Under the pieces are notes generated by a model. The model ran no database searches and was not told the DNA's origin. It saw only the letters and a program-made list of their open reading frames with translations. The position numbers were made by a program, and so were the translations under genes. This document shows positions 1-60,265 of a stretch of DNA of 60,265 bases, in pieces (the stretch's first letter is position 1; every line of letters starts with the position of its first letter). The stretch is from an uncultured bacterium (GTDB lineage Bacteria; Patescibacteriota; Gracilibacteria; Absconditabacterales; Absconditicoccaceae), in assembly GCA_946408385.1 (NCBI GenBank), contig CAMJSB010000007.1:1-60265 (forward strand). Direction: 5' to 3'.

Positions 1-1
1 A

Positions 2-181
2 GAAGTATCAGATGAAGAAGTATCAGATGAAGAAGTATCAGATGAAGAAGTATCAGATGAAGAAGTATCACATGAAGAAGTATCAGATGAAGAAGTATCA
101 GATGAAGAAGTGTCAGATGAAGAAGTGTCAGATGAAGAAGTAGGAGATGAAGAAGTGTCAGACGAAGAGGTATCGGATGAA
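2..181 (+). repeat. 15-bp in-frame tandem repeat (about 12 copies)
   Basis: The unit gaagtatcagatgaa is repeated head to tail from the window edge and codes for E-V-S-D-E. Substitutions accumulate downstream (catgaa at 71, gtgtca, gtagga), so the 5' copies are the most uniform. The array probably continues upstream. It is coding, not CRISPR: there are no spacers. Confidence 0.95.
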
Positions 182-1963
182 GATAAACTTTTTAGTGAAG
201 AAGATGGCGATAATTTAGAGGAGAATAATAACGACGATATTGATGAAAATATGCAAGAGAATATGACTAATGAAGAAATCTTTGATGATTCAGAATCTAA
301 AGAAAGTTTGGATTCCATTAGTGGAGATGAAAATATGAAAAATGAAAGTAAAGAGGCCGATGCTCTTGAAAATATTGAAAATGTGATTGAGGATAATAAA
401 GATGAAACATGATTATATGAAACTGAAAATAAATGAGAAAGCAATCAGGAGAATAGAAATGATACAGAATTTGATGGATGAGAATTCACTTTTAATGCGG
501 AAAATGAGAATCATGTAGATTCATATCAAGAAGAATCAGTGAATGAAGAAGTAAACAAAAAAGTGAATGATGAAAATAATAATACGGATTCGAATCCTGA
601 ATTACATTCAGATTTAAGTAATGATATACAAGAACCTTTAAATCAGCCAGAAATTGGAGATTTATTATGAGATTCTGCTATAGATTTTTCACAGTGACAA
701 GAAAGTACTGTTAACGAATGAGGAAATGAAGTTACTTGAGAGATAAATCAAGTGTCTATTGATACGCCAGTGAATACAGAAGTTTTAATGCCAGAAAATA
801 GTGAATTAGTGAACGAAAACAATCAAAATGAATCTTCATTAAATAATGAAACAGAGAATTCTATAAAAAGTGAACCAGAAATTCAAAACTTTACTTTGGA
901 TTATCAAGAGCCAAGAGAAAACAAACCTCAAAATGAGTCAGTTGAAAATATACCTGATGAAAATATAGAAAGAGTTAATGTTGAAGAACCTCAGCTTGAT
1001 ACTATGGAAAATCAAGTTAATTCGTGAGATACTCAGATGAATGTTGGAAAATTAGATACAGCTATTAATACAACAGAAGACGAAAATCAATTAGAACTCC
1101 AACAAATTACTTCAACGTTATCATTAGATCAGATTTTAGATAGTGAATTAAATACGAATCCAGGATTTACAGATGATTCAAAAGCTGTGCCAGTAAATGT
1201 ATCAAATAACAATTGATTATTCAAAAATAAAAAAATGGTATGAATACTCGCAGGATTGGGAATATTTTTATTGGTAGGAGCTGTTGCCTTTTTAGCTTTC
1301 CCATTTGGTAGCTCTGAGAGGAAACCATGAGCAGTAGTAGATTCACAAGATATAACAGAGGAGTATACAGATGATCATCAATCAGCAGATTTAACAGATG
1401 ATTCAGAAAATAATTCATCAGAAAATGATGAAGAAGATAATTCATGAAATATAATTTCTCATGGAGGCAATGCTACTGTTGAACAAGATTTTCCTGATGC
1501 TGACTGGGAAGATGAAGGTGAAAGTGATTGGCAAGAAGATCTAGAGTCTCCAAATCCATATATATGTGAATGAGATGAGTGTTTATCATTTAATAATAAC
1601 AGTCAAATAAATCAGATAGAAAAAACTAGTATTATGCCAGTTATTGATGACTATAAATCACAAGCAGAGAATTATTATTCTGTTTGAAATGATATGCAGG
1701 ATAAAAAACTTGTAAAATATTCACTTCAACTAATGACTCTATGTAATACTTATCAAGGACAAATTGAGAGCGGAGAATGACTTGATGAAGCAAGTTTAGC
1801 ATCATTTAAATCTGATTGAGATGCATTATTGGAGAAAATAGATAAATATTTAAATCAAGATGACACAGAATTATTCATAAGTAATAATGATTATCAGGAT
1901 TACTGATGAAATGATGATTTAAGAGATTATATATATGATAGAGCAAATTGATATACGAATTAA
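2..1963 (+). CDS. Acidic repeat membrane protein (5'-truncated by window)
   Basis: The frame is open from the window edge to TAA at 1961-1963 when TGA is read as Gly, so the true start lies upstream. The visible N-terminus is at least 12 copies of a five-residue E-V-S-D-E repeat (15-bp DNA unit, 2-181), followed by about 340 residues rich in Asp, Glu, Asn and Ser. One hydrophobic segment (about 1228-1302, residues 409-433) preceded by K-N-K-K looks like a single membrane span. About 220 further residues follow, first acidic and then more globular with two Cys. Function is unknown. The architecture (long disordered acidic arm, one membrane span, second domain) suggests an envelope-anchored or surface protein. 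I recognise no family. Confidence 0.85.
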
Positions 1964-1990
1964 AATAATTGGTAAAATCTAAAAATAGGA

Positions 1991-2021
1991 TTGTAAGAAT
2001 TAAGTATTTCTGTACTATAAT
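1991..2021 (+). promoter_or_regulatory. Possible promoter of the recombinase gene
   Basis: TTGTAA (1991-1996) and a perfect TATAAT (2016-2021) lie 19 bp apart, 70 bp before the ATG at 2091. The spacing is longer than ideal, so the -35 assignment is weak. Confidence 0.4.
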
Positions 2022-2090
2022 AGAGTGCCTTAATAGAAGGAATAGATTTTGTCTATGCTAATTTAGCCGTATTCCTATTTATTAATAGTT

Positions 2091-3095
2091 ATGAAATCAA
2101 ATAAAAATCGTATAAAATTTGATGAAAAATCGACTTGATACTCTTTTTCTAATACATTAAGCTCTCATTTGGAGAGATTCGTAAATTACCTTCAGTATAC
2201 CAAAAATGCATCACCAAAAACTATAGAGAATTATTCACTTCGAGTGAATCGTTTCATTGAGTATATTTGAGATGTAGATGCAAGTGAAATCAAAATGATG
2301 CATATACAGGATTTTAGGACATCTTTAATTAAACAAGGTCTTAGCCCAAAAACAGTGAATTATCATGCAGTGGGACTTAGATCATTTTTCAAATTTATGC
2401 TTCGCAATGATGTAGAAACTCTCTCTCCAGAAAAGATAGATTTAGCCAAAATTCCTCCTAGAAGAGTTTCGTATCTTTCAGAAGAACAAGTTCAGGATAT
2501 TTTGGCAGCCCCCTGAATTTTTGAAAAAAATCCATTAAAAATTCTGCGTGATAAAGCGATTTTAGCTACATTATATGGTACATGACTCCGTGTGACAGAA
2601 TTAATTACACTCAAGACTAAAGATATAAAGCTTGGAGAAAGCCAATTCTCAGTTATTTGAAAAGGTTCTAAATTACGTTCCGTCTTCCTTACCCAAGATG
2701 CTAAAGAAAAACTGAAAAAATATATTCTTTCTCGTGCAGATGATTCAGAATATTTGTTTATCTCATTATCATGAAATAGTTACGGTCAGCCATTATCCAG
2801 AAATACGGTAGAAAGTTTAGTGAAGAAATATGCTGAATGGGTTTGAATAAAAGAAAAAGTAACACCGCATACATTGCGTCATTCTTTTGCAACGTCACTA
2901 TTACGTAGATGAGCAGATATTCGTTCAGTACAGGATTTATTGGGTCATTCATCGATACAAACCACACAAATTTATACACATGTGGATGATAAGTACTTAC
3001 AAAAAGTGCATGATTTATTAGATAAAAAGCAGAATTTTGATAAAGAAGTTGATATAGATGATGAAATTTTCAGCGATAATTTGTTTAATGAATAG
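2091..3095 (+). CDS. Tyrosine recombinase, XerC/XerD type
   Basis: A 334-residue site-specific recombinase. Residues about 25-115 form the SAM-like core-binding domain. The catalytic domain shows Arg167 (in G-L-R-V-T-E-L), His260 and Arg263 (H-T-L-R-H), His286 (L-L-G-H-S) and the nucleophile Tyr295 (I-Y-T-H-V). The complete R-H-R-H-Y set and the typical Xer length suggest a working enzyme, probably the chromosome dimer resolvase, though XerC, XerD and a single XerH-like role cannot be told apart by eye. Several TGA codons fall at expected Gly positions, for example next to Arg167. It stands alone with its own promoter and ends in TAG. Confidence 0.93.
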
Positions 3096-3147
3096 GAGTG
3101 TCGTAATTATTCTAGGTAATACCTAACATGTTAGTATAAAAAATCTC

Positions 3148-3248
3148 TTGCAATTCTAATTTATTTTAATACAAATTAATTACACCTTTTCACAAAAAGG
3201 CTAAACAGGGAAAAATATCTCGTCTCCTTGGAGGGGAGATATTTTTTA
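3148..3248 (+). ncRNA. Candidate small RNA with two hairpins
   Basis: TTGCAA (3148-3153) followed 16 bp later by TACAAA resembles the ileS promoter in this window. Downstream is a non-coding stretch of about 70 nt containing a small stem (cctttt/aaaaagg, about 3185-3200) and a strong terminator stem-loop with a T-run (3211-3248). No ORF of any size fits. It could instead be a read-through terminator of the recombinase gene. Confidence 0.3.
3211..3248 (+). terminator. Rho-independent terminator
   Basis: The arms aaaatatctc and gagatatttt form a strong stem-loop followed by a T-run on the + strand, downstream of the recombinase gene. Confidence 0.8.
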
Positions 3249-3264
3249 ATTTTAAAAAATTCAT

Positions 3265-3300
3265 AAAAGCTGACTTTAAATATTGAGTCAGCTTTTTGTT
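3265..3300. terminator. Bidirectional terminator
   Basis: aaaagctgac (3265-3274) pairs with gtcagctttt, with A-runs and T-runs on both sides. It sits just past the stop of the minus-strand beta-propeller gene (3316) and the plus-strand transcript. Confidence 0.7.
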
Positions 3301-3315
3301 TATATTAAATTATTT

Positions 3316-5568
3316 TTACATGCTTCATAGATTTACAACTTTACCGTCCTTGGTTAAGAATGCTGCAAATCATTTATTCAAGAAATAGTATATATCATTG
3401 ATATATCCAACTCTAGCATCATCAAAATCTCGATAATAATAGGAATCCTCATTAGTATTTTCAGCAAAATTTTGTGATAAGAATTCTTTAATTAAGGCTG
3501 TAGAAGTCTTAATGGATAATCATTTTAATCCTACAAATTCATCATATTTATAGTTCCAATTATTTTCCTTAGATCTCTGTTCAAGTAATGTCCTTATGGC
3601 CATAGGTAAGATTAACTCTTGATTATTAGATCTCCATACAAATACTCTAGGATTTTCTAATGCGGGAGTATAACTTGTATCTCATGTAAATTCATATGAA
3701 GCGATTACTGAAACTGCTATGTTCTCAGGATTTACTTTAGTTAAACAATCTTCATATAATCTTTGCTCCTCATTACATTTCTTATCATCATTAGCTTTTG
3801 TACATGAATCAGTCAATTCTGGATCCACATTTTTTGTAATCAATGAGCTACATTTAGTTTCAGCTGTTTCATGATCTTTGTAGTCGATTTTGTATAAATC
3901 TACTTTCACATTATCTTGTTTTAATCCACCATATCCATTGTCAGTAGTAGAATATCCTAGTCAAATTAAGTATTGAACTCCATTTTTAGCATCTGAATAT
4001 GGATGTAAATATGTAGAATATCCAGGAATCTTTAATTCTCCAATAATCTTTGGATTACTTATATCTTCCATATCTACTACGAATAGAGGATCAATATTTT
4101 GATAAGTAACTAGATATAATTTATCTCCAATATAACGAGAAGATTTGAAATTTTCTCCAGGTTCAATATTCAAAAGGCTTCACTTTAATTTCAGATTTTT
4201 ATCAAGTATTGATAGATGAGTAGCATTTTGGTCATATCGTGTAGTAGTTAAAATTCTGAAATTTCCATTATCATCTTCATCCATTGAATATTGATTTAAT
4301 GGAGTTCCTGGAATGATAGTAGAGTCCTGATAATCTACAGTTTTTCCTAAATTGAATTTATGAATTAATGTGTTTTCATCTCTATAATATCGTGAAGAGT
4401 AACAACCTCGTAATGAACATTTTATAGGATTAGAAAAATAGATTGGAGCAGGTAAATATAAAGAATTTTGGCTCATATGAATTTCATCTACATTTCCAAA
4501 TACTAGACTTTGTTTAGGAGTAGCATCTAAATCCCTTAAGGAAAATTGAGAAATTAATGTAAAATTAGGATATATCCCAGTCTCTTTCATAGTATCCTCA
4601 GATGGTAATAGATAGAAAATACTATCACATGGTGTCGATGTTACTTTTTTGTCATAAGATTTTTTGGAATCTGAACTTTTTTTGAGGGTAATATCTGTAA
4701 TCCTTGGTTGCATATCTTTGAATAAAATTGGTTCGTCTCTCCATGCAATATCATACCAATTTAGATTAACGGAAGAGATTAAATAAAGCTGATTATTAAT
4801 CATTCTCGCATCTTGAAAATATCCATAAACCTCAGTTAGCTTTTCTAACTTTAGATTTTCTAGATCGCTAATATCATATACAATTACTAATGTACGATTT
4901 GATCCAAGAATGGAATCAGATTTTGAAGCATAACGAGAACCCAGAATAACTAATTTATCATTATTTAAGAATAGTTGAATATCGTTCAAACTATCAGGAA
5001 TATTGATTTTAGATACAACTTCCGCATCCAATAAATCGTTTTGAGTCGGAGCTTTAATTATAGAAATATATTTTTCATCATAATCAGCTTCTGAATAATA
5101 GAAAAGGTATTTTCCATTCGATTTTAAAATTTCTGGTTCATCTACTCAGACTTTTTGAATATTAGTAGTAGAAAAATCTGAAATTTCTCACATATCTGCA
5201 GATTTAGCAACCGAATCAGGTGCCGGAGCTATTGCAGATTCTTCTTCAACATAATCTACATTTTCCATAGATTTTGCTCAATTTGTATAAAGAACAGGGT
5301 AACCATACCAATTGCGATTTTCTTTAGGATGTAGTTTTTTATATGTTTCTAGAAAATCACTCATAACTTTTTCCATAGATTCACAAGAATTTACTTTTGT
5401 GAAAGTGATTTTCTCATTCAAAATTTGAGCTTGATTTACCATTTCCTGTTCAGATCTTTTATTAAGTTCGTCCTCAATCTGAGTATCAATACTGACAGCA
5501 GATACACTTACAACCCCTCATAATATGATTAGTGAGGTAATAGAAAATAAAATACTCTTTGCTTTCAT
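3316..5568 (-). CDS. Secreted beta-propeller domain protein
   Basis: A 750-residue protein with an N-terminal signal peptide (M-K-A-K, then a hydrophobic core ending near V-S-A, residues 1-24). A short helical segment precedes a large C-terminal domain with the look of the 'secreted protein containing C-terminal beta-propeller' family (Beta_propel, PF09826). Recognisable blades include the V-G-V-D-E-P-E-I strand near residue 146 and repeats such as D-I-S-D-L-E-N and D-M-E-D-I-S-N-P. It is presumably exported and may bind ligands or proteins at the cell surface; the substrate is unknown. TGA-Gly codons join three segments that look like separate ORFs in the standard code. It is monocistronic and convergent with the upstream region through a bidirectional terminator. 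Confidence 0.85.
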
Positions 5569-5649
5569 GTAGATATATTAAATAAATAAAATTACATATA
5601 TAACTTATATACATATAAACGAATTATTTGCAAATATTGTGGCAACATT

Positions 5650-6366
5650 TTACATATTTTTCAAAAGCCATCACAAAACTATACTTGCAGTCTCCATTCT
5701 AAGCACATTTTCTCATAAATCTATAATTTTAGCTCAATCAAATAATTTCAAATCTTTGGGAGAGAATCATCCCTCAGGTCAAATTACCCCACACAAATCG
5801 TTACTTTCAATTTTAGCTAATTCTCAATATGGAGTTCCATTCATGTTCGCAATTATTATATTTTTTCAATCCACAAAATCTTTCAATTCATTTTCAGATT
5901 TTAGAAACTTAATTTCAGGGAGCTGAATTCGTCGTGATTGTTCTACGGCTTCATGTGAAATTTTATCCAAACGTTCAGCTTTTTTTTCATTTCGTTGACG
6001 AATTATGCTATGTTCACTTACCCAAAAGTAGATGCTTTTCACTCAAATTTCAGTCAATTTTTGTACAATCAATTCAGCTTTTTCTCGTTTGTTTGGCATA
6101 GCAATCATCATTGAAATGTTTTTTTCAGAAATAGAAAAAATCTGACTAGAAATTATTTCACCAGTTAAGTCTTTATTAGTCCAATCTTGAATAGAAAGTT
6201 CATGCCTAGTTGTTCATTCTTTATTTGAATATTGTACACAGATTTTGTCTCACTTTTTTATGCGAAGGACTTTGCGGAGTTGAGATAATAAAACAGGAAC
6301 GGAAAAAATTTCTATGCTATTTCATTTTACACGAATTTTACCTGCATCAACATGGAATAATTGCAT
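5650..6366 (-). CDS. rsmE: 16S rRNA m3U1498 methyltransferase
   Basis: A 238-residue SPOUT-class enzyme that methylates N3 of U1498 in 16S rRNA. The N-terminal PUA-like part begins M-Q-L-F-H-V-D. The middle has L-I-V-Q-K-L-T-E-I-G-V, and the C-terminal SAM-binding knot shows G-V-I-G-P-E-G-G-F-S and L-G-E-N-V-L-R-M-E-T-A, the family signature. Length fits the family (about 230-250). Reading TGA as Gly restores the second Gly-containing knot loop. It is divergent from the gene at 6503 and has a good promoter upstream. Confidence 0.93.
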
Positions 6367-6394
6367 ATATTTAGAAATAAATTAAACAAACATT

Positions 6395-6422
6395 ATTTTA
6401 GCGAATAAATACACTTTTTCAA
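6395..6422 (-). promoter_or_regulatory. rsmE promoter
   Basis: On the minus strand, TTGAAA (6422-6417) and TAAAAT (6400-6395) are 16 bp apart, about 28 bp before the rsmE start codon. Confidence 0.6.
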
Positions 6423-6502
6423 TTTAATCTTGAAATTTTATAATCAGATGTGTAAAATGACTTGAAGTTAAATAAAAAATAACCCCAAAAATATAAAACA
6501 AA

Positions 6503-7189
6503 ATGGAAGAAAATAATTATTTAGAGTTATCTCGAGATTTCTGGGATAATTATAAGCTTTTCTTGAAGCAGGAAATAAATTTGGCGGAGCTGAAAACACA
6601 TCTTGTTACAGCCGATGATGTAAAGTTTTATCACGATGAATGTGATTCAAAGTGTGATGTGGTAGGAATCCTTAAGTCTGTGGCAAAAAGAAATTTGGAT
6701 TCTCTCATTGATGCTTTTTTCTTTGTTTTGGAGGCAACATCTGATACAAGAGAAAAAAAAGCGGTTGCTCGTAAGATTCTTATGATTTTTATCAGTAATT
6801 ATTCGAGTCTGACTCGGGAAAAGACTGTAAAAACTAAGGCATCCAATTTGATGATGCATTTTGCATCTCCATTTGAGGCTGTTAATGAAAATCTGTATTT
6901 GGATCTGCTAATTAATAACCTTATTCTGACGGTATTTTCACTGAAAGATAAGCAGGATATAGAAGGGATGGTTAATTTGGTTTTGTTTAAGTTCATTTCT
7001 TTTTACTCTTGTTTAGCGGTCTCTGATAAAGAAGGAAGAATCAGGTGTGACGATTTAGGTAAAGAGCTCTCTTCCAATTGGAATGTTTCTACTCCAGAAT
7101 CGGTAACCTTATCGGCTCTAAAAAAACGTGAAAAAGATTCAAAGATTTCATCAAGTGAATTGGCTCTCCTTGAAAAGTATTCATTCTAA
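6503..7189 (+). CDS. Hypothetical helical protein without TGA codons
   Basis: 228 residues, no recognised family, no signal peptide or clear membrane span. It is predicted mostly alpha-helical with a Lys/Ser-rich C-terminus. It holds only four glycines and none is encoded by TGA, unlike most neighbours; codons such as CGG and GCG also occur. It ends in TAA before a strong terminator. The ORF is long enough to be real. It may be a recently acquired gene or simply low in glycine. Confidence 0.7.
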   Translation: MEENNYLELSRDFWDNYKLFLKQEINLAELKTHLVTADDVKFYHDECDSKCDVVGILKSVAKRNLDSLIDAFFFVLEATSDTREKKAVARKILMIFISNYSSLTREKTVKTKASNLMMHFASPFEAVNENLYLDLLINNLILTVFSLKDKQDIEGMVNLVLFKFISFYSCLAVSDKEGRIRCDDLGKELSSNWNVSTPESVTLSALKKREKDSKISSSELALLEKYSF

Positions 7190-7194
7190 ATTAA

Positions 7195-7230
7195 AAATGG
7201 AGTCGTAAGTTTCTTATGACTCCGTTTTTA
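7195..7230. terminator. Terminator between convergent genes
   Basis: ggagtcgtaag (7199-7209) pairs with ttatgactcc (7214-7223) and is followed by a T-run. It serves the + gene ending at 7189 and probably gatB on the minus strand, which ends at 7235. Confidence 0.8.
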
Positions 7231-7234
7231 TATT

Positions 7235-8779
7235 TTATGATTTCAATTGTTTCATCAATTCTGCATTAACGGCCTGAGGGTTAGCCTTCCCTTGGGTTTT
7301 TTTCATCACTTGACCAACGAAGAATCAGATTACACTTTCTTTTCATCATTTGAATTGCTCAACTATTGCAGGATTAGCTGCCAAAACTTCAGCAACGATT
7401 CATTCAAGTTCTGAGTTATCCATCGCAGGAGCATCAAATCATTTCTCTTTGATTACCTCTTGAACTGATTTACCAGATTGTAAAACTACATCAAATACAA
7501 TTTTTAATTGATTATCAACCAGTTTTTTCTCTTTTTCTACTTGTAAAAATTCTTTGAATAAAGGCTGAAACTTATCCAAGAATCATTCCAAATTTCAGCA
7601 AGATTTCAAAAATGCAGTTTTTTCTGAAAATAATTTTTCAGCATCTGTTCACTGTTTTTTAGCTTCCTCAGAAACGGATTTTAATAATGTAATTTCATCT
7701 CATTGAACGAAATCTAGAGCTCGTTTCATCGGTCAAACCATCCATTTTGCTACAGTTTTTGGTTCAAATCATTTATTTACCATTCAAAAGAAAAAGTCGA
7801 ATAATGATTTATCCAAGAGGAGAGCATTGATATATTCTTTATTAAATCAGAATTCTTTGCATTTAGTGATATAATCAAAAGGACGGTCAATCTGAACTTC
7901 ATCAAATTCTTTCAAATCGTTTTCAGACAATTCCAAGGCTGGCATATCTGGCTCAGGAAAATAACGGTAATCTACAGCATCTTCTTTGCTTCTCATCATG
8001 TATGAAGTATTTTCATCATCTGCTCGGCGACGAGTTTCCTGTGAAACGGATTCTCATATGGAAATCAAATCCCACTGTCTTTGAGATTCAGCTTCAATAG
8101 CTCTTTTTATCGCAGAAAAAGTATTGATATTCTTTAGTTCAACCCTCGTTCCAAGTGGATCAGATTCGTTCTTACGAATTGAAATATTTACATCCACACG
8201 CATCTGTCATTTTTCTAGATCAGCATCTCCCAAATCGTTCCACTTAGCCAGACGCTGAATTTCTTTTGCAAATTCTACGGCTTCATCAGCACTAGAAAAA
8301 TCTGGATCAGTAACTATTTCCAAAAGTGGAGTTCATGCACGATTAAAATCTACCAAACTTTTTCAGTTCTCATGTATCATTTTAGCTGCATCACATTCCA
8401 AATGAGCTTCGTGAATTGTTACAGTTTTTTGATTTTCATAATTATTCAAGAAAAAAGAAACTTTTCATTCAGTTATGATTGGATGGTAGAACTGTGTAAT
8501 CTGGAACCCCATTGGCAAATCGGGATAGAAATAGTTTTTTCTATCAAATGAACTTTTCTTACTCAACTTTGAATTCAAGGCTTTTGCAAAATGGATGGCT
8601 TTCGTGACTACTTCTTGATTCAGAAGCGGTAAGGCTCCAGGTTGTCATGTACAGACAGGACAAACATGTGTATTTGGTCTTGCAGAAAAATCCTGCTCAT
8701 TTTTACATTTACAGAATATTTTTGCATTTGAATTTAGTTTTAAGTGAATTTCTAGTCAAATTGTGATAAGGTAATCCAT
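7235..8779 (-). CDS. gatB: Asp-tRNA(Asn)/Glu-tRNA(Gln) amidotransferase subunit B
   Basis: 514 residues. GatB carries the kinase-like step that activates misacylated Glu-tRNA(Gln) or Asp-tRNA(Asn) before GatA-derived ammonia is added. The start M-D-Y-L-I-T-I-G-L-E-I-H-L is diagnostic, as are [34 protein letters not shown] and the C-terminal YqeY-like tail ending A-N-P-Q-A-V-N. A zinc-binding-like set (F-C-K-C-K and C-P-V-C) is present near residues 25-50. It is 92 bp downstream of mnmA on the same strand, so the two tRNA genes may be cotranscribed. gatA and gatC are not in the window. Confidence 0.95.
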
Positions 8780-8871
8780 AATTTTTCAATCCAAAAAATA
8801 GTAAAATTCTGAATTTAAAATACTATTCTTGACTATAAAATCAAGAAAAGAATGAATGGAATGATAAAATT

Positions 8872-10080
8872 TTAACCAATCATTCCATTTCCGAGACACT
8901 CATCTCAATCATAAGCTACAAACACCTGACCAGGAGCAACAGCCCGTTGCTCCTTTTCAAAAGTCACTTTCATATCTCAGTTTCCCATTTTATCTAAACA
9001 ACATTCAACAGCGGGAATTTGCCTATATCTAATCTTTCCACAAAGATGTTTATTAAAATTCAAAAACTCTCTAATCTTTTTTCTCGAGTTTTTATTTCAA
9101 TTTAATATCTCATTTTCCATATCAGGACAAATCCAATGCCAATTCTTTGCTATCAAAGTCTTAGTCTTCAATTCTTCAGCATCCTTGTCAGTCACATAAA
9201 GAATATTATTCTCAATATCAATACGATATACATAAGCCTTAAAATTTAGTCACAATCACTGTTTCTGGCCAATTGTATAGAAATATGCTCATTGATGAGT
9301 TCAAACTTTTTTTCAATTCAAATCCAAAATATCTCATTCTTTCTTCGGAAATTTCTGCATCAAAAAAGTTCTAATAGGAACATTTCATATGAAACATAAC
9401 CCCTGACTATCTCTTCTATCAGCATTTGGCAATCAGATTTCTTTTGCTTTTTCTCTTACTTGTTGTTTAGTCATTTCTCATAATGGAAATATACTTTTAC
9501 TAAGCTGATATTGATTTAATCCAGAAAGAAAATAACTCTGATCTTTCCAAGAATCTACTCATTGCAAAAGATGGTATTGTACCTGTCATTCTGAGCGTAG
9601 CGAAGAATCCACTTCACATCACACTTGTCATTCTGAGTGAAACGAAGAATCTTTTGTGCTTCACCTAAGATCCTTCACTTCGTTCAGGATGACTGAAGTA
9701 GAAATCCTAGCATAATGACCAGTCGCAATATAATCAAATCACTGCTCCATAGCCCTATTCAAAAACACATCAAACTTAATCAAATTATTACACAAAACAT
9801 CAGGATTTGGAGTAATTCACTTTGAATATCACTCGAAAATATAATCGATAATTCTTTCCTGATACTCTTTCTGCAAGTCAAAAGATAATAATTCTATTCA
9901 CAAAAATTTAGCCACTTTGATAGCTTCTTCAGCATCTTTAAAAGTAGTACAATTTCACTTATCACTTACATAATTTTTCATAAATCATCATACAACTTCA
10001 TATCATTGCTCCAAAAGTAGGGCAGCACTAACTGCCGAATCTACTCATCCAGATAATCATACTAAAACTTTTTTCTTCAT
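8872..10080 (-). CDS. mnmA: tRNA-specific 2-thiouridylase, with repeat insertion
   Basis: 402 residues. MnmA thiolates U34 of tRNA(Lys/Glu/Gln). The PP-loop L-S-G-G-V-D-S is at residues 9-15, catalytic Cys in N-P-D-V-L-C-N-N, A-T-G-H-Y-A-R, K-D-Q-S-Y-F-L and the second catalytic Cys in S-Q-G-L-C-F-I-G. Most of these glycines are TGA. After A-T-G-H-Y-A-R the normal short loop is replaced by about 36 residues encoded by a dispersed palindromic repeat (9585-9693) that stays in frame. The core motifs on both sides are intact, so the enzyme is probably active. Confidence 0.95.
9585..9693. repeat. Dispersed palindromic repeat inside mnmA
   Basis: Two direct copies of gtcattctgag (9585 and 9627) and an inverted relative, ttcaggatgac (9683-9693), bound the element; gaagaatc follows each direct copy. 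The same words occur at 15385 and 52895 between genes. Its insertion keeps the mnmA frame and adds no TAA or TAG. Confidence 0.8.
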
Positions 10081-10223
10081 AATTCAAAAAATATTAAACA
10101 ATTACTTATAATGAATTGATTATTATTTACAAACTACAAATTTAAAAAGAATCTGACTTATATATTGATTTTAGAGTTACTAATTTTAATATGTAAAAGT
10201 ATATTTATACTTTAGTAAAACAA

Positions 10224-10754
10224 ATGACGGATTTTATAATTCAAAACCGAAAATTATTAGCAATACTTCTTGCTATTATTATTGCAGCAACTATTCTAAG
10301 ATATAGAGAGGGAGAATGAGTTTCTATTATAAAACCTAAATACATTGTCAAAAAATTTTTCTTTTCTTACTCAGAAAATCACTTTTATACATCATTAAAA
10401 AAAGTTCTATATTACAATTATTGATATAAATATGAAGTATATCCAAAAGTAAGATTAGCAGATATATTTCAACCAGAAAAGGGTGATAATTGAATAAAGA
10501 AATTACGAATGAGACATGTTGATTTTCTCATAGTCGATAAAGACCAGGATTTTAAACCTATTTTAGCAATAGAACTAGATTGAGATTCACATAAAGAATA
10601 CAGACAATACAAGTCAGATAAATTTAAAAATGAAGTATTCAAAGATTCTAATCTACCTTTAATAAGATTTAACAATAATGTTTCAGATAACCAAGAAATT
10701 ATAAAATCAAATATTATCCAATACTTAGGGAATCCAACTAAACAACCCAATTAA
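10224..10754 (+). CDS. DUF2726 family protein, membrane-anchored
   Basis: 176 residues. A hydrophobic stretch at residues 11-25 would anchor the protein. The rest matches the DUF2726 pattern: Y-E-V-Y-P-K-V-R-L-A-D-I at about 76-87, then H-V-D-F-L-I and I-E-L-D-G-D-S-H, a layout related to restriction-endonuclease-like folds. Such domains are often found in DNA-acting or topoisomerase-linked proteins; the substrate here is unknown. TGA encodes the Gly of the E-L-D-G motif. It lies alone between mnmA and uvrD, transcribed divergently from the former. Confidence 0.8.
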
Positions 10755-10761
10755 ACTAATT

Positions 10762-13098
10762 CTAACTCAACTCCAAAAATCTCAACTCCACCTTTCTAAG
10801 TCAGAATTTTGGATTTTGAAATTTTACTATCGCCATATTATTCCAAACCTCCATCACATAACCCACTCCAAATAACTTATGTCTAACTGTATCTCATTCA
10901 GAAATATTACTAGTCACTTCATTTCCTAGTCATCACGACAAATCATAACTCTTTACCAAATTCTGAGGCAATTCTGCCAAAAATCTGCTTGGTGGATTAT
11001 TTTTCACTTGTCACCAAGTCATTCTAGAATGAGCATACGACATAAACAAAACATCTTTTGCTCTCGTAACAGCCACATACATCAGCCTTCTTTCTTCTTC
11101 CAATAATTTTGGGTCAAGAGTTGCATTTGAAAGTGGAAAAATCCCATCTTCCAATCATACAATAAACACGCAAGGAAATTCCAATCATTTACTTGAATGA
11201 ACCGTCATTAATTTTACAGCATCAATATCTCATTTTTCATTCTCCGTAATATCACTCAAAAGCGAAACTTCCTCCATAAACTGTCTCAGAGTTGGTTCTC
11301 ATTTTTCGATATACTTACTCGCCATATTTATCAATTGTCCAATGTTCTCATATTTTTCTTCTGCCTGAGGTTCTCATCATTCCTCTTTGATTAGATAATC
11401 CTTATAATTGATTTTCTTAACCAAAGATTCAATAAAATCTGAAGGACTATCAAGATTTAATTCTTCTTTGAGTTCTTCCATTGAAATAATAAACGATTTG
11501 ATTCCAGTCATAGCCTGAGGAGTAAGCTTCAATTCATCAGGCAAAATCTCAGCTTTTCGTAATTTTTTGATAGTATCATAAATCGCTTCTTCATGAACTA
11601 ATGCATAATCCTCAATTTTTCCTCGTGTTGTATCTCAGATTTTTCTATTTGGAACATTTATAATTCTTTTCAATGCTAGATTATCTCTATCATTCAGAAA
11701 AAATCTCAAATATGCCAATACATCTTTAATTTCTTTTCTCTCAAAAAACTTGAAAGCTCACCAAATCTTGTAAGGAATTCATTCCTGAATAAATAGACTT
11801 TCAAATACACTTGATTGAGAATTCGTCCTATAAAGAATTGCTACTTGTCACCATTCTTTAAATTTTCAAGAATTCTTCATTTTTTTTATCAGCTCAATTG
11901 TATTCGCAGCTTCATCTACATCACTACTATGTGAAAAAATCGTAATCATATCTTTTTCAGTTCATGCTCTATTTGGCTTAATATTCTTTTCATATTGACG
12001 AGCATTATTCTTAATAATAGCATTTCCAGCCTCTACAATATGAGGTTTAGAACGATAATTTATCTGTAGCTTAAACATCTGAATATCTGGCCAATACATT
12101 TTCACATTCAAAAAATTCTCCATCAATGCTCACCTCCATCCATAAATACTCTGAAAATCATCTCCAATCAAAGTCATTTTTGCTCATCATCCACTCATCA
12201 TTTTCATTAGTTCAAACTGTATCCAGTTGGTATCCTGAGCCTCATCCACCAAAATATAATCAAATGAATTCTGCCATTTCTGCAAAATTTTAGGCTCTTT
12301 TCTGAATAATAAATAGGGGAGTAATAGCAAATCATCAAAATCTAATGAATTTGAAGTCTCCAAAGCTTTTTGATATTCTTCGTAAACCTTTCACATAGTT
12401 TCATCATAATTTGAATTAACTCATTTCAAAAAATCTGAAGGCATCATTCAGTCATTCTTGAGTTTCGAAATAACTCCTTTTACCTCGTTTGGCTTGAAAA
12501 CATCTTGTAAATTCAGTCTTTTTAATATTTCTTTTACTACACTTGCCGTATCATTAGTATCCAATATCGTAAAATCTTTGTTATATTTCATTCAAAGTTT
12601 ATCTATATCTTCTTTCAGAATTTTTAAGAAAATTGAGTGAAATGTTCATATCCATTTCATCTGGTATGGGAATAAGCGATATTGATTACCTACATTTTCT
12701 TGTTTATCCGCCTCAATCGCCACCAAAAAATCCATAATATCATCATGAGGTTGCCCCCCTTCAGTAAGGGGGGTAGGGGGGATTTCCTGTTCCCCTTTAC
12801 CTAAAGGGGATACGGCTTCAGCCGAGGGGATTTTTTCATCCACCTCACCTCAAATTTCCTCCGAAATCTTAATCAATCTCTCTTTCATTTCATTAGCTGC
12901 TTTATTTGTGAAAGTCACTGCCAAAACTCTTTGAATGGGAGTCTTTAGCCCCCACCACAAATAAGCAATTTTATACGTCAAAACCCTAGTTTTACCAGAA
13001 CCAGCTCCAGCAATAATCAATGATGGAGTATCTGTATGTAAAGCTGCTAAAGTCTGTTCATCATTCAACTGTGAAGATATATATTCTTTTATATTCAT
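10762..13098 (-). CDS. pcrA: UvrD/PcrA-type DNA helicase, with repeat insertion
   Basis: 778 residues, superfamily 1A 3'-5' helicase for repair and replication-fork maintenance. Motif I is A-G-A-G-S-G-K-T (about residues 31-38), Ia is [12 protein letters not shown] is [12 protein letters not shown] is [15 protein letters not shown] is T-V-H-S-S-K-G-L-E and VI is V-A-V-T-R-A. The tail H-K-L-F-G-V-G-Y-V is the PcrA/UvrD C-terminal Tudor-like region. Residues about 88-117, between motif Ia and the G-T-F-H-S motif, come from a G/C-rich dispersed repeat inserted in frame. It follows the PHP gene by 37 bp on the same strand. The choice between pcrA and uvrD is nominal. Confidence 0.93.
12749..12836. 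repeat. G/C-rich palindromic repeat inside the helicase gene
   Basis: Blocks of C and G runs (ccccccttcagtaagggggg, then tcccctttacctaaagggga and a cggcttcagccg palindrome) stand out from the AT-rich surroundings. Related blocks lie between genes at about 50380-50550. The reading frame of the helicase runs straight through it. Confidence 0.8.
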
Positions 13099-13135
13099 TC
13101 GTTTATTTTGTATAATTAATTAAGAAAAATCTGAC

Positions 13136-14098
13136 TTAACATTCAATTGAAGTTGCTCAATATTTATCATAATATGCCTGAATATGGTCAGGAGTTTTGT
13201 ATTTTGGAAATAATTTCTGATTGAGTAACATACTTGCATTCAATTCTTCCGCAATAGCTCCATTATTCGCCATCCATTCATCCACTTCTTCAGCTTTATA
13301 TCAATTCTTGATACATATTTCTCTAATCTCTTCTCTATCCATAATATGATATTTTCCAGCTGGTTTTCTACGATTTGCATCATACATTTTTGTTCAATCT
13401 TTAATTGATAACGCAATTTCCCATGCTTCTTTATCTTTCTCTTTCAAGTAACGATAATCATTATCTACAATCAGCTTTGTATTTGTCTGTTTAGCCAAGT
13501 TATAAATAAATTGATTTACCTTCTTCGTGATAGGTAGGAGAGGCTCATCCTGTGCAGTTATCTCTAGGTAACATTTTTCTCCAAATATTTCATGCAACAT
13601 ATCATAAATTTCTCTAATCTTAGCTTCACTTTCTCAGGCAGATAGCATTTTGGATATCCAGCTCAATTCTCATCCAGTAAAAATTCTGATTCATTCAGAC
13701 TTTTCTTTCAGTGCATTCAAATCCAATTTCTGAGTTCAATTCGTAAATCCAGTTTGATTTGCATAGGCAATTAATTCCATCATGTTATGATATCATTCAT
13801 CCGTTTCAGCTAATAAACACAAATTTCACACACTCTTCCCTATTCATGAAGATTTCAGATCCATCACAAATCAGATTTCTAAACCAAATATCGCCTTCAC
13901 TCATTTATCATTTTCATCTTCAGGATTTTTTGAATCTTTTGCGGCCAAGAAAAATGATGGCACTCAAAACATACCATTATAATCCGTAATCGCAATCGCA
14001 GGAAATCATAATTCTTTCGCACGTTTTACGATATCTTTTGGTTGTCCTAATGCCTCCAAAAAGCTATAAGTACTATGTCAATGTAGCGGAACATACAT
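13136..14098 (-). CDS. Stand-alone PHP domain of DNA polymerase III alpha type
   Basis: 320 residues that match only the N-terminal PHP region of DnaE (full length usually above 1000). The start V-P-L-H-G-H-S-T-Y-S-F-L-E, I-T-D-Y-N-G-M-F-G, K-A-I-F-G-L-E-I-G and C-Y-L-E-I-T are typical, and it stops at the point where the polymerase palm domain would begin. The two His of H-G-H are kept, with TGA coding the Gly between them. It could be a split polymerase subunit, a free PHP phosphoesterase or a decaying remnant; the frame is clean, which argues against decay. ATG at 14098 is chosen because no upstream in-frame Met exists. Confidence 0.8.
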
Positions 14099-14267
14099 CA
14101 AAGAATCGATTCAAAAAATAAATATATCTTAACTAATTAAGAATAAAAATTTCAGATTTTTTTTCAATCTAAATAAAAATTTCAAATAACTATTTAAACG
14201 TTTATAATGTCTATTGATATTTGCACATAAATATATAATATAAACAATAACAAAAAGTTCAGAAACT

Positions 14268-14531
14268 ATGGAAATTATTTGTATTTTATTAGCAATCCTA
14301 GGATTAATCCTAGTAATCTCTAGCGGTTTAATAAGAAAGTCAGCTAGAAAGATAGACGAAAAAATCTGTAAAGACACAAGTCTTTCAGATGATGAGTTTA
14401 ACAAAATTAGAAATGAAAAGATCTACGGGCCAGAAAAACTGGCAACATACTTGTTTTGGATCGGAGTTATTTTGCAGATTCCGAATACCATACTAGCAAT
14501 AAAATCCATCTTGAACCTATTCATTTCTTAA
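14268..14531 (+). CDS. Small two-span membrane protein, TGA-free
   Basis: 87 residues with hydrophobic segments at about 3-21 and 63-86 separated by a charged loop. Its four glycines all use GGN. A TAATAT -10 box lies near 14246-14251 with TTGATA upstream, and a terminator follows at 14539, so it looks like a complete single-gene unit. No family recognised. Confidence 0.6.
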   Translation: MEIICILLAILGLILVISSGLIRKSARKIDEKICKDTSLSDDEFNKIRNEKIYGPEKLATYLFWIGVILQIPNTILAIKSILNLFIS

Positions 14532-14538
14532 CAACAAA

Positions 14539-14570
14539 GAAAAATAGCGAGAGATTCCTCCCGCTATTTT
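14539..14570 (+). terminator. Terminator
   Basis: aaaatagcg and cgctatttt pair around a gag/ctc inner stem, followed by T-rich sequence, just after the TAA at 14529-14531. Confidence 0.75.
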
Positions 14571-14667
14571 AACATTTCCATTTTTATTTAGACATCTCAA
14601 GAATAAATAAAAGCCTATAATTTTTTGCAATTTGAAAACAACAATAAGTATAGGCAACTAAATAAAT

Positions 14668-15345
14668 TTATTCCACAATTTTACTTATAACAATATCCCA
14701 CAAATCATCGGAAATTTCTTCAATAGATTTAAGCTTTCAATCCGGAGCGCTATCAATAATTGTTCGATTATATTTCTTTGCAACATATTTATAAGCTTCT
14801 GCTGCATTTTTTAGATGGTTCAAGTCAGCCTCATGAATGTCTCTTTTTTTATTGGTATATTCTCTTTTTCATTTTTGGTCTACTAATTCTTGTCAAATTT
14901 CTGCAGGCATATAGAGTAAGATATTCATATCAGGTCTTGGGATTCAAAATAATCAGAATTCAAATTCATCTAGCCATTTTAGAAATTTATCTCTTTCAAT
15001 TAGACTGTGAATTTTCCCTGCTTGGTGTCACATATTAGATGAAACGTATCTATTCGAAATTACAATTTTTCATTCTTCTAATCGTTTCTTAATCCTTGGA
15101 GAGGCTTCATATCTATCCACGGCGTAAAAAACTGAAGCTCTATATGGTCAAACTTCATCGGCTGTTCAGAGATTCCCATTGAGATATTCTTCTACCATTC
15201 ATGCAGATTTTTTTCAGTATTGTGGAAAATCTACCGTTTCCACACCGTATCATTTCTTCTCTAATCTTTCTACTAAAAGCTTTGTTTGAGTTCATTTCCC
15301 GCTTCAATCAGTTCAATCAATTACTATGAAGATTCCCTTTTGCAT
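14668..15345 (-). CDS. tmk: Thymidylate kinase
   Basis: 225 residues; phosphorylates dTMP to dTDP. The P-loop D-G-T-D-G-S-G-K-G-T-Q lies at about residues 9-19. D-R-Y-E-A-S-P, the S-N-R-Y-V-S-S-N motif and a Lys/Arg-rich lid (D-Q-K-G-K-R-E-Y) follow in the family order. P-loop glycines are partly TGA. Length fits the family. The gene is monocistronic; a repeat-rich region separates it from the gene upstream. Confidence 0.93.
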
Positions 15346-15384
15346 TATAGTAAGGTGATAAAATAAATCTGATTTTTTACCTAT

Positions 15385-15500
15385 GTCATTCTGAAGAATT
15401 TGTGACGAAGAATCTTATGTGTTTGTTTTTGCTATTTTTTAATAAACACATAAGATTTTTTTCACCGCCGCTAAGCGGGGCAAGCTTCTTTCAGGATTAC
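15385..15500. repeat. Intergenic palindromic repeat (gtcattctga family)
   Basis: It begins gtcattctga and ends ttcaggattac, the same kind of ends as the element inside mnmA. A perfect 14-bp inverted repeat, aatcttatgtgttt (15411-15424) and its complement (15444-15457), fills the middle, followed by a small G/C-rich cgccgctaagcgg block. It lies between tmk and the nucleotidyltransferase gene. Confidence 0.8.
15411..15463. terminator. Hairpin within repeat, possible terminator
   Basis: The 14-bp stem with a 19-nt loop is followed by a T-run on the + strand and preceded by none on the other, so it could terminate + transcripts; its role for the minus-strand genes here is doubtful. Confidence 0.4.
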
Positions 15501-15509
15501 GGTTTATGC

Positions 15510-16394
15510 TTATTTTACTTTTACATTATATTTTAGTGAAACTTTCTCTCTAATGTCTTGATGAAATTTTAACATTGAATCTGAAACTATTACATCTTTA
15601 TTTCACACAGGATTTCGAATCTTTTTTAATCAAATGATGACTTTTTGAATATGTTTTACTATCCATTCAAAAATATTTCAAAGGAATCAATCTCATAAAG
15701 TTTCCATAACTTTTTTGAATTTAGTATTTCACGAAAATGAGGAGACTCAAAGCGAAATTGTCTGTTTTTCTTGGTAATTTGGCAGGATTCATTTTATCCA
15801 TTTATTACTTTCAAAAAATGAGTTATTAATTTCTTCATCTGGTTGATAAATTAGAACTAAGTGAGCGATTCGATATGCTAGATATATATCAAGAGAAGAT
15901 AAAGAGATTGGATATAAATTTTTTGAATCAGATGTGATGAAAAATGAAAGACAGATTTTTTTTCTAATTTTTTTTCAGAAGCGTTTAGCTCATTTAAGTG
16001 TGAATAATACCATACTTCGAAATTTTGCAGTTCGAATTCTCCCTGGTTCAGCAATGACGAACAAATCGATATCTGAGTTTTTATCTAAAGCATTAAAGCT
16101 GATTGAATTACATAAAAAAATCTGTTCAACGAATGGGATAGATTGAAAAGTGGATTTAAGTCTGTTTATTTCCTCTAGGTATTCATCCATATATTCAGAT
16201 TTTTTATCCCGTGAGAATTCATCTCATGATTCTGATTCGTTTACATCAATATTTTTTAGCATTTTATTTGCATTTGTGTGTTCTATATCAGAATATTGAA
16301 AAAATAGTTCAGCATTTTTTGGAACTGGATAATTCATTATTTCGTAAAACCTTAGGTATGGTTGGATGGATAATAATTTTAGTATCTTTGACAT
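15510..16394 (-). CDS. Nucleotidyltransferase-domain protein
   Basis: 294 residues. The segment F-L-C-N-S-I-S-F followed by N-S-D-I-D-L-F-V-I (about residues 89-105) resembles the minimal nucleotidyltransferase fold, where the two Asp bind metal, although the usual Gly-Ser pair before it is replaced by N-S. The remainder is helical with aromatic residues; no second catalytic domain is recognised. ATG at 16394 is preferred, giving a 16-bp overlap with the prepilin gene upstream; ATG at 16337 is the alternative. The overlap suggests one transcript with the prepilin gene. The substrate is unknown. Confidence 0.75.
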
Positions 16395-17101
16395 ATTGTT
16401 GAATCAGATGAATCATAAATTTGGCAACCTTCTCGTGTTTTACATTTAGTTTGATCATCATTATCATAAAACTTACAATTTCTGAAGGATATAGTTTGAG
16501 AGCGAGCATCTGCTACAAATTTTCATATTTCTTTTGGTTTGTCGCAGTCTTTATTGAGACAGAGTCCAACTATTACATCTCATGTTAATGCGATGCTATT
16601 ATTACCACTTACATAAAACACATTTTTATCATTAATATTTTTCGGAGAAAATCATTTATTCATGATTATATATTTCTCATCAGCTCAACTCCAATAAAAT
16701 TTTAATTGGTTGTTTTGATTGCAAGTGTCGGATATAGAGAGTGTTTTATAAATCTTTATATCACTTGGACTATCTCATGTTGAGTATGATAAATTTATTT
16801 TATCACACATGTCTCCACTAGAGCAAAAACTACCATTTCATCACGTGAATTCAACTATGTAATAATTTGGGAAAATAAATACATTTTCAGATAATTTTAA
16901 ATTTTTACTAGTGAGAGTATAAAACAGAAAATTATTTATCTCTCATCAAATTGAATTGGCACATCATTGAGCTTCTATTGCTTTCCTCTTTTCATCACTT
17001 CATCATAGGTACATAGTCGTCGCCATCATCAAAATTCATATCATCATAACCACGACAATTAATTCAATTAGAGTAAATGCGCTCTTTCTGTTTATGTACA
17101 C
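16379..17101 (-). CDS. Type IV prepilin / pseudopilin-like protein
   Basis: 240 residues. The N-terminus has the class III signal pattern: a short basic leader, then F-T-L-I-E-L-I-V-V-V with Glu at position +5, followed by about 15 more hydrophobic residues. This is the hallmark of type IV pilins and type II secretion pseudopilins processed by PilD. The mature part has at least ten Cys, several in C-x-n-C pairs, suggesting disulfides outside the cell. The start must be GTG at 17101 or nearby, because an in-frame TAA lies two codons upstream and no ATG is present before the motif. PilD and assembly ATPase genes are not in the window. Confidence 0.85.
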
Positions 17102-17190
17102 TTTTTATATAACAAAAAATAAATTCTGAATATAAAATAATATTTTTAACTCTTGTTTCAAGTATTAATGAACATAAAGCCTTGCTTTGT

Positions 17191-18204
17191 TTATGAAAAT
17201 AGAGAATTATTTTTAATTGAATAACTTTCTGAAATTTTTTTTTCAGCAGGTCTTGCTAATTCAATAAACTTGTTTGTATCAAAGACATAATCAGCATTAT
17301 CCATATCGACTTTCTGAAAATGTAACAAATAAAGCAAAACTAAAGCAGTCATTCTAACATCATTTTTACAATATTCTTGGATTTTTTTCAATATTTTTTT
17401 GTCATCTGATGATTTCCATTGTTTCCAAAGACTTTCGACATCAGCTCATGAATCCAAAGTTTTTTTTACTCAAACTAGAGAATCTGAAACTTTATTTAGT
17501 CACATCCTTTTTCAGGTTAATTGTGTGAAGAACACATACAAATCTAAACTTTTTTCATTTAGAATTTCTACTTCTTTTTTTGTTAATCATGCATTATAAA
17601 CACTTACAGGATTATCAAAATAAATTTGATTATAACCAATGATATATCCATCAAAATTAAGCATTTTTTGTACAAAATCTTTTAAGTCTTCTTTCATTAT
17701 ACAGGAGTATATCATTTTACCAGGTTCAAGCTCTTCCATGCTAAATCATAAATAGTATTCTGGGAAATTAGATTCACTTACTTCTCATGAAATTAATGCT
17801 GTTTCGATATCATATACTAAGTATGGTTTTCAGAGTATATCATAGAATTTTCACTGAACGAATGCATCCATAAGAATTTGCTCGATAGTTCTTTGTCAGA
17901 CTTGTCTTTGTTTTTTGGAAACATAGCGAATCATTAAACGATTCAATTCTCACTTATCATTTGCAGGAACTTGAATTTGAATATTATCAACTTCATCTGT
18001 AATATGAATTTGGTTATCGATTAACTGAATAGTTATTAATGGATTTCATCTATCGAAGAACATTACTTCATTTCATTCATGAAAAGCAATTTTGAAAAAA
18101 TCATTTACTCATTGGCATTTTTCCCTTTGAATAATTGTATGTAAGTGGGGAATTAGGTTGTTTTGGATTGTAGAAAGTTCTTCTAATGTGAATTTTTTGT
18201 ACAT
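17191..18204 (-). CDS. RNase H-like 3'-5' exonuclease (DEDD-type)
   Basis: 337 residues. The C-terminal half has the DEDD exonuclease pattern: V-Y-D-I-E-T-A at about 146-152 (first Asp and Glu), G-Y-N-Q-I-Y-F-D-N at about 203-211 (second Asp) and Y-C-K-N-D-V-R-M-T at about 280-288 (last Asp). The N-terminal 140 residues are an unrecognised domain. Related proteins act on DNA or RNA 3' ends; the exact role is not clear. It is monocistronic. Confidence 0.75.
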
Positions 18205-18315
18205 TCAGATTTTTATGATAAAATATGATATAACTTGTAGAGAAAAAAATCTGAATTTCAAGTAATAGAATATTCTATGTATGGTGCGAGAAATAAGTAA
18301 AAATAGGATTGTAGC

Positions 18316-19065
18316 TAGATTGTCCCTGTTTTAATAGATTGCATCTTTGAAAGTTCATTTCTCAAAATTTTTATGTCATTTGTTAGGAAAACGTTCATAT
18401 TTAATTCCTTGAATATTGCTTCATTTTTGTATTCATATTACAATATAATTAAGACATTGGTCTGATGTATTGCATGAAATAACAGCTCATTGTTTTCAAG
18501 TTTGTCGTATATTGTTTATATATAATTTTTTGTTCTTAATTTTTATGAATGTTCATTTTTTGTCTTCATGAATATTTGCATTAGTTTTATCAATTATTCA
18601 ATTAATATCATGGTATAGTCGTAAATCCATAAAATTGTCCATTTGTTTAAAAATTCAAATAATTTCGTTATTTGATAATTTGTTGATTTCGGTAAGACTC
18701 ATTTCAGGTGTAGGATCTATGATGTCAGTATTAGATACTTTAATAAATATTGTTTCTCATCTGCTAAATCTATTTCTTTTTATTTCATTTCAATTCTTGT
18801 CACAAATGGTATATATTCTATCAGATAAATATCATCACATTTGATCTTTTCGTTTGTCAGCTACTCATCAAATAGTTCATCATTGTAAAAAAGTGTAACT
18901 ATAAAGTTTTCGATTCCTGTTTTGGCTATCTTTTGTGTTTTTAATGTATTCGAATTTTCATGGAATTTTTTTGGATTCTTTTTGTTCTTGAATGGAGTTT
19001 TTTAGTTTCATTAAGTTTTCTTGGATTGAGCCATTATTTCTGTTGTCTAAAGTTTCTATGAGCAT
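18316..19065 (-). CDS. Hypothetical protein
   Basis: 249 residues under code 25, with several TGA-Gly codons clustered in G-G-T-I-G-G-V (about residues 66-72). There is no signal peptide or membrane span. It is rich in Asn, Lys and Ile. The first 35 residues look like a helix or coiled coil, and the rest may be beta-rich. No family recognised. It stops in TAG and has no close neighbour on its strand. Confidence 0.7.
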
Positions 19066-19211
19066 TTTGTGTAAATTAAAATTGTAAATACATATAATTA
19101 TAATCAAACTTTCTAAAAAATGCAAAAATTTTGGCACTTTTTTATTGATTTAATTGAAGAAATAAGTTACAATATATGATATATTTTTTATTGTTTGTTT
19201 TTTTGTTTGTG

Positions 19212-19820
19212 ATGAAAAAAATACGTGAAATTTTCCCATACTTCTTGTTGCTAATTTATATTTGATTATTGATTCGAAGTGGAATAAATCCGGTGGATAG
19301 AGGCGTTTGGTATGCAGAAGAATGAACAGTTTTGGCTGTTGTGTTAGTGTTAGTTTTTACTTTCAAGAAATTCAGATTTTCTAATTTCTCTTATTTTATG
19401 ATGTTTGCATGGATAGTGATTCATACAATTGGTGGTCATTATACGTTTGAGAATGTTCCGTTCGATTGGTTTAATGATTTGTTTGGATTTGAGAGAAATA
19501 TGTATGATAGAGTTGGTCATTTTATTATTGGATTCTATGCATTTCCTATTATTGAACTTTTGGATAGAAAGAAGATGGTAAATAACAAAGTAGTATTGTA
19601 TTTATTCTGATTTTTATCTATTGTTTCACTAGCTGGACTTTATGAAATATTTGAATGGCGGTATGCTGTTTATTTTGATCCTGCAACATGAGATGCAGTA
19701 CTTTGAAGTCAGTGAGATGTTTGGGATGCTCAGAAAGATATGTTAATGGATACATGTGGAGCTATTTTTGCTATAATTCTGTATTGAATTAATAAAAAGC
19801 TTAACCATAATCTTTCATAA
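19212..19820 (+). CDS. YjdF/DUF2238-type membrane protein
   Basis: 202 residues with about six hydrophobic segments. The family pattern is visible: I-H-T-I-G-G-H-Y-T-F near residue 75, R-V-G-H-F-I-I-G near 106, L-Y-E-I-F-E-W near 156 and G-D-V-W-D-A-Q-K-D-M near 177. These conserved His, Glu and Asp positions match DUF2238 integral membrane proteins of unknown function. Several conserved glycines are TGA. Confidence 0.85.
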
Positions 19821-19889
19821 ATTTTTACTTGCAAAAAAGAATGAAAAATCTACCATAAACTCTAGTTTTATTATTAACCATTTTTTGTG

Positions 19890-20195
19890 ATGACAATTGA
19901 AGGAACAATTATTTTTATTTCAGAAGAGACAATCGTTGGTCAAAAACAACTTCCAAAAGTTAGCTTCGTTATCGAAGAAGACTCAGATAGAGAATTCAAA
20001 AACTCTTTGATGATAGACTTGTTAGGAGAAAAAACTGAATTGATCAAACAATACAAAGTTGGAGATCATGTAAAAGTATTCTTAAATTATAGAGCTAGAG
20101 AATATGATGGAAGACGATTTAATAGTATTGGAGCTTGGAAAATTGAATGAAATGGAGATTCTTCTTCAAATGGAGGAGATGAACTTCCTTTCTAA
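19890..20195 (+). CDS. DUF3127 protein with SSB-like acidic tail
   Basis: 101 residues. The body resembles DUF3127, an OB-fold-like family: M-T-I-E-G-T-I-I-F, K-V-S-F-V-I-E, Y-K-V-G-D-H-V-K-V and Y-D-G-R-R-F-N-S-I-G-A-W. The C-terminus is a flexible Gly/Ser stretch ending G-D-E-L-P-F, which closely resembles the D-D-x-x-P-F tip by which single-stranded DNA-binding protein recruits partners. A DNA-binding role is an inference from that tail and the fold. GTG at 19887 is an alternative start, one codon earlier. Confidence 0.85.
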
Positions 20196-20213
20196 TTAAA
20201 AGTTTAGTAAATT

Positions 20214-20241
20214 AAAAAGCTGACTGTTTAGTCAGTTTTTT
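20214..20241. terminator. Terminator
   Basis: ctgact (20220-20225) pairs with agtcag (20230-20235) between an A-run and a T-run; it can serve the + gene and the convergent membrane gene ending at 20261. Confidence 0.75.
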
Positions 20242-20260
20242 ATTATTAGATTTAAGTAAC

Positions 20261-21049
20261 CTAATTCAATAAAGGTCATTGATTGTATCAAGTTTTTTCC
20301 TCAATTGTTTTTTTATTGTTTTTTTGTTTACTATTTCATGTTTTTTTATTTGAATTATTTTTAGACGATAAAAAATTGGAGATAAATCAGATGAAAAAAA
20401 ATCATAACATTATTGATAAAAATCGAAACAATGGTTTTAAAATTCAAGATAGCCAATTGCTTAGTTTTAATTTATTACATATGGTATCGCTAACAAATAA
20501 TCAACCAATACTAAAGCCAAATACAATAAGCATCCCCAAAAATATTTTTATAATTTTATAAAGTAAATCCTTTTCAATCTTGTCTAAAGTTTTTTTTATC
20601 TTTATAAAAAGTAGAGTAGAAACCAAAAGTAAAACAAAAAATATTATTAAATCGGTTCCTGTTTCTGAATTCGGTTCTTTTGTTATAATACTATACAAAA
20701 ATGCGATGCATGAAAAAGTTGATAAAATAAGCAAGGGTACACAAAAAAATGTTATAATATATCACTTAACATCTTGGTATTTCCTAATATTTTTTTTAAC
20801 ATTATTTTCTAGTACAAATCATTTTTGTTCATCTATACCAATTTTACTATCAGTATGTTTGTTATCTTTTCCTTCATCATTTTTTTTCTTTTTTTTAGTC
20901 GTATAGATGGTGACAATTATAATTAACACAATGGCTATGATATCAATCAGAAATCCAATATCTATACTATATCATGCTATTTCTATAGGTATAATTCAGA
21001 ATAATCACATTGTAAAACGTATTAACATATAAAATTGTAATGTCTGCAT
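20261..21049 (-). CDS. Multi-span membrane protein, unknown
   Basis: 262 residues with hydrophobic segments near residues 14-26, 32-53, 108-127, 136-154, 168-184 and 212-224. A charged loop with K-K-K-K-N-D-E-G-K lies near residue 60 and the C-terminus is Asn/Lys-rich. No family recognised. A perfect TATAAT with TTGAAA upstream ends 11 nt before the ATG, so the mRNA would be nearly leaderless. The plus-strand frames here are shadows. Confidence 0.75.
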
Positions 21050-21059
21050 CGATAGCTCA

Positions 21060-21087
21060 ATTATAACCAAACTTAGAAAAATTTCAA
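21060..21087 (-). promoter_or_regulatory. Promoter of the membrane protein gene
   Basis: TTGAAA (21087-21082) and TATAAT (21065-21060) on the minus strand are 16 bp apart. The ATG is only 11 nt past the -10 box. Confidence 0.7.
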
Positions 21088-21176
21088 ATTTATGAGAATT
21101 GAAAAATAGGATTTTAAAACAGGTATAAAGATAATTTTCTGTTATAATTTTAAATGCATATGTATGTAAGTTGTAC

Positions 21177-21201
21177 TTGACTTTTTATATAAAAATATAA
21201 T
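21177..21201 (+). promoter_or_regulatory. Possible promoter of coiled-coil gene
   Basis: TTGACT (21177-21182) is followed by an AT-rich stretch with TATAAT (21196-21201) and TAATAT (21201-21206). The spacing to the first is short and to the second is 18 bp, so the exact -10 is uncertain. Confidence 0.45.
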
Positions 21202-21249
21202 AATATATTACGGGTGTATATAGTTTTTATCTCTTAACCAATTATTATC

Positions 21250-21780
21250 ATGACAAATCCAAATGTTACAAGATGAATTGGTTCAGTAGAGAGATTGAAA
21301 TTACAAAAACAATCCGAAAGACCATTTCATCAGGATGAACAACAGTTCTATCTTTTTCATCCAACTATGCCTACGGAAAATTGAAAGCAATTGCAACAGT
21401 TTTTTGATGAAAGAACAGAAATTGAAAATGGAAAAACCAGATTGAAAGAAGATGAAAGAAAGTTGGTAGATAAATTTGATGGTCTAAACAAAGCTCTCAA
21501 AAAATCACAAGAAAAACAAGAAAATTCTGCAGATGGAGCAATAGCGCAGCGGGCAGAAATTGACTCTATCCAAAAGGAAATTCAAAAAGTTACAGAAGAG
21601 TTAATTAAAGTGAGGAAGGAAATGAAGGAAAAAGATGAAGAAATTGATAGGATCAATGAAAAAATTAATGAACAAATAGAAATTGTGATTGAAGATGAAC
21701 ATAAATTAGTTCAAGAGCAACAAGTGGTCGAAAAAGAGAAAAATGATAAAAGAATGGAATCATTAATAGCTCACTTATAA
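21250..21780 (+). CDS. Coiled-coil protein
   Basis: 176 residues. After about 50 residues with no clear fold, residues 60-170 are almost entirely Glu, Lys, Gln, Asp, Ile and Leu in a heptad pattern, a long coiled coil. There is no signal peptide. No family recognised; it could be structural or a scaffold protein. It has its own promoter and terminator. Confidence 0.8.
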
Positions 21781-21797
21781 GAATATTTTAATGTTTA

Positions 21798-21821
21798 GAG
21801 ACCTCATTTGAGGTCTTTTTT
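21798..21821 (+). terminator. Terminator
   Basis: gacctca and tgaggtc form a short-loop stem followed by a T-run, 20 bp after the coiled-coil gene. Confidence 0.85.
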
Positions 21822-21997
21822 AAGATAATGAAGTGTAGAAATTGCTTGAATGCCAGTATGAATAATTCTATTCTTAATTTTACGTATAAAAACGAAATAA
21901 AGTCAAATTAAAATTTAAGAAAAATTCTGAGTTCTTTGCTTTTTTTAAGTATTGTGATTATAATAAATATGTTTTATTTATGGTTCATCATCGTTAG

Positions 21998-23506
21998 ATG
22001 AGAAAAAAATATATTCGATTTACAGTTTTTACTATTTTAATCCAGACTTTTCTGCTTAATTTTTTATATGTAAATGCAGAGAATGATACAAAAGAACTTG
22101 AGGTTTGTAATTGACCATCTGAGATGATGTCTAATTATTTTAATTTTCAAAAAGAAGCCGTAGCAATACTTCTTTGATCAGAAGCTAATGAAAAACTTTT
22201 ATCAGTTTCATTTCGTCAATGAGGTTTGTTCTCTCAAAAAGTTCTAAAGTTACCAGCAATAGATCTTTTATATTCCAGCATTATCGAAAAATCTTTTATT
22301 TCAAATATAATTACATCAGGAATATTATTTCACTTTGTTTCACTTTCAGTTGTGCAGTCAAATATTGAATGATTAGCAATATTGTACAAGGATAGGGTAG
22401 TAGTTAGAGATTATAAAGAGATGCTAGATATAGAAACTAGGTTGTTTGATGTAGCATATTTTCGTTCAAAGCAAATTAATTTAACTCATCCTATGGAATG
22501 AAATTTAAGTAATTCGTTCAATGAATTAATTAAAGATTATCAAAGAAAATGACTTTTAGAACCAGGCTTATCGTTAAATGGTAATGAAACAATGGCAGAT
22601 ATTTTGGGAGATTTAATAATGATGAATGCTGCTATGAAACAATTTATTTTGATGGGTGGTAAAGTATGAAAATCAGGATTGAATTCATATTATGGATGCT
22701 TGTGAGCATATAATGAAGAAAACTGTAATAGAGATACTGCCATTTTGAAGTTTAGTGGTTCAGGTGTTGACCAGTTGTATAATGATTATAGGGGAGTGAA
22801 TTCATTTTCTCCATGTAATTCATATGCTAAATTTTTTAGAAACAATATTAAAAAATCAATCAACAATAATTTAGAGTCGGTAAAATCATCAGCACAAGAT
22901 ATAAAAAAATCGCTAGATAATCGAGAAAGTGCTTTTTTGGGTAAAGGAAGTTGGAATTTTAAAAACGATAGGAAAAATATATGTGAATGAATAAGTGATT
23001 ATCAAATGGCACAATTGAGGGCCTATTGGGGACCAAATTGGACATGTTGAAAATTAATTAATGCATCAGCGTCTTTAAATTGAGTAGATATTTCTTCTGC
23101 ATGGTCAGAAACCAAAAAAAATTCTGAAGAAAAAAAAGCTAAGAAAAAACAGAAACAAGAATTAGAAGATTCAAAAAAATCAGAATCTAAAAAATGAATT
23201 ATAGACAAGGAATTAAAATCTAAGATTTCTAGGGAAGAAAAAAGAAAAAAATGGAGAGATTTCTATTGAAGTAAGGTAGAATATAATCCTAGTTTTTCAT
23301 CAGAATTGAATGCTAATTTTGAGAATATATTTGATGAAGTTATGGATCAATACTGACAGTCTTTGGAAAATGCTATTTATTCCGATATCTCTGATTTATT
23401 ACCAAAAGGTAAGTGAGTGCTAGATCAGGTGAATACATCTATTGAAAATACAAATGAGTTAAAAAAGACTTTGCAAGAAATAGTAAATTATCAATGTCAG
23501 AGTTAG
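21998..23506 (+). CDS. Exported protein, unknown (first of three)
   Basis: 502 residues. The N-terminus M-R-K-K-Y-I-R-F-T then a hydrophobic core to about residue 27 is a signal peptide. The body is helical with scattered Cys and a Lys/Glu-rich coiled-coil-like stretch at about 370-425. Many TGA-Gly codons join otherwise short frames. It overlaps the next gene by 13 bp, so the three genes to 26.8 kb probably form one transcript. No family recognised; exported proteins in a row may form an envelope complex. Confidence 0.8.
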
Positions 23507-24843
23507 TTATTATGTTTTATTTGATTGTATTTGTGATGAAGACTTGCGAAAAAATTACAAAATGTTTGATAGTGTGTGTTGTCATAGGATTGCCTTGTTT
23601 TTCTTTTGCTTCTTGGAAAGAATCAGCTTGTAATAATGTTACGCAAGAAAGACCATGTACTAGCGTTTCAGACAACTACAAACAGCCTTATTGTATCACA
23701 AATGTTAATCATAATCGTGGGGATCAAGATGTTGATAATGCAAGTTCTTGTATTTTACCTATTTTTACAAATAAATTCTCAGAAATAGCTCCAAAAACGA
23801 CAACAAAAGACATAATTAATAATTATTGCCAATCTTTGTTTGGAGAATTAAGTGATTGAAGAATTTATTTCGCAAAATCAACTGATTCGTTAGCTGATCT
23901 TGATTGGCAACAAACTTTTGATTCTCATCAATCATTATTTTTGTATGCATTATGTTCATCATTTAAGGATAGTGAGTGAAATATGCCATTTATAAGCTCA
24001 AATAACTTATTATCAGAGGTTTATAAATGAGATTTGGTAAAAACTTTGAATTTACAACAGAGAGCACTTAATGGAAAAAATTATTGTTCATTGGAAGATG
24101 AACCAAGCCTAAATCGCTGTGATATTGGTATGTATACTACAAAAATTTTTGCATGAATAATGTCAGATTTATTTAAAATAGAATATGCACAGGTTTTAGC
24201 TGTAGATGATGCAGAAAATTTTGAGGCAAATAAAAAAATTCAAGAATTTATGAGTTGATATTATAACATTACTGGTTCGTCCGAGTTGAAAGAAATAGAA
24301 AAAACATATAAAAAGACAGTATCTCAACTAAAGTCAGATCAAAAATATTATAAGAATGTATTAGATACAGTTAGGATTATTGATAATGAAAAATTGGTTG
24401 CATTGGTGAAAGAATCATGATGTCCTATGAAATGAACGATAGTCTGAATGGATTTTATAGCTTGTGCATTACACTCTTCACAATGAAGAGGCAAGCCTTT
24501 AACTCCATCATTTGTAACATTGCTATATAATGAGTTGTTACATTATCGTCATTTTGTGGCTTATTACACATATGCATCACAATCAAGATTTGATAAAAGC
24601 TCCGAAAAATTGGAGGAAGAAGCAAAGTCAATGGATTTTCAGAGATATGCTGATATGCAAGTGGAAGCATTTGAATTAGCTGGGCATAACTTTGAGGAGT
24701 TTAGTATGACATATCCTTTGCATATTTGGATGTTGATGTATATAGAAAAAGTTGAAAAATTCAGAAATAACTTTACGGATGTTGTCACATCATTTTATTC
24801 TTTATCCGAAAAATTACAAAATGTGCAGGAAAGTCCTTATTAA
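23494..24843 (+). CDS. Exported Cys-containing protein, unknown (second of three)
   Basis: 449 residues from ATG 23494. A start at ATG 23536 gives a more typical signal peptide (M-K-T-C-E-K-I-T-K, hydrophobic core, F-S-F-A-S) and is likely the true one. Cys are frequent in the first half, suggesting disulfides. The C-terminal half is helical. It overlaps the gene before (13 bp) and the gene after (23 bp). No family recognised. Confidence 0.75.
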
Positions 24844-26779
24844 GATATTTAAATTACTGGTATGTAATATTGTAATTTTTTCTGTAGCATGAAATTTGAC
24901 AATATGATTTGATTTATCAGAAAAAATTGCATCAAAGCTACAAAGCTTTTATAACCAGGATTTTTCAAATAAAAATATTTTTAATGCATATTCTCCAGAT
25001 CTTTCAAAAGATCCATTTTGAGATGCTATGTCAAATATAGAAGATAAATCTGTGCAGTTGAAAATATCTTGAGCAGAGTATGTAGAACAGGTATTAAAAC
25101 AAAGATGATGTAATCTTTCTCAAAAAAAGATTTGGGGTATCTTGTATTATTTTGTGCCTGAATTTAGGGCTGAATTAGCCAGAAGTTTAAAACAGGAAAT
25201 CGGGGATTATGATAGCAAAAAATATGTATTCGATGGTGATACTATTCAAAAATATTGTAAAGAATATTTTGTTTGTGCAAAATTATCGCCAGCTAGCCCC
25301 GCAGATGTACAAAGCAACTGTATGGAATTTTTTCAACAAAATTATAAAGCGGGGAAAGATAGTAAGGAAATCTTACAAAATTCTGAAGTTGCTCAAGCTT
25401 GATGAGATAAATATCGAAATGGAAATATTGAAGATTCTCCATATGATATTATGGTAGATTTATGAATTTTAGCTAAATTATTATATCAAGGTGCTGAAGA
25501 ACCAATAAAGCCAGTCTTTTATAATATTCCTGCATTTTCAAATTCTGCGAAATCATTGAAAAATAATCCAGTTTCTGCGTCTAACGATTCTCAGAATGTG
25601 GCATGAAATAATAGTTGAAAATGAGGTAATGATAATGTGGAGAATGGTAGCGTGTCTTTAAATGGATGAAATTCATTAAATCAAGAATGAAATGATGATG
25701 AATGAAATACTGTAACGCCATTATGAGATAATAACTGATGATATGATGAATTAGTAGAATGATTGAATGTTTATGGTGTAAATGATGTTAGTTCAAGCTT
25801 ATATTCTAATATATGTAAAAGTGAAGATGATACAGAGAAAGAAAATGAGGATGATTTACAATGACAAGAAGAAGTTAAAGATTTTTCAGAATTGTCAGAT
25901 GAGGAATATCAAGAAATAGTGGATTATATGCTTGATGCCGTGAATAAATATTCATCATTGCCAGAAGATAAGCAATGAAATAATCAATTAGGACAAAGAA
26001 ATCCAAACGGACTTATAGAAGCTACTTCTCCAGCTGAATTAGAAGATGTAGCAAATCAAATAAAAAATTGTTGGAAAAGCTGTGAAGGATTACGTATTGA
26101 TCAAGAGGCTTCTTGTAAACTCAAATGTGCATGTTGAGAAATAAGATCTCCGATATTTAATCCTGAGGAATTTCCATGATTATGACCTATATTTTTAATC
26201 AAATTTTGTGGCGTCCCAGCTGTTAACACAAAATTTTCTGTATGATGAACGAGAGTACATTCAATTGAAGAAGAAATATACGAGATATATTGAGTGGTGG
26301 ATAAGCTTTCAAGAGAGTGAAGACTGTGAAAATGGACACAACAATATGAATTTTTAGATTCATCTACAAAACAAATGAATATGGCAAATACTTTTGCATT
26401 TTCTATCGATGTGGAATTTGTAGATATCTCAAATAATATGTCAGTTCAGTCAGAGCAATATAAAAAAATAGAACAAGAAAATCAGGATAAAAAAGCCTGA
26501 TTAGAATATTGAATCTTAAATCCATTAACAGATGCAGAAAAGAAAAATACTTATTGTGTAAGTTGTAAGTCAGAAACTGGAGTACTTCAAAAATTAGATT
26601 CATCAAATAAGCAGTTACAGTCAAAGTTTGCTATTATTGAAAATTATGTTGGAAATCGGATGGACAAACAATGAGCATTACGAGTGCGAATGTCTAACAA
26701 TATTTTGGACTTTGATAGTTATTCTAAAGTATTATATTCAAAGAAGACTTGTAATAATAAAAAGTCTTCCCAGTACTAA
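24821..26779 (+). CDS. Exported Asn/Gly-rich protein, unknown (third of three)
   Basis: 652 residues. The start M-C-R-K-V-L-I-K-I-F and a hydrophobic stretch to about residue 25 suggest a signal peptide. A linker at about 245-320 is rich in Asn, Gly, Ser and Asp, with most glycines encoded by TGA. Cys pairs occur near 410-440 and 580-590. The TAA at 26777 may not be the original end: a +1 shift at the A-run near 26757-26763 would extend the protein by a 30-residue charged tail to 26861. Overlaps the preceding gene by 23 bp. Confidence 0.75.
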
Positions 26780-26861
26780 AGAACTTTTCATTAGTAGACG
26801 AATTGTGTGTACAGGGCTGAAAGGGGAGTTGTCATGGGAAGAAGCTTTAAAAAATCCTTAA
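26764..26861 (+). pseudogene. Probable displaced C-terminus of the preceding gene
   Basis: In the frame +1 to the preceding gene, codons from about 26764 read L-P-S-T-K-E-L-F-I-S-R-R-I-V-C-T-G-L-K-G and end at TAA 26859-26861. The composition looks like a natural globular tail, while the annotated frame stops soon after the A-run. A one-base indel or a real +1 frameshift would join them. Confidence 0.4.
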
Positions 26862-26862
26862 A

Positions 26863-29800
26863 TTAATAATTAGATTTATCATAAAAAAACCTAAAAGTAT
26901 TTTCTTTAATTATAGAATATGGAATATAAAAATCTATTTCTGGACTAATTCCATATTCTTTTTTAATATTACTTGTTATATTTTCTAATTCTGAATAGTA
27001 TTTTTTAAAATTCTCTAAGTTCTTATCTTCTCTTTTAAATAATATATCCCATTCTGGACTATCTCAATTTTGGTATGTTTTCCCATATTCTCATTCTTGT
27101 ACTACTCAATCAGTTTTAAATAATAAATCCTCTTTATTTTCAATATTTGCATGTTCTATCCATTCTTTACTTATAAATAATAGAATTTTCTTTAATTTAA
27201 TAAAATCTCAGGTTAGATCTGTTTTTTTTAATTCTGAAATTCAATAATTACATAGGGTTATGTGGTTATCATATAATAATTTTGTTTTTCAATTTAAAAT
27301 ATCTTCTCAAAAACAGATATTTGTTAGATTTACTAATTTTTCATAATTTAACTGTTCATTACTTTTGTTTCATAATAAAATTTTTTGTTCATTTTTATTA
27401 ATTTTATCAATAGATTCCTGTAAAATTACATCGTTAAATATTTCTTTTGCTTTTTCTACATCAACATTAAAACTAACTATCATCATATTATTTTCATTAT
27501 ATATCTTCGCATATGGAATATAAAAATATTTATTTATATTTATTCATGGATTTTTATTTTCTATATTCTCTAAAATTTCAGAGAGTTTTATATAATTGTC
27601 TTTTATATTATTCACAAGTTCTTTCTCTTCATCAAAGATTTTTTCACAAGCATGTGGAAGAGTTCATTCCTTAAGCCAGCATGCATCTACATTTGTTTCG
27701 AATTTACTATAGTCTATTAAAGATTTAGTAATCTCAATTAATATATCTTTTAATCAATAATCATCTTTTTCTTGCCCTTCAAGTTCTTTTTGAGTTTTAA
27801 GACAAATTTCCTCAAAATCATCATGATAAATACCGATATTAGGAATAGGATCTATAACATTTTCTCAAAAACATGGTTCAATAATACTGGAGTATTCTTT
27901 GATTTTATTAATGAATTCAGATAATTCAACATCATCAAGTCATAAATTATTATATTCCATACTATCTAGTTCTAAGAATTCTGAATTATCTATTATTTCA
28001 TACATTGACTCAGGAATATAAAAGTAATTTTCAATATTTATTTCTGGAAATTTATTTTTAATATTTTCTAAAATATCTGAAAGTTTAATGTAAGATTTTT
28101 TAATATTATTTATATTTTTTTCTTGTTCATTATAATGTTTTTTACAAGTATTTGGATTAAAATCTTCTGATTCAAGACATTTATTTATTCCTTTTCCTAT
28201 TTCATTATAATATATCCATAATTGAGTAAGATCAATTAATGCACATTTTAATCAAAACTCATCATCATCTTGCTCATTTATTTTAGATAAAACTTGAGAA
28301 CATACGTTTCAAAATTTAGGTCAAGAAATAAATGAAAGTTTATCAGGATTTAAAGTATCTTTTCAAAAACATGGATTAGTAATATCGGAATATTCTTTAA
28401 TTTTATTTTCAAATAATTCCTCATCAGTTGGTAAACGATAACTTTCATATTCATAGGGATTGGATTCCCAATCAGGTTTATTAAATCGAACATCATATTT
28501 GCCAGATTCTAGGTTTTTAATAAGGGCATCTTTATGATATAATGCTCTATCCATTCTATCGTTTATAGATTGAAAGCTTGGTTTTAGAGAATAAAAAGGA
28601 TACAGTCAAAACATGTTATACAGAGATGATGGTTTGCTAAAATTCTCATCTAAAACGAGTTCTTTATCCTTATCTTTTAAATAATTCCAACCTTCATAAT
28701 ATGAGTAATTCATCATATTGTTTATTTCTTTTTCTGAATAAAATGGGAAATGGAATAAAAATTGAAATAATGAAGGAGTATCTTTTCAAACCTCTCACAT
28801 AATATTGCCATTTTTTGCCCAATTCCATATTACATACTCTCACTTTATGGTTTTATCTATAATTTCATTTTTATCATTAATAGTTGAGTATCGATGTGAT
28901 AATTCTCCTCTAAATTCAATAGGAAAAAGCTGAATGTGTGAATTTATAGAAGAATCTGTATATCACTGTATTACAAGTGAAATCAATTGTCAAATCATGC
29001 TTCAAATATTGTTTAATATATCAGCTATTTTATAGTTCATCTGTATGATAAACATCACCATATCCCAATCTCATTTATAAATATAATATCTAATTGCGGA
29101 TATACTAGAACGAGTCCATCATTGTAAAAACTGTGGAATTAAATCTAAAACCTCATCATCAGGAAGATAGTAATCCATAGAAAGAATACGATCTAATTCT
29201 TGAAATTTTTTTCTTATTTCTGGTTCATATGTATCCATATATTCTAAGATTGTAACTTTTTTTCAATCAATATTCAGATATTCATTAATTTTTTCATTAG
29301 TTTCGTAATCTTCTTCTTGAGATATAATTAAGTGATGATTTAACCACCTATTTAAAGTATTTTCATTCCATGCCCATGTACCACAATATTCATTTCATCA
29401 AGAATAAACTACGATACATTCTTCTGGATGATATTTCCATTCTATTTTTTCATTTTCATCATAACTACGAAGTAAAAGACTAATTCTTTCTAGATTTTCC
29501 ATTATCTCATCATTATCAAGTCAATAAATCTTTTCTTGAAATAATTTTAACTGAATTAGAGCATCTTCTTCATCCGGCAATTTAGTTTGATGATAATCAC
29601 GATTAAATATAGACTCATCAATTTCAGGGATTTTAGACCATTGAATTTTACCATAAATTAAATTCATTATAATTAATGAAAACAATAGAATAGTTGTAAT
29701 GATTCAGACTTTCTTTTTAGATGGTGTTTGGTTAAGATATTTAGGATTTATGACTCATTTCTTATTAAATTTACGACATTTAATAATCCATCTAATAGTT

Positions 29801-30567
29801 AATATTGAAAAATAAATTAGAGTAAATAAGACCAAAATGGTTCAAAATGATTCTAATGTATCACTATCAATTAAAAATCTGTTATTATCAGTAAATGCTC
29901 TTAAAATTCGAACGAACATAATGCTGACAATGAGTGCATATAACATTGAAAATCATAGGTGCATTTTGTTTTTGGTGTTGTATAATAATCTTCATAAGAA
30001 AATATACAAAATTCCACACAAGGTGATTGCTCATCAAATATATAGAATTTTTAAGAATGATAAATTCTCAGTTCAAATTAGTGAGAAATTCCACAAACCA
30101 GCTCGAACAAGAGCTATTCATAAAAATCGATATATTCCACTTAAAATTTTAGTTAATCGTGTAGGATGATAATAAATATCAACATTTGGTGTACGATAAG
30201 ATAATATTCACAATATAATTAACCAAATTCAAAGTGGACCAAGAATAAATATTCAGCTATCCATAATAATATCTCGAATAGTATAGTCAGAATAATGCCG
30301 ATCTGATTGGGTTTCAAAGATTCAATATATTCAAAGTCAGATTAAAGCGATTCATAAAAGTCAAAATATGCAACCTACAATTTTAGTTAATCGTGATGAA
30401 CGTGGTTTTGAACTTTGTGACAAATTTTGTTCAGCAGGTTCTACATTATTTTGTTGAACAAGCCCTTGATTTATCTGTTGATTTTGTGCTAAGTTATTTT
30501 GTTGAACCTGAGAATTTGTTTGAATTTCAGGTTGAAATCAAGGTTGAATTTGATTATCTTCAGGCAT
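26863..30567 (-). CDS. Giant membrane protein with repeated C-terminal domain
   Basis: 1234 residues in one frame under code 25. The first 60 residues are Gln/Asn-rich and likely cytoplasmic. Several hydrophobic segments follow (about 66-86, 105-128, 145-165, 178-200, 213-230, 247-265, 290-305). The remaining 900 residues are mostly polar. Near the C-terminus two units of roughly 160 residues repeat the order P-C-F-G, a C-x-n-C helix, I-K-x-x-Y-I-K-L-S-[DE]-I-L-E-N-I and Y-F-Y-I-P; a weaker third copy ends the protein. No family is recognised. Large membrane-anchored proteins of this type in host-associated CPR bacteria may act at the cell surface, which is an inference. Confidence 0.85.
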
Positions 30568-30599
30568 TTTGTTTTTGTATATAGATATAAACTATGATA

Positions 30600-30628
30600 A
30601 TTATACACAATAACTCTTTTTTTTGCAA
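30600..30628 (-). promoter_or_regulatory. Promoter of the giant membrane protein gene
   Basis: TTGCAA (30628-30623) and TATAAT (30605-30600) on the minus strand are 17 bp apart, 33 bp before the ATG. Confidence 0.75.
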
Positions 30629-30661
30629 AAAAAAGGACTCTTTTTCAAGAATCCTTTTTAT
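30629..30661 (-). terminator. Terminator of the Clp ATPase gene
   Basis: On the minus strand aaaaggattctt pairs with aagagtcctttt, followed by a T-run, directly after the TAG at 30667. It abuts the next promoter, so transcripts are well separated. Confidence 0.8.
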
Positions 30662-30666
30662 AATCA

Positions 30667-33306
30667 CTAATTAGCTTCTAATACTGAATTAATTAATTCT
30701 CCCTCGATATCATTCTGAATATATCTTTCCACCGGTCTTGCTCCATATTGTGGATCATAAATCTTTTCAATGATATCTTTTACTTGTTTGACTGTGAATT
30801 TAGGCAATTTGATTCACTCTTTTCATTTCCATGCATCCAAGAATGTAGCTAACTGCATATTGAATATAGATTTCAAATCGTCTTTGCTGAGTGGTTTAAA
30901 TACGACTTTGTGGTCAATTCTATTCAACAGCTCAGGAGACATAGAATTTTTAAGCTGGTCAACGACTCTTTCTTTAATCAAGTCAAAGTCTTTTGCACTC
31001 ATTTCCTTTTCAGTTCCAGTAGCGAATCCGATACTTACTTGCTTCTTACTAAATTCTTCACTTCCGATATTTGAAGTCATGATTATGATAGTAGATTTGA
31101 AGTCTATCAATCTTCATTTGCTATCTTTTAGTTGTCATTCATCCAATATCTGTAATAAGATATTCAATACATCAGGTGAAGCCTTTTCAATTTCATCGAA
31201 TAGGATTACTGAATAAGGCTTTCTTCTAACAGCTTCAGTCAAACCTCCTCATTCTTCAAATCCTACATATCCAGCAGGAGATCAGATTAATTTACTTACG
31301 GAGAATTTTTCCATAAATTCAGACATATCAAACCTGATCATGGCACTTTCATCTCCAAAATAATCTCTTGCGATAAGTTTTGCTAAATATGTTTTACCTA
31401 CTCCAGAAGGCCCAAGGAATAGGAAACTTCCGATAGGTTTTTTCTTATTAATCATAGAAAGTCTGGATCTTGTTAGAGTTTTTACTACTGCATCTACAGC
31501 TTCATCCTGTCCAATGATACTTTCTTTCAAAGTGGATTTTAATCTCTTTAATTTGCTGATTTCATCTTCATTTACGATATTTACAGGAATTCAAGTTTTT
31601 TCAGCTAATACATTTCCGATATCTTTTGCATCAATCATACTTCTCAAGTGAGTAGGAATTGTGCTTTTATTTCTGATTGATTGAAGTTTCTGTTTCAAAT
31701 TTTCTTCTTTTTCTTTCAAATCTGCAGCAGTAAAATAATCCTGATTTTCAATAGCTTTCGTGATTTTTTTCTGGATTGATTCAATTTCTTTTTCAGCTTT
31801 TTGATAATCATCATTTACCTCTAATTTTTCTTGCATAGTAGATTTTCTAGCACATGCTTCATCTAGAATATCTAATGCTTTATCGGGTAAATGCTTATTC
31901 AAAATATATCTCTTACTTAAATTGATAGCAGCAGAAATAGCATCAGGAGAAATCTGAACTCCATGGAAGTCTTCATAAGTTTTCTTTAATCATTCAATGA
32001 TTAGTTGAGTACTTTCATTATCTGGTTCATTTACTACTACTTCTTGGAATCTTCTTTTTAAAGCTGCATCTTTTTCGATTACTTTCTGATATTCATCAAA
32101 AGTTGTAGCTCAAATAAGTTTTAATTTTCATCTAGATAACATAGGTTTGAGCATCTGAGCGGCATCGTTATGATCTTGCCCACCCGCTCCAATAATAGTA
32201 TGAACCTCATCGATGAACATAATAATGTTATTTGCAGGATCTACTGCTTCATCTAGGATAGATTTCATTCTCGCTTCAAATTCTCCACGATATTTAGTCC
32301 CTGCAACCAAAGTTCCCATATCCAAAAGGAAAAGACGTTTTCACTTCAATTTATCAGGCACTTTTCATTCATTGATTCTTTGAGCTAATCCTTCTACAAT
32401 TGCAGTTTTACCTACTCATGGTTCTCAGATAAGTAGGGGATTGTTCTTTGTTTTACGTAAAAGTGTATAAATCACTTGGTTGATCTCCTGTTCACGTCAA
32501 ATAATTGGATCGATAAATCCGTTCTTACATTCTCTGGTTAAATCAGTACCAAAGTATTCTATATTCAGCTTTTTCTCTTCTTTCTTCTTTGTCGCAGTTC
32601 CATTTGCATCAATATTTTGGTCGTAATCTTGTCAAATCTCGCTTTCTACGCTATTTTCAGGATTCGAAACATCGTTTTCTTTTAAGAAAGCTTCTAATTC
32701 ATTCAAGTTGTCATTAATGTTTATCATAGTTTGTACTTTACTAGGATCTAAAGATATATCTTTGAAAATTTTACTCAAAATCTGTAAAAAAGCAAATACG
32801 CCACTGCGACGAGCGATAGGATTGTTTACGAGTTTTTCGCAGTTCTCCATACATGATTTCACGTTTACATTATCATCAATCAACAATCAAATTGCTTGAT
32901 TTTCATTGGACAAATTCAAAAAAGATGTACAAAATAGAAAGCAGAAATCTGGACGAGGATAATGCCACTGTTTAATATTCTTCACTATTTCATCCAAAAC
33001 TACTTTTTGAATTCTCATGCGATGTTCATTTGGAATATCTTTCCTATTTTTCACTATATTTTGAATCCATTGCACGTAATATTCATCCAATTTCTTAGCA
33101 TTATTAAATCACACAATTGATGAAAAAGTAGGGAAGTTTTTATCTTCTCTAATTACTCCATAACTTCACCAAAAAATATGATCAAAACTGATTGCATCCT
33201 TATTTTGAGCAATAGCGATTCGTTGAGCGTTTTCTAAAGCAACTATTCCATCAGGTAAATAATCTCGCTTGATAATTGGTTGTTCTTTATTTTCTTTATC
33301 GTCCAT
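30667..33306 (-). CDS. ClpB/ClpC-type AAA+ chaperone
   Basis: 879 residues with two AAA+ modules. The first has G-E-P-G-V-G-K-T-A and M-F-I-D-E-V-H-T, the second has [17 protein letters not shown] and the sensor-1 T-S-N-I-G. A short Lys/Glu middle domain lies between. The first 230 residues are not a clear Clp_N repeat. The V-G-F motif near S-I-G-F-A could be a ClpP-binding loop, hinting at ClpC rather than ClpB, but this is weak. It unfolds or disaggregates proteins in the cytoplasm. TGA supplies several conserved Gly. Confidence 0.9.
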
Positions 33307-33308
33307 TC

Positions 33309-33350
33309 AATAAAAAGTAGCACCTAAAAACATTGCATGCTACTTTTATA
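33309..33350 (-). terminator. Terminator between lipoprotein gene and Clp gene
   Basis: aaaagtagc and gctactttt form a 9-bp stem followed on the minus strand by a T-run. It sits upstream of the Clp start, so it ends the lipoprotein transcript or attenuates read-through into clp. Confidence 0.7.
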
Positions 33351-33384
33351 GGATTATTTTTTTAAAATGCAAGGGGAATGTATG

Positions 33385-33906
33385 TTAATCAGATTCTTCT
33401 TGTACTTTACCATTTTTTAATTTTATAGATTTTTCTGGAGCTCTATCCTGATCATTTGCGTATTTTTTATATCGTTCCATAAAATCAGCTGTTTTATTAT
33501 CAGCTTTTTGTAAAGACTCTTCGTGAACATATCCTTCTTTCTCACCTGAAATATATTCACAAATCCTATTCTTAGCTTCATCTGGAGATTTAACTCTGTA
33601 TTCCTTATCATTTATTTTGAGAATGTATGAATCACCAGTTTGAGATAGATTAATATTATAGCTGTCTACACTATATCATGCAGAACCTTCACTATGATTG
33701 AACGAAATATTATAATAACCTTCAATCCTATCGTTGTTAGAATCATAACTAAAATTAAATTCATTATTAGGATAATCGCTTGTACATGCAGATAAACTTA
33801 AACCAAAAACCAAAGCTTTTGCAAATTTTCCTAAATTACTAGATTTTTTAGTTTTTTTCTTATCTTGATTGTTTATATAGTTAGAAGGATTCTTAGGGTA
33901 CGGCAT
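33385..33906 (-). CDS. Putative lipoprotein
   Basis: 173 residues. A basic, Asn/Lys-rich leader is followed by A-L-V-F-G-L-S-L-S-A-C-T-S, a lipobox with Cys41. The mature part is beta-rich and charged, with no recognised family. The long polar leader before the hydrophobic core is unusual; a start nearer the core is not available as ATG. Confidence 0.7.
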
Positions 33907-33996
33907 ATCAAAAAAATTACAAAATAAATTTATAGTTAAATTATAATCAAAAAATTAAATATTTCAAATTTTTTATGAGAAAATATTAGTATGGAA

Positions 33997-34668
33997 TTAT
34001 TGATGATTTTCATCGTCAGGTTTCTGTACTTCTGGAGCGAATCCACTAACTGTAGTTTGAGTAACTACCACTTCTCATTGTGCAATTTCGTTTTGATCTG
34101 CTTGAGCTATAATCTGAGTTTGAATATTGTTTCATCATTTAAGAGCAAAAAAAAGTAAAGATGCACCATCAAAAATAATTGAAATTCAAATACAGATTCA
34201 TACTAGATTAGCCATTCTTGCTGAAGAAATGGCAGTTAATATAGCTAGTAAAACTAATACTCATCCAAGGACAGATATTCATCGCCGTAGTGGTATAGTA
34301 CCTTTATTTTGTATTCAGAAGAAAATTAGCACACCTCATCTCATGAATGCCCATAAAGCAAATATCCAAACCATTAGTCTTCATACAAAGTTTATTTCCT
34401 TCGCTCATATAAGCATAATTCAAAGAATGAGAATTAGAATCCCTATTACAAATAGAAAAGATATATTCTGATTTTTTGGATTTTTTATCGCACTGAGAAT
34501 TGCGGATCCTCCACAGAAAACCAGAATTATTCATAGTGAAATATTTATAATTCACCAAAATTTTCATGGATATAGTACCGTTATAAATCAGAAAATTATT
34601 ATTAATATTGCTAGTCCAAGCATCATCCAAAAGGACCAATCCTTTTTCATTTGTTTGCTTTTTAACAT
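33997..34668 (-). CDS. HdeD/DUF308-like membrane protein
   Basis: 223 residues with six hydrophobic segments between about 13 and 180, in the short-loop paired pattern of HdeD/DUF308 proteins, each pair separated by a few charged residues and many Gly (mostly TGA). The C-terminal 40 residues are polar and Gln-rich. The function is unknown; HdeD is linked to acid tolerance in enterobacteria. Divergent from ileS. Confidence 0.7.
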
Positions 34669-34736
34669 AAAGTAAAACAAAATTCTATATAATATTTTTT
34701 TGTAAAAAATCAAACTTCGTTTTTTTGGCATTTTAC

Positions 34737-34764
34737 TTGCATTTCATTCAAAAGTTTCTACAAT
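34737..34764 (+). promoter_or_regulatory. ileS promoter
   Basis: TTGCAT (34737-34742) and TACAAT (34759-34764) are 16 bp apart, 55 bp before the ATG. Confidence 0.65.
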
Positions 34765-34818
34765 GAATTATTGGTGAAATATTCAGTTTTTTATTTTTGT
34801 TAACATTGAAAACTTGTG

Positions 34819-37800
34819 ATGACTACATTAGAATTGATGGATTCAATACTTCAATATTGGAAAGATAATAACACATTTCAAAGATCAATTGACGAAAGAT
34901 CAGAGCAGATGCAATTTCGTTTCTTCGATGGACCTCCATTTGCTTCATGAGATCCTCACTATGGACATTTATTAGCATGAGCTATCAAAGACGTTTTCCC
35001 TCGTTATATGACGATGAGAGGTTTTCGTGTAGAGAGAAAATGGTGATGGGATTGTCATGGATTGCCTGTAGAAAAAGCTGTAGAGAAGAAACTATGAATT
35101 GATGGTAAAAGAGATATAGAAAATAAAATCTGAATTAAAGCATTTACCGAAGAATGTAGAAAATACGTAGATAATACAAACGAAGTTTGGAAATGGTTTG
35201 TAGACCATTCTGGACGTTGGGCAGATATCGAGCATCCATATCGTACTATGGACTTGGATTTCATGGAAAGTGTAATGTACTGTTTTTCAAATATTTATAG
35301 ACAAAATCTAGTTTATAAGTGATTCAAGGTTCAGTGGTATTGTCCAAGCTGTGCTACACCACTTGCAAATAATGAAGTAACGGATGGATATGAAGATAAA
35401 ACTGATACAGCAATTACGGTCAGATTTAAATTTACTAATAAAGCATACTCAAATAGATTCAACTATGAAATCACTCCAAGTGACGAAGCTGTGAATGTAG
35501 TTTGCTGTGTAATCAAGAGAGATGGAAAATATTTACTAGAATATTGAGTTAAAGCTCAGAAATATGTTTTCCCTGGATGAAAAGTAGAAAAATGAGATAG
35601 TATAGAAAAAACTGTAGCTAAAGAAATCAAAGAAGAACTAGATGTGGAGACAAAGAGCTGTAAAATTTTATGAGAATTTAAAGAATTACTCAATTGAAAT
35701 ATCTGGAATTTAATTTATGTTGAAGCTGAAATAGAAGGTGAGCCAAAAATTATGGAACCAGATAAAATTACTCAACTTCAATGGGCTGAAATAAGAGAAA
35801 GTGAAAATGAAATCTGAATGGAAGTGGTTATCGATTGAACAGTTATGGATGATCCACAAGAAATAATCAGCCAGTTTTATGATTTATATATAGCTCACAA
35901 TGAAATTTGGTCCAAAATTCAGGCAGATGCTCCAGTTTATGCATTGGCTTGGACTACTACTCCATGGACATTACCATCAAATAGCTTCTTGGCAGTTTGA
36001 CCAGAAATTCATTACAGCATGGTTTATGACAAAGAAAGTCATGAATACTATATTTTAGCAGATGCTTTACTCAAGAAGTATTATAAAAATCCTGAAGATT
36101 ATATTTTGGTAAATAAAATTAAAGGTTCAAAATTGGTCTGAACATTCTATATCCCACTATTTGAATATATCAATAATTCTAAACTTCCTGCTGAATACAA
36201 AGATAGATATTTCCAGATGATACCTGGAGATTATGTAAGTACAGAAGACTGAACATGAATAGTACATATTGCTCCAACATTTGGACAGGAGGACTTTGAA
36301 GTAGTTGCAGATTTATTCTGAGCTGACAAAGCATTAGACTGGTTGTTTATTGCAGTAAATGAATATGGAGAATTTGATCATCAAGTTCCAGACTATGAGT
36401 GACAGAGTGTTTTGAAAGTTAATAAAGATATTATAGACCGTTTAAAAGCTGAAAGAAAATTAATTAAATCTGAATCAATAACGCACTCATATCCTCACTG
36501 TTGGAGATGTCATACACCTCTCATATCCAAAGCAATGTCATCTTGGTTTATCAAAGAACAACAGATGAATGCTCAGACGCTTGAAGATGCAGAAAAGATT
36601 AAATTTGTTCCAGAAAATGTTTCAAATAGATTTGTAAATTGATTAAAACAAGCTCCAGACTGGAATGTTGCTAGAAATAGATATCGATGAAGTCCTTTGC
36701 CAATTTGGGCAAACGTAGACGATACATTGGACACATTCTCTCTTTCAACATTGGACGAGATGTACCAATTAACTCGTTCATGATCAAAGAATCTGACTAA
36801 ATTCATGTTCATTCGCCATGGAAGAACTGATTGTAACGTCAGTCGCAAGCAGGATTCACGTTGAGATTTAGCTCATTTAACGGATGAATGAAAACAGCAA
36901 GTAGAACAAGCAAGAAATGAACTAACATATTTAAAAACAGATCCAGATAAAATTTTATTAATCTCTCCTATGGAAAGAGTTCGAGAAACAGCTTTACCTA
37001 TAATGAATGATTGGTGCTCAGCAGAGCAGGTGAGTGCAATTAGAAAAAACTATGAAAATTTTCAATCAAAATTTAGAGAATTACGAGATTCTAATCAGAT
37101 TATTGAATATCTTCAAAATCCTGAAAATGAGACATTATATGACCTTTGATATGGAGTTTGGTGAGATTTCCGCGACTGTGAATTCTTGCAAATATCACTC
37201 CAGTGAAAAGATGAAGAAGCTGGATTACATGTAAAACATCCGACAGATACTCCATTATTTCCATGAGATGAGTCTATCGACCAAATGATTAATAGAACTC
37301 AGATTATGGTTCGTAAATTAGCTGAGAAATTTGCTACGAAAACAGTAGTTGTAATTTCTCACGGAGATCCAATTTGGTGAATGAGATCAGCTTTCAGACC
37401 TTTGGTTTATGCTAGAGATAAAGCGAAATATTATCCAAGAAACGGAGTAATTAACATTCATTATCGAGATAATGATGCAAAAACAGAGGTTAATCTTCAC
37501 AAACCATATGTGGATACATATTGGTGAATTAGAGATGGGAAAATATATAAGAGAATTCCAGAAGTGATGGATTGTTGGTTTGAATCATGAGCAATGCCAT
37601 TCGGACAGGATCACTATATCGGACAAAAAGAGAAGGAAAATCAGAGTTATACAGCAGAATTTATAGCTGAATGATTGGATCAGACTAGATGATGGTTCCG
37701 TTCATTACATATTCTAAATCATGCAATTAAATGAAATAATGCGGCAAATAATATCGTAGTAAATGGACTAGTCCTCGCAGAAGATGGAAAGAAAATGTCA

Positions 37801-38850
37801 AAAAGTCTGAGAAACTTCCCAGATCCTCGTGGATTGATAGAGCAGTGGTGATGAGATGCATATAGAATTTATGTATTGAGTGCTCCAGTAGTTCGTGCAG
37901 AACCTATGAGATTTAGCGAAAAATGAGTAGAGCAGTCATTCAAAGATTATATCCTTCCACTTCAGAATGTATATAATTTCTTTGAAACTTATGCTAAGAT
38001 AGATCAATGGAAATCTGATTGAAATCAAATTTTTGCAATGAGAGATGATAGTGAAATCTCGGATTATAAAGAATTAGTAGAGCAGTTAGTTCGTGTAAAT
38101 CCAGATATAATTCTAACTTCTGATAATACCAAATGAGAAGCTGTAAAATCATTAATCAACAAATATACACCAAAAGCTAAAGATATCGAAATTAAATCAG
38201 CAGATTTATCAGATTACTTTAATCTAGTTAAGTGATTTGAAACTAAACGTGTATTGATTCTTGCATCAGATGAACAGATTAAATCAATATGGAATACTAT
38301 TTCATGAAAGGCAGATAAATCATTAGAAAAATGAGTTGTACTTCCATTAGTTACATATCAAATTACAAATGATTTGGATGCTTGGTTACTCTCAGAATTA
38401 CATCAAACTTTAATCAAAGAAGATGAACTTCTTCAAAGATACGCTCTTGATGACGCTATTAAGTCAACATTAGATTTCTTAGATAAACTTACAAATCGAT
38501 GGTTACGTCGTTCTAGAAGAAGATTCTGGGCTAATGGAATGGATGCAGACAAGAATGCTGCATATTCTACATTGTACACAGTTCTCAAAACTTACTTACA
38601 AATGCTAGCTCCATTCATACCATTCATTACTGAGAAATTGTGGCAGAATTTAGCAGATTTCTCTACAGAAAAGATTGATTCAATTCATCTTACATATCGA
38701 CCAATGGCTTCAGAATTGTACATTTCACCAGATTTGATGGAAGAAATTGCACAAGTTCGTAAGATTATCAAATTAGCATTATTTGTTCGTGCTAAGAATA
38801 AGGTAGCTATTAAGCAACCATTACAAAAGTTATCAGTTAAAATGGAATAA
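34819..38850 (+). CDS. ileS: Isoleucyl-tRNA synthetase with inserted Nudix and histidine-phosphatase domains
   Basis: 1343 residues, well above the usual 900-1100. Class I motifs are intact: P-H-Y-G-H (residues 46-50) and K-M-S-K-S (992-996), with [11 protein letters not shown] in the editing region and C-W-F-E-S-G before the catalytic half. Residues about 222-361 are a Nudix hydrolase domain (V-F-P-G-G-K-V-E-K-G-D then A-K-E-I-K-E-E-L). Residues about 655-900 are a histidine-phosphatase domain (F-I-R-H-G-R-T-D with R666 and H667, S-P-M-E-R-V-R-E-T and V-V-I-S-H-G-D-P). A third insertion at about 1070-1180 resembles a degenerate small phosphatase. All are in frame with no stop. The tail ends in the anticodon-binding domain. 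Confidence 0.95.
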
Positions 38851-38851
38851 A

Positions 38852-38899
38852 AAAAAGAGTCCTCCAATTCCTAGAATGCTAGGATAAGGGGGACTTTTT
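38852..38899 (+). terminator. ileS terminator
   Basis: gtcctcc and gggggac form the outer stem, attcctag and ctaggat the inner stem, followed by a T-run; it begins right after the ileS TAA. Confidence 0.85.
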
Positions 38900-38908
38900 C
38901 TAGAAGGA

Positions 38909-39028
38909 TTAAAATATCCACATTAGTAACCATATAATAGCTACTATACCATTCATTAGAATGCCTACCTTGATGGCTGCGGCATCTTCCATTTTTTTGT
39001 CGTGTTCAATGTTGTTTCTTTGTGCCAT
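38909..39028 (-). CDS. Small membrane protein (39 residues)
   Basis: The frame reads M-A-Q-R-N-N-I-E-H-D-K-K-M-E-D-A-A-A-I, then a hydrophobic stretch V-G-I-L-M-N-G-I-V-A-I-I-W-L-L to the TAA. A charged head and a single membrane span in so short an ORF suggest a real small protein, but no family is known. It is convergent with ileS, which ends in a terminator just before it. Confidence 0.5.
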   Translation of the reverse strand: MAQRNNIEHDKKMEDAAAIKVGILMNGIVAIIWLLMWIF

Positions 39029-39179
39029 GTTTTTGTTCGTTATGTCATTTTTTTTGTTTAGCTGTGCTAAAATAAACAACTCCTTCTTAAATTCAATAGG
39101 AATTTTAGTATTCTTTTATTGATTTTGTCTATATTTTTAGTTTACTGTAAAAAATAGATTTTATATAGTTTTTAAAATT

Positions 39180-39674
39180 ATGGATTGTGGAAACTATTGT
39201 ATATCACGAATATTATCAAAAATCAATTATAATTTTGAACGATCAGATTTTATATTTTCTGAAGTTTTCCCTTGAGTATCATTACTCCCAAAGATCTGAA
39301 TTTTATTATTTGAACATTCCCCAAATGTTGGGATAATACATGAGAAACAAGACATTTTCATAAATTTAAAAGATGAAGAACTTCCATTATTAGAAGAGTA
39401 TAAACATCGATTAAATGAATTTCAAAAATTGTGATGAAAATATTCTAATCATGAAATTAATATTAAATACTTAAAAGAAAATCTGAAAGATAATTATTGT
39501 ATCATCCCAATAAAGAAAGGGGAGTGAAGTCATTTCGTGATTTTAAATTCAATAGATGAAAATCAAGTAAATTTAGTGGACAATAAAAAGTGAGAATTTA
39601 GTGTCTCTATTGTTGAATTTGAAGATTTAATGGATTTAGAAAATTGAAAATATGTTTTATTCGCAGGTAAATAA
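39180..39674 (+). CDS. C39-like cysteine peptidase
   Basis: 164 residues. The start M-D-C-G-N-Y-C matches the D-C-G active-site pattern of C39/papain-like peptidases, with Cys3 as likely nucleophile, and S-H-F-V-I-L-N-S then V-D-N (about 124-140) fits the catalytic His and Asp region. It has no signal peptide. Its TAA overlaps the ATG of the transporter by one base, so the two are cotranslated. C39 enzymes often cut leader peptides of exported peptides, which fits the peptide and radical SAM genes nearby. An in-frame stop upstream shows that the protein starts at the catalytic motif. Confidence 0.6.
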
Positions 39675-40876
39675 TGATTAAAAAGATAGGATTAAAATTT
39701 TTACGACCATTTTACACACAAAGTATAATCCCTAGTTTATCTAAGTTGATACTCCCATTTTATGTAATTTATTTTTTAGATATTTGACTAACTCTTTGGC
39801 AAATCGCATTGATTGGTAGTTTTAGAAGTGTTGTATCATTAATATCAGAAATTCCAACATGAACTATAGCAGATTTATACTGAAAGAAAATCAGTGTTAT
39901 TTTATGATTTATTTTATCATGAATAACTGTATTTTGTATCCCATTTTCCCATTCATTTGTTGGAATTTGTATTATATTTTGTATCAATGCATTGACAGAA
40001 ACTTTGTTTTCAGGTTCAGACCAGGCTTGGGTATCTGATGTGATAGAAAAAAATGATAAAAAACTGATTGATTCATATTTTTCTTGGAATAGAAGTATTC
40101 GTAATTTTTGATTTATTATAGCATGAATATTAGCGAGCTTAGTTGCAAAATATCTTTGATATGATTGGTTATGGTTTGTTTATGGAGCATGAACTATTAT
40201 AGCAGGAATTGTCCTTTGCTTTGCAGAAAACTGAAAAGAATGATATGAAGAAGAGTGAGAAGATTGGTTGAAAAAAGATTTTTGGCTTCATATAAAATCT
40301 ACATTTAAGTATATAGCAAAGAATAAAGTTATTTGTTTACTATTCATTTGAATTGCAGTATTCTACATTATTGATGAATTGACTGGACTTATACGAACTC
40401 CATATATTCAAGAATTATGAATAGATATAGATAATCTCGGATTTATTTACTGAATTATCTGAGTTTGCTGAATTTTTGCACCTTTAATTGCAGAAAAAAT
40501 TCTGAAGATGCAGAAAAATTCTATGTTCTATATTCTGTGAATATGTATTTGAATGGCAGTTCTGCTTGTAGTATCAAGTCTTTCTACATCCGCAATTCTT
40601 ATTATTTGAATTTTTGTGGTATATAATTTCATTGATGATTTTATTTTACCGATAGATGAAACGGTAACGAGTAAAATAGCAGAGAAGTCCCAAAGGTCTA
40701 CAATTCTATCAGTGAAATCTATGGTAGAAAATTTGGCTTGTATCGTTTGATGACCTTTGGCTTGAATTTTATTAGGTTGTGTTTCTTATGCTCAATGATT
40801 GTTAGTTGCTGCGGGATTGATGGTGATAATCGGGGTTGTTTATTATATTAGCATAAAAAGGGTAGCATGTAATTAA
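39674..40876 (+). CDS. MFS transporter
   Basis: 400 residues with about 12 hydrophobic segments and the MFS pattern of two six-helix halves split by a charged loop near residues 195-220. Between helices 2 and 3, G-T-I-A-D-L-Y-G-K-K resembles the MFS motif G-x-x-x-D-R-x-G-R-[KR]. Many Gly are TGA. It overlaps the C39-like gene by one base. Export of a processed peptide is a reasonable guess from context. Confidence 0.85.
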
Positions 40877-40893
40877 CATCCTACCCATTTTTT
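40855..40893. terminator. Terminator between transporter and precursor peptide genes
   Basis: gggtag (40860-40865) pairs with ctaccc (40881-40886) next to a T-run; the stem overlaps the transporter stop. It can end both the + transporter transcript and the minus peptide transcript. Confidence 0.7.
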
Positions 40894-40905
40894 GTAGAGT
40901 CTTCA

Positions 40906-41070
40906 CTAGTCTTTGCCACCAGTACAAGAGCAATTACAACTTTTGCAACCCGGTCCACAGAGAGAATACTTCTCTATTTTTGGGTTAACTTTACCTAACA
41001 CAGCCTGAGCCGTGCCTTTCCTGACATAAGGCTCCCTTGCGCCAAGAAAGTTAACTTTTCTAGTAATCAT
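40906..41070 (-). CDS. Candidate RiPP precursor peptide, Cys-rich tail
   Basis: 54 residues. The first 36 residues form a polar, basic leader-like part (M-I-T-R-K-V-N-F-L-G-A-R-E-P-Y). The last 18 contain C-G-P-G-C-K-S-C-N-C-S-C-T-G-G-K-D, with five Cys in an x3-x2-x-x spacing. Cys-rich cores next to radical SAM/SPASM enzymes are typical substrates for thioether formation (sactipeptides, ranthipeptides). All seven Gly use GGN, none TGA, as in the radical SAM gene. There is no good Shine-Dalgarno. The gene is too short for ORF callers with a length cutoff. A metal-binding small protein is the main alternative. Confidence 0.6.
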   Translation of the reverse strand: MITRKVNFLGAREPYVRKGTAQAVLGKVNPKIEKYSLCGPGCKSCNCSCTGGKD

Positions 41071-41081
41071 AACTTATTTTG

Positions 41082-41110
41082 TTGACTTTTATATCAACTA
41101 TCACTATAGT
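41082..41110 (+). promoter_or_regulatory. Promoter of the amidohydrolase gene, with palindromic -10
   Basis: TTGACT (41082-41087) and TATAGT (41105-41110) are 17 bp apart. The -10 lies in actatagt (41103-41110), a perfect 8-bp palindrome that also offers a -10 to the opposite strand toward the precursor peptide (TTGATT at 41133-41128, 19 bp spacing). gttga/tcaac (41081-41098) is an inverted repeat in the same region. Confidence 0.6.
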
Positions 41111-41164
41111 AGAAAAAATAAAAATTAAATCAATAGAAAATTATAAATCATTTTTCGTAAAACA

Positions 41165-42130
41165 ATGATAGAAGATTTCGTGTTTTCAGAAAAAGAAAAA
41201 AACAGTATTAAACAAAGTATGGATTTAATTCCTGACAATATTTTTGATATTCATAATCATGTATATTTAAAAAGCAATATTCAAGAAGAACTTCAAGATG
41301 CACTTTTCTATGATGAATTTTCTTTTGATGATTTACCTAAAGCAAAAAAAACTCTTTATCCATGAAAAAATGTGGAATCAGTAGTGTTTTGACAGCCTCA
41401 GATGAGTATTCAATATATAAAAAACAACAATGATTATATAAAATCGTATTCAAAAAATAAGTTTTTACTTCTGCCTGATGATGACATTTATATTGAAACT
41501 GAACTAATGTCATGAAAATGGAAAGGGGCTAAAGTCTATTGATTTAACGAAAAAATACTAAGCAATATATCTATTAAAACTTTAACTATACTTGATAAAA
41601 AAAGTTTACCCTTAATAATTCATCTTCCGTTTAATATAATAAAAAATCAAAAAGAACTTTGTAATTTATTGAAAAGATATAAAAATGTAATGTTTATCGT
41701 TGCACACTGAGGAAATGTCCAAAAATGCAAAAGTGATTATGAATGATATATAAAAGCATTACAAACATTGAAGAATTTTGATAATATCTGATTTGATACT
41801 TCGTGTATTAATGACAAAGAATTTTTAAAAATTTTAGTAGATTCTTTTGATAGAGAAAGAATTTTTTATTGATCAGATTTGCCAATCTCTCTTTTAAGAG
41901 GAACTGTGTTGCCGGGTAAAAATTGAACAGCAAGAATAATCTCTGATAAATTTATTAAATGAATTGATAATAACTTAAGTAGAACTATAATAAAAAATCT
42001 TAACTTAGATCTATCTAACATTATAAATATACAACTAACTACAATTTCACTGTTATGAAAAACATTATCTTATGATGATCTAGAAAAAATTTTTTACAAA
42101 AATACTAAGTCTCTTAACCTTTTTTTCTAA
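41165..42130 (+). CDS. Amidohydrolase-like TIM-barrel protein
   Basis: 321 residues. F-D-I-H-N-H-V (about 28-34) provides the metal-binding H-x-H of the first strand, I-V-A-H-G-G-N (about 179-185) a later His, and I-F-Y-G-S-D-L-P (about 235-242) the final Asp, all in the order of the amidohydrolase_2 family. It may hydrolyse or decarboxylate a small molecule or a modified peptide; the substrate is unknown. It is convergent with the methyltransferase gene and overlaps its end by 17 bp. Confidence 0.8.
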
Positions 42131-42662
42131 TTTCAATATAGCCAATATGATGAACATGGGCCCCGATGGGAGCATGATTTTCTTCAAGGAAGAGTTCTTC
42201 TTTGTATTGAATAGAAAAAGAACTATTATTTGAATTTTCAAAATCATCAAAAGTATAGAATGAAAGAGGTTTTGAGCTCATAGTCTCATCATCTGGGAAA
42301 AAGAAAGATAAAGTAAATACTCAATTATCTTCTAATAACTCAACCAATTCTGGCAACAATAATTCAAGAAAAAACTTCTTTTTTAAGAATGGAACAACAT
42401 TTAGTAATAATATTAAAGAATATTCTCAACTTAAAATAGATTCTGGAAGTTCTCTTAAATCGGCATTAATAAATTTTATATTTGGATGTCATTGTAAATA
42501 TTCGGGTCGTAGCCAATTTTCTTTTGATTCGTTATCCAATGCAATAACTTTATTTCAAAAGCTAGCACAAAAAATACTATATCTTCAATCTCAAGCTCAA
42601 AGATCAAGGATGGTTCATTGATAATTAGGAAGTAGTTTTGCTAATTGTTTGCAAAGAATCAT
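42114..42662 (-). CDS. Class I SAM-dependent methyltransferase
   Basis: 182 residues. Motif I is I-L-D-L-G-A-G-D-G-R-Y-S (about 20-31), with its Gly codons as TGA, then V-I-A-L-D-N-E and L-I-L-L-L-N-V-V-P-F for the later strands. Length fits a tellurite-resistance/TehB-like small methyltransferase, but the substrate is not clear. It lies on the same strand as the radical SAM gene, about 85 bp after its terminator. Confidence 0.85.
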
Positions 42663-42718
42663 AAAAGTAAAATTACAAAATGAATGCAACAATCATAGAA
42701 AAATAAATAAAATATTCA

Positions 42719-42749
42719 AGGAGAAAAAGGAGGCTAAATTGCCTCCTTT
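42719..42749 (-). terminator. Terminator of radical SAM gene
   Basis: aaaggaggc (42726-42734) pairs with gcctccttt (42741-42749); the minus strand continues into a T-run. The stem overlaps the radical SAM stop codon. Confidence 0.85.
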
Positions 42750-43770
42750 AACGCCAGCATTGAGGATCTTTCTTGTAAAAAGAACCATAAGTGCCGTAGG
42801 ATACAGCAGGGCATCCTCTACAATAATTGAAAAGTTCGCAGTTATAGCACTCCATTTTCTCAAATTCACGATATGGAGCAATTCTTTTCGAGAAGAATAC
42901 TTCCTTAAAGGAATCAATAAGAGCATTACCAATCTTGCTAGAGAACCTTCTGCAAGCATAAATGTCGCCATTTGACAGCACACACATGTGTCGCATCGCA
43001 CACCCACAACCTTCATAAATAGTATTCTCTCCTTTTGTTTTAAAGAGGCCTTTTTCATAAAGGAATGGGGTCCAAAGATGATCTTTTAAGAAGAATTTTG
43101 TTTCACGATATGCAAGCTCATCATAGACATTCCATACTTGTGATAGAAAATTACGATATTCATTAGGTGGAATGTTATAAATTCCACGGTCCAATGAAGT
43201 CGGACAATAGCGAGCAAATGCAAATCCTCCCACAGGAATCTCGACAACATACCGAATAACATCAATCACTTCTTTGTAGTTCATTTGAGAAACAGTCATC
43301 ATGATATGAGATTCGATTTCTGCTTTATTGAGAATGTAGATTGCTTCAATTGTAGCATCGAAAGATCCAGGCTTACGGATAGAATCGTGAGTGTGTTTCA
43401 TACCATCAATTGAAAGTTGATAGGTTTCGCATCCAAGATCCTTTAAACGTTTTGCCACTTCAAAATTAAGATGAAAAGGGTTTCCTAGGATGTCAAATGG
43501 TATATTTTTCTGATGAAGATAGTTGAGGATTAACCAAATCTCATCATGCATGAGAGGATCTCCGCCAGTAATAGCAACCGACGGATTGCATTCTAATAAT
43601 TCGCAAAGGTTACAAAAATTCTCTACGATTTTTTGAACATTCGTAAATGACAAATAGCTTCTTTTAAATGATTTGTCATTGAAGATGTAGCAATGCTTGC
43701 ATCTTTGATCGCAGTCGTCTGTGATATGCAACTGCATACCAAACCAATGGTTGAAACTTTGGTTACTCAT
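42748..43770 (-). CDS. Radical SAM/SPASM peptide-modifying enzyme, TGA-free
   Basis: 340 residues. The radical SAM cluster motif is C-D-Q-R-C-K-H-C-Y (residues 19-27), followed by A-I-T-G-G-D-P-L and S-I-D-G. The C-terminal SPASM-like region has Cys in G-C-G-C-A-M, V-C-x-n-C-R-R and M-E-C-Y-N-C-E-L-F-N-Y-C-R-G-C-P, ligands for auxiliary Fe-S clusters. Such enzymes modify ribosomal peptides. All Gly codons (about 20) are GGN and the gene reads intact in the standard code, unlike its neighbours. A strong AGGAGGT lies 7 nt before the ATG with a TTGACA/TATATA promoter. Both suggest transfer from a standard-code, SD-using bacterium. Confidence 0.93.
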   Translation of the reverse strand: MSNQSFNHWFGMQLHITDDCDQRCKHCYIFNDKSFKRSYLSFTNVQKIVENFCNLCELLECNPSVAITGGDPLMHDEIWLILNYLHQKNIPFDILGNPFHLNFEVAKRLKDLGCETYQLSIDGMKHTHDSIRKPGSFDATIEAIYILNKAEIESHIMMTVSQMNYKEVIDVIRYVVEIPVGGFAFARYCPTSLDRGIYNIPPNEYRNFLSQVWNVYDELAYRETKFFLKDHLWTPFLYEKGLFKTKGENTIYEGCGCAMRHMCVLSNGDIYACRRFSSKIGNALIDSFKEVFFSKRIAPYREFEKMECYNCELFNYCRGCPAVSYGTYGSFYKKDPQCWR

Positions 43771-43777
43771 ATTAAAT

Positions 43778-43784
43778 ACCTCCT
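43778..43784 (-). promoter_or_regulatory. Shine-Dalgarno of radical SAM gene
   Basis: AGGAGGT on the minus strand, 7 nt before ATG 43770. Other genes checked in the window lack a comparable site, so this one is exceptional. Confidence 0.85.
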
Positions 43785-43829
43785 ATTTCTTTAATTTGTT
43801 TGTATTAATGTTTTATTTTCACATAAGGA

Positions 43830-43857
43830 TATATACTAAAAAATATAAAAATGTCAA
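43830..43857 (-). promoter_or_regulatory. Radical SAM gene promoter
   Basis: Consensus TTGACA (43857-43852) and TATATA (43835-43830) on the minus strand with 16 bp between them. Confidence 0.7.
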
Positions 43858-43915
43858 GTTGATTAATTTGGGTAAAATCTTACACGAGGTATATATCTAA
43901 AAATATATAATTTTC

Positions 43916-44391
43916 TTAGATGTTTCCTCATTTTAACATTTTTATCCAATCGTTGAATTTTTGAATCCATTCATAATCATTCTCTGTCATTTCATTAGAA
44001 TCTGACAATAATTTTTTAATTTTACATTCTTCATCGGGTGAATTTGGAATATATACTTTATCATAGTTACAAATAATTTTCTGTGAAGAAATTCAATCCC
44101 ACTTTTCATTTACTACATAAAAATCTTTTAATTCAGAATTAAATGTAGCATCAAGATCAATCCATTCTCAACCAATATTCATCTTTAAAAATACGTGGTA
44201 TCATTTTTTATTTGCATATCATCAATTGAAACAATTTCATATCATAATTCTTCGGCCAAAAGTTTAGAAACTGTACCTTTTCCACTTCAGCTTTTTCATC
44301 ACATTTTTCAATCCAAACTTTTTTGTCATAATTTATGGACTTTACTTACTGGAATTATAAAAAACGTTCAATGCTTTTGTCTAACTGAAAT
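43916..44391 (-). pseudogene. Broken transglutaminase-like or P-loop gene remnant
   Basis: Two overlapping minus-strand frames carry protein-like sequence. The upstream frame reads G-G-K-S-G-S-G-K-G-T-V-S-K-L-L-A-E-E-L-G and stops at a TAA near 44191. A second frame, open from about 44265 to TAA 43916, reads Y-H-V-F-L-K-M-N-I-G-G-E-W-I-D-L-D-A-T-F, resembling the His/Asp part of transglutaminase-like proteins. Joining them by a frameshift near 44200 gives one continuous domain. The G-S-G-K-G-T stretch also looks like a P-loop, so the identity of the N-terminal part is open. Likely a decayed gene. Confidence 0.45.
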
Positions 44392-44552
44392 TTAAATGAA
44401 ATATTCCAATAGTGCAAGGTTATAAAATATTTTTTGATTATCAAGGAAATTTGTAATTATTAAAAAATTTTTTCACTCTAAATTTAAATACAAGAAAAAT
44501 TTTTCATAGGTTAGTGGTTGTTTTATTTTACAATTTTTTACATTGTTATAAT

Positions 44553-44592
44553 TAAAAAAAACCTAGAAACTGATTACAGCACTAGGTTTAGT
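44553..44592 (-). terminator. Terminator
   Basis: On the minus strand aaacctag pairs with ctaggttt, followed by a long T-run, directly after the TAA at 44604. Confidence 0.8.
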
Positions 44593-44603
44593 GATAAAGT
44601 GTA

Positions 44604-44969
44604 TTAGTACAAAACTTTTTTTGGTACAGAAATGCAAAGTTCTTTGATTTTTTCATAAGATTTTTTTATATCATTTTCTGTTTTAGATTTTTTGTATAAA
44701 TCCAAAGTTTTTTTTCTTAATTGTTCGAGTAAGGTTACTTTTTTATTTAACCAATACCCGAATACAATCAGCAGAATAAGTGCTATCGCAGAAATGATAA
44801 TCTTAAGGGTAAAATGCGCATCTCCCAGGGGATTGTACACGAACAAAAACAACATACCTAATAAGTAAAATGCTACACAGTAGATTAGCATGAAACACAA
44901 GTCTTCACGCTCTTTTCCATTTTCAAATGTTTTAATTAACCATTTTGGTAGTTTAGTTTCTTCTTTCAT
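44604..44969 (-). CDS. Two-span membrane protein, TGA-free
   Basis: 121 residues with hydrophobic segments at about 25-45 and 54-72, flanked by charged Lys/Glu-rich ends. The C-terminal 45 residues are a likely helix. Its four Gly are GGN-coded. No family recognised. It has its own promoter and terminator. Confidence 0.7.
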   Translation of the reverse strand: MKEETKLPKWLIKTFENGKEREDLCFMLIYCVAFYLLGMLFLFVYNPLGDAHFTLKIIISAIALILLIVFGYWLNKKVTLLEQLRKKTLDLYKKSKTENDIKKSYEKIKELCISVPKKVLY

Positions 44970-44983
44970 AGATAAAAAAAATC

Positions 44984-45012
44984 ATTATAGTTTTTTTGTT
45001 TTGCAGATACAA
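44984..45012 (-). promoter_or_regulatory. Promoter of the two-span membrane protein gene
   Basis: TTGTAT (45012-45007) and TATAAT (44989-44984) on the minus strand are 17 bp apart, 15 nt before the ATG. Confidence 0.65.
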
Positions 45013-45064
45013 AAATAAAGAACTGCTGTTCAAATTCAATAAAAATATAGAAATACTTGTGACA

Positions 45065-46282
45065 TTATTCAAATCTGAGAGCATCAATAGGTTGTAATTC
45101 TGCAGCTTTTTTAGCAGGTCCAATTCATGATACGATTCAGATTATAAATGTTAGAGTAGTAGCTAAAACTACCACATCCATTGTCATTGAAACATTGATT
45201 CACTCTATGTGAAAACTATTCACGAGTTGTATCGCTAGCCATGCCAAAATTATTGCAATTATTCACCCAATTGCAGTTACAACTACAGATTCTATCAAAA
45301 ATTGGGTGATGATATCCGCATTTAAAGCTCATATTGCCTTTCTGATTCAGATTTCTCTAGTTCTTTCAGTTACTGAAACTAGCATAATATTCATTACTCC
45401 AATTCCTCATACTAGCAATGAAATTGATCCAATAGCAGCAAGTAGATAAGTGAAAATTCACATAGCTTTATCAATTGCATCTCCAATTGCAGATAAAGAT
45501 GTGACAGTAAATCCTGCTAAATCGATATGTTTAACATTATATTTTCTCATAAGAAAATATTTTATTTTATTCATCCATTCATCCACATCATCATCGTATC
45601 ATAATATTACTGTTATGCTTCAGATTTTTGTAGAATTATCTACTTTTTGCTGATAGGTGGTAATCGGAATAAAAACCTGACTGAAAATACTTTCTTCTTC
45701 CAAGACTCAAATTATTCTAAATTTTCTATTATTGTAATATACATATTCTCAGATAGGATATACATCATCAAATAACTCATCCACAGCATTTTTATTAACT
45801 ATCGCAACATCTTCATTTTTATTCATATTCCTTTCTGAAAATTTATCTCAATAATCTCGGTCAAGGGCCATTTTGTCAAAATAATCTATCGGTACTCATA
45901 AAAATTGTCCCATTGCACTGTCATCGTCAGCATTTTTTATCATTCAAAGTGCAGAATTGCTATATGTGATTTTGCCGGTTAATTCTGGGAAATAGTATTC
46001 AAGTTCATCCATTAGTTCGGTAGTGAGAGTTACAGCTTTTACATATCAGTGTACATCATCATTTGTTCGCTGTGTGTATCATCAATTTGGAGTAATCGTA
46101 ATATTGTTCGTTATTAATGATGCCATTTGATCTTTTACTCATTGTTGAGCTCATGTTCCAAAAGACATTAAGAAAATTACAGAAAAAAGTCAGATAACAA
46201 TTCATAATACACTCAAAAATGATCTCATTTTATTTGAAATCAGATTTCATAACGCATCCTTAATGTAAGTAGAAAAGTTCAT
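45065..46282 (-). CDS. ABC transporter permease, MacB/FtsX type
   Basis: 405 residues. One N-terminal membrane span (about 22-42, preceded by N-K-M-R-S-F-L-S-V-L-G-I-V-I-G), a large extracytoplasmic domain (about 45-270) and three C-terminal spans with [24 protein letters not shown], the MacB signature. It ends P-I-D-A-L-R-F-E, also typical. It is the last gene of the regulator/adaptor/ATPase/permease operon and probably exports peptides or drugs together with them. Confidence 0.92.
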
Positions 46283-46307
46283 AAATTTTTATTAATATTC
46301 AATTAAA

Positions 46308-47054
46308 TTACTCATCTCATTTAATAAATTGTCAGTCTTTCATTCTAATCATTTTTTTAGCTGCTTCTCAAATGTGGCGATCATGCGTAATCAAAAGTAC
46401 TGTTTTATGTTGTTCTTCATTCAGTTTTTTGAATAATTCTAGTATCTCTTCTCCAGTCACAGAATCCAAAGCTCCAGTTGGTTCATCGGCTAAAATTAGA
46501 GAAGGATTTGAAACAAGGGCGCGAGCAATACAGACTCTTTGTTGTTGTCATCATGATAGTTGGTTTGGTAAGGCATCTAATCTGTTTCATAATCATACCA
46601 TTTTCAAAGCTTCAGCACATCTTTCTTTTTTCTCTTTACTCGGAACTCACATATATGACAAGGGGAGAGCAACTTGTTCTCGTGCAGACATTCTTTTGAG
46701 TAAGTTATATCACTGAAATACAAATCAGATTGTAGTTCTACGAATCATAGACCATTCATCAGCTGTCATGGCTTTTACTTTTTCTCATCTAAGTAGATAA
46801 TCTCAGCTTGTAGGTTCATCGAGTAGTCAGACTATATTCATAAGTGTAGATTTTCCACATCCAGATGGTCACATAATAGAAATGAACGATCATTCATCAA
46901 TCCAAAAATTTATTCATCTAAGAGCATGAACAGCTTCAATTCAATTCTCTGGATCATCTACACCATACTGTTTTTTTACATTTACCAATTCTATTAGATG
47001 TGGAGAATTGTTTTTTATTTCATTATTTAAGTCTTTCTTGTTCTTTCAAAACAT
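46308..47054 (-). CDS. ABC transporter ATP-binding protein, MacB/LolD type
   Basis: 248 residues. Walker [10 protein letters not shown] (about 54-62), Q-loop F-V-F-Q, signature L-S-G-G-Q-Q-Q-R-V, Walker [13 protein letters not shown] and the His of L-I-T-H-D. TGA codes the Gly before P-S-G-C and both Gly of the signature. An in-frame stop two codons upstream fixes the ATG at 47054. It lies 25 bp before the permease and powers it. Confidence 0.93.
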
Positions 47055-47080
47055 ACCTTTTTATGAAATTTTAAAATTCA

Positions 47081-49168
47081 TTATCATCCCATTCATCATC
47101 AAGGGAATCCTCAACCATTTCTATTTCATCATCCCATTCCTCAACCAAAACTATTCATATTTTCTCTTATGTTATCTCTTGCAGCACCACGATCTCATAA
47201 CTCAATGGACGAAGATTCGGAAGACAATCACATATTCAGCATTGCTTCAGTGCTATAAAACATAGATTTAACAATATCTCATACTTTAAGTCAGCTTACT
47301 ATCTCTGTATTTGTTTCATCGGAATCTCAGATCTCTACAGGTGTTTCGATTCGTTGATTTCATTTTTTTAGCATAACCATATTTTGTCATGAAATAGTAG
47401 TGATAGCCTGAGAAGGGACAAGTAATACATCTTCAATTTTATTTAAAATAATTTTTGCACTTCCTCACATTCCGGCTAAGATTGTTTCGTTTGGATCGTT
47501 CTTTTCAAATGTTACAGTCATAGTATATGTAGTAGTCATTGAACTTGTATTTGGAATCGTATTAATCTCACTAATCTTTCCATAATAAATCTCATTAGGA
47601 TACGCATCCAAGTAAACTTCAGCATCCATTCAGACTTTTAATTGAATAATATCAATCTGTTCTACATCAAAAGTCATTTCCAAAATATTATTACTTTCCA
47701 CATAAATATATTTTGGATTTGTATTGCTAGATGCAGGATTGATAGAATCTCAAACCTGAATATCCATTTCAGTGATTACTCAATCAAAGTTTGCTGTTAA
47801 TTCATAATCATCGTATTTATCTCTAATATTTCTCAGATTCCTTTGAAGTTGGTTTAATCTATTTCTGGCTTGCTTAATCTGGGTTTCTTTTAAACTCTCT
47901 CATCATGCAATTTTATTCAGATTTCTAAGAGATGTGTCAATATTGTTTTCTAATGTCGCTTTATCTTTTTCTTGTTGAGCTTTGAGTACATCCACTTGCA
48001 TGTTCAATTTATCAAGATTAGTCTTGGCTTTATCTAACTTTAGTTTTGTATCTTCTAATGAAGTATCATCATCTAAATCTGCGAGAGTGCTTACTTTGCT
48101 TGTATATAATTGAACATATTTTAATCAAAGAGATTGTAAATCTGTACCAAAAGTTTTTGCATCAGATTCAATATTTGCTAATGTGTAATCAGAACTTGTA
48201 ACACTGGATTTGAACATATCATAGTTGGTCTCTCACCAGTCAACTAAATTATTTCATAATGTTTTCAATGTAGAGTAAGCATCAACAACATCTTCGCTTG
48301 TTAAATCTGAAATAGATTTTGTGTTTAAATTATTGTATTTTTCTCTTAATTCATCTAAATTTCAACTAAGTTGGTTATATCATTTTTCTGACTGAATTTT
48401 TAAGTGAAGGTCTTCAGCTCAAATGTAATCGTTTCTAGCTACTTCATATTTATATTTATCGGTTATTACCATTTTTTTATCGTAGTTATCTAGTATAGAA
48501 TTCAAATCATTTATTATAGTTTTTAATTCTAAAACAGCAGTTTCTAAAGTCTGATTTCTTTTTCTTATTGTGCTTGATAATGCTAAATCTGCATTTGCAC
48601 TATCACTTCCACTCAATAATTCATTATAGTCAGCAAGTGTATCATCATATAATTTCTGAGCATCTTTAATTTTTTGTTGTAATTCTTGCATTGCCAGTTC
48701 TTGATCTTGATCGATAGTTTCTTTTTGTAATAATAAGGCATCGTAATTAGCTTTTTCTTGAATATATTCTAGTTCAATATTTTTAGCATCTAACAAGTCT
48801 TGTAAATTAGTTTTTTGTGTATCTATATCTAGTTGAGCTTGAGCTACATTATTATCTAAATCGTCAGTAGAAATTTTAGCTAAAACTTGACCTTTTTTAA
48901 CATAATCTCAGACTTTTACATTTACGGAAGTCACTTTTCACTGGGTAATAAATGTTAACTTCTGAGAGTCTGCAAATTGAGTAGTTCATTGCAAAGTTAA
49001 AATATTTTCCAAATCTCAAGTTTGAACAGTAGTTTCCATATCATAAAAAACCTTAGTTTTTGGAGATTTGTCCACCCATGGTTGCCATTGATATAGTACG
49101 TATCCAATTATTAAAGCGATTACAGTCAATGCAATTCGATGTCTTTTAAAGAAATTTTCCTTTTTCAT
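47081..49168 (-). CDS. Membrane-fusion (MacA/HlyD-like) protein
   Basis: 695 residues. A basic start and one membrane span (about 8-26) lead to a biotinyl-lipoyl-like half (V-N-V-K-V-G-D-Y-V-K-K-G-Q-V-L, about 78-92), then a very long coiled-coil hairpin (about 110-430), the second half of the lipoyl domain and beta domains. The C-terminal 35 residues are a Gly/Met/Asn-rich tail (G-G-G-M-G-G), mostly TGA-coded. It links the ABC pump to the outside. The coiled coil is longer than in MacA (usually about 370-390 residues in total). Confidence 0.85.
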
Positions 49169-49193
49169 GATTATATGTTATTATAAATAAATT

Positions 49194-49538
49194 TTAGCTA
49201 ATTTTTCTATATTTTTCAACTTTTTTATCTCTTCCTGTTTCAATAACTCGTTCTCTTAGAGATTTTAATCATTCCATTAGTTCTTTTCATTGTTCACTTA
49301 GATGATATTCAGATTTTTTTGTTTTGGTTATGAATCATTTGTCTACTAATTCTTTTAGTCTTTTGGTTAGAATGCTTGTATTTATCTTTGGAATAGCTTT
49401 CATTATCCCAGAAAAAGTATGAATATCAGAATATATAGATATCAGAATGAGTAGAATCCATTTTTTACCCATAATACTACATAGTTCATAGAACTTTGAA
49501 TCATTTAAATCTTTGTCTATCTTTTCTAAATTGGTCAT
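49194..49538 (-). CDS. HxlR-family transcriptional regulator
   Basis: 114 residues. The pattern C-S-I-M-G-K-K-W-I-L-L-I-L (about 20-32), F-S-G-I-M-K-A-I-P-K-I-N-T-S-I-L-T-K-R-L-K-E-L and G-F-I-T-K-T is the HxlR winged helix. It is first in the export operon, 25 bp ahead of the membrane-fusion gene. A 14-bp palindrome in the spacer of its promoter suggests it represses its own operon. Confidence 0.88.
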
Positions 49539-49576
49539 AGGTAATTTTGTTATTAAAATTATTCTGAATCGGAAAG

Positions 49577-49604
49577 ATATTATTTTTTTACTTTAAAAAG
49601 TAAA
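49577..49604 (-). promoter_or_regulatory. Promoter of the HxlR/export operon
   Basis: TTTACT (49604-49599) and TAATAT (49582-49577) on the minus strand are 16 bp apart; the operator palindrome lies in between and overlaps the -35. Confidence 0.55.
49589..49602. promoter_or_regulatory. Operator-like palindrome (tactttaaaaagta)
   Basis: tacttt and aaagta form a perfect 14-bp inverted repeat with a 2-nt centre, placed in the promoter spacer ahead of the HxlR gene. A site of this size and position fits a dimeric winged-helix repressor. Confidence 0.6.
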
Positions 49605-49668
49605 GTAATTTTAGTATATAAATTATATAAAAATATCGTTAACATTCTATATTTACATGAGTAATAAG

Positions 49669-49703
49669 CAAAAAAGGTAACCAAAAATTAGCTACCTTTT
49701 TTA
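49669..49703. terminator. Terminator
   Basis: aaaaaaggta pairs with tacctttttt around a short loop; it lies after the TAG (49709) of the minus-strand gene. Confidence 0.75.
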
Positions 49704-49708
49704 TTTTC

Positions 49709-50086
49709 CTAAATCCAGTATTTTAGTGTATATAACCTTTCCCGACTATAGGCTATAAATGATGCTATAGTCATTGTTGCGATAGATACCAAGAATTCTC
49801 CTTTTATGGTTATGCCGTTTAACATTAATACGGCAACTATCATCAAAACAAAGATACACAGACTGGAAGATAACCTAAAAATAGGAAACCTATACGGACT
49901 AGACCACATATCTAGTGGTGCCTCCCAATTTCTAGTAATTCTCCTATGAATAAGTAGAATCACGGCGCCCATTATTGAGCAGACTAAGATAAACGCTAAT
50001 CTCTCAGGATTACCAAATTCCCGAAAGAACACTCCGTTTGCCACACTACAGCAAATCAGAGATAACCAAATTAAAAAAACCTTCAT
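49709..50086 (-). CDS. Four-span membrane protein, TGA-free
   Basis: 125 residues with hydrophobic segments at about 2-20, 30-47, 72-92 and 95-111 and an Arg-rich loop (I-H-R-R-I-T-R-N-W). All five Gly use GGN. No family recognised. A strong promoter precedes it and a terminator follows. Confidence 0.7.
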   Translation of the reverse strand: MKVFLIWLSLICCSVANGVFFREFGNPERLAFILVCSIMGAVILLIHRRITRNWEAPLDMWSSPYRFPIFRLSSSLCIFVLMIVAVLMLNGITIKGEFLVSIATMTIASFIAYSRERLYTLKYWI

Positions 50087-50116
50087 ATGCCATTTATTTT
50101 TTGTTTATGTCCAGAC

Positions 50117-50145
50117 ATTATACATAAATTATTATAAAAATTCAA
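50117..50145 (-). promoter_or_regulatory. Promoter of the four-span membrane protein gene
   Basis: TTGAAT (50145-50140) and TATAAT (50122-50117) on the minus strand with 17 bp spacing. Confidence 0.7.
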
Positions 50146-50175
50146 GTAAAAAACAAAGTGTTCGTCTATTTAAAA

Positions 50176-50319
50176 ATGAAATTGTGAAGATTCTTTGATG
50201 ACTTTTATCGAGATGTTCATATGTTAATAGATGTATGGAAAATTGGTTATTTGTTAAGTTGATTAATTGTGAACATGTTTCTGAGGTTTAATATTTTTCT
50301 TATTTTAAGATGAGCCTAA
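50176..50319 (+). CDS. Small membrane protein (47 residues), uncertain
   Basis: The frame starts M-K-L-G-R-F-F-D-D-F-Y and has a hydrophobic segment near 25-43 with TGA-coded Gly. It is short, has no clear ribosome site, and lies next to a repeat region, so it may be chance. Confidence 0.35.
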
Positions 50320-50371
50320 AGAAAAGGGGATTTTATACTTGAAACTCCAAATAAAAATATTAATCTAAATC

Positions 50372-50555
50372 TGTTTATTGTGCCCCTTTACGAAAGGGGC
50401 TGTCACGAAGTGGTTGGGGATTTAAACTCATTTGTTGAAAAATTGCCCTCGCTTATAGGAGCAAGCTTCCCTCTAAAAAGAGTAAAAATTATCAGATAAA
50501 AATCCTCCGGCTTTCAGCCACCTCCTTTCAAAAAGGAGGACAGAAAAGTAAAAAG
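50372..50555. repeat. G/C-rich palindromic repeats between genes
   Basis: Two blocks: gcccctttacgaaaggggc with gttggggattt (about 50380-50430), and aatcctccggctttcagcc with cctcctttcaaaaaggagg (about 50503-50540). Both resemble the two halves of the element inside the helicase gene at 12749-12836. Nothing in the surrounding 260 bp looks coding. Confidence 0.75.
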
Positions 50556-50582
50556 AGACTTTAGTATTTAACTAACATAATC

Positions 50583-52400
50583 ATGTATCGTACGCACACT
50601 TGTGGAGAATTGAATAAATCCTCAGTAGGACAGGAAGTTACATTAGCTGGATGGGCTAATAGAGTAAGAAATCTAGGATGACTAACTTTTATAGATCTTC
50701 GTGATCGTTACTGAATTACACAAATTACAATAGATCCAAAATCAGATTTTTCTTGTGAATGATGAAATTTGGAAGATATAAAAGCTGAATATGTTTTGCA
50801 AATCGTTTGAAAAGTGGTAGCTAGACCTGATAATATGATAAATAAGGATATGGCTACATGAGAAGTAGAAATTAATCCAAGCAAAGTGAAAATTATTTCC
50901 ACATGTGCAGAATTGCCATTCACGATCGATAACGAGAATGCAGTAGGAGAGGATTTGAGATTAGAGTATCGTTACCTAGACCTTAGGAGAAAATCACTTC
51001 GTGATACAATGATGACTAGAGATATGCTATTCTGTAATACTATATCATTCTTTCATAATAAAGGGTTTGCATACTTTGAAACTCCATGCTTCACAAAAAA
51101 TACTCCAGAATGATCTCGTGAATTTGTAGTGCCTGCTAGATTTGATCAAGGAAAATTTTTCGTACTTCCTCAGTCTCCACAGCAGTATAAACAAATGCTT
51201 ATGGTAGCATGATATGATAAATATATCCAGCTCGCTAGATGTTATCGTGATGAAGATCCTAGATGAGACCGTCAGCCAGAATTTACTCAGGTTGACTTTG
51301 AGATGTCATTCGTTGAGGAGCCAGATGTACTAGAAATTATGGAAGAATATTTCAAAGAATTGACTAAATTATTCCCAAATAAGAAAATCAAAAACGAGAA
51401 ATTTCCATTCGTTAAATGGAAAGATGCAATGGATAAATATGGAAGCGATAAACCTGATCTCCGTTATGAATGATTAGCTTTCGTAGATGTTTCAGACTGG
51501 GCTAAAAAAGTAGATTTCTCATTATTAAACTCAGCTAAATGTGTAAAAGCTCTCGTAGCTCCAAAACAGTTTACTCGTGGAGAAATTGAAAAACAATTAG
51601 AACCAGTTATCAAAGAAAACTGAGGAAAATGATTATTATACTTAATCCTAGATGAAGCTGAATGACCTAAAGGTTCATTGGCTAAATACTTAACAGATGA
51701 ATTAAAATCAGAATTATTATCTCTTACATGAGCTAAGAATGGAGAAACAATTTTCTTCCAGGTGGGAGAGTGGATTGATGTAGTTGGATTATTATGAGCA
51801 TTAAGAATTAAATTACTCAAAGAATTAAAGCTGACTGAATGAATGGAAGATTTATTAGATTTCGCATTCGTGGCAGATGCTCCAATGTTTGAATTGGGAA
51901 GCGATGGACATCTTGGTTCTACTCACCATCCATTCACTAAGCCAAAGGATGAACATGTGCCATACTTAATCGAGCTTGCAGAGAAAATGAGAAATGGATA
52001 CAAACTCACTCAGGAAGATATAGAAAAATTAACTACAATGGAATCAGATTCTTATGATTTAGTAGCTTGTGGATATGAAATCGGATGAGGAAGTATCAGA
52101 ATCCACGACCAGAAACTTCAACATGCAATATTCACTATTCTTTGACTAGATGAAAAAGATATTCAATTCAGATTTGGTCATATTTTGAAATGTTTCACAT
52201 TTTGAGTACCACCTCACGGAGGATGTGCTTTTGGATTTGATAGGCTGGTAATGATATTTACAGGAAAAGAAAATATCCGTGAAGTAATCGCATTCCCTAA
52301 GAATCAGAAATATCGTGATCCAATGTTTGGATCTCCATCAGAGATTGATGAGCAGTTATTAAAAGATTTAGGACTACAAATGGTTAAGAAACCTGAATAA
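50583..52400 (+). CDS. aspS: Aspartyl-tRNA synthetase
   Basis: 605 residues, class II. The N-terminal OB domain reads [20 protein letters not shown], motif 2 is [18 protein letters not shown], the GAD insertion domain lies at about 290-400, and motif 3 is G-F-D-R-L-V-M near the end. Length fits the bacterial type. TGA codes Gly in the OB domain and motif 2. Whether it charges tRNA(Asn) too is undecided; gatB in the same window makes that plausible. Its TAA overlaps the next ATG by one base. Confidence 0.95.
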
Positions 52401-52765
52401 TGACAAAAAAGAAACGAATAATTCTGATTATAATTTGAGTACTGATTTGATTATGAATCGCAGCATTTTTATATCGAGATAAAGTTCATTGTAGGAATAT
52501 CCAGAGGCGTTGCACGATGTACGATTTATCAGAAATCGAAAATGTAGAAGATTTAGAGCTTTACCGCGCACTTAATGAGAAATGTGCAGGTAGATGCGGA
52601 ACAGCGGAATTTGAATTAAAACGAAAAAAGGCATTATGTAGATTCAAATACAAAAGACATGTAGAAGCTTCCAAAGATAGAGTGTATTTCAGAGCTGATA
52701 TTTATAATCCATGTCCAGAATTATACACAATTCCAGAGCTGAATGAGTGGATAAAAGGGGAGTAG
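52400..52765 (+). CDS. Small membrane-anchored Cys protein
   Basis: 121 residues. A basic start and one hydrophobic span (about 6-25, Gly by TGA) are followed by a charged domain with Cys at about 32, 38, 62, 66, 79 and 105. It overlaps aspS by one base (taatg) and is likely cotranslated. No family recognised. Confidence 0.75.
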
Positions 52766-52774
52766 TGAGTAAAA

Positions 52775-53045
52775 CCTCACCCTACCCCTCTCCAAACCCC
52801 TTCTAAATCTTCCCCTAATAGGGGACAACTTACGAGACTTTCAGTCTCTAGGAGAGGGAAACACGAAGTGTGGGAGAGGTTTTTTGATCAGATTTTTTGT
52901 CATCTTGAGCGTAGCGAAAGATCCAGGACAAACAAGTAAGTTTTTCTGGATTCTTCGTCGTCATTTCATTCCTCCTCTGAATGACAGATTAGCACATAAC
53001 AAATCCCCAGTCCTACGGACAGCCCCTTTCAAAGGACACAAAACA
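52775..53045. repeat. Cluster of palindromic repeats after aspS operon
   Basis: A first element (about 52775-52885) pairs aaaacctcaccct and cctctcc with ggagaggg and gggagaggtttt, with a cttcccctaataggggac core. A second (about 52898-52985) starts gtcatcttgagcgtagcga and ends ctctgaatgac, the family seen in mnmA. A short third block (cccctttcaaagg) follows near 53023. No gene is seen in the roughly 360 bp between 52766 and 53128. Confidence 0.8.
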
Positions 53046-53128
53046 CATTCAGATTTTCTTGATTTTCGATAGCAATATTCTACAATTAAATTGTTATGAC
53101 ATTTTTATTTTCTATCTAGTTTATAGGA

Positions 53129-53407
53129 ATGTTATTATTAATGTTAGGATTACTACTATTCTGAGCCATTACATGAATCAATCTCTTGTGATGATTATTC
53201 AGAATTTTGTTGTTCTTTCTTTTATTATCAGTTATCTGGTTGGTGATCAAGAGTGGATTCTATGTGTTATTATTTTTCGCAGTTGTTTACTTGGGAATTA
53301 GATGAATATCATACCTTAGAAATTATATAAAATGAAATGATAAATCTGAATACAAGAGTAGGAGAGTGGATTTTGACGATGCGGATTTCGTGGAAGTGGT
53401 GAAATAG
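53129..53407 (+). CDS. Small membrane protein
   Basis: 92 residues: two to three hydrophobic segments (about 1-22, 26-40, 42-55) containing several TGA-Gly codons, then a charged tail rich in Asp, Arg and Val. ATG at 53129 is the first Met after an in-frame TAG. It ends in TAG before a terminator. No family known. Confidence 0.65.
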
Positions 53408-53427
53408 AACTTAAAAAAAGAGAAAAT

Positions 53428-53458
53428 AAAAAGCTGTCCGAAAGGGTAGCTTTTTTAT
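53428..53458. terminator. Terminator between convergent genes
   Basis: aaaagctgtcc pairs with gggtagctttt around gaaa, with T-runs on both sides. It serves the + gene ending at 53407 and the minus gene ending at 53455. Confidence 0.8.
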
Positions 53459-53853
53459 CATAATTTTTCTTTGATTTCTTTTAAAGAATCAGAAACTTCC
53501 TTTTTAAAATTTTCATCAGATTCTTTATATTCTTTAAATCTTCTGAAAATTTCCTTATCATAAAATTTTGAATTGTCTTCCGCAATTTTACGTTCATTTA
53601 TTAGAATCTGGGAAAAAATCCACATTAATACAATGAATCAAAATAATACCAAAGAAATGTATGTTGGTGCTTTAGGATACTTTTCTCATATTTGCGGATT
53701 TATTGTTAATATTATGGACATAATAATTCATAAACATGAAACTATAACAGGAAAATTAATTGATAAAAAATCATGATTTTTATTCTTCCCTGTTATTAAT
53801 TCTTCTAACGGTTTATCCTTTAAGGAATCTTCGCTTTCAATTTTTTTAACCAT
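53455..53853 (-). CDS. Two-span membrane protein with coiled-coil tail
   Basis: 132 residues. Spans at about 34-51 and 66-85 lie between a charged start and a Lys/Glu-rich coiled-coil-like C-terminus (about 92-131). TGA codes four Gly, including the last residue. No family recognised. It lies 26 bp downstream of the S24 repressor gene and may be cotranscribed. Confidence 0.75.
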
Positions 53854-53879
53854 TTATATGTAAAATAATTAAATATTTT

Positions 53880-54488
53880 TTAATCATATCTTTTGTTTAT
53901 TTGTACAACAATTCATATTACCCTTACATCATTTTCATCTACAATTTGTAAGTCTTCAAATTTATTATTCAATGAATGTAAAAAATATTTTCATTCTTCT
54001 TTTATGATTTTTTTTATTAGAGCTTCATTGTTATAGCTTACTAAAACCATATTTGAAGAATCAAATCCTTCTTGTATTTTTACTATTACCAAATCTCATG
54101 AATTTATTTCAGGTTCCATAGATTTTCATTTTGCTTTTACGGCAATCAATTTGTCATTATTATTTTTCAAATATTTTGCAGGGTATGGAAAATATTCTTT
54201 TGGGTATTCCTCCGCTATTTCAGGTCATTTAGTCCCACATTGAGCAAATCAAAAAATTGGAATATAATATATGTCGTTTGCTATGTTTTTTACGACTTTA
54301 TAAACTCAATTTATTTTACTTATAAATCATTTTTTCTCTAGTTGTTCTATTTTATTTAGTACTTTTTGGGGGTGGTCTAATCAAACGGCATCTCAAATAC
54401 GTTGTAATGTTATATTTTCATCAGAATCTTGAACTTCTTTTAGATAATTAAGTATTTTTTCCTGTATATCATCAAGTATTTTTTTCAT
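53880..54488 (-). CDS. LexA/CI-like S24 repressor
   Basis: 202 residues. A winged-helix N-terminus (I-T-L-Q-R-I-G-D-A-V-G-L at about 30-41) is joined to an S24 peptidase domain. V-K-A-K-G-K-S-M-E-P-E-I has the catalytic Ser in K-S-M-E-P (about 130), and E-A-L-I-K-K-I supplies the Lys. F-A-Q-C-G-T-K-G-P before Y-P-K-E-Y may be the self-cleavage site region, with C-G instead of the A-G usual in LexA. It likely represses its own gene and the gene at 54667 through repeats between them. Whether it is LexA or a phage-type repressor is open. Confidence 0.85.
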
Positions 54489-54521
54489 GAATTTTGAGGA
54501 TATTGTTAAAAATTATTATGT

Positions 54522-54659
54522 ATTCAGTATATAAAATTAAAAATAAGAATCAACATTTTATATATTTTATTTATAAAATGGAAAAAAGTATGAAAAATGT
54601 ATTGAAATTGTAATATTTATGTATATACTTCTATCAAAGTAATATTTTATATACTAAAT
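54522..54659. promoter_or_regulatory. Operator-like inverted pair in divergent promoter region
   Basis: attcagtatataaaatta (54522-54539) recurs in inverted form as taatattttatatactaaat (54640-54659), matching over most positions. The first copy overlaps a minus-strand -10 TATACT (54531-54526) with TTGATT 16 bp upstream (54553-54548), the likely promoter of the S24 repressor. The second covers a TATACT (54649-54654) just before ATG 54667. A further palindrome, gtatatac, is at 54621-54628. Confidence 0.6.
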
Positions 54660-54666
54660 AACTGAT

Positions 54667-55560
54667 ATGCTAATTAAACAGAAAAGAATTAGGTCGCTAT
54701 CTTTACCACCCTCTTTGAAGGAATGAGATTCAATTAGTTTTTGAATCAATCTAGGTAATATAGATAAAAGTAGATTAAAATTATGCTGAATTTTATCAAT
54801 ACCAGATAATGTGTTGTTTTTACCTCCAATTGTATGACCGATATCAAAATTCAATGCAGAGTGAAAGGATGAAAAACAAAAAAATCTCCCAAAGGAAGTT
54901 CATTATCGTGAAGTCTCTTGGACAAGAGAGCTTATTGCTCGATGACATAGTACAGGTAAAATAATCACAAGTATTTGTGAGATACCATATAAAAAATATC
55001 CAGTAATACGTGTAGAACCTGTTGGAGTTGAACTTTTTAAAAGAGAATGACGATTATATTGACCTATGCTTACGTTATGAGAAGATAATGAGAAAATAAA
55101 ACATACTATCAACTTATTCTTAGAGTTATTTTGAGAATGCGAGGTATTATCTGAAAATTTAGAGCCATTAATGAATACTGGGAAGATGAGGTATAATTGG
55201 GAATTCATAAAGCCGTGAGAATGGGAAGAATTTAAGAAAAAAGTAATGAGTGTTGCTCAAAATAAATCAGATAGTCAGAAAAAAATAATACAAAGAAGAA
55301 TTAATGTTGCAGAAAAACTCTGATTATCCGCAGTCGGAGTTTGAGTCCTTTGATTTAGATGATATATAGCATTTCAAAGCAAAGACAAAAAGTATACTAT
55401 ATTTGAAAATGTGAATTATGGTAATGCTATATATATAACAGACATGAATTGGGAAGAATTTTCAAAACAAGATAAACAGACGATATTGAGTACTAAGATA
55501 CAAAAAGATAGAATTATTCATAGGAAAAATTGGGAGAATAAACTAAAACATTATTGTTAG
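54667..55560 (+). CDS. Hypothetical protein in defence island
   Basis: 297 residues, no recognised family. The first 150 residues look globular and mixed alpha/beta (V-S-W-T-R-E-L-I-A-R-G-H, Y-P-V-I-R-V-E-P-V-G-V-E). A short hydrophobic stretch occurs at about 222-236 and the tail is charged. Many Gly are TGA. It starts 12 nt after a -10-like TATACT that lies in a repressor-like repeat, so it is probably controlled by the S24 repressor. It lies between the repressor and the restriction-modification genes. Confidence 0.75.
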
Positions 55561-55647
55561 AGTTTACTAAATATATATGAGTAATAATGTTGAAAATTAA
55601 GTAAAAACTCATATGCTCAGATTCAATTATTTAAATCTTTTAACAAG

Positions 55648-56853
55648 ATGAAAAAAACACTTTGCGAACTGTTTGCTTGAGTATGATGATTTAGAGTTTG
55701 ATTAGAAGCAAATGATTCTTGATGGGAAACAGTTCGAGCTAATCAACGAGAACCTAGTAGAATCGCACAATATGCTTTTGATTGTTATTGTGCTAATTTT
55801 TGATGAAAACAAGATAAGTATTCAAATTTAGATATCGCAAAAGTTGTAAAAAAAGATATTCCAGATCACAATTTATTGGTTTGAGGTTTTCCTTGTCAAG
55901 ACTATTCCGTTGCGAGATCATGAGCAAAAGGAATACAAGGTAAAAAGTGAGTTCTTCGGCGACAAATTAAAGATATTCTTATCGAAAAAAAACCAAGTTT
56001 TGTATTGTTAGAAAATGTTGATAGACTTTTGAAATCTCCATGAAATCAAAGATGAAGAGATTTTTGAATAATATTAGCATGTTTTAATGAATTATGATAT
56101 ACTGTTGAATGGAGAATTATTAATGCGGCTGATTATTGATGGGTTCAGAGAAGAAGGAGAACATTTATATTTGCTTATAAAAACACGACTAAATTTTGAA
56201 AATCAATAAAAAATAAATCTTTTGAAGAAATATTACACGAAGATTGATTCTTTATTAAGGAATTTGATATAGAAAAAACTCCATTACAAAAAAGGGAAGC
56301 AGAATTTAAATATAAAGATTTAGTTGAAATTTCTGATAAATTTGAATTTAATTTTTGAAACGCATGAGTAATGAGAAATGGTAAAATATACACGGAAGAA
56401 GTTGTCCCTCATTATGAATGAAAAAAAATGACTTTGTGAGATATTATACAAGATAGCGTTGATGAAAAATACAAGATAAAACAAGATAAAAGTAAATGGG
56501 AATATTTAAAATGACCTAAAAGAATTATTAGAAAACAATGAACACCACAAGAATATGTTTTTAGTGAATGAGGTATAGCTTTCCCAGATCCTCTTGATAG
56601 ACCAGCAAGAACAATGCTTACAAGCGAATGAAGTTTAAATAGGAGTACACACGTAATTCAAGATAAAAATTGAGATTTAAGAATTCTAACACCAATTGAA
56701 ACAGAGCGTATTAATTGATTTCCAGATGATTGGACAAGTAAATGATGAATGCCAGAAAGTTTCAGATATTTTTGTATGGGAAATGCATTATGTGTTCCGA
56801 TGATTACAAAAATGTGAAAAAGATTAGATGATATAATTGAAAAAGAGGATTAA
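55648..56853 (+). CDS. DNA (cytosine-5) methyltransferase
   Basis: 401 residues. Motif I is L-F-A-G-V-G-G-F-R-V-G-L-E with TGA at most Gly, motif IV is G-G-F-P-C-Q-D-Y with the catalytic Cys, motif VI is L-L-E-N-V-D-R, motif VIII is Q-R-R-R-R, and motifs IX-X are near the C-terminus (E-R-I-N-G-F-P and G-N-A). The length and the paired nuclease suggest an M.Sau3AI-like enzyme that methylates GATC to protect host DNA; the target is inferred from the partner. Its TAA overlaps the end of the convergent nuclease gene by 4 bp. Confidence 0.95.
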
Positions 56854-58310
56854 TTTCCTCCTTTTTCTATTTGCTGTTTTATGTATTTTTGGTTAAATCG
56901 GAAACATTTTTTAGTAGCCATTCATCAATTTGGGGTAGGGAACATATCTTTTGAATTTATTCAATGAGGTCTTACATGAATAATCATATCATCTTTTATA
57001 GTTATTAATTTATCATATTCTCATCATTTTATTTTATCCTTTGTTTTATTCCATGCAGTTTTGATATCTCATTCTAAATCACTTCATGGGACATTCCAAA
57101 ACATAGCTTTTTTGAAAATTAAATTAGATTGTTTTGTATCTGTATATTGAAAAATCATAAATAGAAATTTAGATTCATAGAATAAATTATACAAATCAGA
57201 ATCGTAATAGTCTTGATTTATAATTTCCATATATTTAAAAGTTGGAAATGACATTGCTTCTTTCGGTACTCAATTCGATTTTAGTCTAATCGTTTTTATT
57301 TCAATATTTGCTTTATCAAATTCTTCAATTCTATCTTCATTAACTCATAACATTCTTTTTGCTAATATATAATAGTTAGATTTTGATTTACTATTTACTC
57401 AAAATTGTTTCAATAAATCATTAGCATTATAACCATAATATTTTTCTAATTTTGAAATTATATAATCTTCAAATCATTTTTCTTTTAATATATTACTATC
57501 TGTAATAGCTTTCCCATATGTAATTTCGTTTTTTAATCAATTTAATTGTTGCTTAATAGAATCTTCTTTTGTTTTGTATGTATGAATACCTTTAACTAGA
57601 TATTCATTCAAAATCATTGTCATATAAGAATTTTTTAAGCAAAAAGCTCTTTGTTTCGCAGGAATTGAACTATTTGGTTGCTCTCTCATGACAGAACTAT
57701 CAGCTCATTTAGTACACGCTCATAGATAAATTGTATCTCATTCAGATAGTTCGTGAGCTTTTCATTCAGCGATTTTTTTAATAATTTTATTGTAATCGCT
57801 TTTTATAATTTCATAATCTGTTTCTGGAAATTCAAATAAATCAATATAATTAATAAAATAATCATCATCAGCCTTATTTTTGTCGTAAAAATAATAAATA
57901 AGAAGCATTAAAGCACATTTTCCCAGTAAATGACTATTTTCAAATGGTATTTTATAATCATTCATGTAATTAATAATTGTCAGTACTAACCTTTCTTTTG
58001 CTCTTAATCATCTCGAATTTTTTTCGTATGGAGAAACTTTTAACTCAACTCATGCTTCAGGAAAATCTGCTTCATTATTTGAATTTTTATTATAATAGAA
58101 GAAGTTTTCTTCAATGAAATGTCAGTATCGTCATTTATTTTTTGGCATGGAAAACTGTTTTCTTATTATATTTTTTTGTTCTTCATTTAAATTTTTATCT
58201 TCCTCTAAAATTTGACTAAATGTTTTTCATTTTAGTTTTTTCGCATACGTTAAAATTGAATCAGGACTTGTTTTGTCGTATGGTAATGGGTTAACAATGG
58301 GTGCTGTCAT
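56850..58310 (-). CDS. Sau3AI/MutH-type restriction endonuclease
   Basis: 486 residues, close to Sau3AI (489). The MutH-type core is visible: G-R-Y-G-H-F-I-E-E-N-F-F, then D-F-P-E-A-G-V-E-L-K-V (Asp, Glu and Lys of the D-x-n-E-x-K site) and A-K-E-R-L-V-L-T-I-I-N-Y. A second, weaker copy of the fold in the C-terminal half is expected from Sau3AI and fits the length. It probably cuts unmethylated GATC. It is convergent with the methyltransferase and divergent from the OLD gene. Confidence 0.9.
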
Positions 58311-58479
58311 AACTATTTTTTAATAAAATACTGTATATTTCTTACTATCTTTTCTTTTAATTAAATCAAGTTTTTTATAAAATTTGACAAAATTGTGAAA
58401 ACATAATCTTTTCTTGAAATTTTTACATGAAAAAATATATCAAAAATGATAGTAAATCTTTAGATTTTTATCAGATAAA

Positions 58480-60192
58480 ATGAAATTGTCTAGTTTTTCT
58501 GTTACAAATTTTAGAAGTATTACGCAAACACATAAAATTGATTTATCATGATCTAGTGTTACAGTTTTTGTATGAAAAAATAATGAATGAAAATCAAATA
58601 TATTAAAAGCATTAAATATATGTATGAATGTTATTAGAATTCCTATGTTTAGATATGCGGATCCTTATTATGTTCATAAAGATATCCGATATCGTGATTG
58701 GGATAAATTTGAAAGAGATTCTTATATTCGAAAGAGGGATTTTCCAATAAAATTGAGAAATGAAGAGTGTAAAGAAACAAATTTTTTATTAGAATTTGAT
58801 TTAACTAAAGAAGATATTCTAAATATAAAAACGAATCTGTGAAAAAAAAGACTTAAAATGGATAAAATTTTAGTGGTTCATATAATGTTTAATGAAAATT
58901 CTAAGCCTAAGATAACTATCGATTGAATAAAAGAGTCAGCAAAAGTTATTACGTATATTTCTGATAATATCGATTTTACATATATTCCAGCTATTAGAAC
59001 AGAAAAAGAGATTTTATCGATGATAGATGATAGAATATCGAATGCTTTATATAAATTAGGCGATGATCCAGATTATAAGAGAGCTATAAATAAAATAAAG
59101 AAAAAACAAGATAAAGTATTTTGAGAGATTGAAAAGATAATACAAAAGCAAATAAATCCTTTTATACCTAACGTGAAAAAAATAAAAATAAAAAGAAGAG
59201 ATGAAGACCCTATTCCATTTAATTTTTGATCTCTAGCTAGTTTATATATTAATGATTGAACAGAAACGGATATCGAATTTAAATGAGATTGAATAAAAAG
59301 TTTAGTATCAATATCTCTTTTGCATAAATTATGATACTGAAATAAAAGTGGTTTAGTAGCAATTGAGGAACCTGAATCACATTTACATCCCGAAGCAATC
59401 CACTATTTAAATGAGGTTATAAGTGATTTATGAAAATCTGGACAGATATTAATATCTACACACAATCCGCTATTTGTTAATAGAAATGACATAAAATCTA
59501 ACATAATAGTCAATAAATGAGAGGCAAAACCAGCAGAAAACATTAGGGAAATAAGAAAAATCCTAGGTGTTGTTGTATCAGATAATCTTGTAAATGCTGA
59601 TAAAGTTTTAATCGTAGAATGACAGAATGATTATAAAATTTTAAAATCAATTTTCTCTTGTAACGATAACATAAAAGAATGAATAAAAAATTGATCATTT
59701 GCTATTTTACCAATAAATTCTTCATCTAATCTTTCATATGAATTATCTCGTTTAACTGATACTATGGTAAAATATATTGTTTTATTTGATAATGATAAGG
59801 CGTGAAAGGATGAAGTGGAAAAATCTATAAAGAAAAAACTTATTGATGAAAAAAACGTATACTTTATAAGTTGTAAAAGTAAAATTGAATCGGAGATTGA
59901 AGATATTATTAATGTGAATATTTATAAAACAAAGTTAGAAGATGAATTTGGTATAAAATTACCACAAAGAATCTCTAAGTCAGATAAAAAATGGTCAAAT
60001 ATAATGAAAAGTATATTTGAAGAACAATGAAAGGTTTGGAATGAAGAACAAAGGTTTAAAGCAAAATGGATAGTTTCCGAATGTGTTGAATCCGCATTAA
60101 AATGAAAAAAAGATTTTAATGTTGTATTATATAAATGAAAATCAACTTTTATGAAGTCATTTGTTAATAGAATTGAAGAATTTATAAAATAA
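58480..60192 (+). CDS. OLD-family ATPase/TOPRIM nuclease
   Basis: 570 residues. The N-terminal ABC-type ATPase has V-T-N-F-R-S-I, Walker A V-G-K-N-N-E-G-K-S-N (about 32-41), a signature region and Walker B V-A-I-E-E-P-E-S-H-L-H-P-E (about 288-300), then I-S-T-H-N-P. A TOPRIM domain follows: V-L-I-V-E-G-Q-N-D (about 376-384) and I-V-L-F-D-N-D-K-A-G (about 430-439). This is the class 1 OLD architecture used in phage defence, sometimes with a helicase (Gabija), which is not seen here. TGA codes the Walker A Gly. Confidence 0.92.
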
Positions 60193-60219
60193 CACTTTAC
60201 TCATAGATAAAAACCAAAA

Positions 60220-60265
60220 ATGAAAATCGCTATCGTTACATGAGCTAGTTCAGGATTATGAAAAA
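60220..60265 (+). CDS. Short-chain dehydrogenase/reductase (cut by window end)
   Basis: Only 15 codons are visible: M-K-I-A-I-V-T-G-A-S-S-G-L-G-K, the T-G-x-x-x-G-x-G nucleotide-binding start of SDR enzymes, with two of the three Gly as TGA. It begins 27 bp after the OLD gene. Substrate cannot be told. Confidence 0.75.

What the first reader, a model, noticed from the sequence alone, without database searches (positions are those of the whole stretch)
39180..43857. A RiPP-type peptide locus in a code-25 CPR bacterium
A 54-residue Cys-rich peptide gene sits among a C39-like peptidase, an MFS exporter, an amidohydrolase, a methyltransferase and a radical SAM/SPASM enzyme. Together they would make, cut and export a thioether-containing peptide. 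I know of no described example in Absconditabacteria or Gracilibacteria, whose small genomes are thought to lack such pathways. A secreted peptide could act on the host or on competitors.
Basis: partly seen in the sequence, partly recalled or inferred. Interest (0 to 1): 0.85.

Follow-up and report, generated by a model that had tools for sequence, protein, structure and literature searches.

The report
Acquired radical-SAM peptide maturation genes
A tiny symbiont-type bacterium that reads the stop codon TGA as glycine carries a borrowed enzyme of a known but untested peptide-modifying family and a probable substrate peptide, placed where a close relative carries a quite different peptide-modifying gene set.

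Summary
The genes described are present. The radical SAM/SPASM enzyme (42748-43770, -) belongs to TIGR04340 (AcgM, "ACGX system"), a known but untested peptide-maturase family: 424.5 bits, cut-off 400. The 54-aa peptide (40906-41070, -) is probably its precursor: AQ-type leader motif (modest statistics) and Cys-dense tail, but no ACGX repeats and not adjacent upstream. Both genes carry no TGA (0/19 and 0/7 glycine codons; window rate 63%) and are GC-rich: recently acquired from a standard-code donor. The methyltransferase and amidohydrolase between them are code-25-adapted and absent from about 80 other ACGX loci. C39 and MFS are resident genes also found in congeners, in one (G419) without RiPP genes. 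Congener G420 has, at the same MFS junction, a YcaO/SagB/Cys-rich-peptide cassette written in code 25. Three other code-25 genomes carry a multi-radical-SAM cluster with a conserved precursor (DYYEAES[RW]QFSGCGD) containing a TGA-coded glycine. The RiPP reading is largely right, but the six-gene "pathway" is a mosaic. RiPPs in CPR bacteria have been reported before. New variant of a known kind.

The parts
42748..43770 (-). AcgM-type radical SAM/SPASM enzyme, 340 aa; CxxxCxxC at C20/C24/C27, SPASM Cys C255, C273, C308, C311, C317, C320, C338; no RRE domain; no TGA codon
   Evidence: TIGR04340 424.5 bits over cut-off 400; invariant Cys in 19 homologues; AF2 model pLDDT 86 closest to anSME/SuiB/SkfB; 0/19 Gly codons TGA, GC 0.37
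40906..41070 (-). 54-aa putative precursor peptide, leader ...YVRKGTAQAVLGK..., tail LCGPGCKSCNCSCTGGKD; no TGA codon
   Evidence: leader HMM of family precursors: 12/20000 and 6/20000 shuffles as good; ungapped 45-aa match to the L052 precursor, 2/4000 shuffles
42114..42662 (-). SAM-dependent methyltransferase, 182 aa, code-25-adapted (8/11 Gly = TGA); role uncertain
   Evidence: PF13649, PF03848 over cut-offs; no homologue in fetched ACGX loci
41165..42130 (+). Amidohydro_2 family protein, 321 aa, 11 TGA; role uncertain, possibly a passenger
   Evidence: PF04909 38.6 bits; no homologue in 352 other class genomes, in plasmids or in ACGX loci
39180..39674 (+). Stand-alone C39-like peptidase, resident code-25 gene
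   Evidence: PF03412; homologues in G420, G419, G415, G394 with conserved DCG, GSH and DNK
39674..40876 (+). MFS transporter following the C39 gene, resident code-25 gene (24 TGA)
   Evidence: PF07690 116 bits; 88% identical in G420, same order in G419
40847..43930 (.). Segment replacing the MFS/transglutaminase junction of congener G419; its left edge coincides with that of the YcaO cassette in G420
   Evidence: DNA alignment of the flanks to L152 and L134 stops and resumes here
42726..42749 (-). Intrinsic-terminator-like hairpin right behind the radical SAM gene
43779..43784 (-). AGGAGG Shine-Dalgarno sequence 8 nt before the radical SAM start codon
   Evidence: sequence
43931..44341 (-). 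Scars: fragments of a transglutaminase-like gene, cytidylate kinase and GNAT gene that are intact in G419
   Evidence: blastn pieces 43931-44226, 44211-44304 and 44287-44338 to L152

Best explanation
This is a horizontally acquired AcgM/AcgA-like radical SAM RiPP unit in a code-25 Gracilibacteria-type CPR bacterium, set down beside a resident C39 peptidase and MFS exporter next to ileS. Shown: the enzyme's family and intact cluster-binding cysteines, the foreign codon signature of enzyme and peptide, and a different RiPP cassette at the same junction in a congener. Inferred: the 54-aa peptide is the enzyme's substrate, recognised through its TAQ-type leader without an RRE domain. The 5'-deoxyadenosyl radical would abstract a hydrogen in the Cys-rich tail (LCGPGCKSCNCSCTGGKD), and a cysteine held on a SPASM cluster would close one or more thioether (or similar) links. 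The product may be trimmed by the C39 protein and exported by the MFS. The methyltransferase may add a methyl group, and the amidohydrolase may be a passenger.
For: TIGR04340 hit over the curated cut-off; the next family, SbtM, is far below its own. Of 84 homologous loci, 70 have a Cys-repeat precursor just upstream. Precursors of this family share a leader motif ...[KR][KHR][ST]AQ[SAGD][YV][LMFI]..., and the window peptide has Y..K.TAQAVLG in register. Only 6-12 of 20000 shuffles score as well, and it aligns without gaps over 45 aa, Cys tail included, to the precursor beside the deep-branching homologue L052. Both genes share the same foreign signature: no TGA and high GC, whereas the other 9 radical SAM matches in the genome all have in-frame TGA. 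The structure model's nearest solved relatives mostly act on peptides. Congener G420 has, at the same MFS junction, YcaO + SagB-like + C39-like + Cys-rich peptide.
Against: The peptide is not an ACGX-repeat peptide (no TIGR04341 hit) and lies 1.7 kb downstream of the enzyme with two code-25 genes between, behind a terminator-like hairpin, so the two are probably not co-transcribed. The leader match is weak in absolute terms (4.7 to 5.9 bits): 11 of 4504 background ORFs score as well, though 5 of those are family precursors. The enzyme is in none of 7 congeners, so conservation cannot be used. C39 and MFS occur without RiPP genes in G419, and the C39 as read from its ATG lacks the usual upstream Gln. 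Chemistry and product are untested.
Confidence: 0.66

Rival explanations
1. All six genes are one dedicated biosynthetic pathway: C39 cuts, MFS exports, and amidohydrolase, methyltransferase and radical SAM all tailor the peptide.
For: Adjacency within 4.6 kb. C39-MFS stands next to two different RiPP cassettes in G000 and G420, which fits a shared cut-and-export module. The amidohydrolase is unique to this genome in its class, so it may have come with the cassette.
Against: C39-MFS exists in G419 without modification genes, and C39 alone in G415 and G394. Amidohydrolase and methyltransferase are code-25-adapted whereas peptide and radical SAM are not, so their histories differ. None of about 80 ACGX loci has homologues of either.
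Confidence: 0.15
2. The radical SAM gene is an orphan: its true precursor was left behind on transfer, and the 54-aa peptide is something else, for example a metallothionein-like metal-binding peptide with CxC/CxxC pairs.
For: Precursor genes normally lie directly upstream of acgM, and no such ORF is there. The tail CGPGCKSCNCSC would also bind metal. The leader match is modest.
Against: Peptide and enzyme share the same rare foreign codon and base signature. The AQ leader motif and the Cys tail lie in register with the L052 precursor. Some Methanobrevibacter ACGX loci carry AQ-leader peptides away from, and antisense to, the maturase, so distance is no bar.
Confidence: 0.13
3. Neutral passenger: a recently inserted, non-expressed fragment that is on its way to decay, like the gene scraps on its right flank.
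For: Broken transglutaminase, cmk and GNAT fragments lie beside it. The enzyme is absent from all congeners.
Against: Both genes are intact; the enzyme has all catalytic cysteines, a strong Shine-Dalgarno sequence and a terminator-like hairpin. Their TAA and TAG stops work in both codes.
Confidence: 0.05
4. Assembly artefact: standard-code DNA of another organism joined into the contig.
For: Radical SAM and peptide look foreign in code and GC.
Against: The two foreign stretches are separate, each enclosed within tens to hundreds of bases by TGA-rich genes, which would need four false joins. The flanks match congeners.
Confidence: 0.01

Closest known systems
TIGR04340/TIGR04341, ACGX system (AcgM maturase, AcgA ACGX-repeat peptide)
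   Same: Maturase over the family cut-off, same length and cysteine pattern, no RRE; peptide leader with the family's AQ motif
   Different: Precursor has a single non-repeat Cys cluster and stands 1.7 kb downstream instead of directly upstream; the enzyme forms a long basal branch (end branch 1.06, about 50% identity at most)
SbtM (TIGR04082), proposed thio(seleno)oxazole maturase
   Same: Next-best family match, over nearly the whole length
   Different: 192 bits against a cut-off of 350; lacks the roughly 190-residue N-terminal part of that model
Ranthipeptide/sactipeptide maturases CteB, SkfB, PapB
   Same: Radical SAM + SPASM/twitch architecture; CteB is the best sequence match in the PDB (9.5e-14); Cys-dense substrate
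   Different: No RRE domain; window core lacks the Cys-x3-acidic spacing seen in 41% of AcgA cysteines; bond type unknown
Linear azole peptide (TOMM) clusters, YcaO/SagB
   Same: Such a cassette sits at the same MFS junction in congener G420
   Different: The window genome has no YcaO match at all
CPR graspetides (PMC8939145)
   Same: RiPP genes in CPR bacteria
   Different: ATP-grasp chemistry; Gracilibacteria and Absconditabacteria are not mentioned in that paper

Membership tests
TIGR04340 rSAM_ACGX (enzyme) | Score over curated cut-off of 400 bits | tested here: met
   424.5 bits, 424.8 bits
TIGR04340 rSAM_ACGX (enzyme) | CxxxCxxC radical SAM motif and full SPASM cysteine set | tested here: met
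   C20, C24, C27, C255, C273, C308, C311, C317, C320 and C338 invariant in 19 homologues
ACGX system (AcgA-AcgM pair) | Precursor with ACGX repeats (TIGR04341) | tested here: not met
   No hit even at E 10, while control AcgAs hit
ACGX system (AcgA-AcgM pair) | Precursor gene directly upstream of acgM | tested here: not met
   70 of 84 loci have it; in the window no such ORF is upstream, and the peptide is 1.7 kb downstream
ACGX system (AcgA-AcgM pair) | Shared leader motif ([KR]xx[ST]AQx[YV][LMF]) | tested here: inconclusive
   Motif present; 12/20000 and 6/20000 shuffles reach the score, and 11/4504 background ORFs do
Sactipeptide/ranthipeptide | Cys thioether cross-links in the product | not testable with these tools
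   Needs mass spectrometry or NMR
Dedicated C39 leader peptidase + exporter of a RiPP cluster | Peptidase and transporter co-occur with the modification genes and not without them | tested here: not met
   Pair present in G419 without RiPP genes; C39 alone in G415 and G394
NCBI code 25 genome | TGA read as glycine in conserved proteins | tested here: met
   IleRS motifs, window-wide 63% of Gly codons

The most novel reading that the evidence does not exclude
In code-25 CPR bacteria the site behind ileS works as a plug-in dock for RiPP cassettes. A resident C39 peptidase and MFS exporter serve whichever modification module is inserted: radical SAM of standard-code origin in one species, YcaO/SagB in another. 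The lineage thus trades secreted modified peptides, some with precursors whose core contains TGA-encoded glycine and can only be made under the altered code.
Probability: 0.3. Interest if true: 0.75.

Novelty: new variant of a known kind. Interest (0 to 1): 0.56.

Why it matters
Host-dependent CPR bacteria with genomes near 1 Mb are thought to lack elaborate biosynthesis, yet several code-25 genomes examined here hold peptide-modifying gene sets of different chemistry. If the products are secreted, they are candidates for the unknown chemical tools by which these cells attach to, feed on or compete for hosts. Gene finders set to code 11 break TGA-coded precursors and enzymes, so standard RiPP mining would miss most of them; the acquired ACGX unit is visible because it has not yet drifted into the altered code. 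It is also a clean example of standard-code genes that can work unchanged in a code-25 cell: no TGA inside and a TAA or TAG stop.

Tried and rejected
Single-sequence scans of genome contigs and viral contigs with the enzyme found no relative; the profile scan did. A search for the peptide in the whole genome, plasmids and NCBIfam/Pfam gave nothing beyond itself. The L003 methyltransferase near another CPR acgM is not related to the window's. A leader-only pairwise test against L052 is weak (394/20000 shuffles); only the profile and full-length tests are useful. Promoter scan uninformative: 24 found, 22.7 expected. No tRNA or Rfam match in the window. The donor could not be named: the enzyme sits on a long basal branch. 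No relative of G239's acgM in 24 genomes of its family, so the CPR occurrences are sporadic. Assembly artefact considered and rejected. Literature terms for ACGX/TIGR04340/acgM returned no paper.
Full report
1. What is there. Read in code 25, the stretch holds C39 (39180-39674 +), MFS (39674-40876 +), a 54-aa peptide (40906-41070 -), an Amidohydro_2 protein (41165-42130 +), a methyltransferase (42114 to about 42662 -) and a radical SAM/SPASM enzyme (42748-43770 -). TGA falls on canonical glycines of IleRS, so code 25 is right. The peptide's density of cysteine (5 in 12 residues) is unique among the window's small ORFs and did not arise in 60 simulated windows.

2. The enzyme. It passes the cut-off of TIGR04340, the ACGX-system maturase family (424.5 bits against 400), with SbtM next at 192 bits, below its own cut-off. 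Of 380 genomes sampled over the phylum it is the only one over that cut-off; the next, G239 from another class, scores 360. All radical SAM and SPASM cysteines are invariant across 19 homologues. An AlphaFold2 model (pLDDT 86) is nearest to anSME, SuiB, SkfB, TigE, ChlB and PqqE, enzymes that act on peptides or proteins, apart from the nucleoside enzyme BlsE in the same range. It has no N-terminal RRE, and no other protein of the locus hit a PqqD/RRE model in Pfam. The family has a hypothetical-equivalog label and I found no paper that mentions it, so its chemistry is unknown. In 401 cysteines of AcgA-like precursors, 41% have an acidic residue at +4 and 21% at +3. Freyrasin, a ranthipeptide, links Cys to Asp (PMC8326336); that spacing recalls it, but the likeness is only a lead, and the window peptide lacks it.

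3. The peptide. Of 84 loci with a homologous maturase, 70 have a Cys-repeat precursor just upstream. Leaders of many of them share a motif ending in AQ[SAGD][YV][LMFI]. The window peptide has PYVRKGTAQAVLGK at the same place. A leader profile scores it 4.7 bits (12 of 20000 shuffles reach that) or 5.9 bits when further family members are included (6 of 20000). Against the precursor of L052 (a Bacilli MAG) it aligns without gaps over 45 residues, Cys tail included (2 of 4000 shuffles; 17 of 4000 when leader and tail are shuffled apart). This is moderate evidence. The core differs from ACGX repeats, as do those of L052 (VCECGCSDY) and probably G239 (SDCQADPCTCTGCSEWD), the other basal branches of the tree. 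A subgroup with short, non-repeat Cys cores is therefore likely.

4. Origin. The enzyme has 0 TGA among 19 glycine codons and the peptide 0 among 7, in a window where 63% of glycine codons are TGA (P about 6e-9 and 1e-3). Their GC is 0.37 and 0.43, against 0.24 to 0.29 for the immediate neighbours. The other nine radical SAM matches of the genome all contain in-frame TGA. None of the seven congeners has the enzyme. Both stops (TAA, TAG) work in either code. Enzyme and peptide are thus most simply read as recent arrivals from a standard-code donor. The donor cannot be named; relatives at about 50% identity are common in gut Methanobrevibacter, Lachnospiraceae and Bacteroidales. The amidohydrolase (11 TGA) and methyltransferase (8 of 11 Gly) between them are code-adapted, so the locus is a mosaic.

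5. The site. In congener G420 ileS is followed by the same C39 (80%) and MFS (88%), then directly by YcaO (PF02624, 1.6e-19; SagD-type), a SagB-like protein, a C39-like protein and a Cys-rich peptide (ATKCTCCGSRCGACAGCKGPESSEE), all with in-frame TGA. G409, same family, has the same YcaO set with a related leader elsewhere. In G419 the C39-MFS pair lies in a different context and is followed by transglutaminase, NUDIX and GNAT genes without RiPP genes; in G415 ileS has neither gene behind it. The window's DNA matches G419 up to 40846 and again from 43931, where only scraps of transglutaminase, cmk and GNAT remain. Two unlike RiPP cassettes therefore lie at the same junction. Whether C39 and MFS serve them or merely mark a hotspot is open.

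6. How it probably works. Shown: family, intact cofactor sites, foreign signature, shared insertion site. Inferred: the AcgM-like enzyme binds the TAQ leader, generates a 5'-deoxyadenosyl radical, and cross-links cysteines of the tail; resident C39 and MFS may cut and export. The methyltransferase may act on the product. I see no good ground to include the amidohydrolase.

7. Beyond the window. G426, G462 and G391 carry a TGA-rich cluster next to a phenylalanyl-tRNA synthetase gene: a short peptide ending in DYYEAES[RW]QFSGCGD (the glycine before the last residue encoded by TGA in G426 and G462), an HExxH protein, radical SAM genes (four in G426 and G462; the G391 contig ends early), and in the longer contigs a methyltransferase domain and an AspA/AstE-like protein. 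It is conserved between families and is better evidence than the window that the lineage itself makes modified peptides. YcaO genes occur in 16 of 353 class genomes.

8. Novelty. CPR graspetides are published (PMC8939145) and antiSMASH reported RiPP clusters including YcaO in CPR genomes (PMC12153355). New here, as far as the held library shows, are the code-25 setting, the non-repeat ACGX variant, the foreign-code signature, and two different cassettes at one junction. I rate it a new variant of a known kind.

Noticed in passing
L126 4573-11509, L127 4388-11330, L128 563-2700 (genomes G426, G462, G391): Conserved TGA-rich multi-radical-SAM cluster beside a phenylalanyl-tRNA synthetase gene, with a 40-50 aa peptide ending DYYEAES[RW]QFSGCGD (Gly before the final Asp = TGA), HExxH protein, methyltransferase domain and AspA/AstE-like protein; one enzyme is ACGX/SbtM-like below cut-off, one MftC/AhbD-like. 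Could be a RiPP or a peptide-derived cofactor pathway.
   Followed up: partly
L134 3153-6603 (G420) and L155 2154-5848 (G409): YcaO + SagB-like + C39-like + Cys-rich precursor cassettes in code 25, with a shared EGIS leader stretch; in G420 at the same MFS junction as the window's insert.
   Followed up: partly
L130 1-11150 and L129 658-5685 (G502, G486): Another radical SAM cluster in code-25 genomes: several radical SAM genes, a phosphoribosyltransferase fused to PQQ-like repeats, and (L130) a 244-aa Gly/Cys/His-rich protein.
   Followed up: no
window 34819-38850: Isoleucyl-tRNA synthetase of 1343 aa with a NUDIX domain and a histidine-phosphatase domain inserted in the catalytic region (PF00293, PF00300).
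   Followed up: partly
L045 8297-8560, L066 5809-6051, L111 6238-6459, L119 3380-3583: Methanobrevibacter ACGX loci hold a second peptide with the same AQ leader but TSCCIDTT repeats, away from and antisense to the maturase: perhaps a second substrate of the same enzyme family.
   Followed up: partly
genomes G417, G418, G421 (same genus): Their ileS and permease orthologues have almost no in-frame TGA, whereas G415, G419, G420 and the window genome use it heavily: TGA usage differs greatly within one genus.
   Followed up: no
window 55648-60192: Type II cytosine methyltransferase next to a MutH-domain restriction enzyme and an OLD/GajA-like ATPase-nuclease: a small defence island.
   Followed up: partly
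window 43931-44341: Mosaic of truncated transglutaminase, cytidylate kinase and GNAT fragments, traces of repeated deletion at the insertion site.
   Followed up: yes

What the first reader, a model, noticed from the sequence alone, without database searches (positions are those of the whole stretch)
42748..43784. TGA-free radical SAM gene with a strong Shine-Dalgarno: recent transfer
About 20 glycines are all GGN-coded, while neighbours use TGA for many of theirs. It also has AGGAGGT and a near-consensus promoter, features missing from the other genes here. This points to a standard-code, SD-using donor (Firmicutes-like). Gene flow into a recoded genome is easy in this direction because TGA can be absent without harm.
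Basis: partly seen in the sequence, partly recalled or inferred. Interest (0 to 1): 0.7.

Follow-up and report, generated by a model that had tools for sequence, protein, structure and literature searches.

The report
Borrowed peptide-modifying enzyme in recoded bacterium
A bacterium that reads the stop codon TGA as glycine, and whose ribosome has lost its Shine-Dalgarno reader, carries an intact peptide-modifying enzyme gene without TGA but with a donor-style Shine-Dalgarno site; it probably came from another candidate-phylum bacterium that uses the ordinary code, not from a Firmicute.

Summary
Gene 42748-43770(-) codes all 19 glycines GGN, while 48 other window ORFs use TGA for 62%. AGGAGGT stands 7 nt before its ATG; in a 360-kb sample it is the only one of 231 genes with AGGAGG there. 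The host 16S rRNA has lost CCUCC, so the site looks like a donor relic. The promoter claim is weak.

The protein is a radical SAM/SPASM peptide maturase (TIGR04340, AcgM). Among 353 genomes of its class only this one passes the cut-off. The seven other genus genomes lack it, and one shows the flanks adjacent without a 3.08-kb block.

The donor does not look Firmicutes-like. The best tree puts the protein with standard-code Patescibacteria; two Bacillota placements are rejected, but a place just outside the Patescibacteria group is not. Those relatives carry a non-ACGX Cys-rich precursor before AcgM, usually with a methyltransferase. The same block here holds a TGA-free Cys-rich peptide (40906-41070), a plausible, unproven substrate, and a TGA-coded TehB-like methyltransferase.

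Verdict: a real acquisition from a standard-code, SD-using donor, probably another Patescibacterium; a new variant of a known RiPP-like system. The nearest known relative is 53% identical, so the age is open.

The parts
42748..43770 (-). acgM-like gene, radical SAM/SPASM peptide maturase, 340 aa, 19 Gly all GGN, stop TAA
   Evidence: TIGR04340 424.5 bits over cut-off 400; PF04055 and PF13186 over gathering score; codons
43778..43784 (-). AGGAGGT, Shine-Dalgarno site, 7 nt from ATG; probable donor relic
   Evidence: only 1 of 231 sampled genes has AGGAGG there; host 16S lacks CCUCC
43830..43857 (-). promoter-like TTGACA-N16-TATATA
   Evidence: such sites are not above chance in the window
42726..42749 (-). 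terminator-like hairpin (9 pairs, 5 G-C) overlapping the end of acgM
40906..41070 (-). candidate precursor peptide, 54 aa, Cys-rich C-terminus, 7 Gly all GGN, GC 0.43
   Evidence: best of 6071 ORFs against the G1000 and G698 precursors; 3.6-3.8% of composition-kept shuffles score as high
42114..42689 (-). TehB-like methyltransferase (true start probably 42662), 8 TGA and 3 GGN glycines
   Evidence: PF03848 28.4 bits over 20.4; 75% aa identity to a G007 gene at another place; codons
41165..42130 (+). amidohydrolase-like gene, 11 TGA; found only in the own genome among 49 family genomes
40847..43930 (.). 3,084-bp block absent from G004, where the flanks lie 30 bp apart
39674..40876 (+). left flank: MFS transporter, TGA-coded, conserved in G004, G006, G007
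43916..44245 (-). right flank: remnant of a transglutaminase-like gene, intact (193 aa) in G004

Best explanation
The gene is an intact radical SAM/SPASM peptide maturase of the AcgM (TIGR04340) family that a code-25 bacterium acquired, after its genus had split, from a standard-code bacterium that uses Shine-Dalgarno sites, most likely another Patescibacterium. It entered one genomic spot with its promoter-like site, SD site and terminator, and, less surely, with a Cys-rich substrate peptide. Shown: the sequence features, family membership by score, absence from genus relatives, the empty site in G004, loss of the anti-SD in the host 16S, and precursor plus methyltransferase beside AcgM in Patescibacteria. 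Inferred: the donor group (favoured, not proven), the substrate, and the chemistry. By analogy with SPASM maturases (recalled), the CxxxCxxC [4Fe-4S] cluster would cleave SAM, the deoxyadenosyl radical would take a hydrogen from the Cys-rich core, and the auxiliary clusters would help to form a cross-link; the neighbouring methyltransferase may methylate the product. Because TGA is a sense codon here, a gene lacking it and ending in TAA reads unchanged, so the recoding did not bar this transfer. The SD site is a relic: start selection must rest on the AUG and an AT-rich leader (inference).
For: Family; invariant CxxxCxxC and other Cys kept. No TGA, high GC. SD outlier; SD-like tetramers at starts 5 of 231 against 74 of 855 at internal ATGs; CCUCC absent in the own genome and in 28 of 29 family 16S ends examined, own included. 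Patchy: 1 of 353 class genomes over cut-off, 0 of 7 other genus genomes; empty site. Donor: tree pairs window with G1000 and G698 (96/80), then L062 (95/78); Bacillota placements rejected. Cassette: a Cys-rich precursor upstream in 7 of 7 close Patescibacteria loci and a methyltransferase beside AcgM in 6 of 7; no methyltransferase found downstream in 76 other loci. Mobility: the G1000 cassette lies between serine recombinases and an IS481-type transposase.
Against: Nearest relative only 53% identical; long branches; p-AU 0.223 for a place outside the Patescibacteria group. Methyltransferase and amidohydrolase in the same block are TGA-coded, so the block did not arrive whole from a standard-code donor. 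Five other sampled genes with at least 10 Gly, including thymidylate synthase and a PhoH-like gene, also lack TGA. The peptide lies 1.7 kb from acgM, lacks an SD site, and its match to L062's precursor is nil.
Confidence: 0.68

Rival explanations
1. Recent transfer straight from a Firmicute.
For: Many Bacillota carry AcgM at up to 53% identity (L048).
Against: Tree placement with Patescibacteria; joining two Bacillota clades rejected; no ACGX-repeat peptide by pattern in the own genome although 73 of 79 testable relatives have one.
Confidence: 0.08
2. Two-step history: the acg genes entered another code-25 bacterium first, and the mixed 3-kb block then moved into this species.
For: The block mixes TGA-free genes (acgM, peptide) with TGA-coded ones (methyltransferase, amidohydrolase); the methyltransferase has a 75% relative in G007.
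Against: No other class genome holds a member over cut-off; a long stay in a code-25 genome should have brought in TGA.
Confidence: 0.2
3. Native gene, conserved in the lineage, that merely prefers GGN for expression or structural reasons.
For: A few other genes with at least 10 Gly lack TGA (6 of 214 with this one; 2 of 201 in G006).
Against: Absent from the 7 other genus genomes and over cut-off in none of the 352 others of the class; SD site; GC; empty site in G004.
Confidence: 0.03
4. Assembly chimera or binning contaminant.
For: Genome is a draft: 22 contigs, 88.6% complete, 2.1% contamination; no reads could be checked.
Against: The gene is deep inside a 60-kb contig with TGA-coded genes on both sides; a stray piece would not be expected to place a promoter-to-terminator unit between host genes.
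Confidence: 0.03
5. Transfer as described, but the enzyme is an orphan here: the 54-aa peptide is not its substrate.
For: Precursor similarity is weak (E 0.4-0.6 in 6071 ORFs; shuffles 182 and 191 of 5000); distance and TGA-coded genes between.
Against: Best-ranking ORF against both nearest relatives' precursors; TGA-free, Cys-rich, same block.
Confidence: 0.4

Closest known systems
ACGX system: AcgM (TIGR04340, rSAM_ACGX) with AcgA ACGX-repeat peptide
   Same: Enzyme passes the curated score (424.5 against 400); 47-49% identical to Roseburia and Subdoligranulum AcgM
   Different: No ACGX-repeat peptide near it or by pattern in the own genome; candidate substrate has a non-repeat core; a methyltransferase lies beside it
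AcgM cassettes of standard-code Patescibacteria (G1000, G698, L062; more distant G571, G712, G819, G734), seen here
   Same: Sister group in the best tree; Cys-rich non-ACGX precursor; methyltransferase beside AcgM in six of these seven
   Different: There the precursor is directly upstream of AcgM; here it is 1.7 kb downstream beyond TGA-coded genes
SCIFF/ranthipeptide maturases (radical SAM protein 5wgg; family name recalled) and SkfB (6efn)
   Same: Radical SAM plus SPASM architecture, sequence match E 9.5e-14 and 1.1e-9
   Different: Far below the cut-offs of those families; other substrates

Membership tests
TIGR04340 (AcgM enzyme) | score over curated cut-off 400 bits | tested here: met
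   424.5 bits, full length
TIGR04340 (AcgM enzyme) | radical SAM CxxxCxxC and SPASM domain | tested here: met
   C20, C24, C27 invariant; PF04055 69.2 and PF13186 24.2 bits, both over gathering score
ACGX system | neighbouring ACGX-repeat precursor peptide | tested here: not met
   none in small-ORF lists 42000-45100; no match to a three-repeat pattern in the own genome (the pattern needs GGN glycines, and the genome is 88.6% complete)
Patescibacteria-type AcgM cassette | Cys-rich precursor peptide | tested here: inconclusive
   40906-41070 ranks first of 6071 ORFs for G1000 and G698 queries but with weak E-values; 828th for L062; shuffles 3.6-3.8%
Patescibacteria-type AcgM cassette | class I methyltransferase beside AcgM | tested here: met
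   TehB-like, PF03848 over gathering score, but TGA-coded and closest to G007's gene
RiPP maturase | modified peptide product | not testable with these tools
   needs expression and mass spectrometry

The most novel reading that the evidence does not exclude
A precursor-AcgM(-methyltransferase) RiPP cassette, whose Patescibacteria form with non-ACGX Cys-rich cores and a linked methyltransferase appears undescribed, moves between candidate-phylum bacteria and has crossed into a recoded, anti-SD-less genome, where its Shine-Dalgarno site survives as a fossil that marks direction and relative youth of transfer.
Probability: 0.45. Interest if true: 0.65.

Novelty: new variant of a known kind. Interest (0 to 1): 0.5.

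Why it matters
It is a readable case of one-way gene flow into a recoded genome: TGA content and a now useless SD site together date and direct a transfer without a known donor, a test that could be run over all code-25 genomes. Whether UGA recoding isolates these bacteria genetically is an open argument in print (passages of PMC8080830). It also points to a Patescibacteria form of the ACGX-type system with other peptide cores.

Tried and rejected
Single-protein scans of genome and viral contigs found nothing; the alignment scans then worked. Phage records gave only 22-25% identity. A first leader HMM from ACGX peptides did not pick out the 54-aa peptide (4.1 bits, about tenth). NCBIfam knows no family for it, and plasmids hold nothing credible. 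The first tree with distant outgroups put the window at the base on a long branch; without them it paired with L062. Orthologues of the other TGA-free genes were sought in 340 kb of G006 and not found, which is uninformative. A viral scan for carriers of the Patescibacteria-type enzyme gave only the two loci already seen. Before the tree, 26 near-duplicate rows and the 3 distant outgroup rows were dropped. Papers: no paper holds 'ACGX' with 'radical SAM' or 'TIGR04340' in the open-licence library; a search for SPASM, radical SAM, Patescibacteria and RiPP (three of four terms) listed no Patescibacteria paper in its first 10 of 34.

Full report
The object. The ORF at 42748-43770(-) encodes 340 aa and is open under the standard code. 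It matches TIGR04340 (rSAM_ACGX, AcgM) over its full length with 424.5 bits, cut-off 400, and Pfam radical SAM and SPASM over their gathering scores. The catalytic CxxxCxxC and all cysteines invariant in the alignments are present, so the enzyme looks intact. The nearest solved structures by sequence are the radical SAM protein 5wgg and SkfB. It is the only copy in the genome, and the window is one whole contig of it.

The observation. All 19 glycines are GGN. The 48 other ORFs chosen by script use TGA for 686 of 1106 glycines. The simple binomial figure (1e-8) is too strong: in the window plus 300 kb of other contigs, 6 of 214 genes with at least 10 glycines lack TGA, and all six have GC of 0.37-0.41; in 340 kb of the sister genome G006 it is 2 of 201. 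TGA absence is thus rare but not unique. GC (0.370) and GC3 (0.34) rank 6th and 5th of those 214.

The Shine-Dalgarno site. AGGAGGT lies 7 nt before the ATG. Of 231 sampled genes this is the only one with AGGAGG there, and SD-like tetramers are rarer at starts (5 of 231) than before internal ATGs (74 of 855). The spaced motif is not enriched over the genome (9 hits, reversed control 12). The reason is in the 16S rRNA: after helix 45 it reads GGGGATAGACTACCATTCTAA in place of a tail with CCTCC (the gene itself matches RF00177 from end to end). Of 29 family genomes whose 16S end could be read, 28 lack CCTCC, six genus members among them, own genome included; only G014 keeps it. Loss of CCUCC in SR1/Absconditabacteria is in print (passages of PMC10783764). 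The SD site is therefore foreign to this host and is best read as a donor relic. The promoter-like site is real but such sites are not above chance.

Where it sits. With window 37500-45200 as DNA query, the seven other genus genomes gave only parts. In G004 the stretch matching 39160-40846 is followed after 30 bp by the stretch matching 43931-44226, so the 3,084 bp between are absent there. G007 has a 76% DNA match to 42085-42716 at another place, a methyltransferase gene; this match stops just short of the acgM terminator. The block holds, left to right: a TGA-free 54-aa Cys-rich ORF (40906-41070, minus), a TGA-coded amidohydrolase-like gene (plus) known only from this genome among 49 of the family, a TGA-coded TehB-like methyltransferase (minus), and acgM (minus) with its terminator. 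So the block is mixed: only acgM and the peptide lack TGA (26 glycines in all).

Relatives in the same class. Of 353 genomes of the class, 85 have some match at E up to 0.001, but only the own genome passes the cut-off. The best code-25 relatives score 201 (G105) and 198 bits (G021) and use 19 and 21 TGA; G054, without TGA, scores 146.

Relatives elsewhere. Of 82 loci including two viral contigs, 73 have an ACGX-repeat peptide near AcgM; of the nine without, three are cut too short to tell. A phylum sample of 379 genomes gave one further strong relative, G571, and 380 genomes of its class gave eight at E up to 1e-60, two of them over the cut-off: G1000 (449) and G698 (433).

The tree. With 67 rows (26 near-duplicates and three distant rows dropped) the window protein joins G1000 and G698 with support 96/80, and L062 joins next with 95/78. 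Without the new Patescibacteria rows it pairs with L062 at 99/97; with three distant outgroup rows it lies at the base. Branches are long. Holding it with six Bacillota-clade rows or with nine Bacillota rows is rejected (p-AU 0.0002 and 0.0007). Holding it with all 57 other AcgM rows, outside the Patescibacteria group, is not rejected (p 0.223). The donor group is favoured, not proven.

The cassette. L062 and the six close G genomes (G1000, G698, G571, G712, G819, G734) all have a small Cys-rich peptide directly upstream of AcgM, none of it the ACGX repeat. Six of these seven have a class I methyltransferase beside it; G734 shows none on its short contig (families of four of them). Among 77 named or viral loci with enough DNA downstream only L062 has one, and L062 helped to build that model. 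SD-like AGGAG or AGGAGG precedes AcgM in L062, G1000, G712 and G819, so a Patescibacteria donor explains the SD site as well as a Firmicute would. In G1000 the cassette stands between serine recombinase genes and an IS481-type transposase, so it can plausibly move.

The candidate substrate. Against 6071 ORFs from the window and the sample, the window's 54-aa peptide ranks first for the precursors of G1000 (E 0.56) and G698 (E 0.42), and first with an HMM of three near precursors (E 0.076); it ranks 828th for L062 and third with all seven. Shuffles that keep the make-up of leader and tail reach the real score in 191 and 182 of 5000. An earlier HMM from ACGX leaders did not pick it out. The pairing is likely enough to test, not shown.

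How it would work. From knowledge of SPASM maturases (recalled): the radical SAM cluster cleaves SAM, the 5'-deoxyadenosyl radical takes a hydrogen from the peptide core, and auxiliary clusters bound by SPASM cysteines help to oxidise the intermediate, often giving a thioether. Which bond forms here, what the methyltransferase does, and what the product is for are unknown.

Reading. A standard-code gene that lacks in-frame TGA and ends in TAA needs no change to work in a code-25 cell, so this direction of flow is open; phages compatible with both codes are described for these bacteria (passages of PMC10746230), and gene gain by transfer is known in Absconditabacteria (passages of PMC8080830). 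New here are the SD relic in a host without anti-SD, the empty site, and the Patescibacteria form of the AcgM cassette, for which I found no paper in the searches named under Tried and rejected.

Noticed in passing
window 43916-44316: Remnant: the end of a transglutaminase-like gene (intact, 193 aa, in G004) next to a P-loop kinase start; a near copy of 44207-44308 lies at G000 C1:88098-88199 and in three sister genomes.
   Followed up: partly
L121 1008-2342, L127 6025-7059, L124 11842-13584, L130 10766-11395, L134 17937-18521: Five other TGA-free, GC-rich genes in the own genome: PhoH-like, thymidylate synthase, TldD-like, DUF502 and one unknown; candidates for further transfers.
   Followed up: partly
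L190, L191 just downstream of the radical SAM gene: More distant AcgM-like enzymes (G908, G788) are followed by a 37- and a 41-aa peptide, both ending in a CCHCSF(S/T)CT core.
   Followed up: no
L177, L186, L188, L189 upstream of acgM: A terminator-like hairpin stands between precursor and acgM in G571, G698, G712 and G734, as if to set their ratio (read by eye).
   Followed up: no
L119 5001-6038: An AcgM relative (46%) on a 504-kb contig of the viral collection, without an ACGX peptide nearby.
   Followed up: no
L193 (G014) against 28 other 16S ends: Within this one family the anti-SD ranges from intact CCTCC (one genome) through CCTCT and CCTTT to wholly changed tails, a gradient of its loss.
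   Followed up: partly
L167, L168: Code-25 genomes G021 and G105 carry several TGA-coded radical SAM genes in tandem, looking like a separate native peptide-modifying cluster.
   Followed up: no
L036 3992-5016: The acgM of Methanosphaera plasmid pNP174 is annotated as two CDS (radical SAM and SPASM parts), with an ACG-repeat peptide upstream.
   Followed up: no
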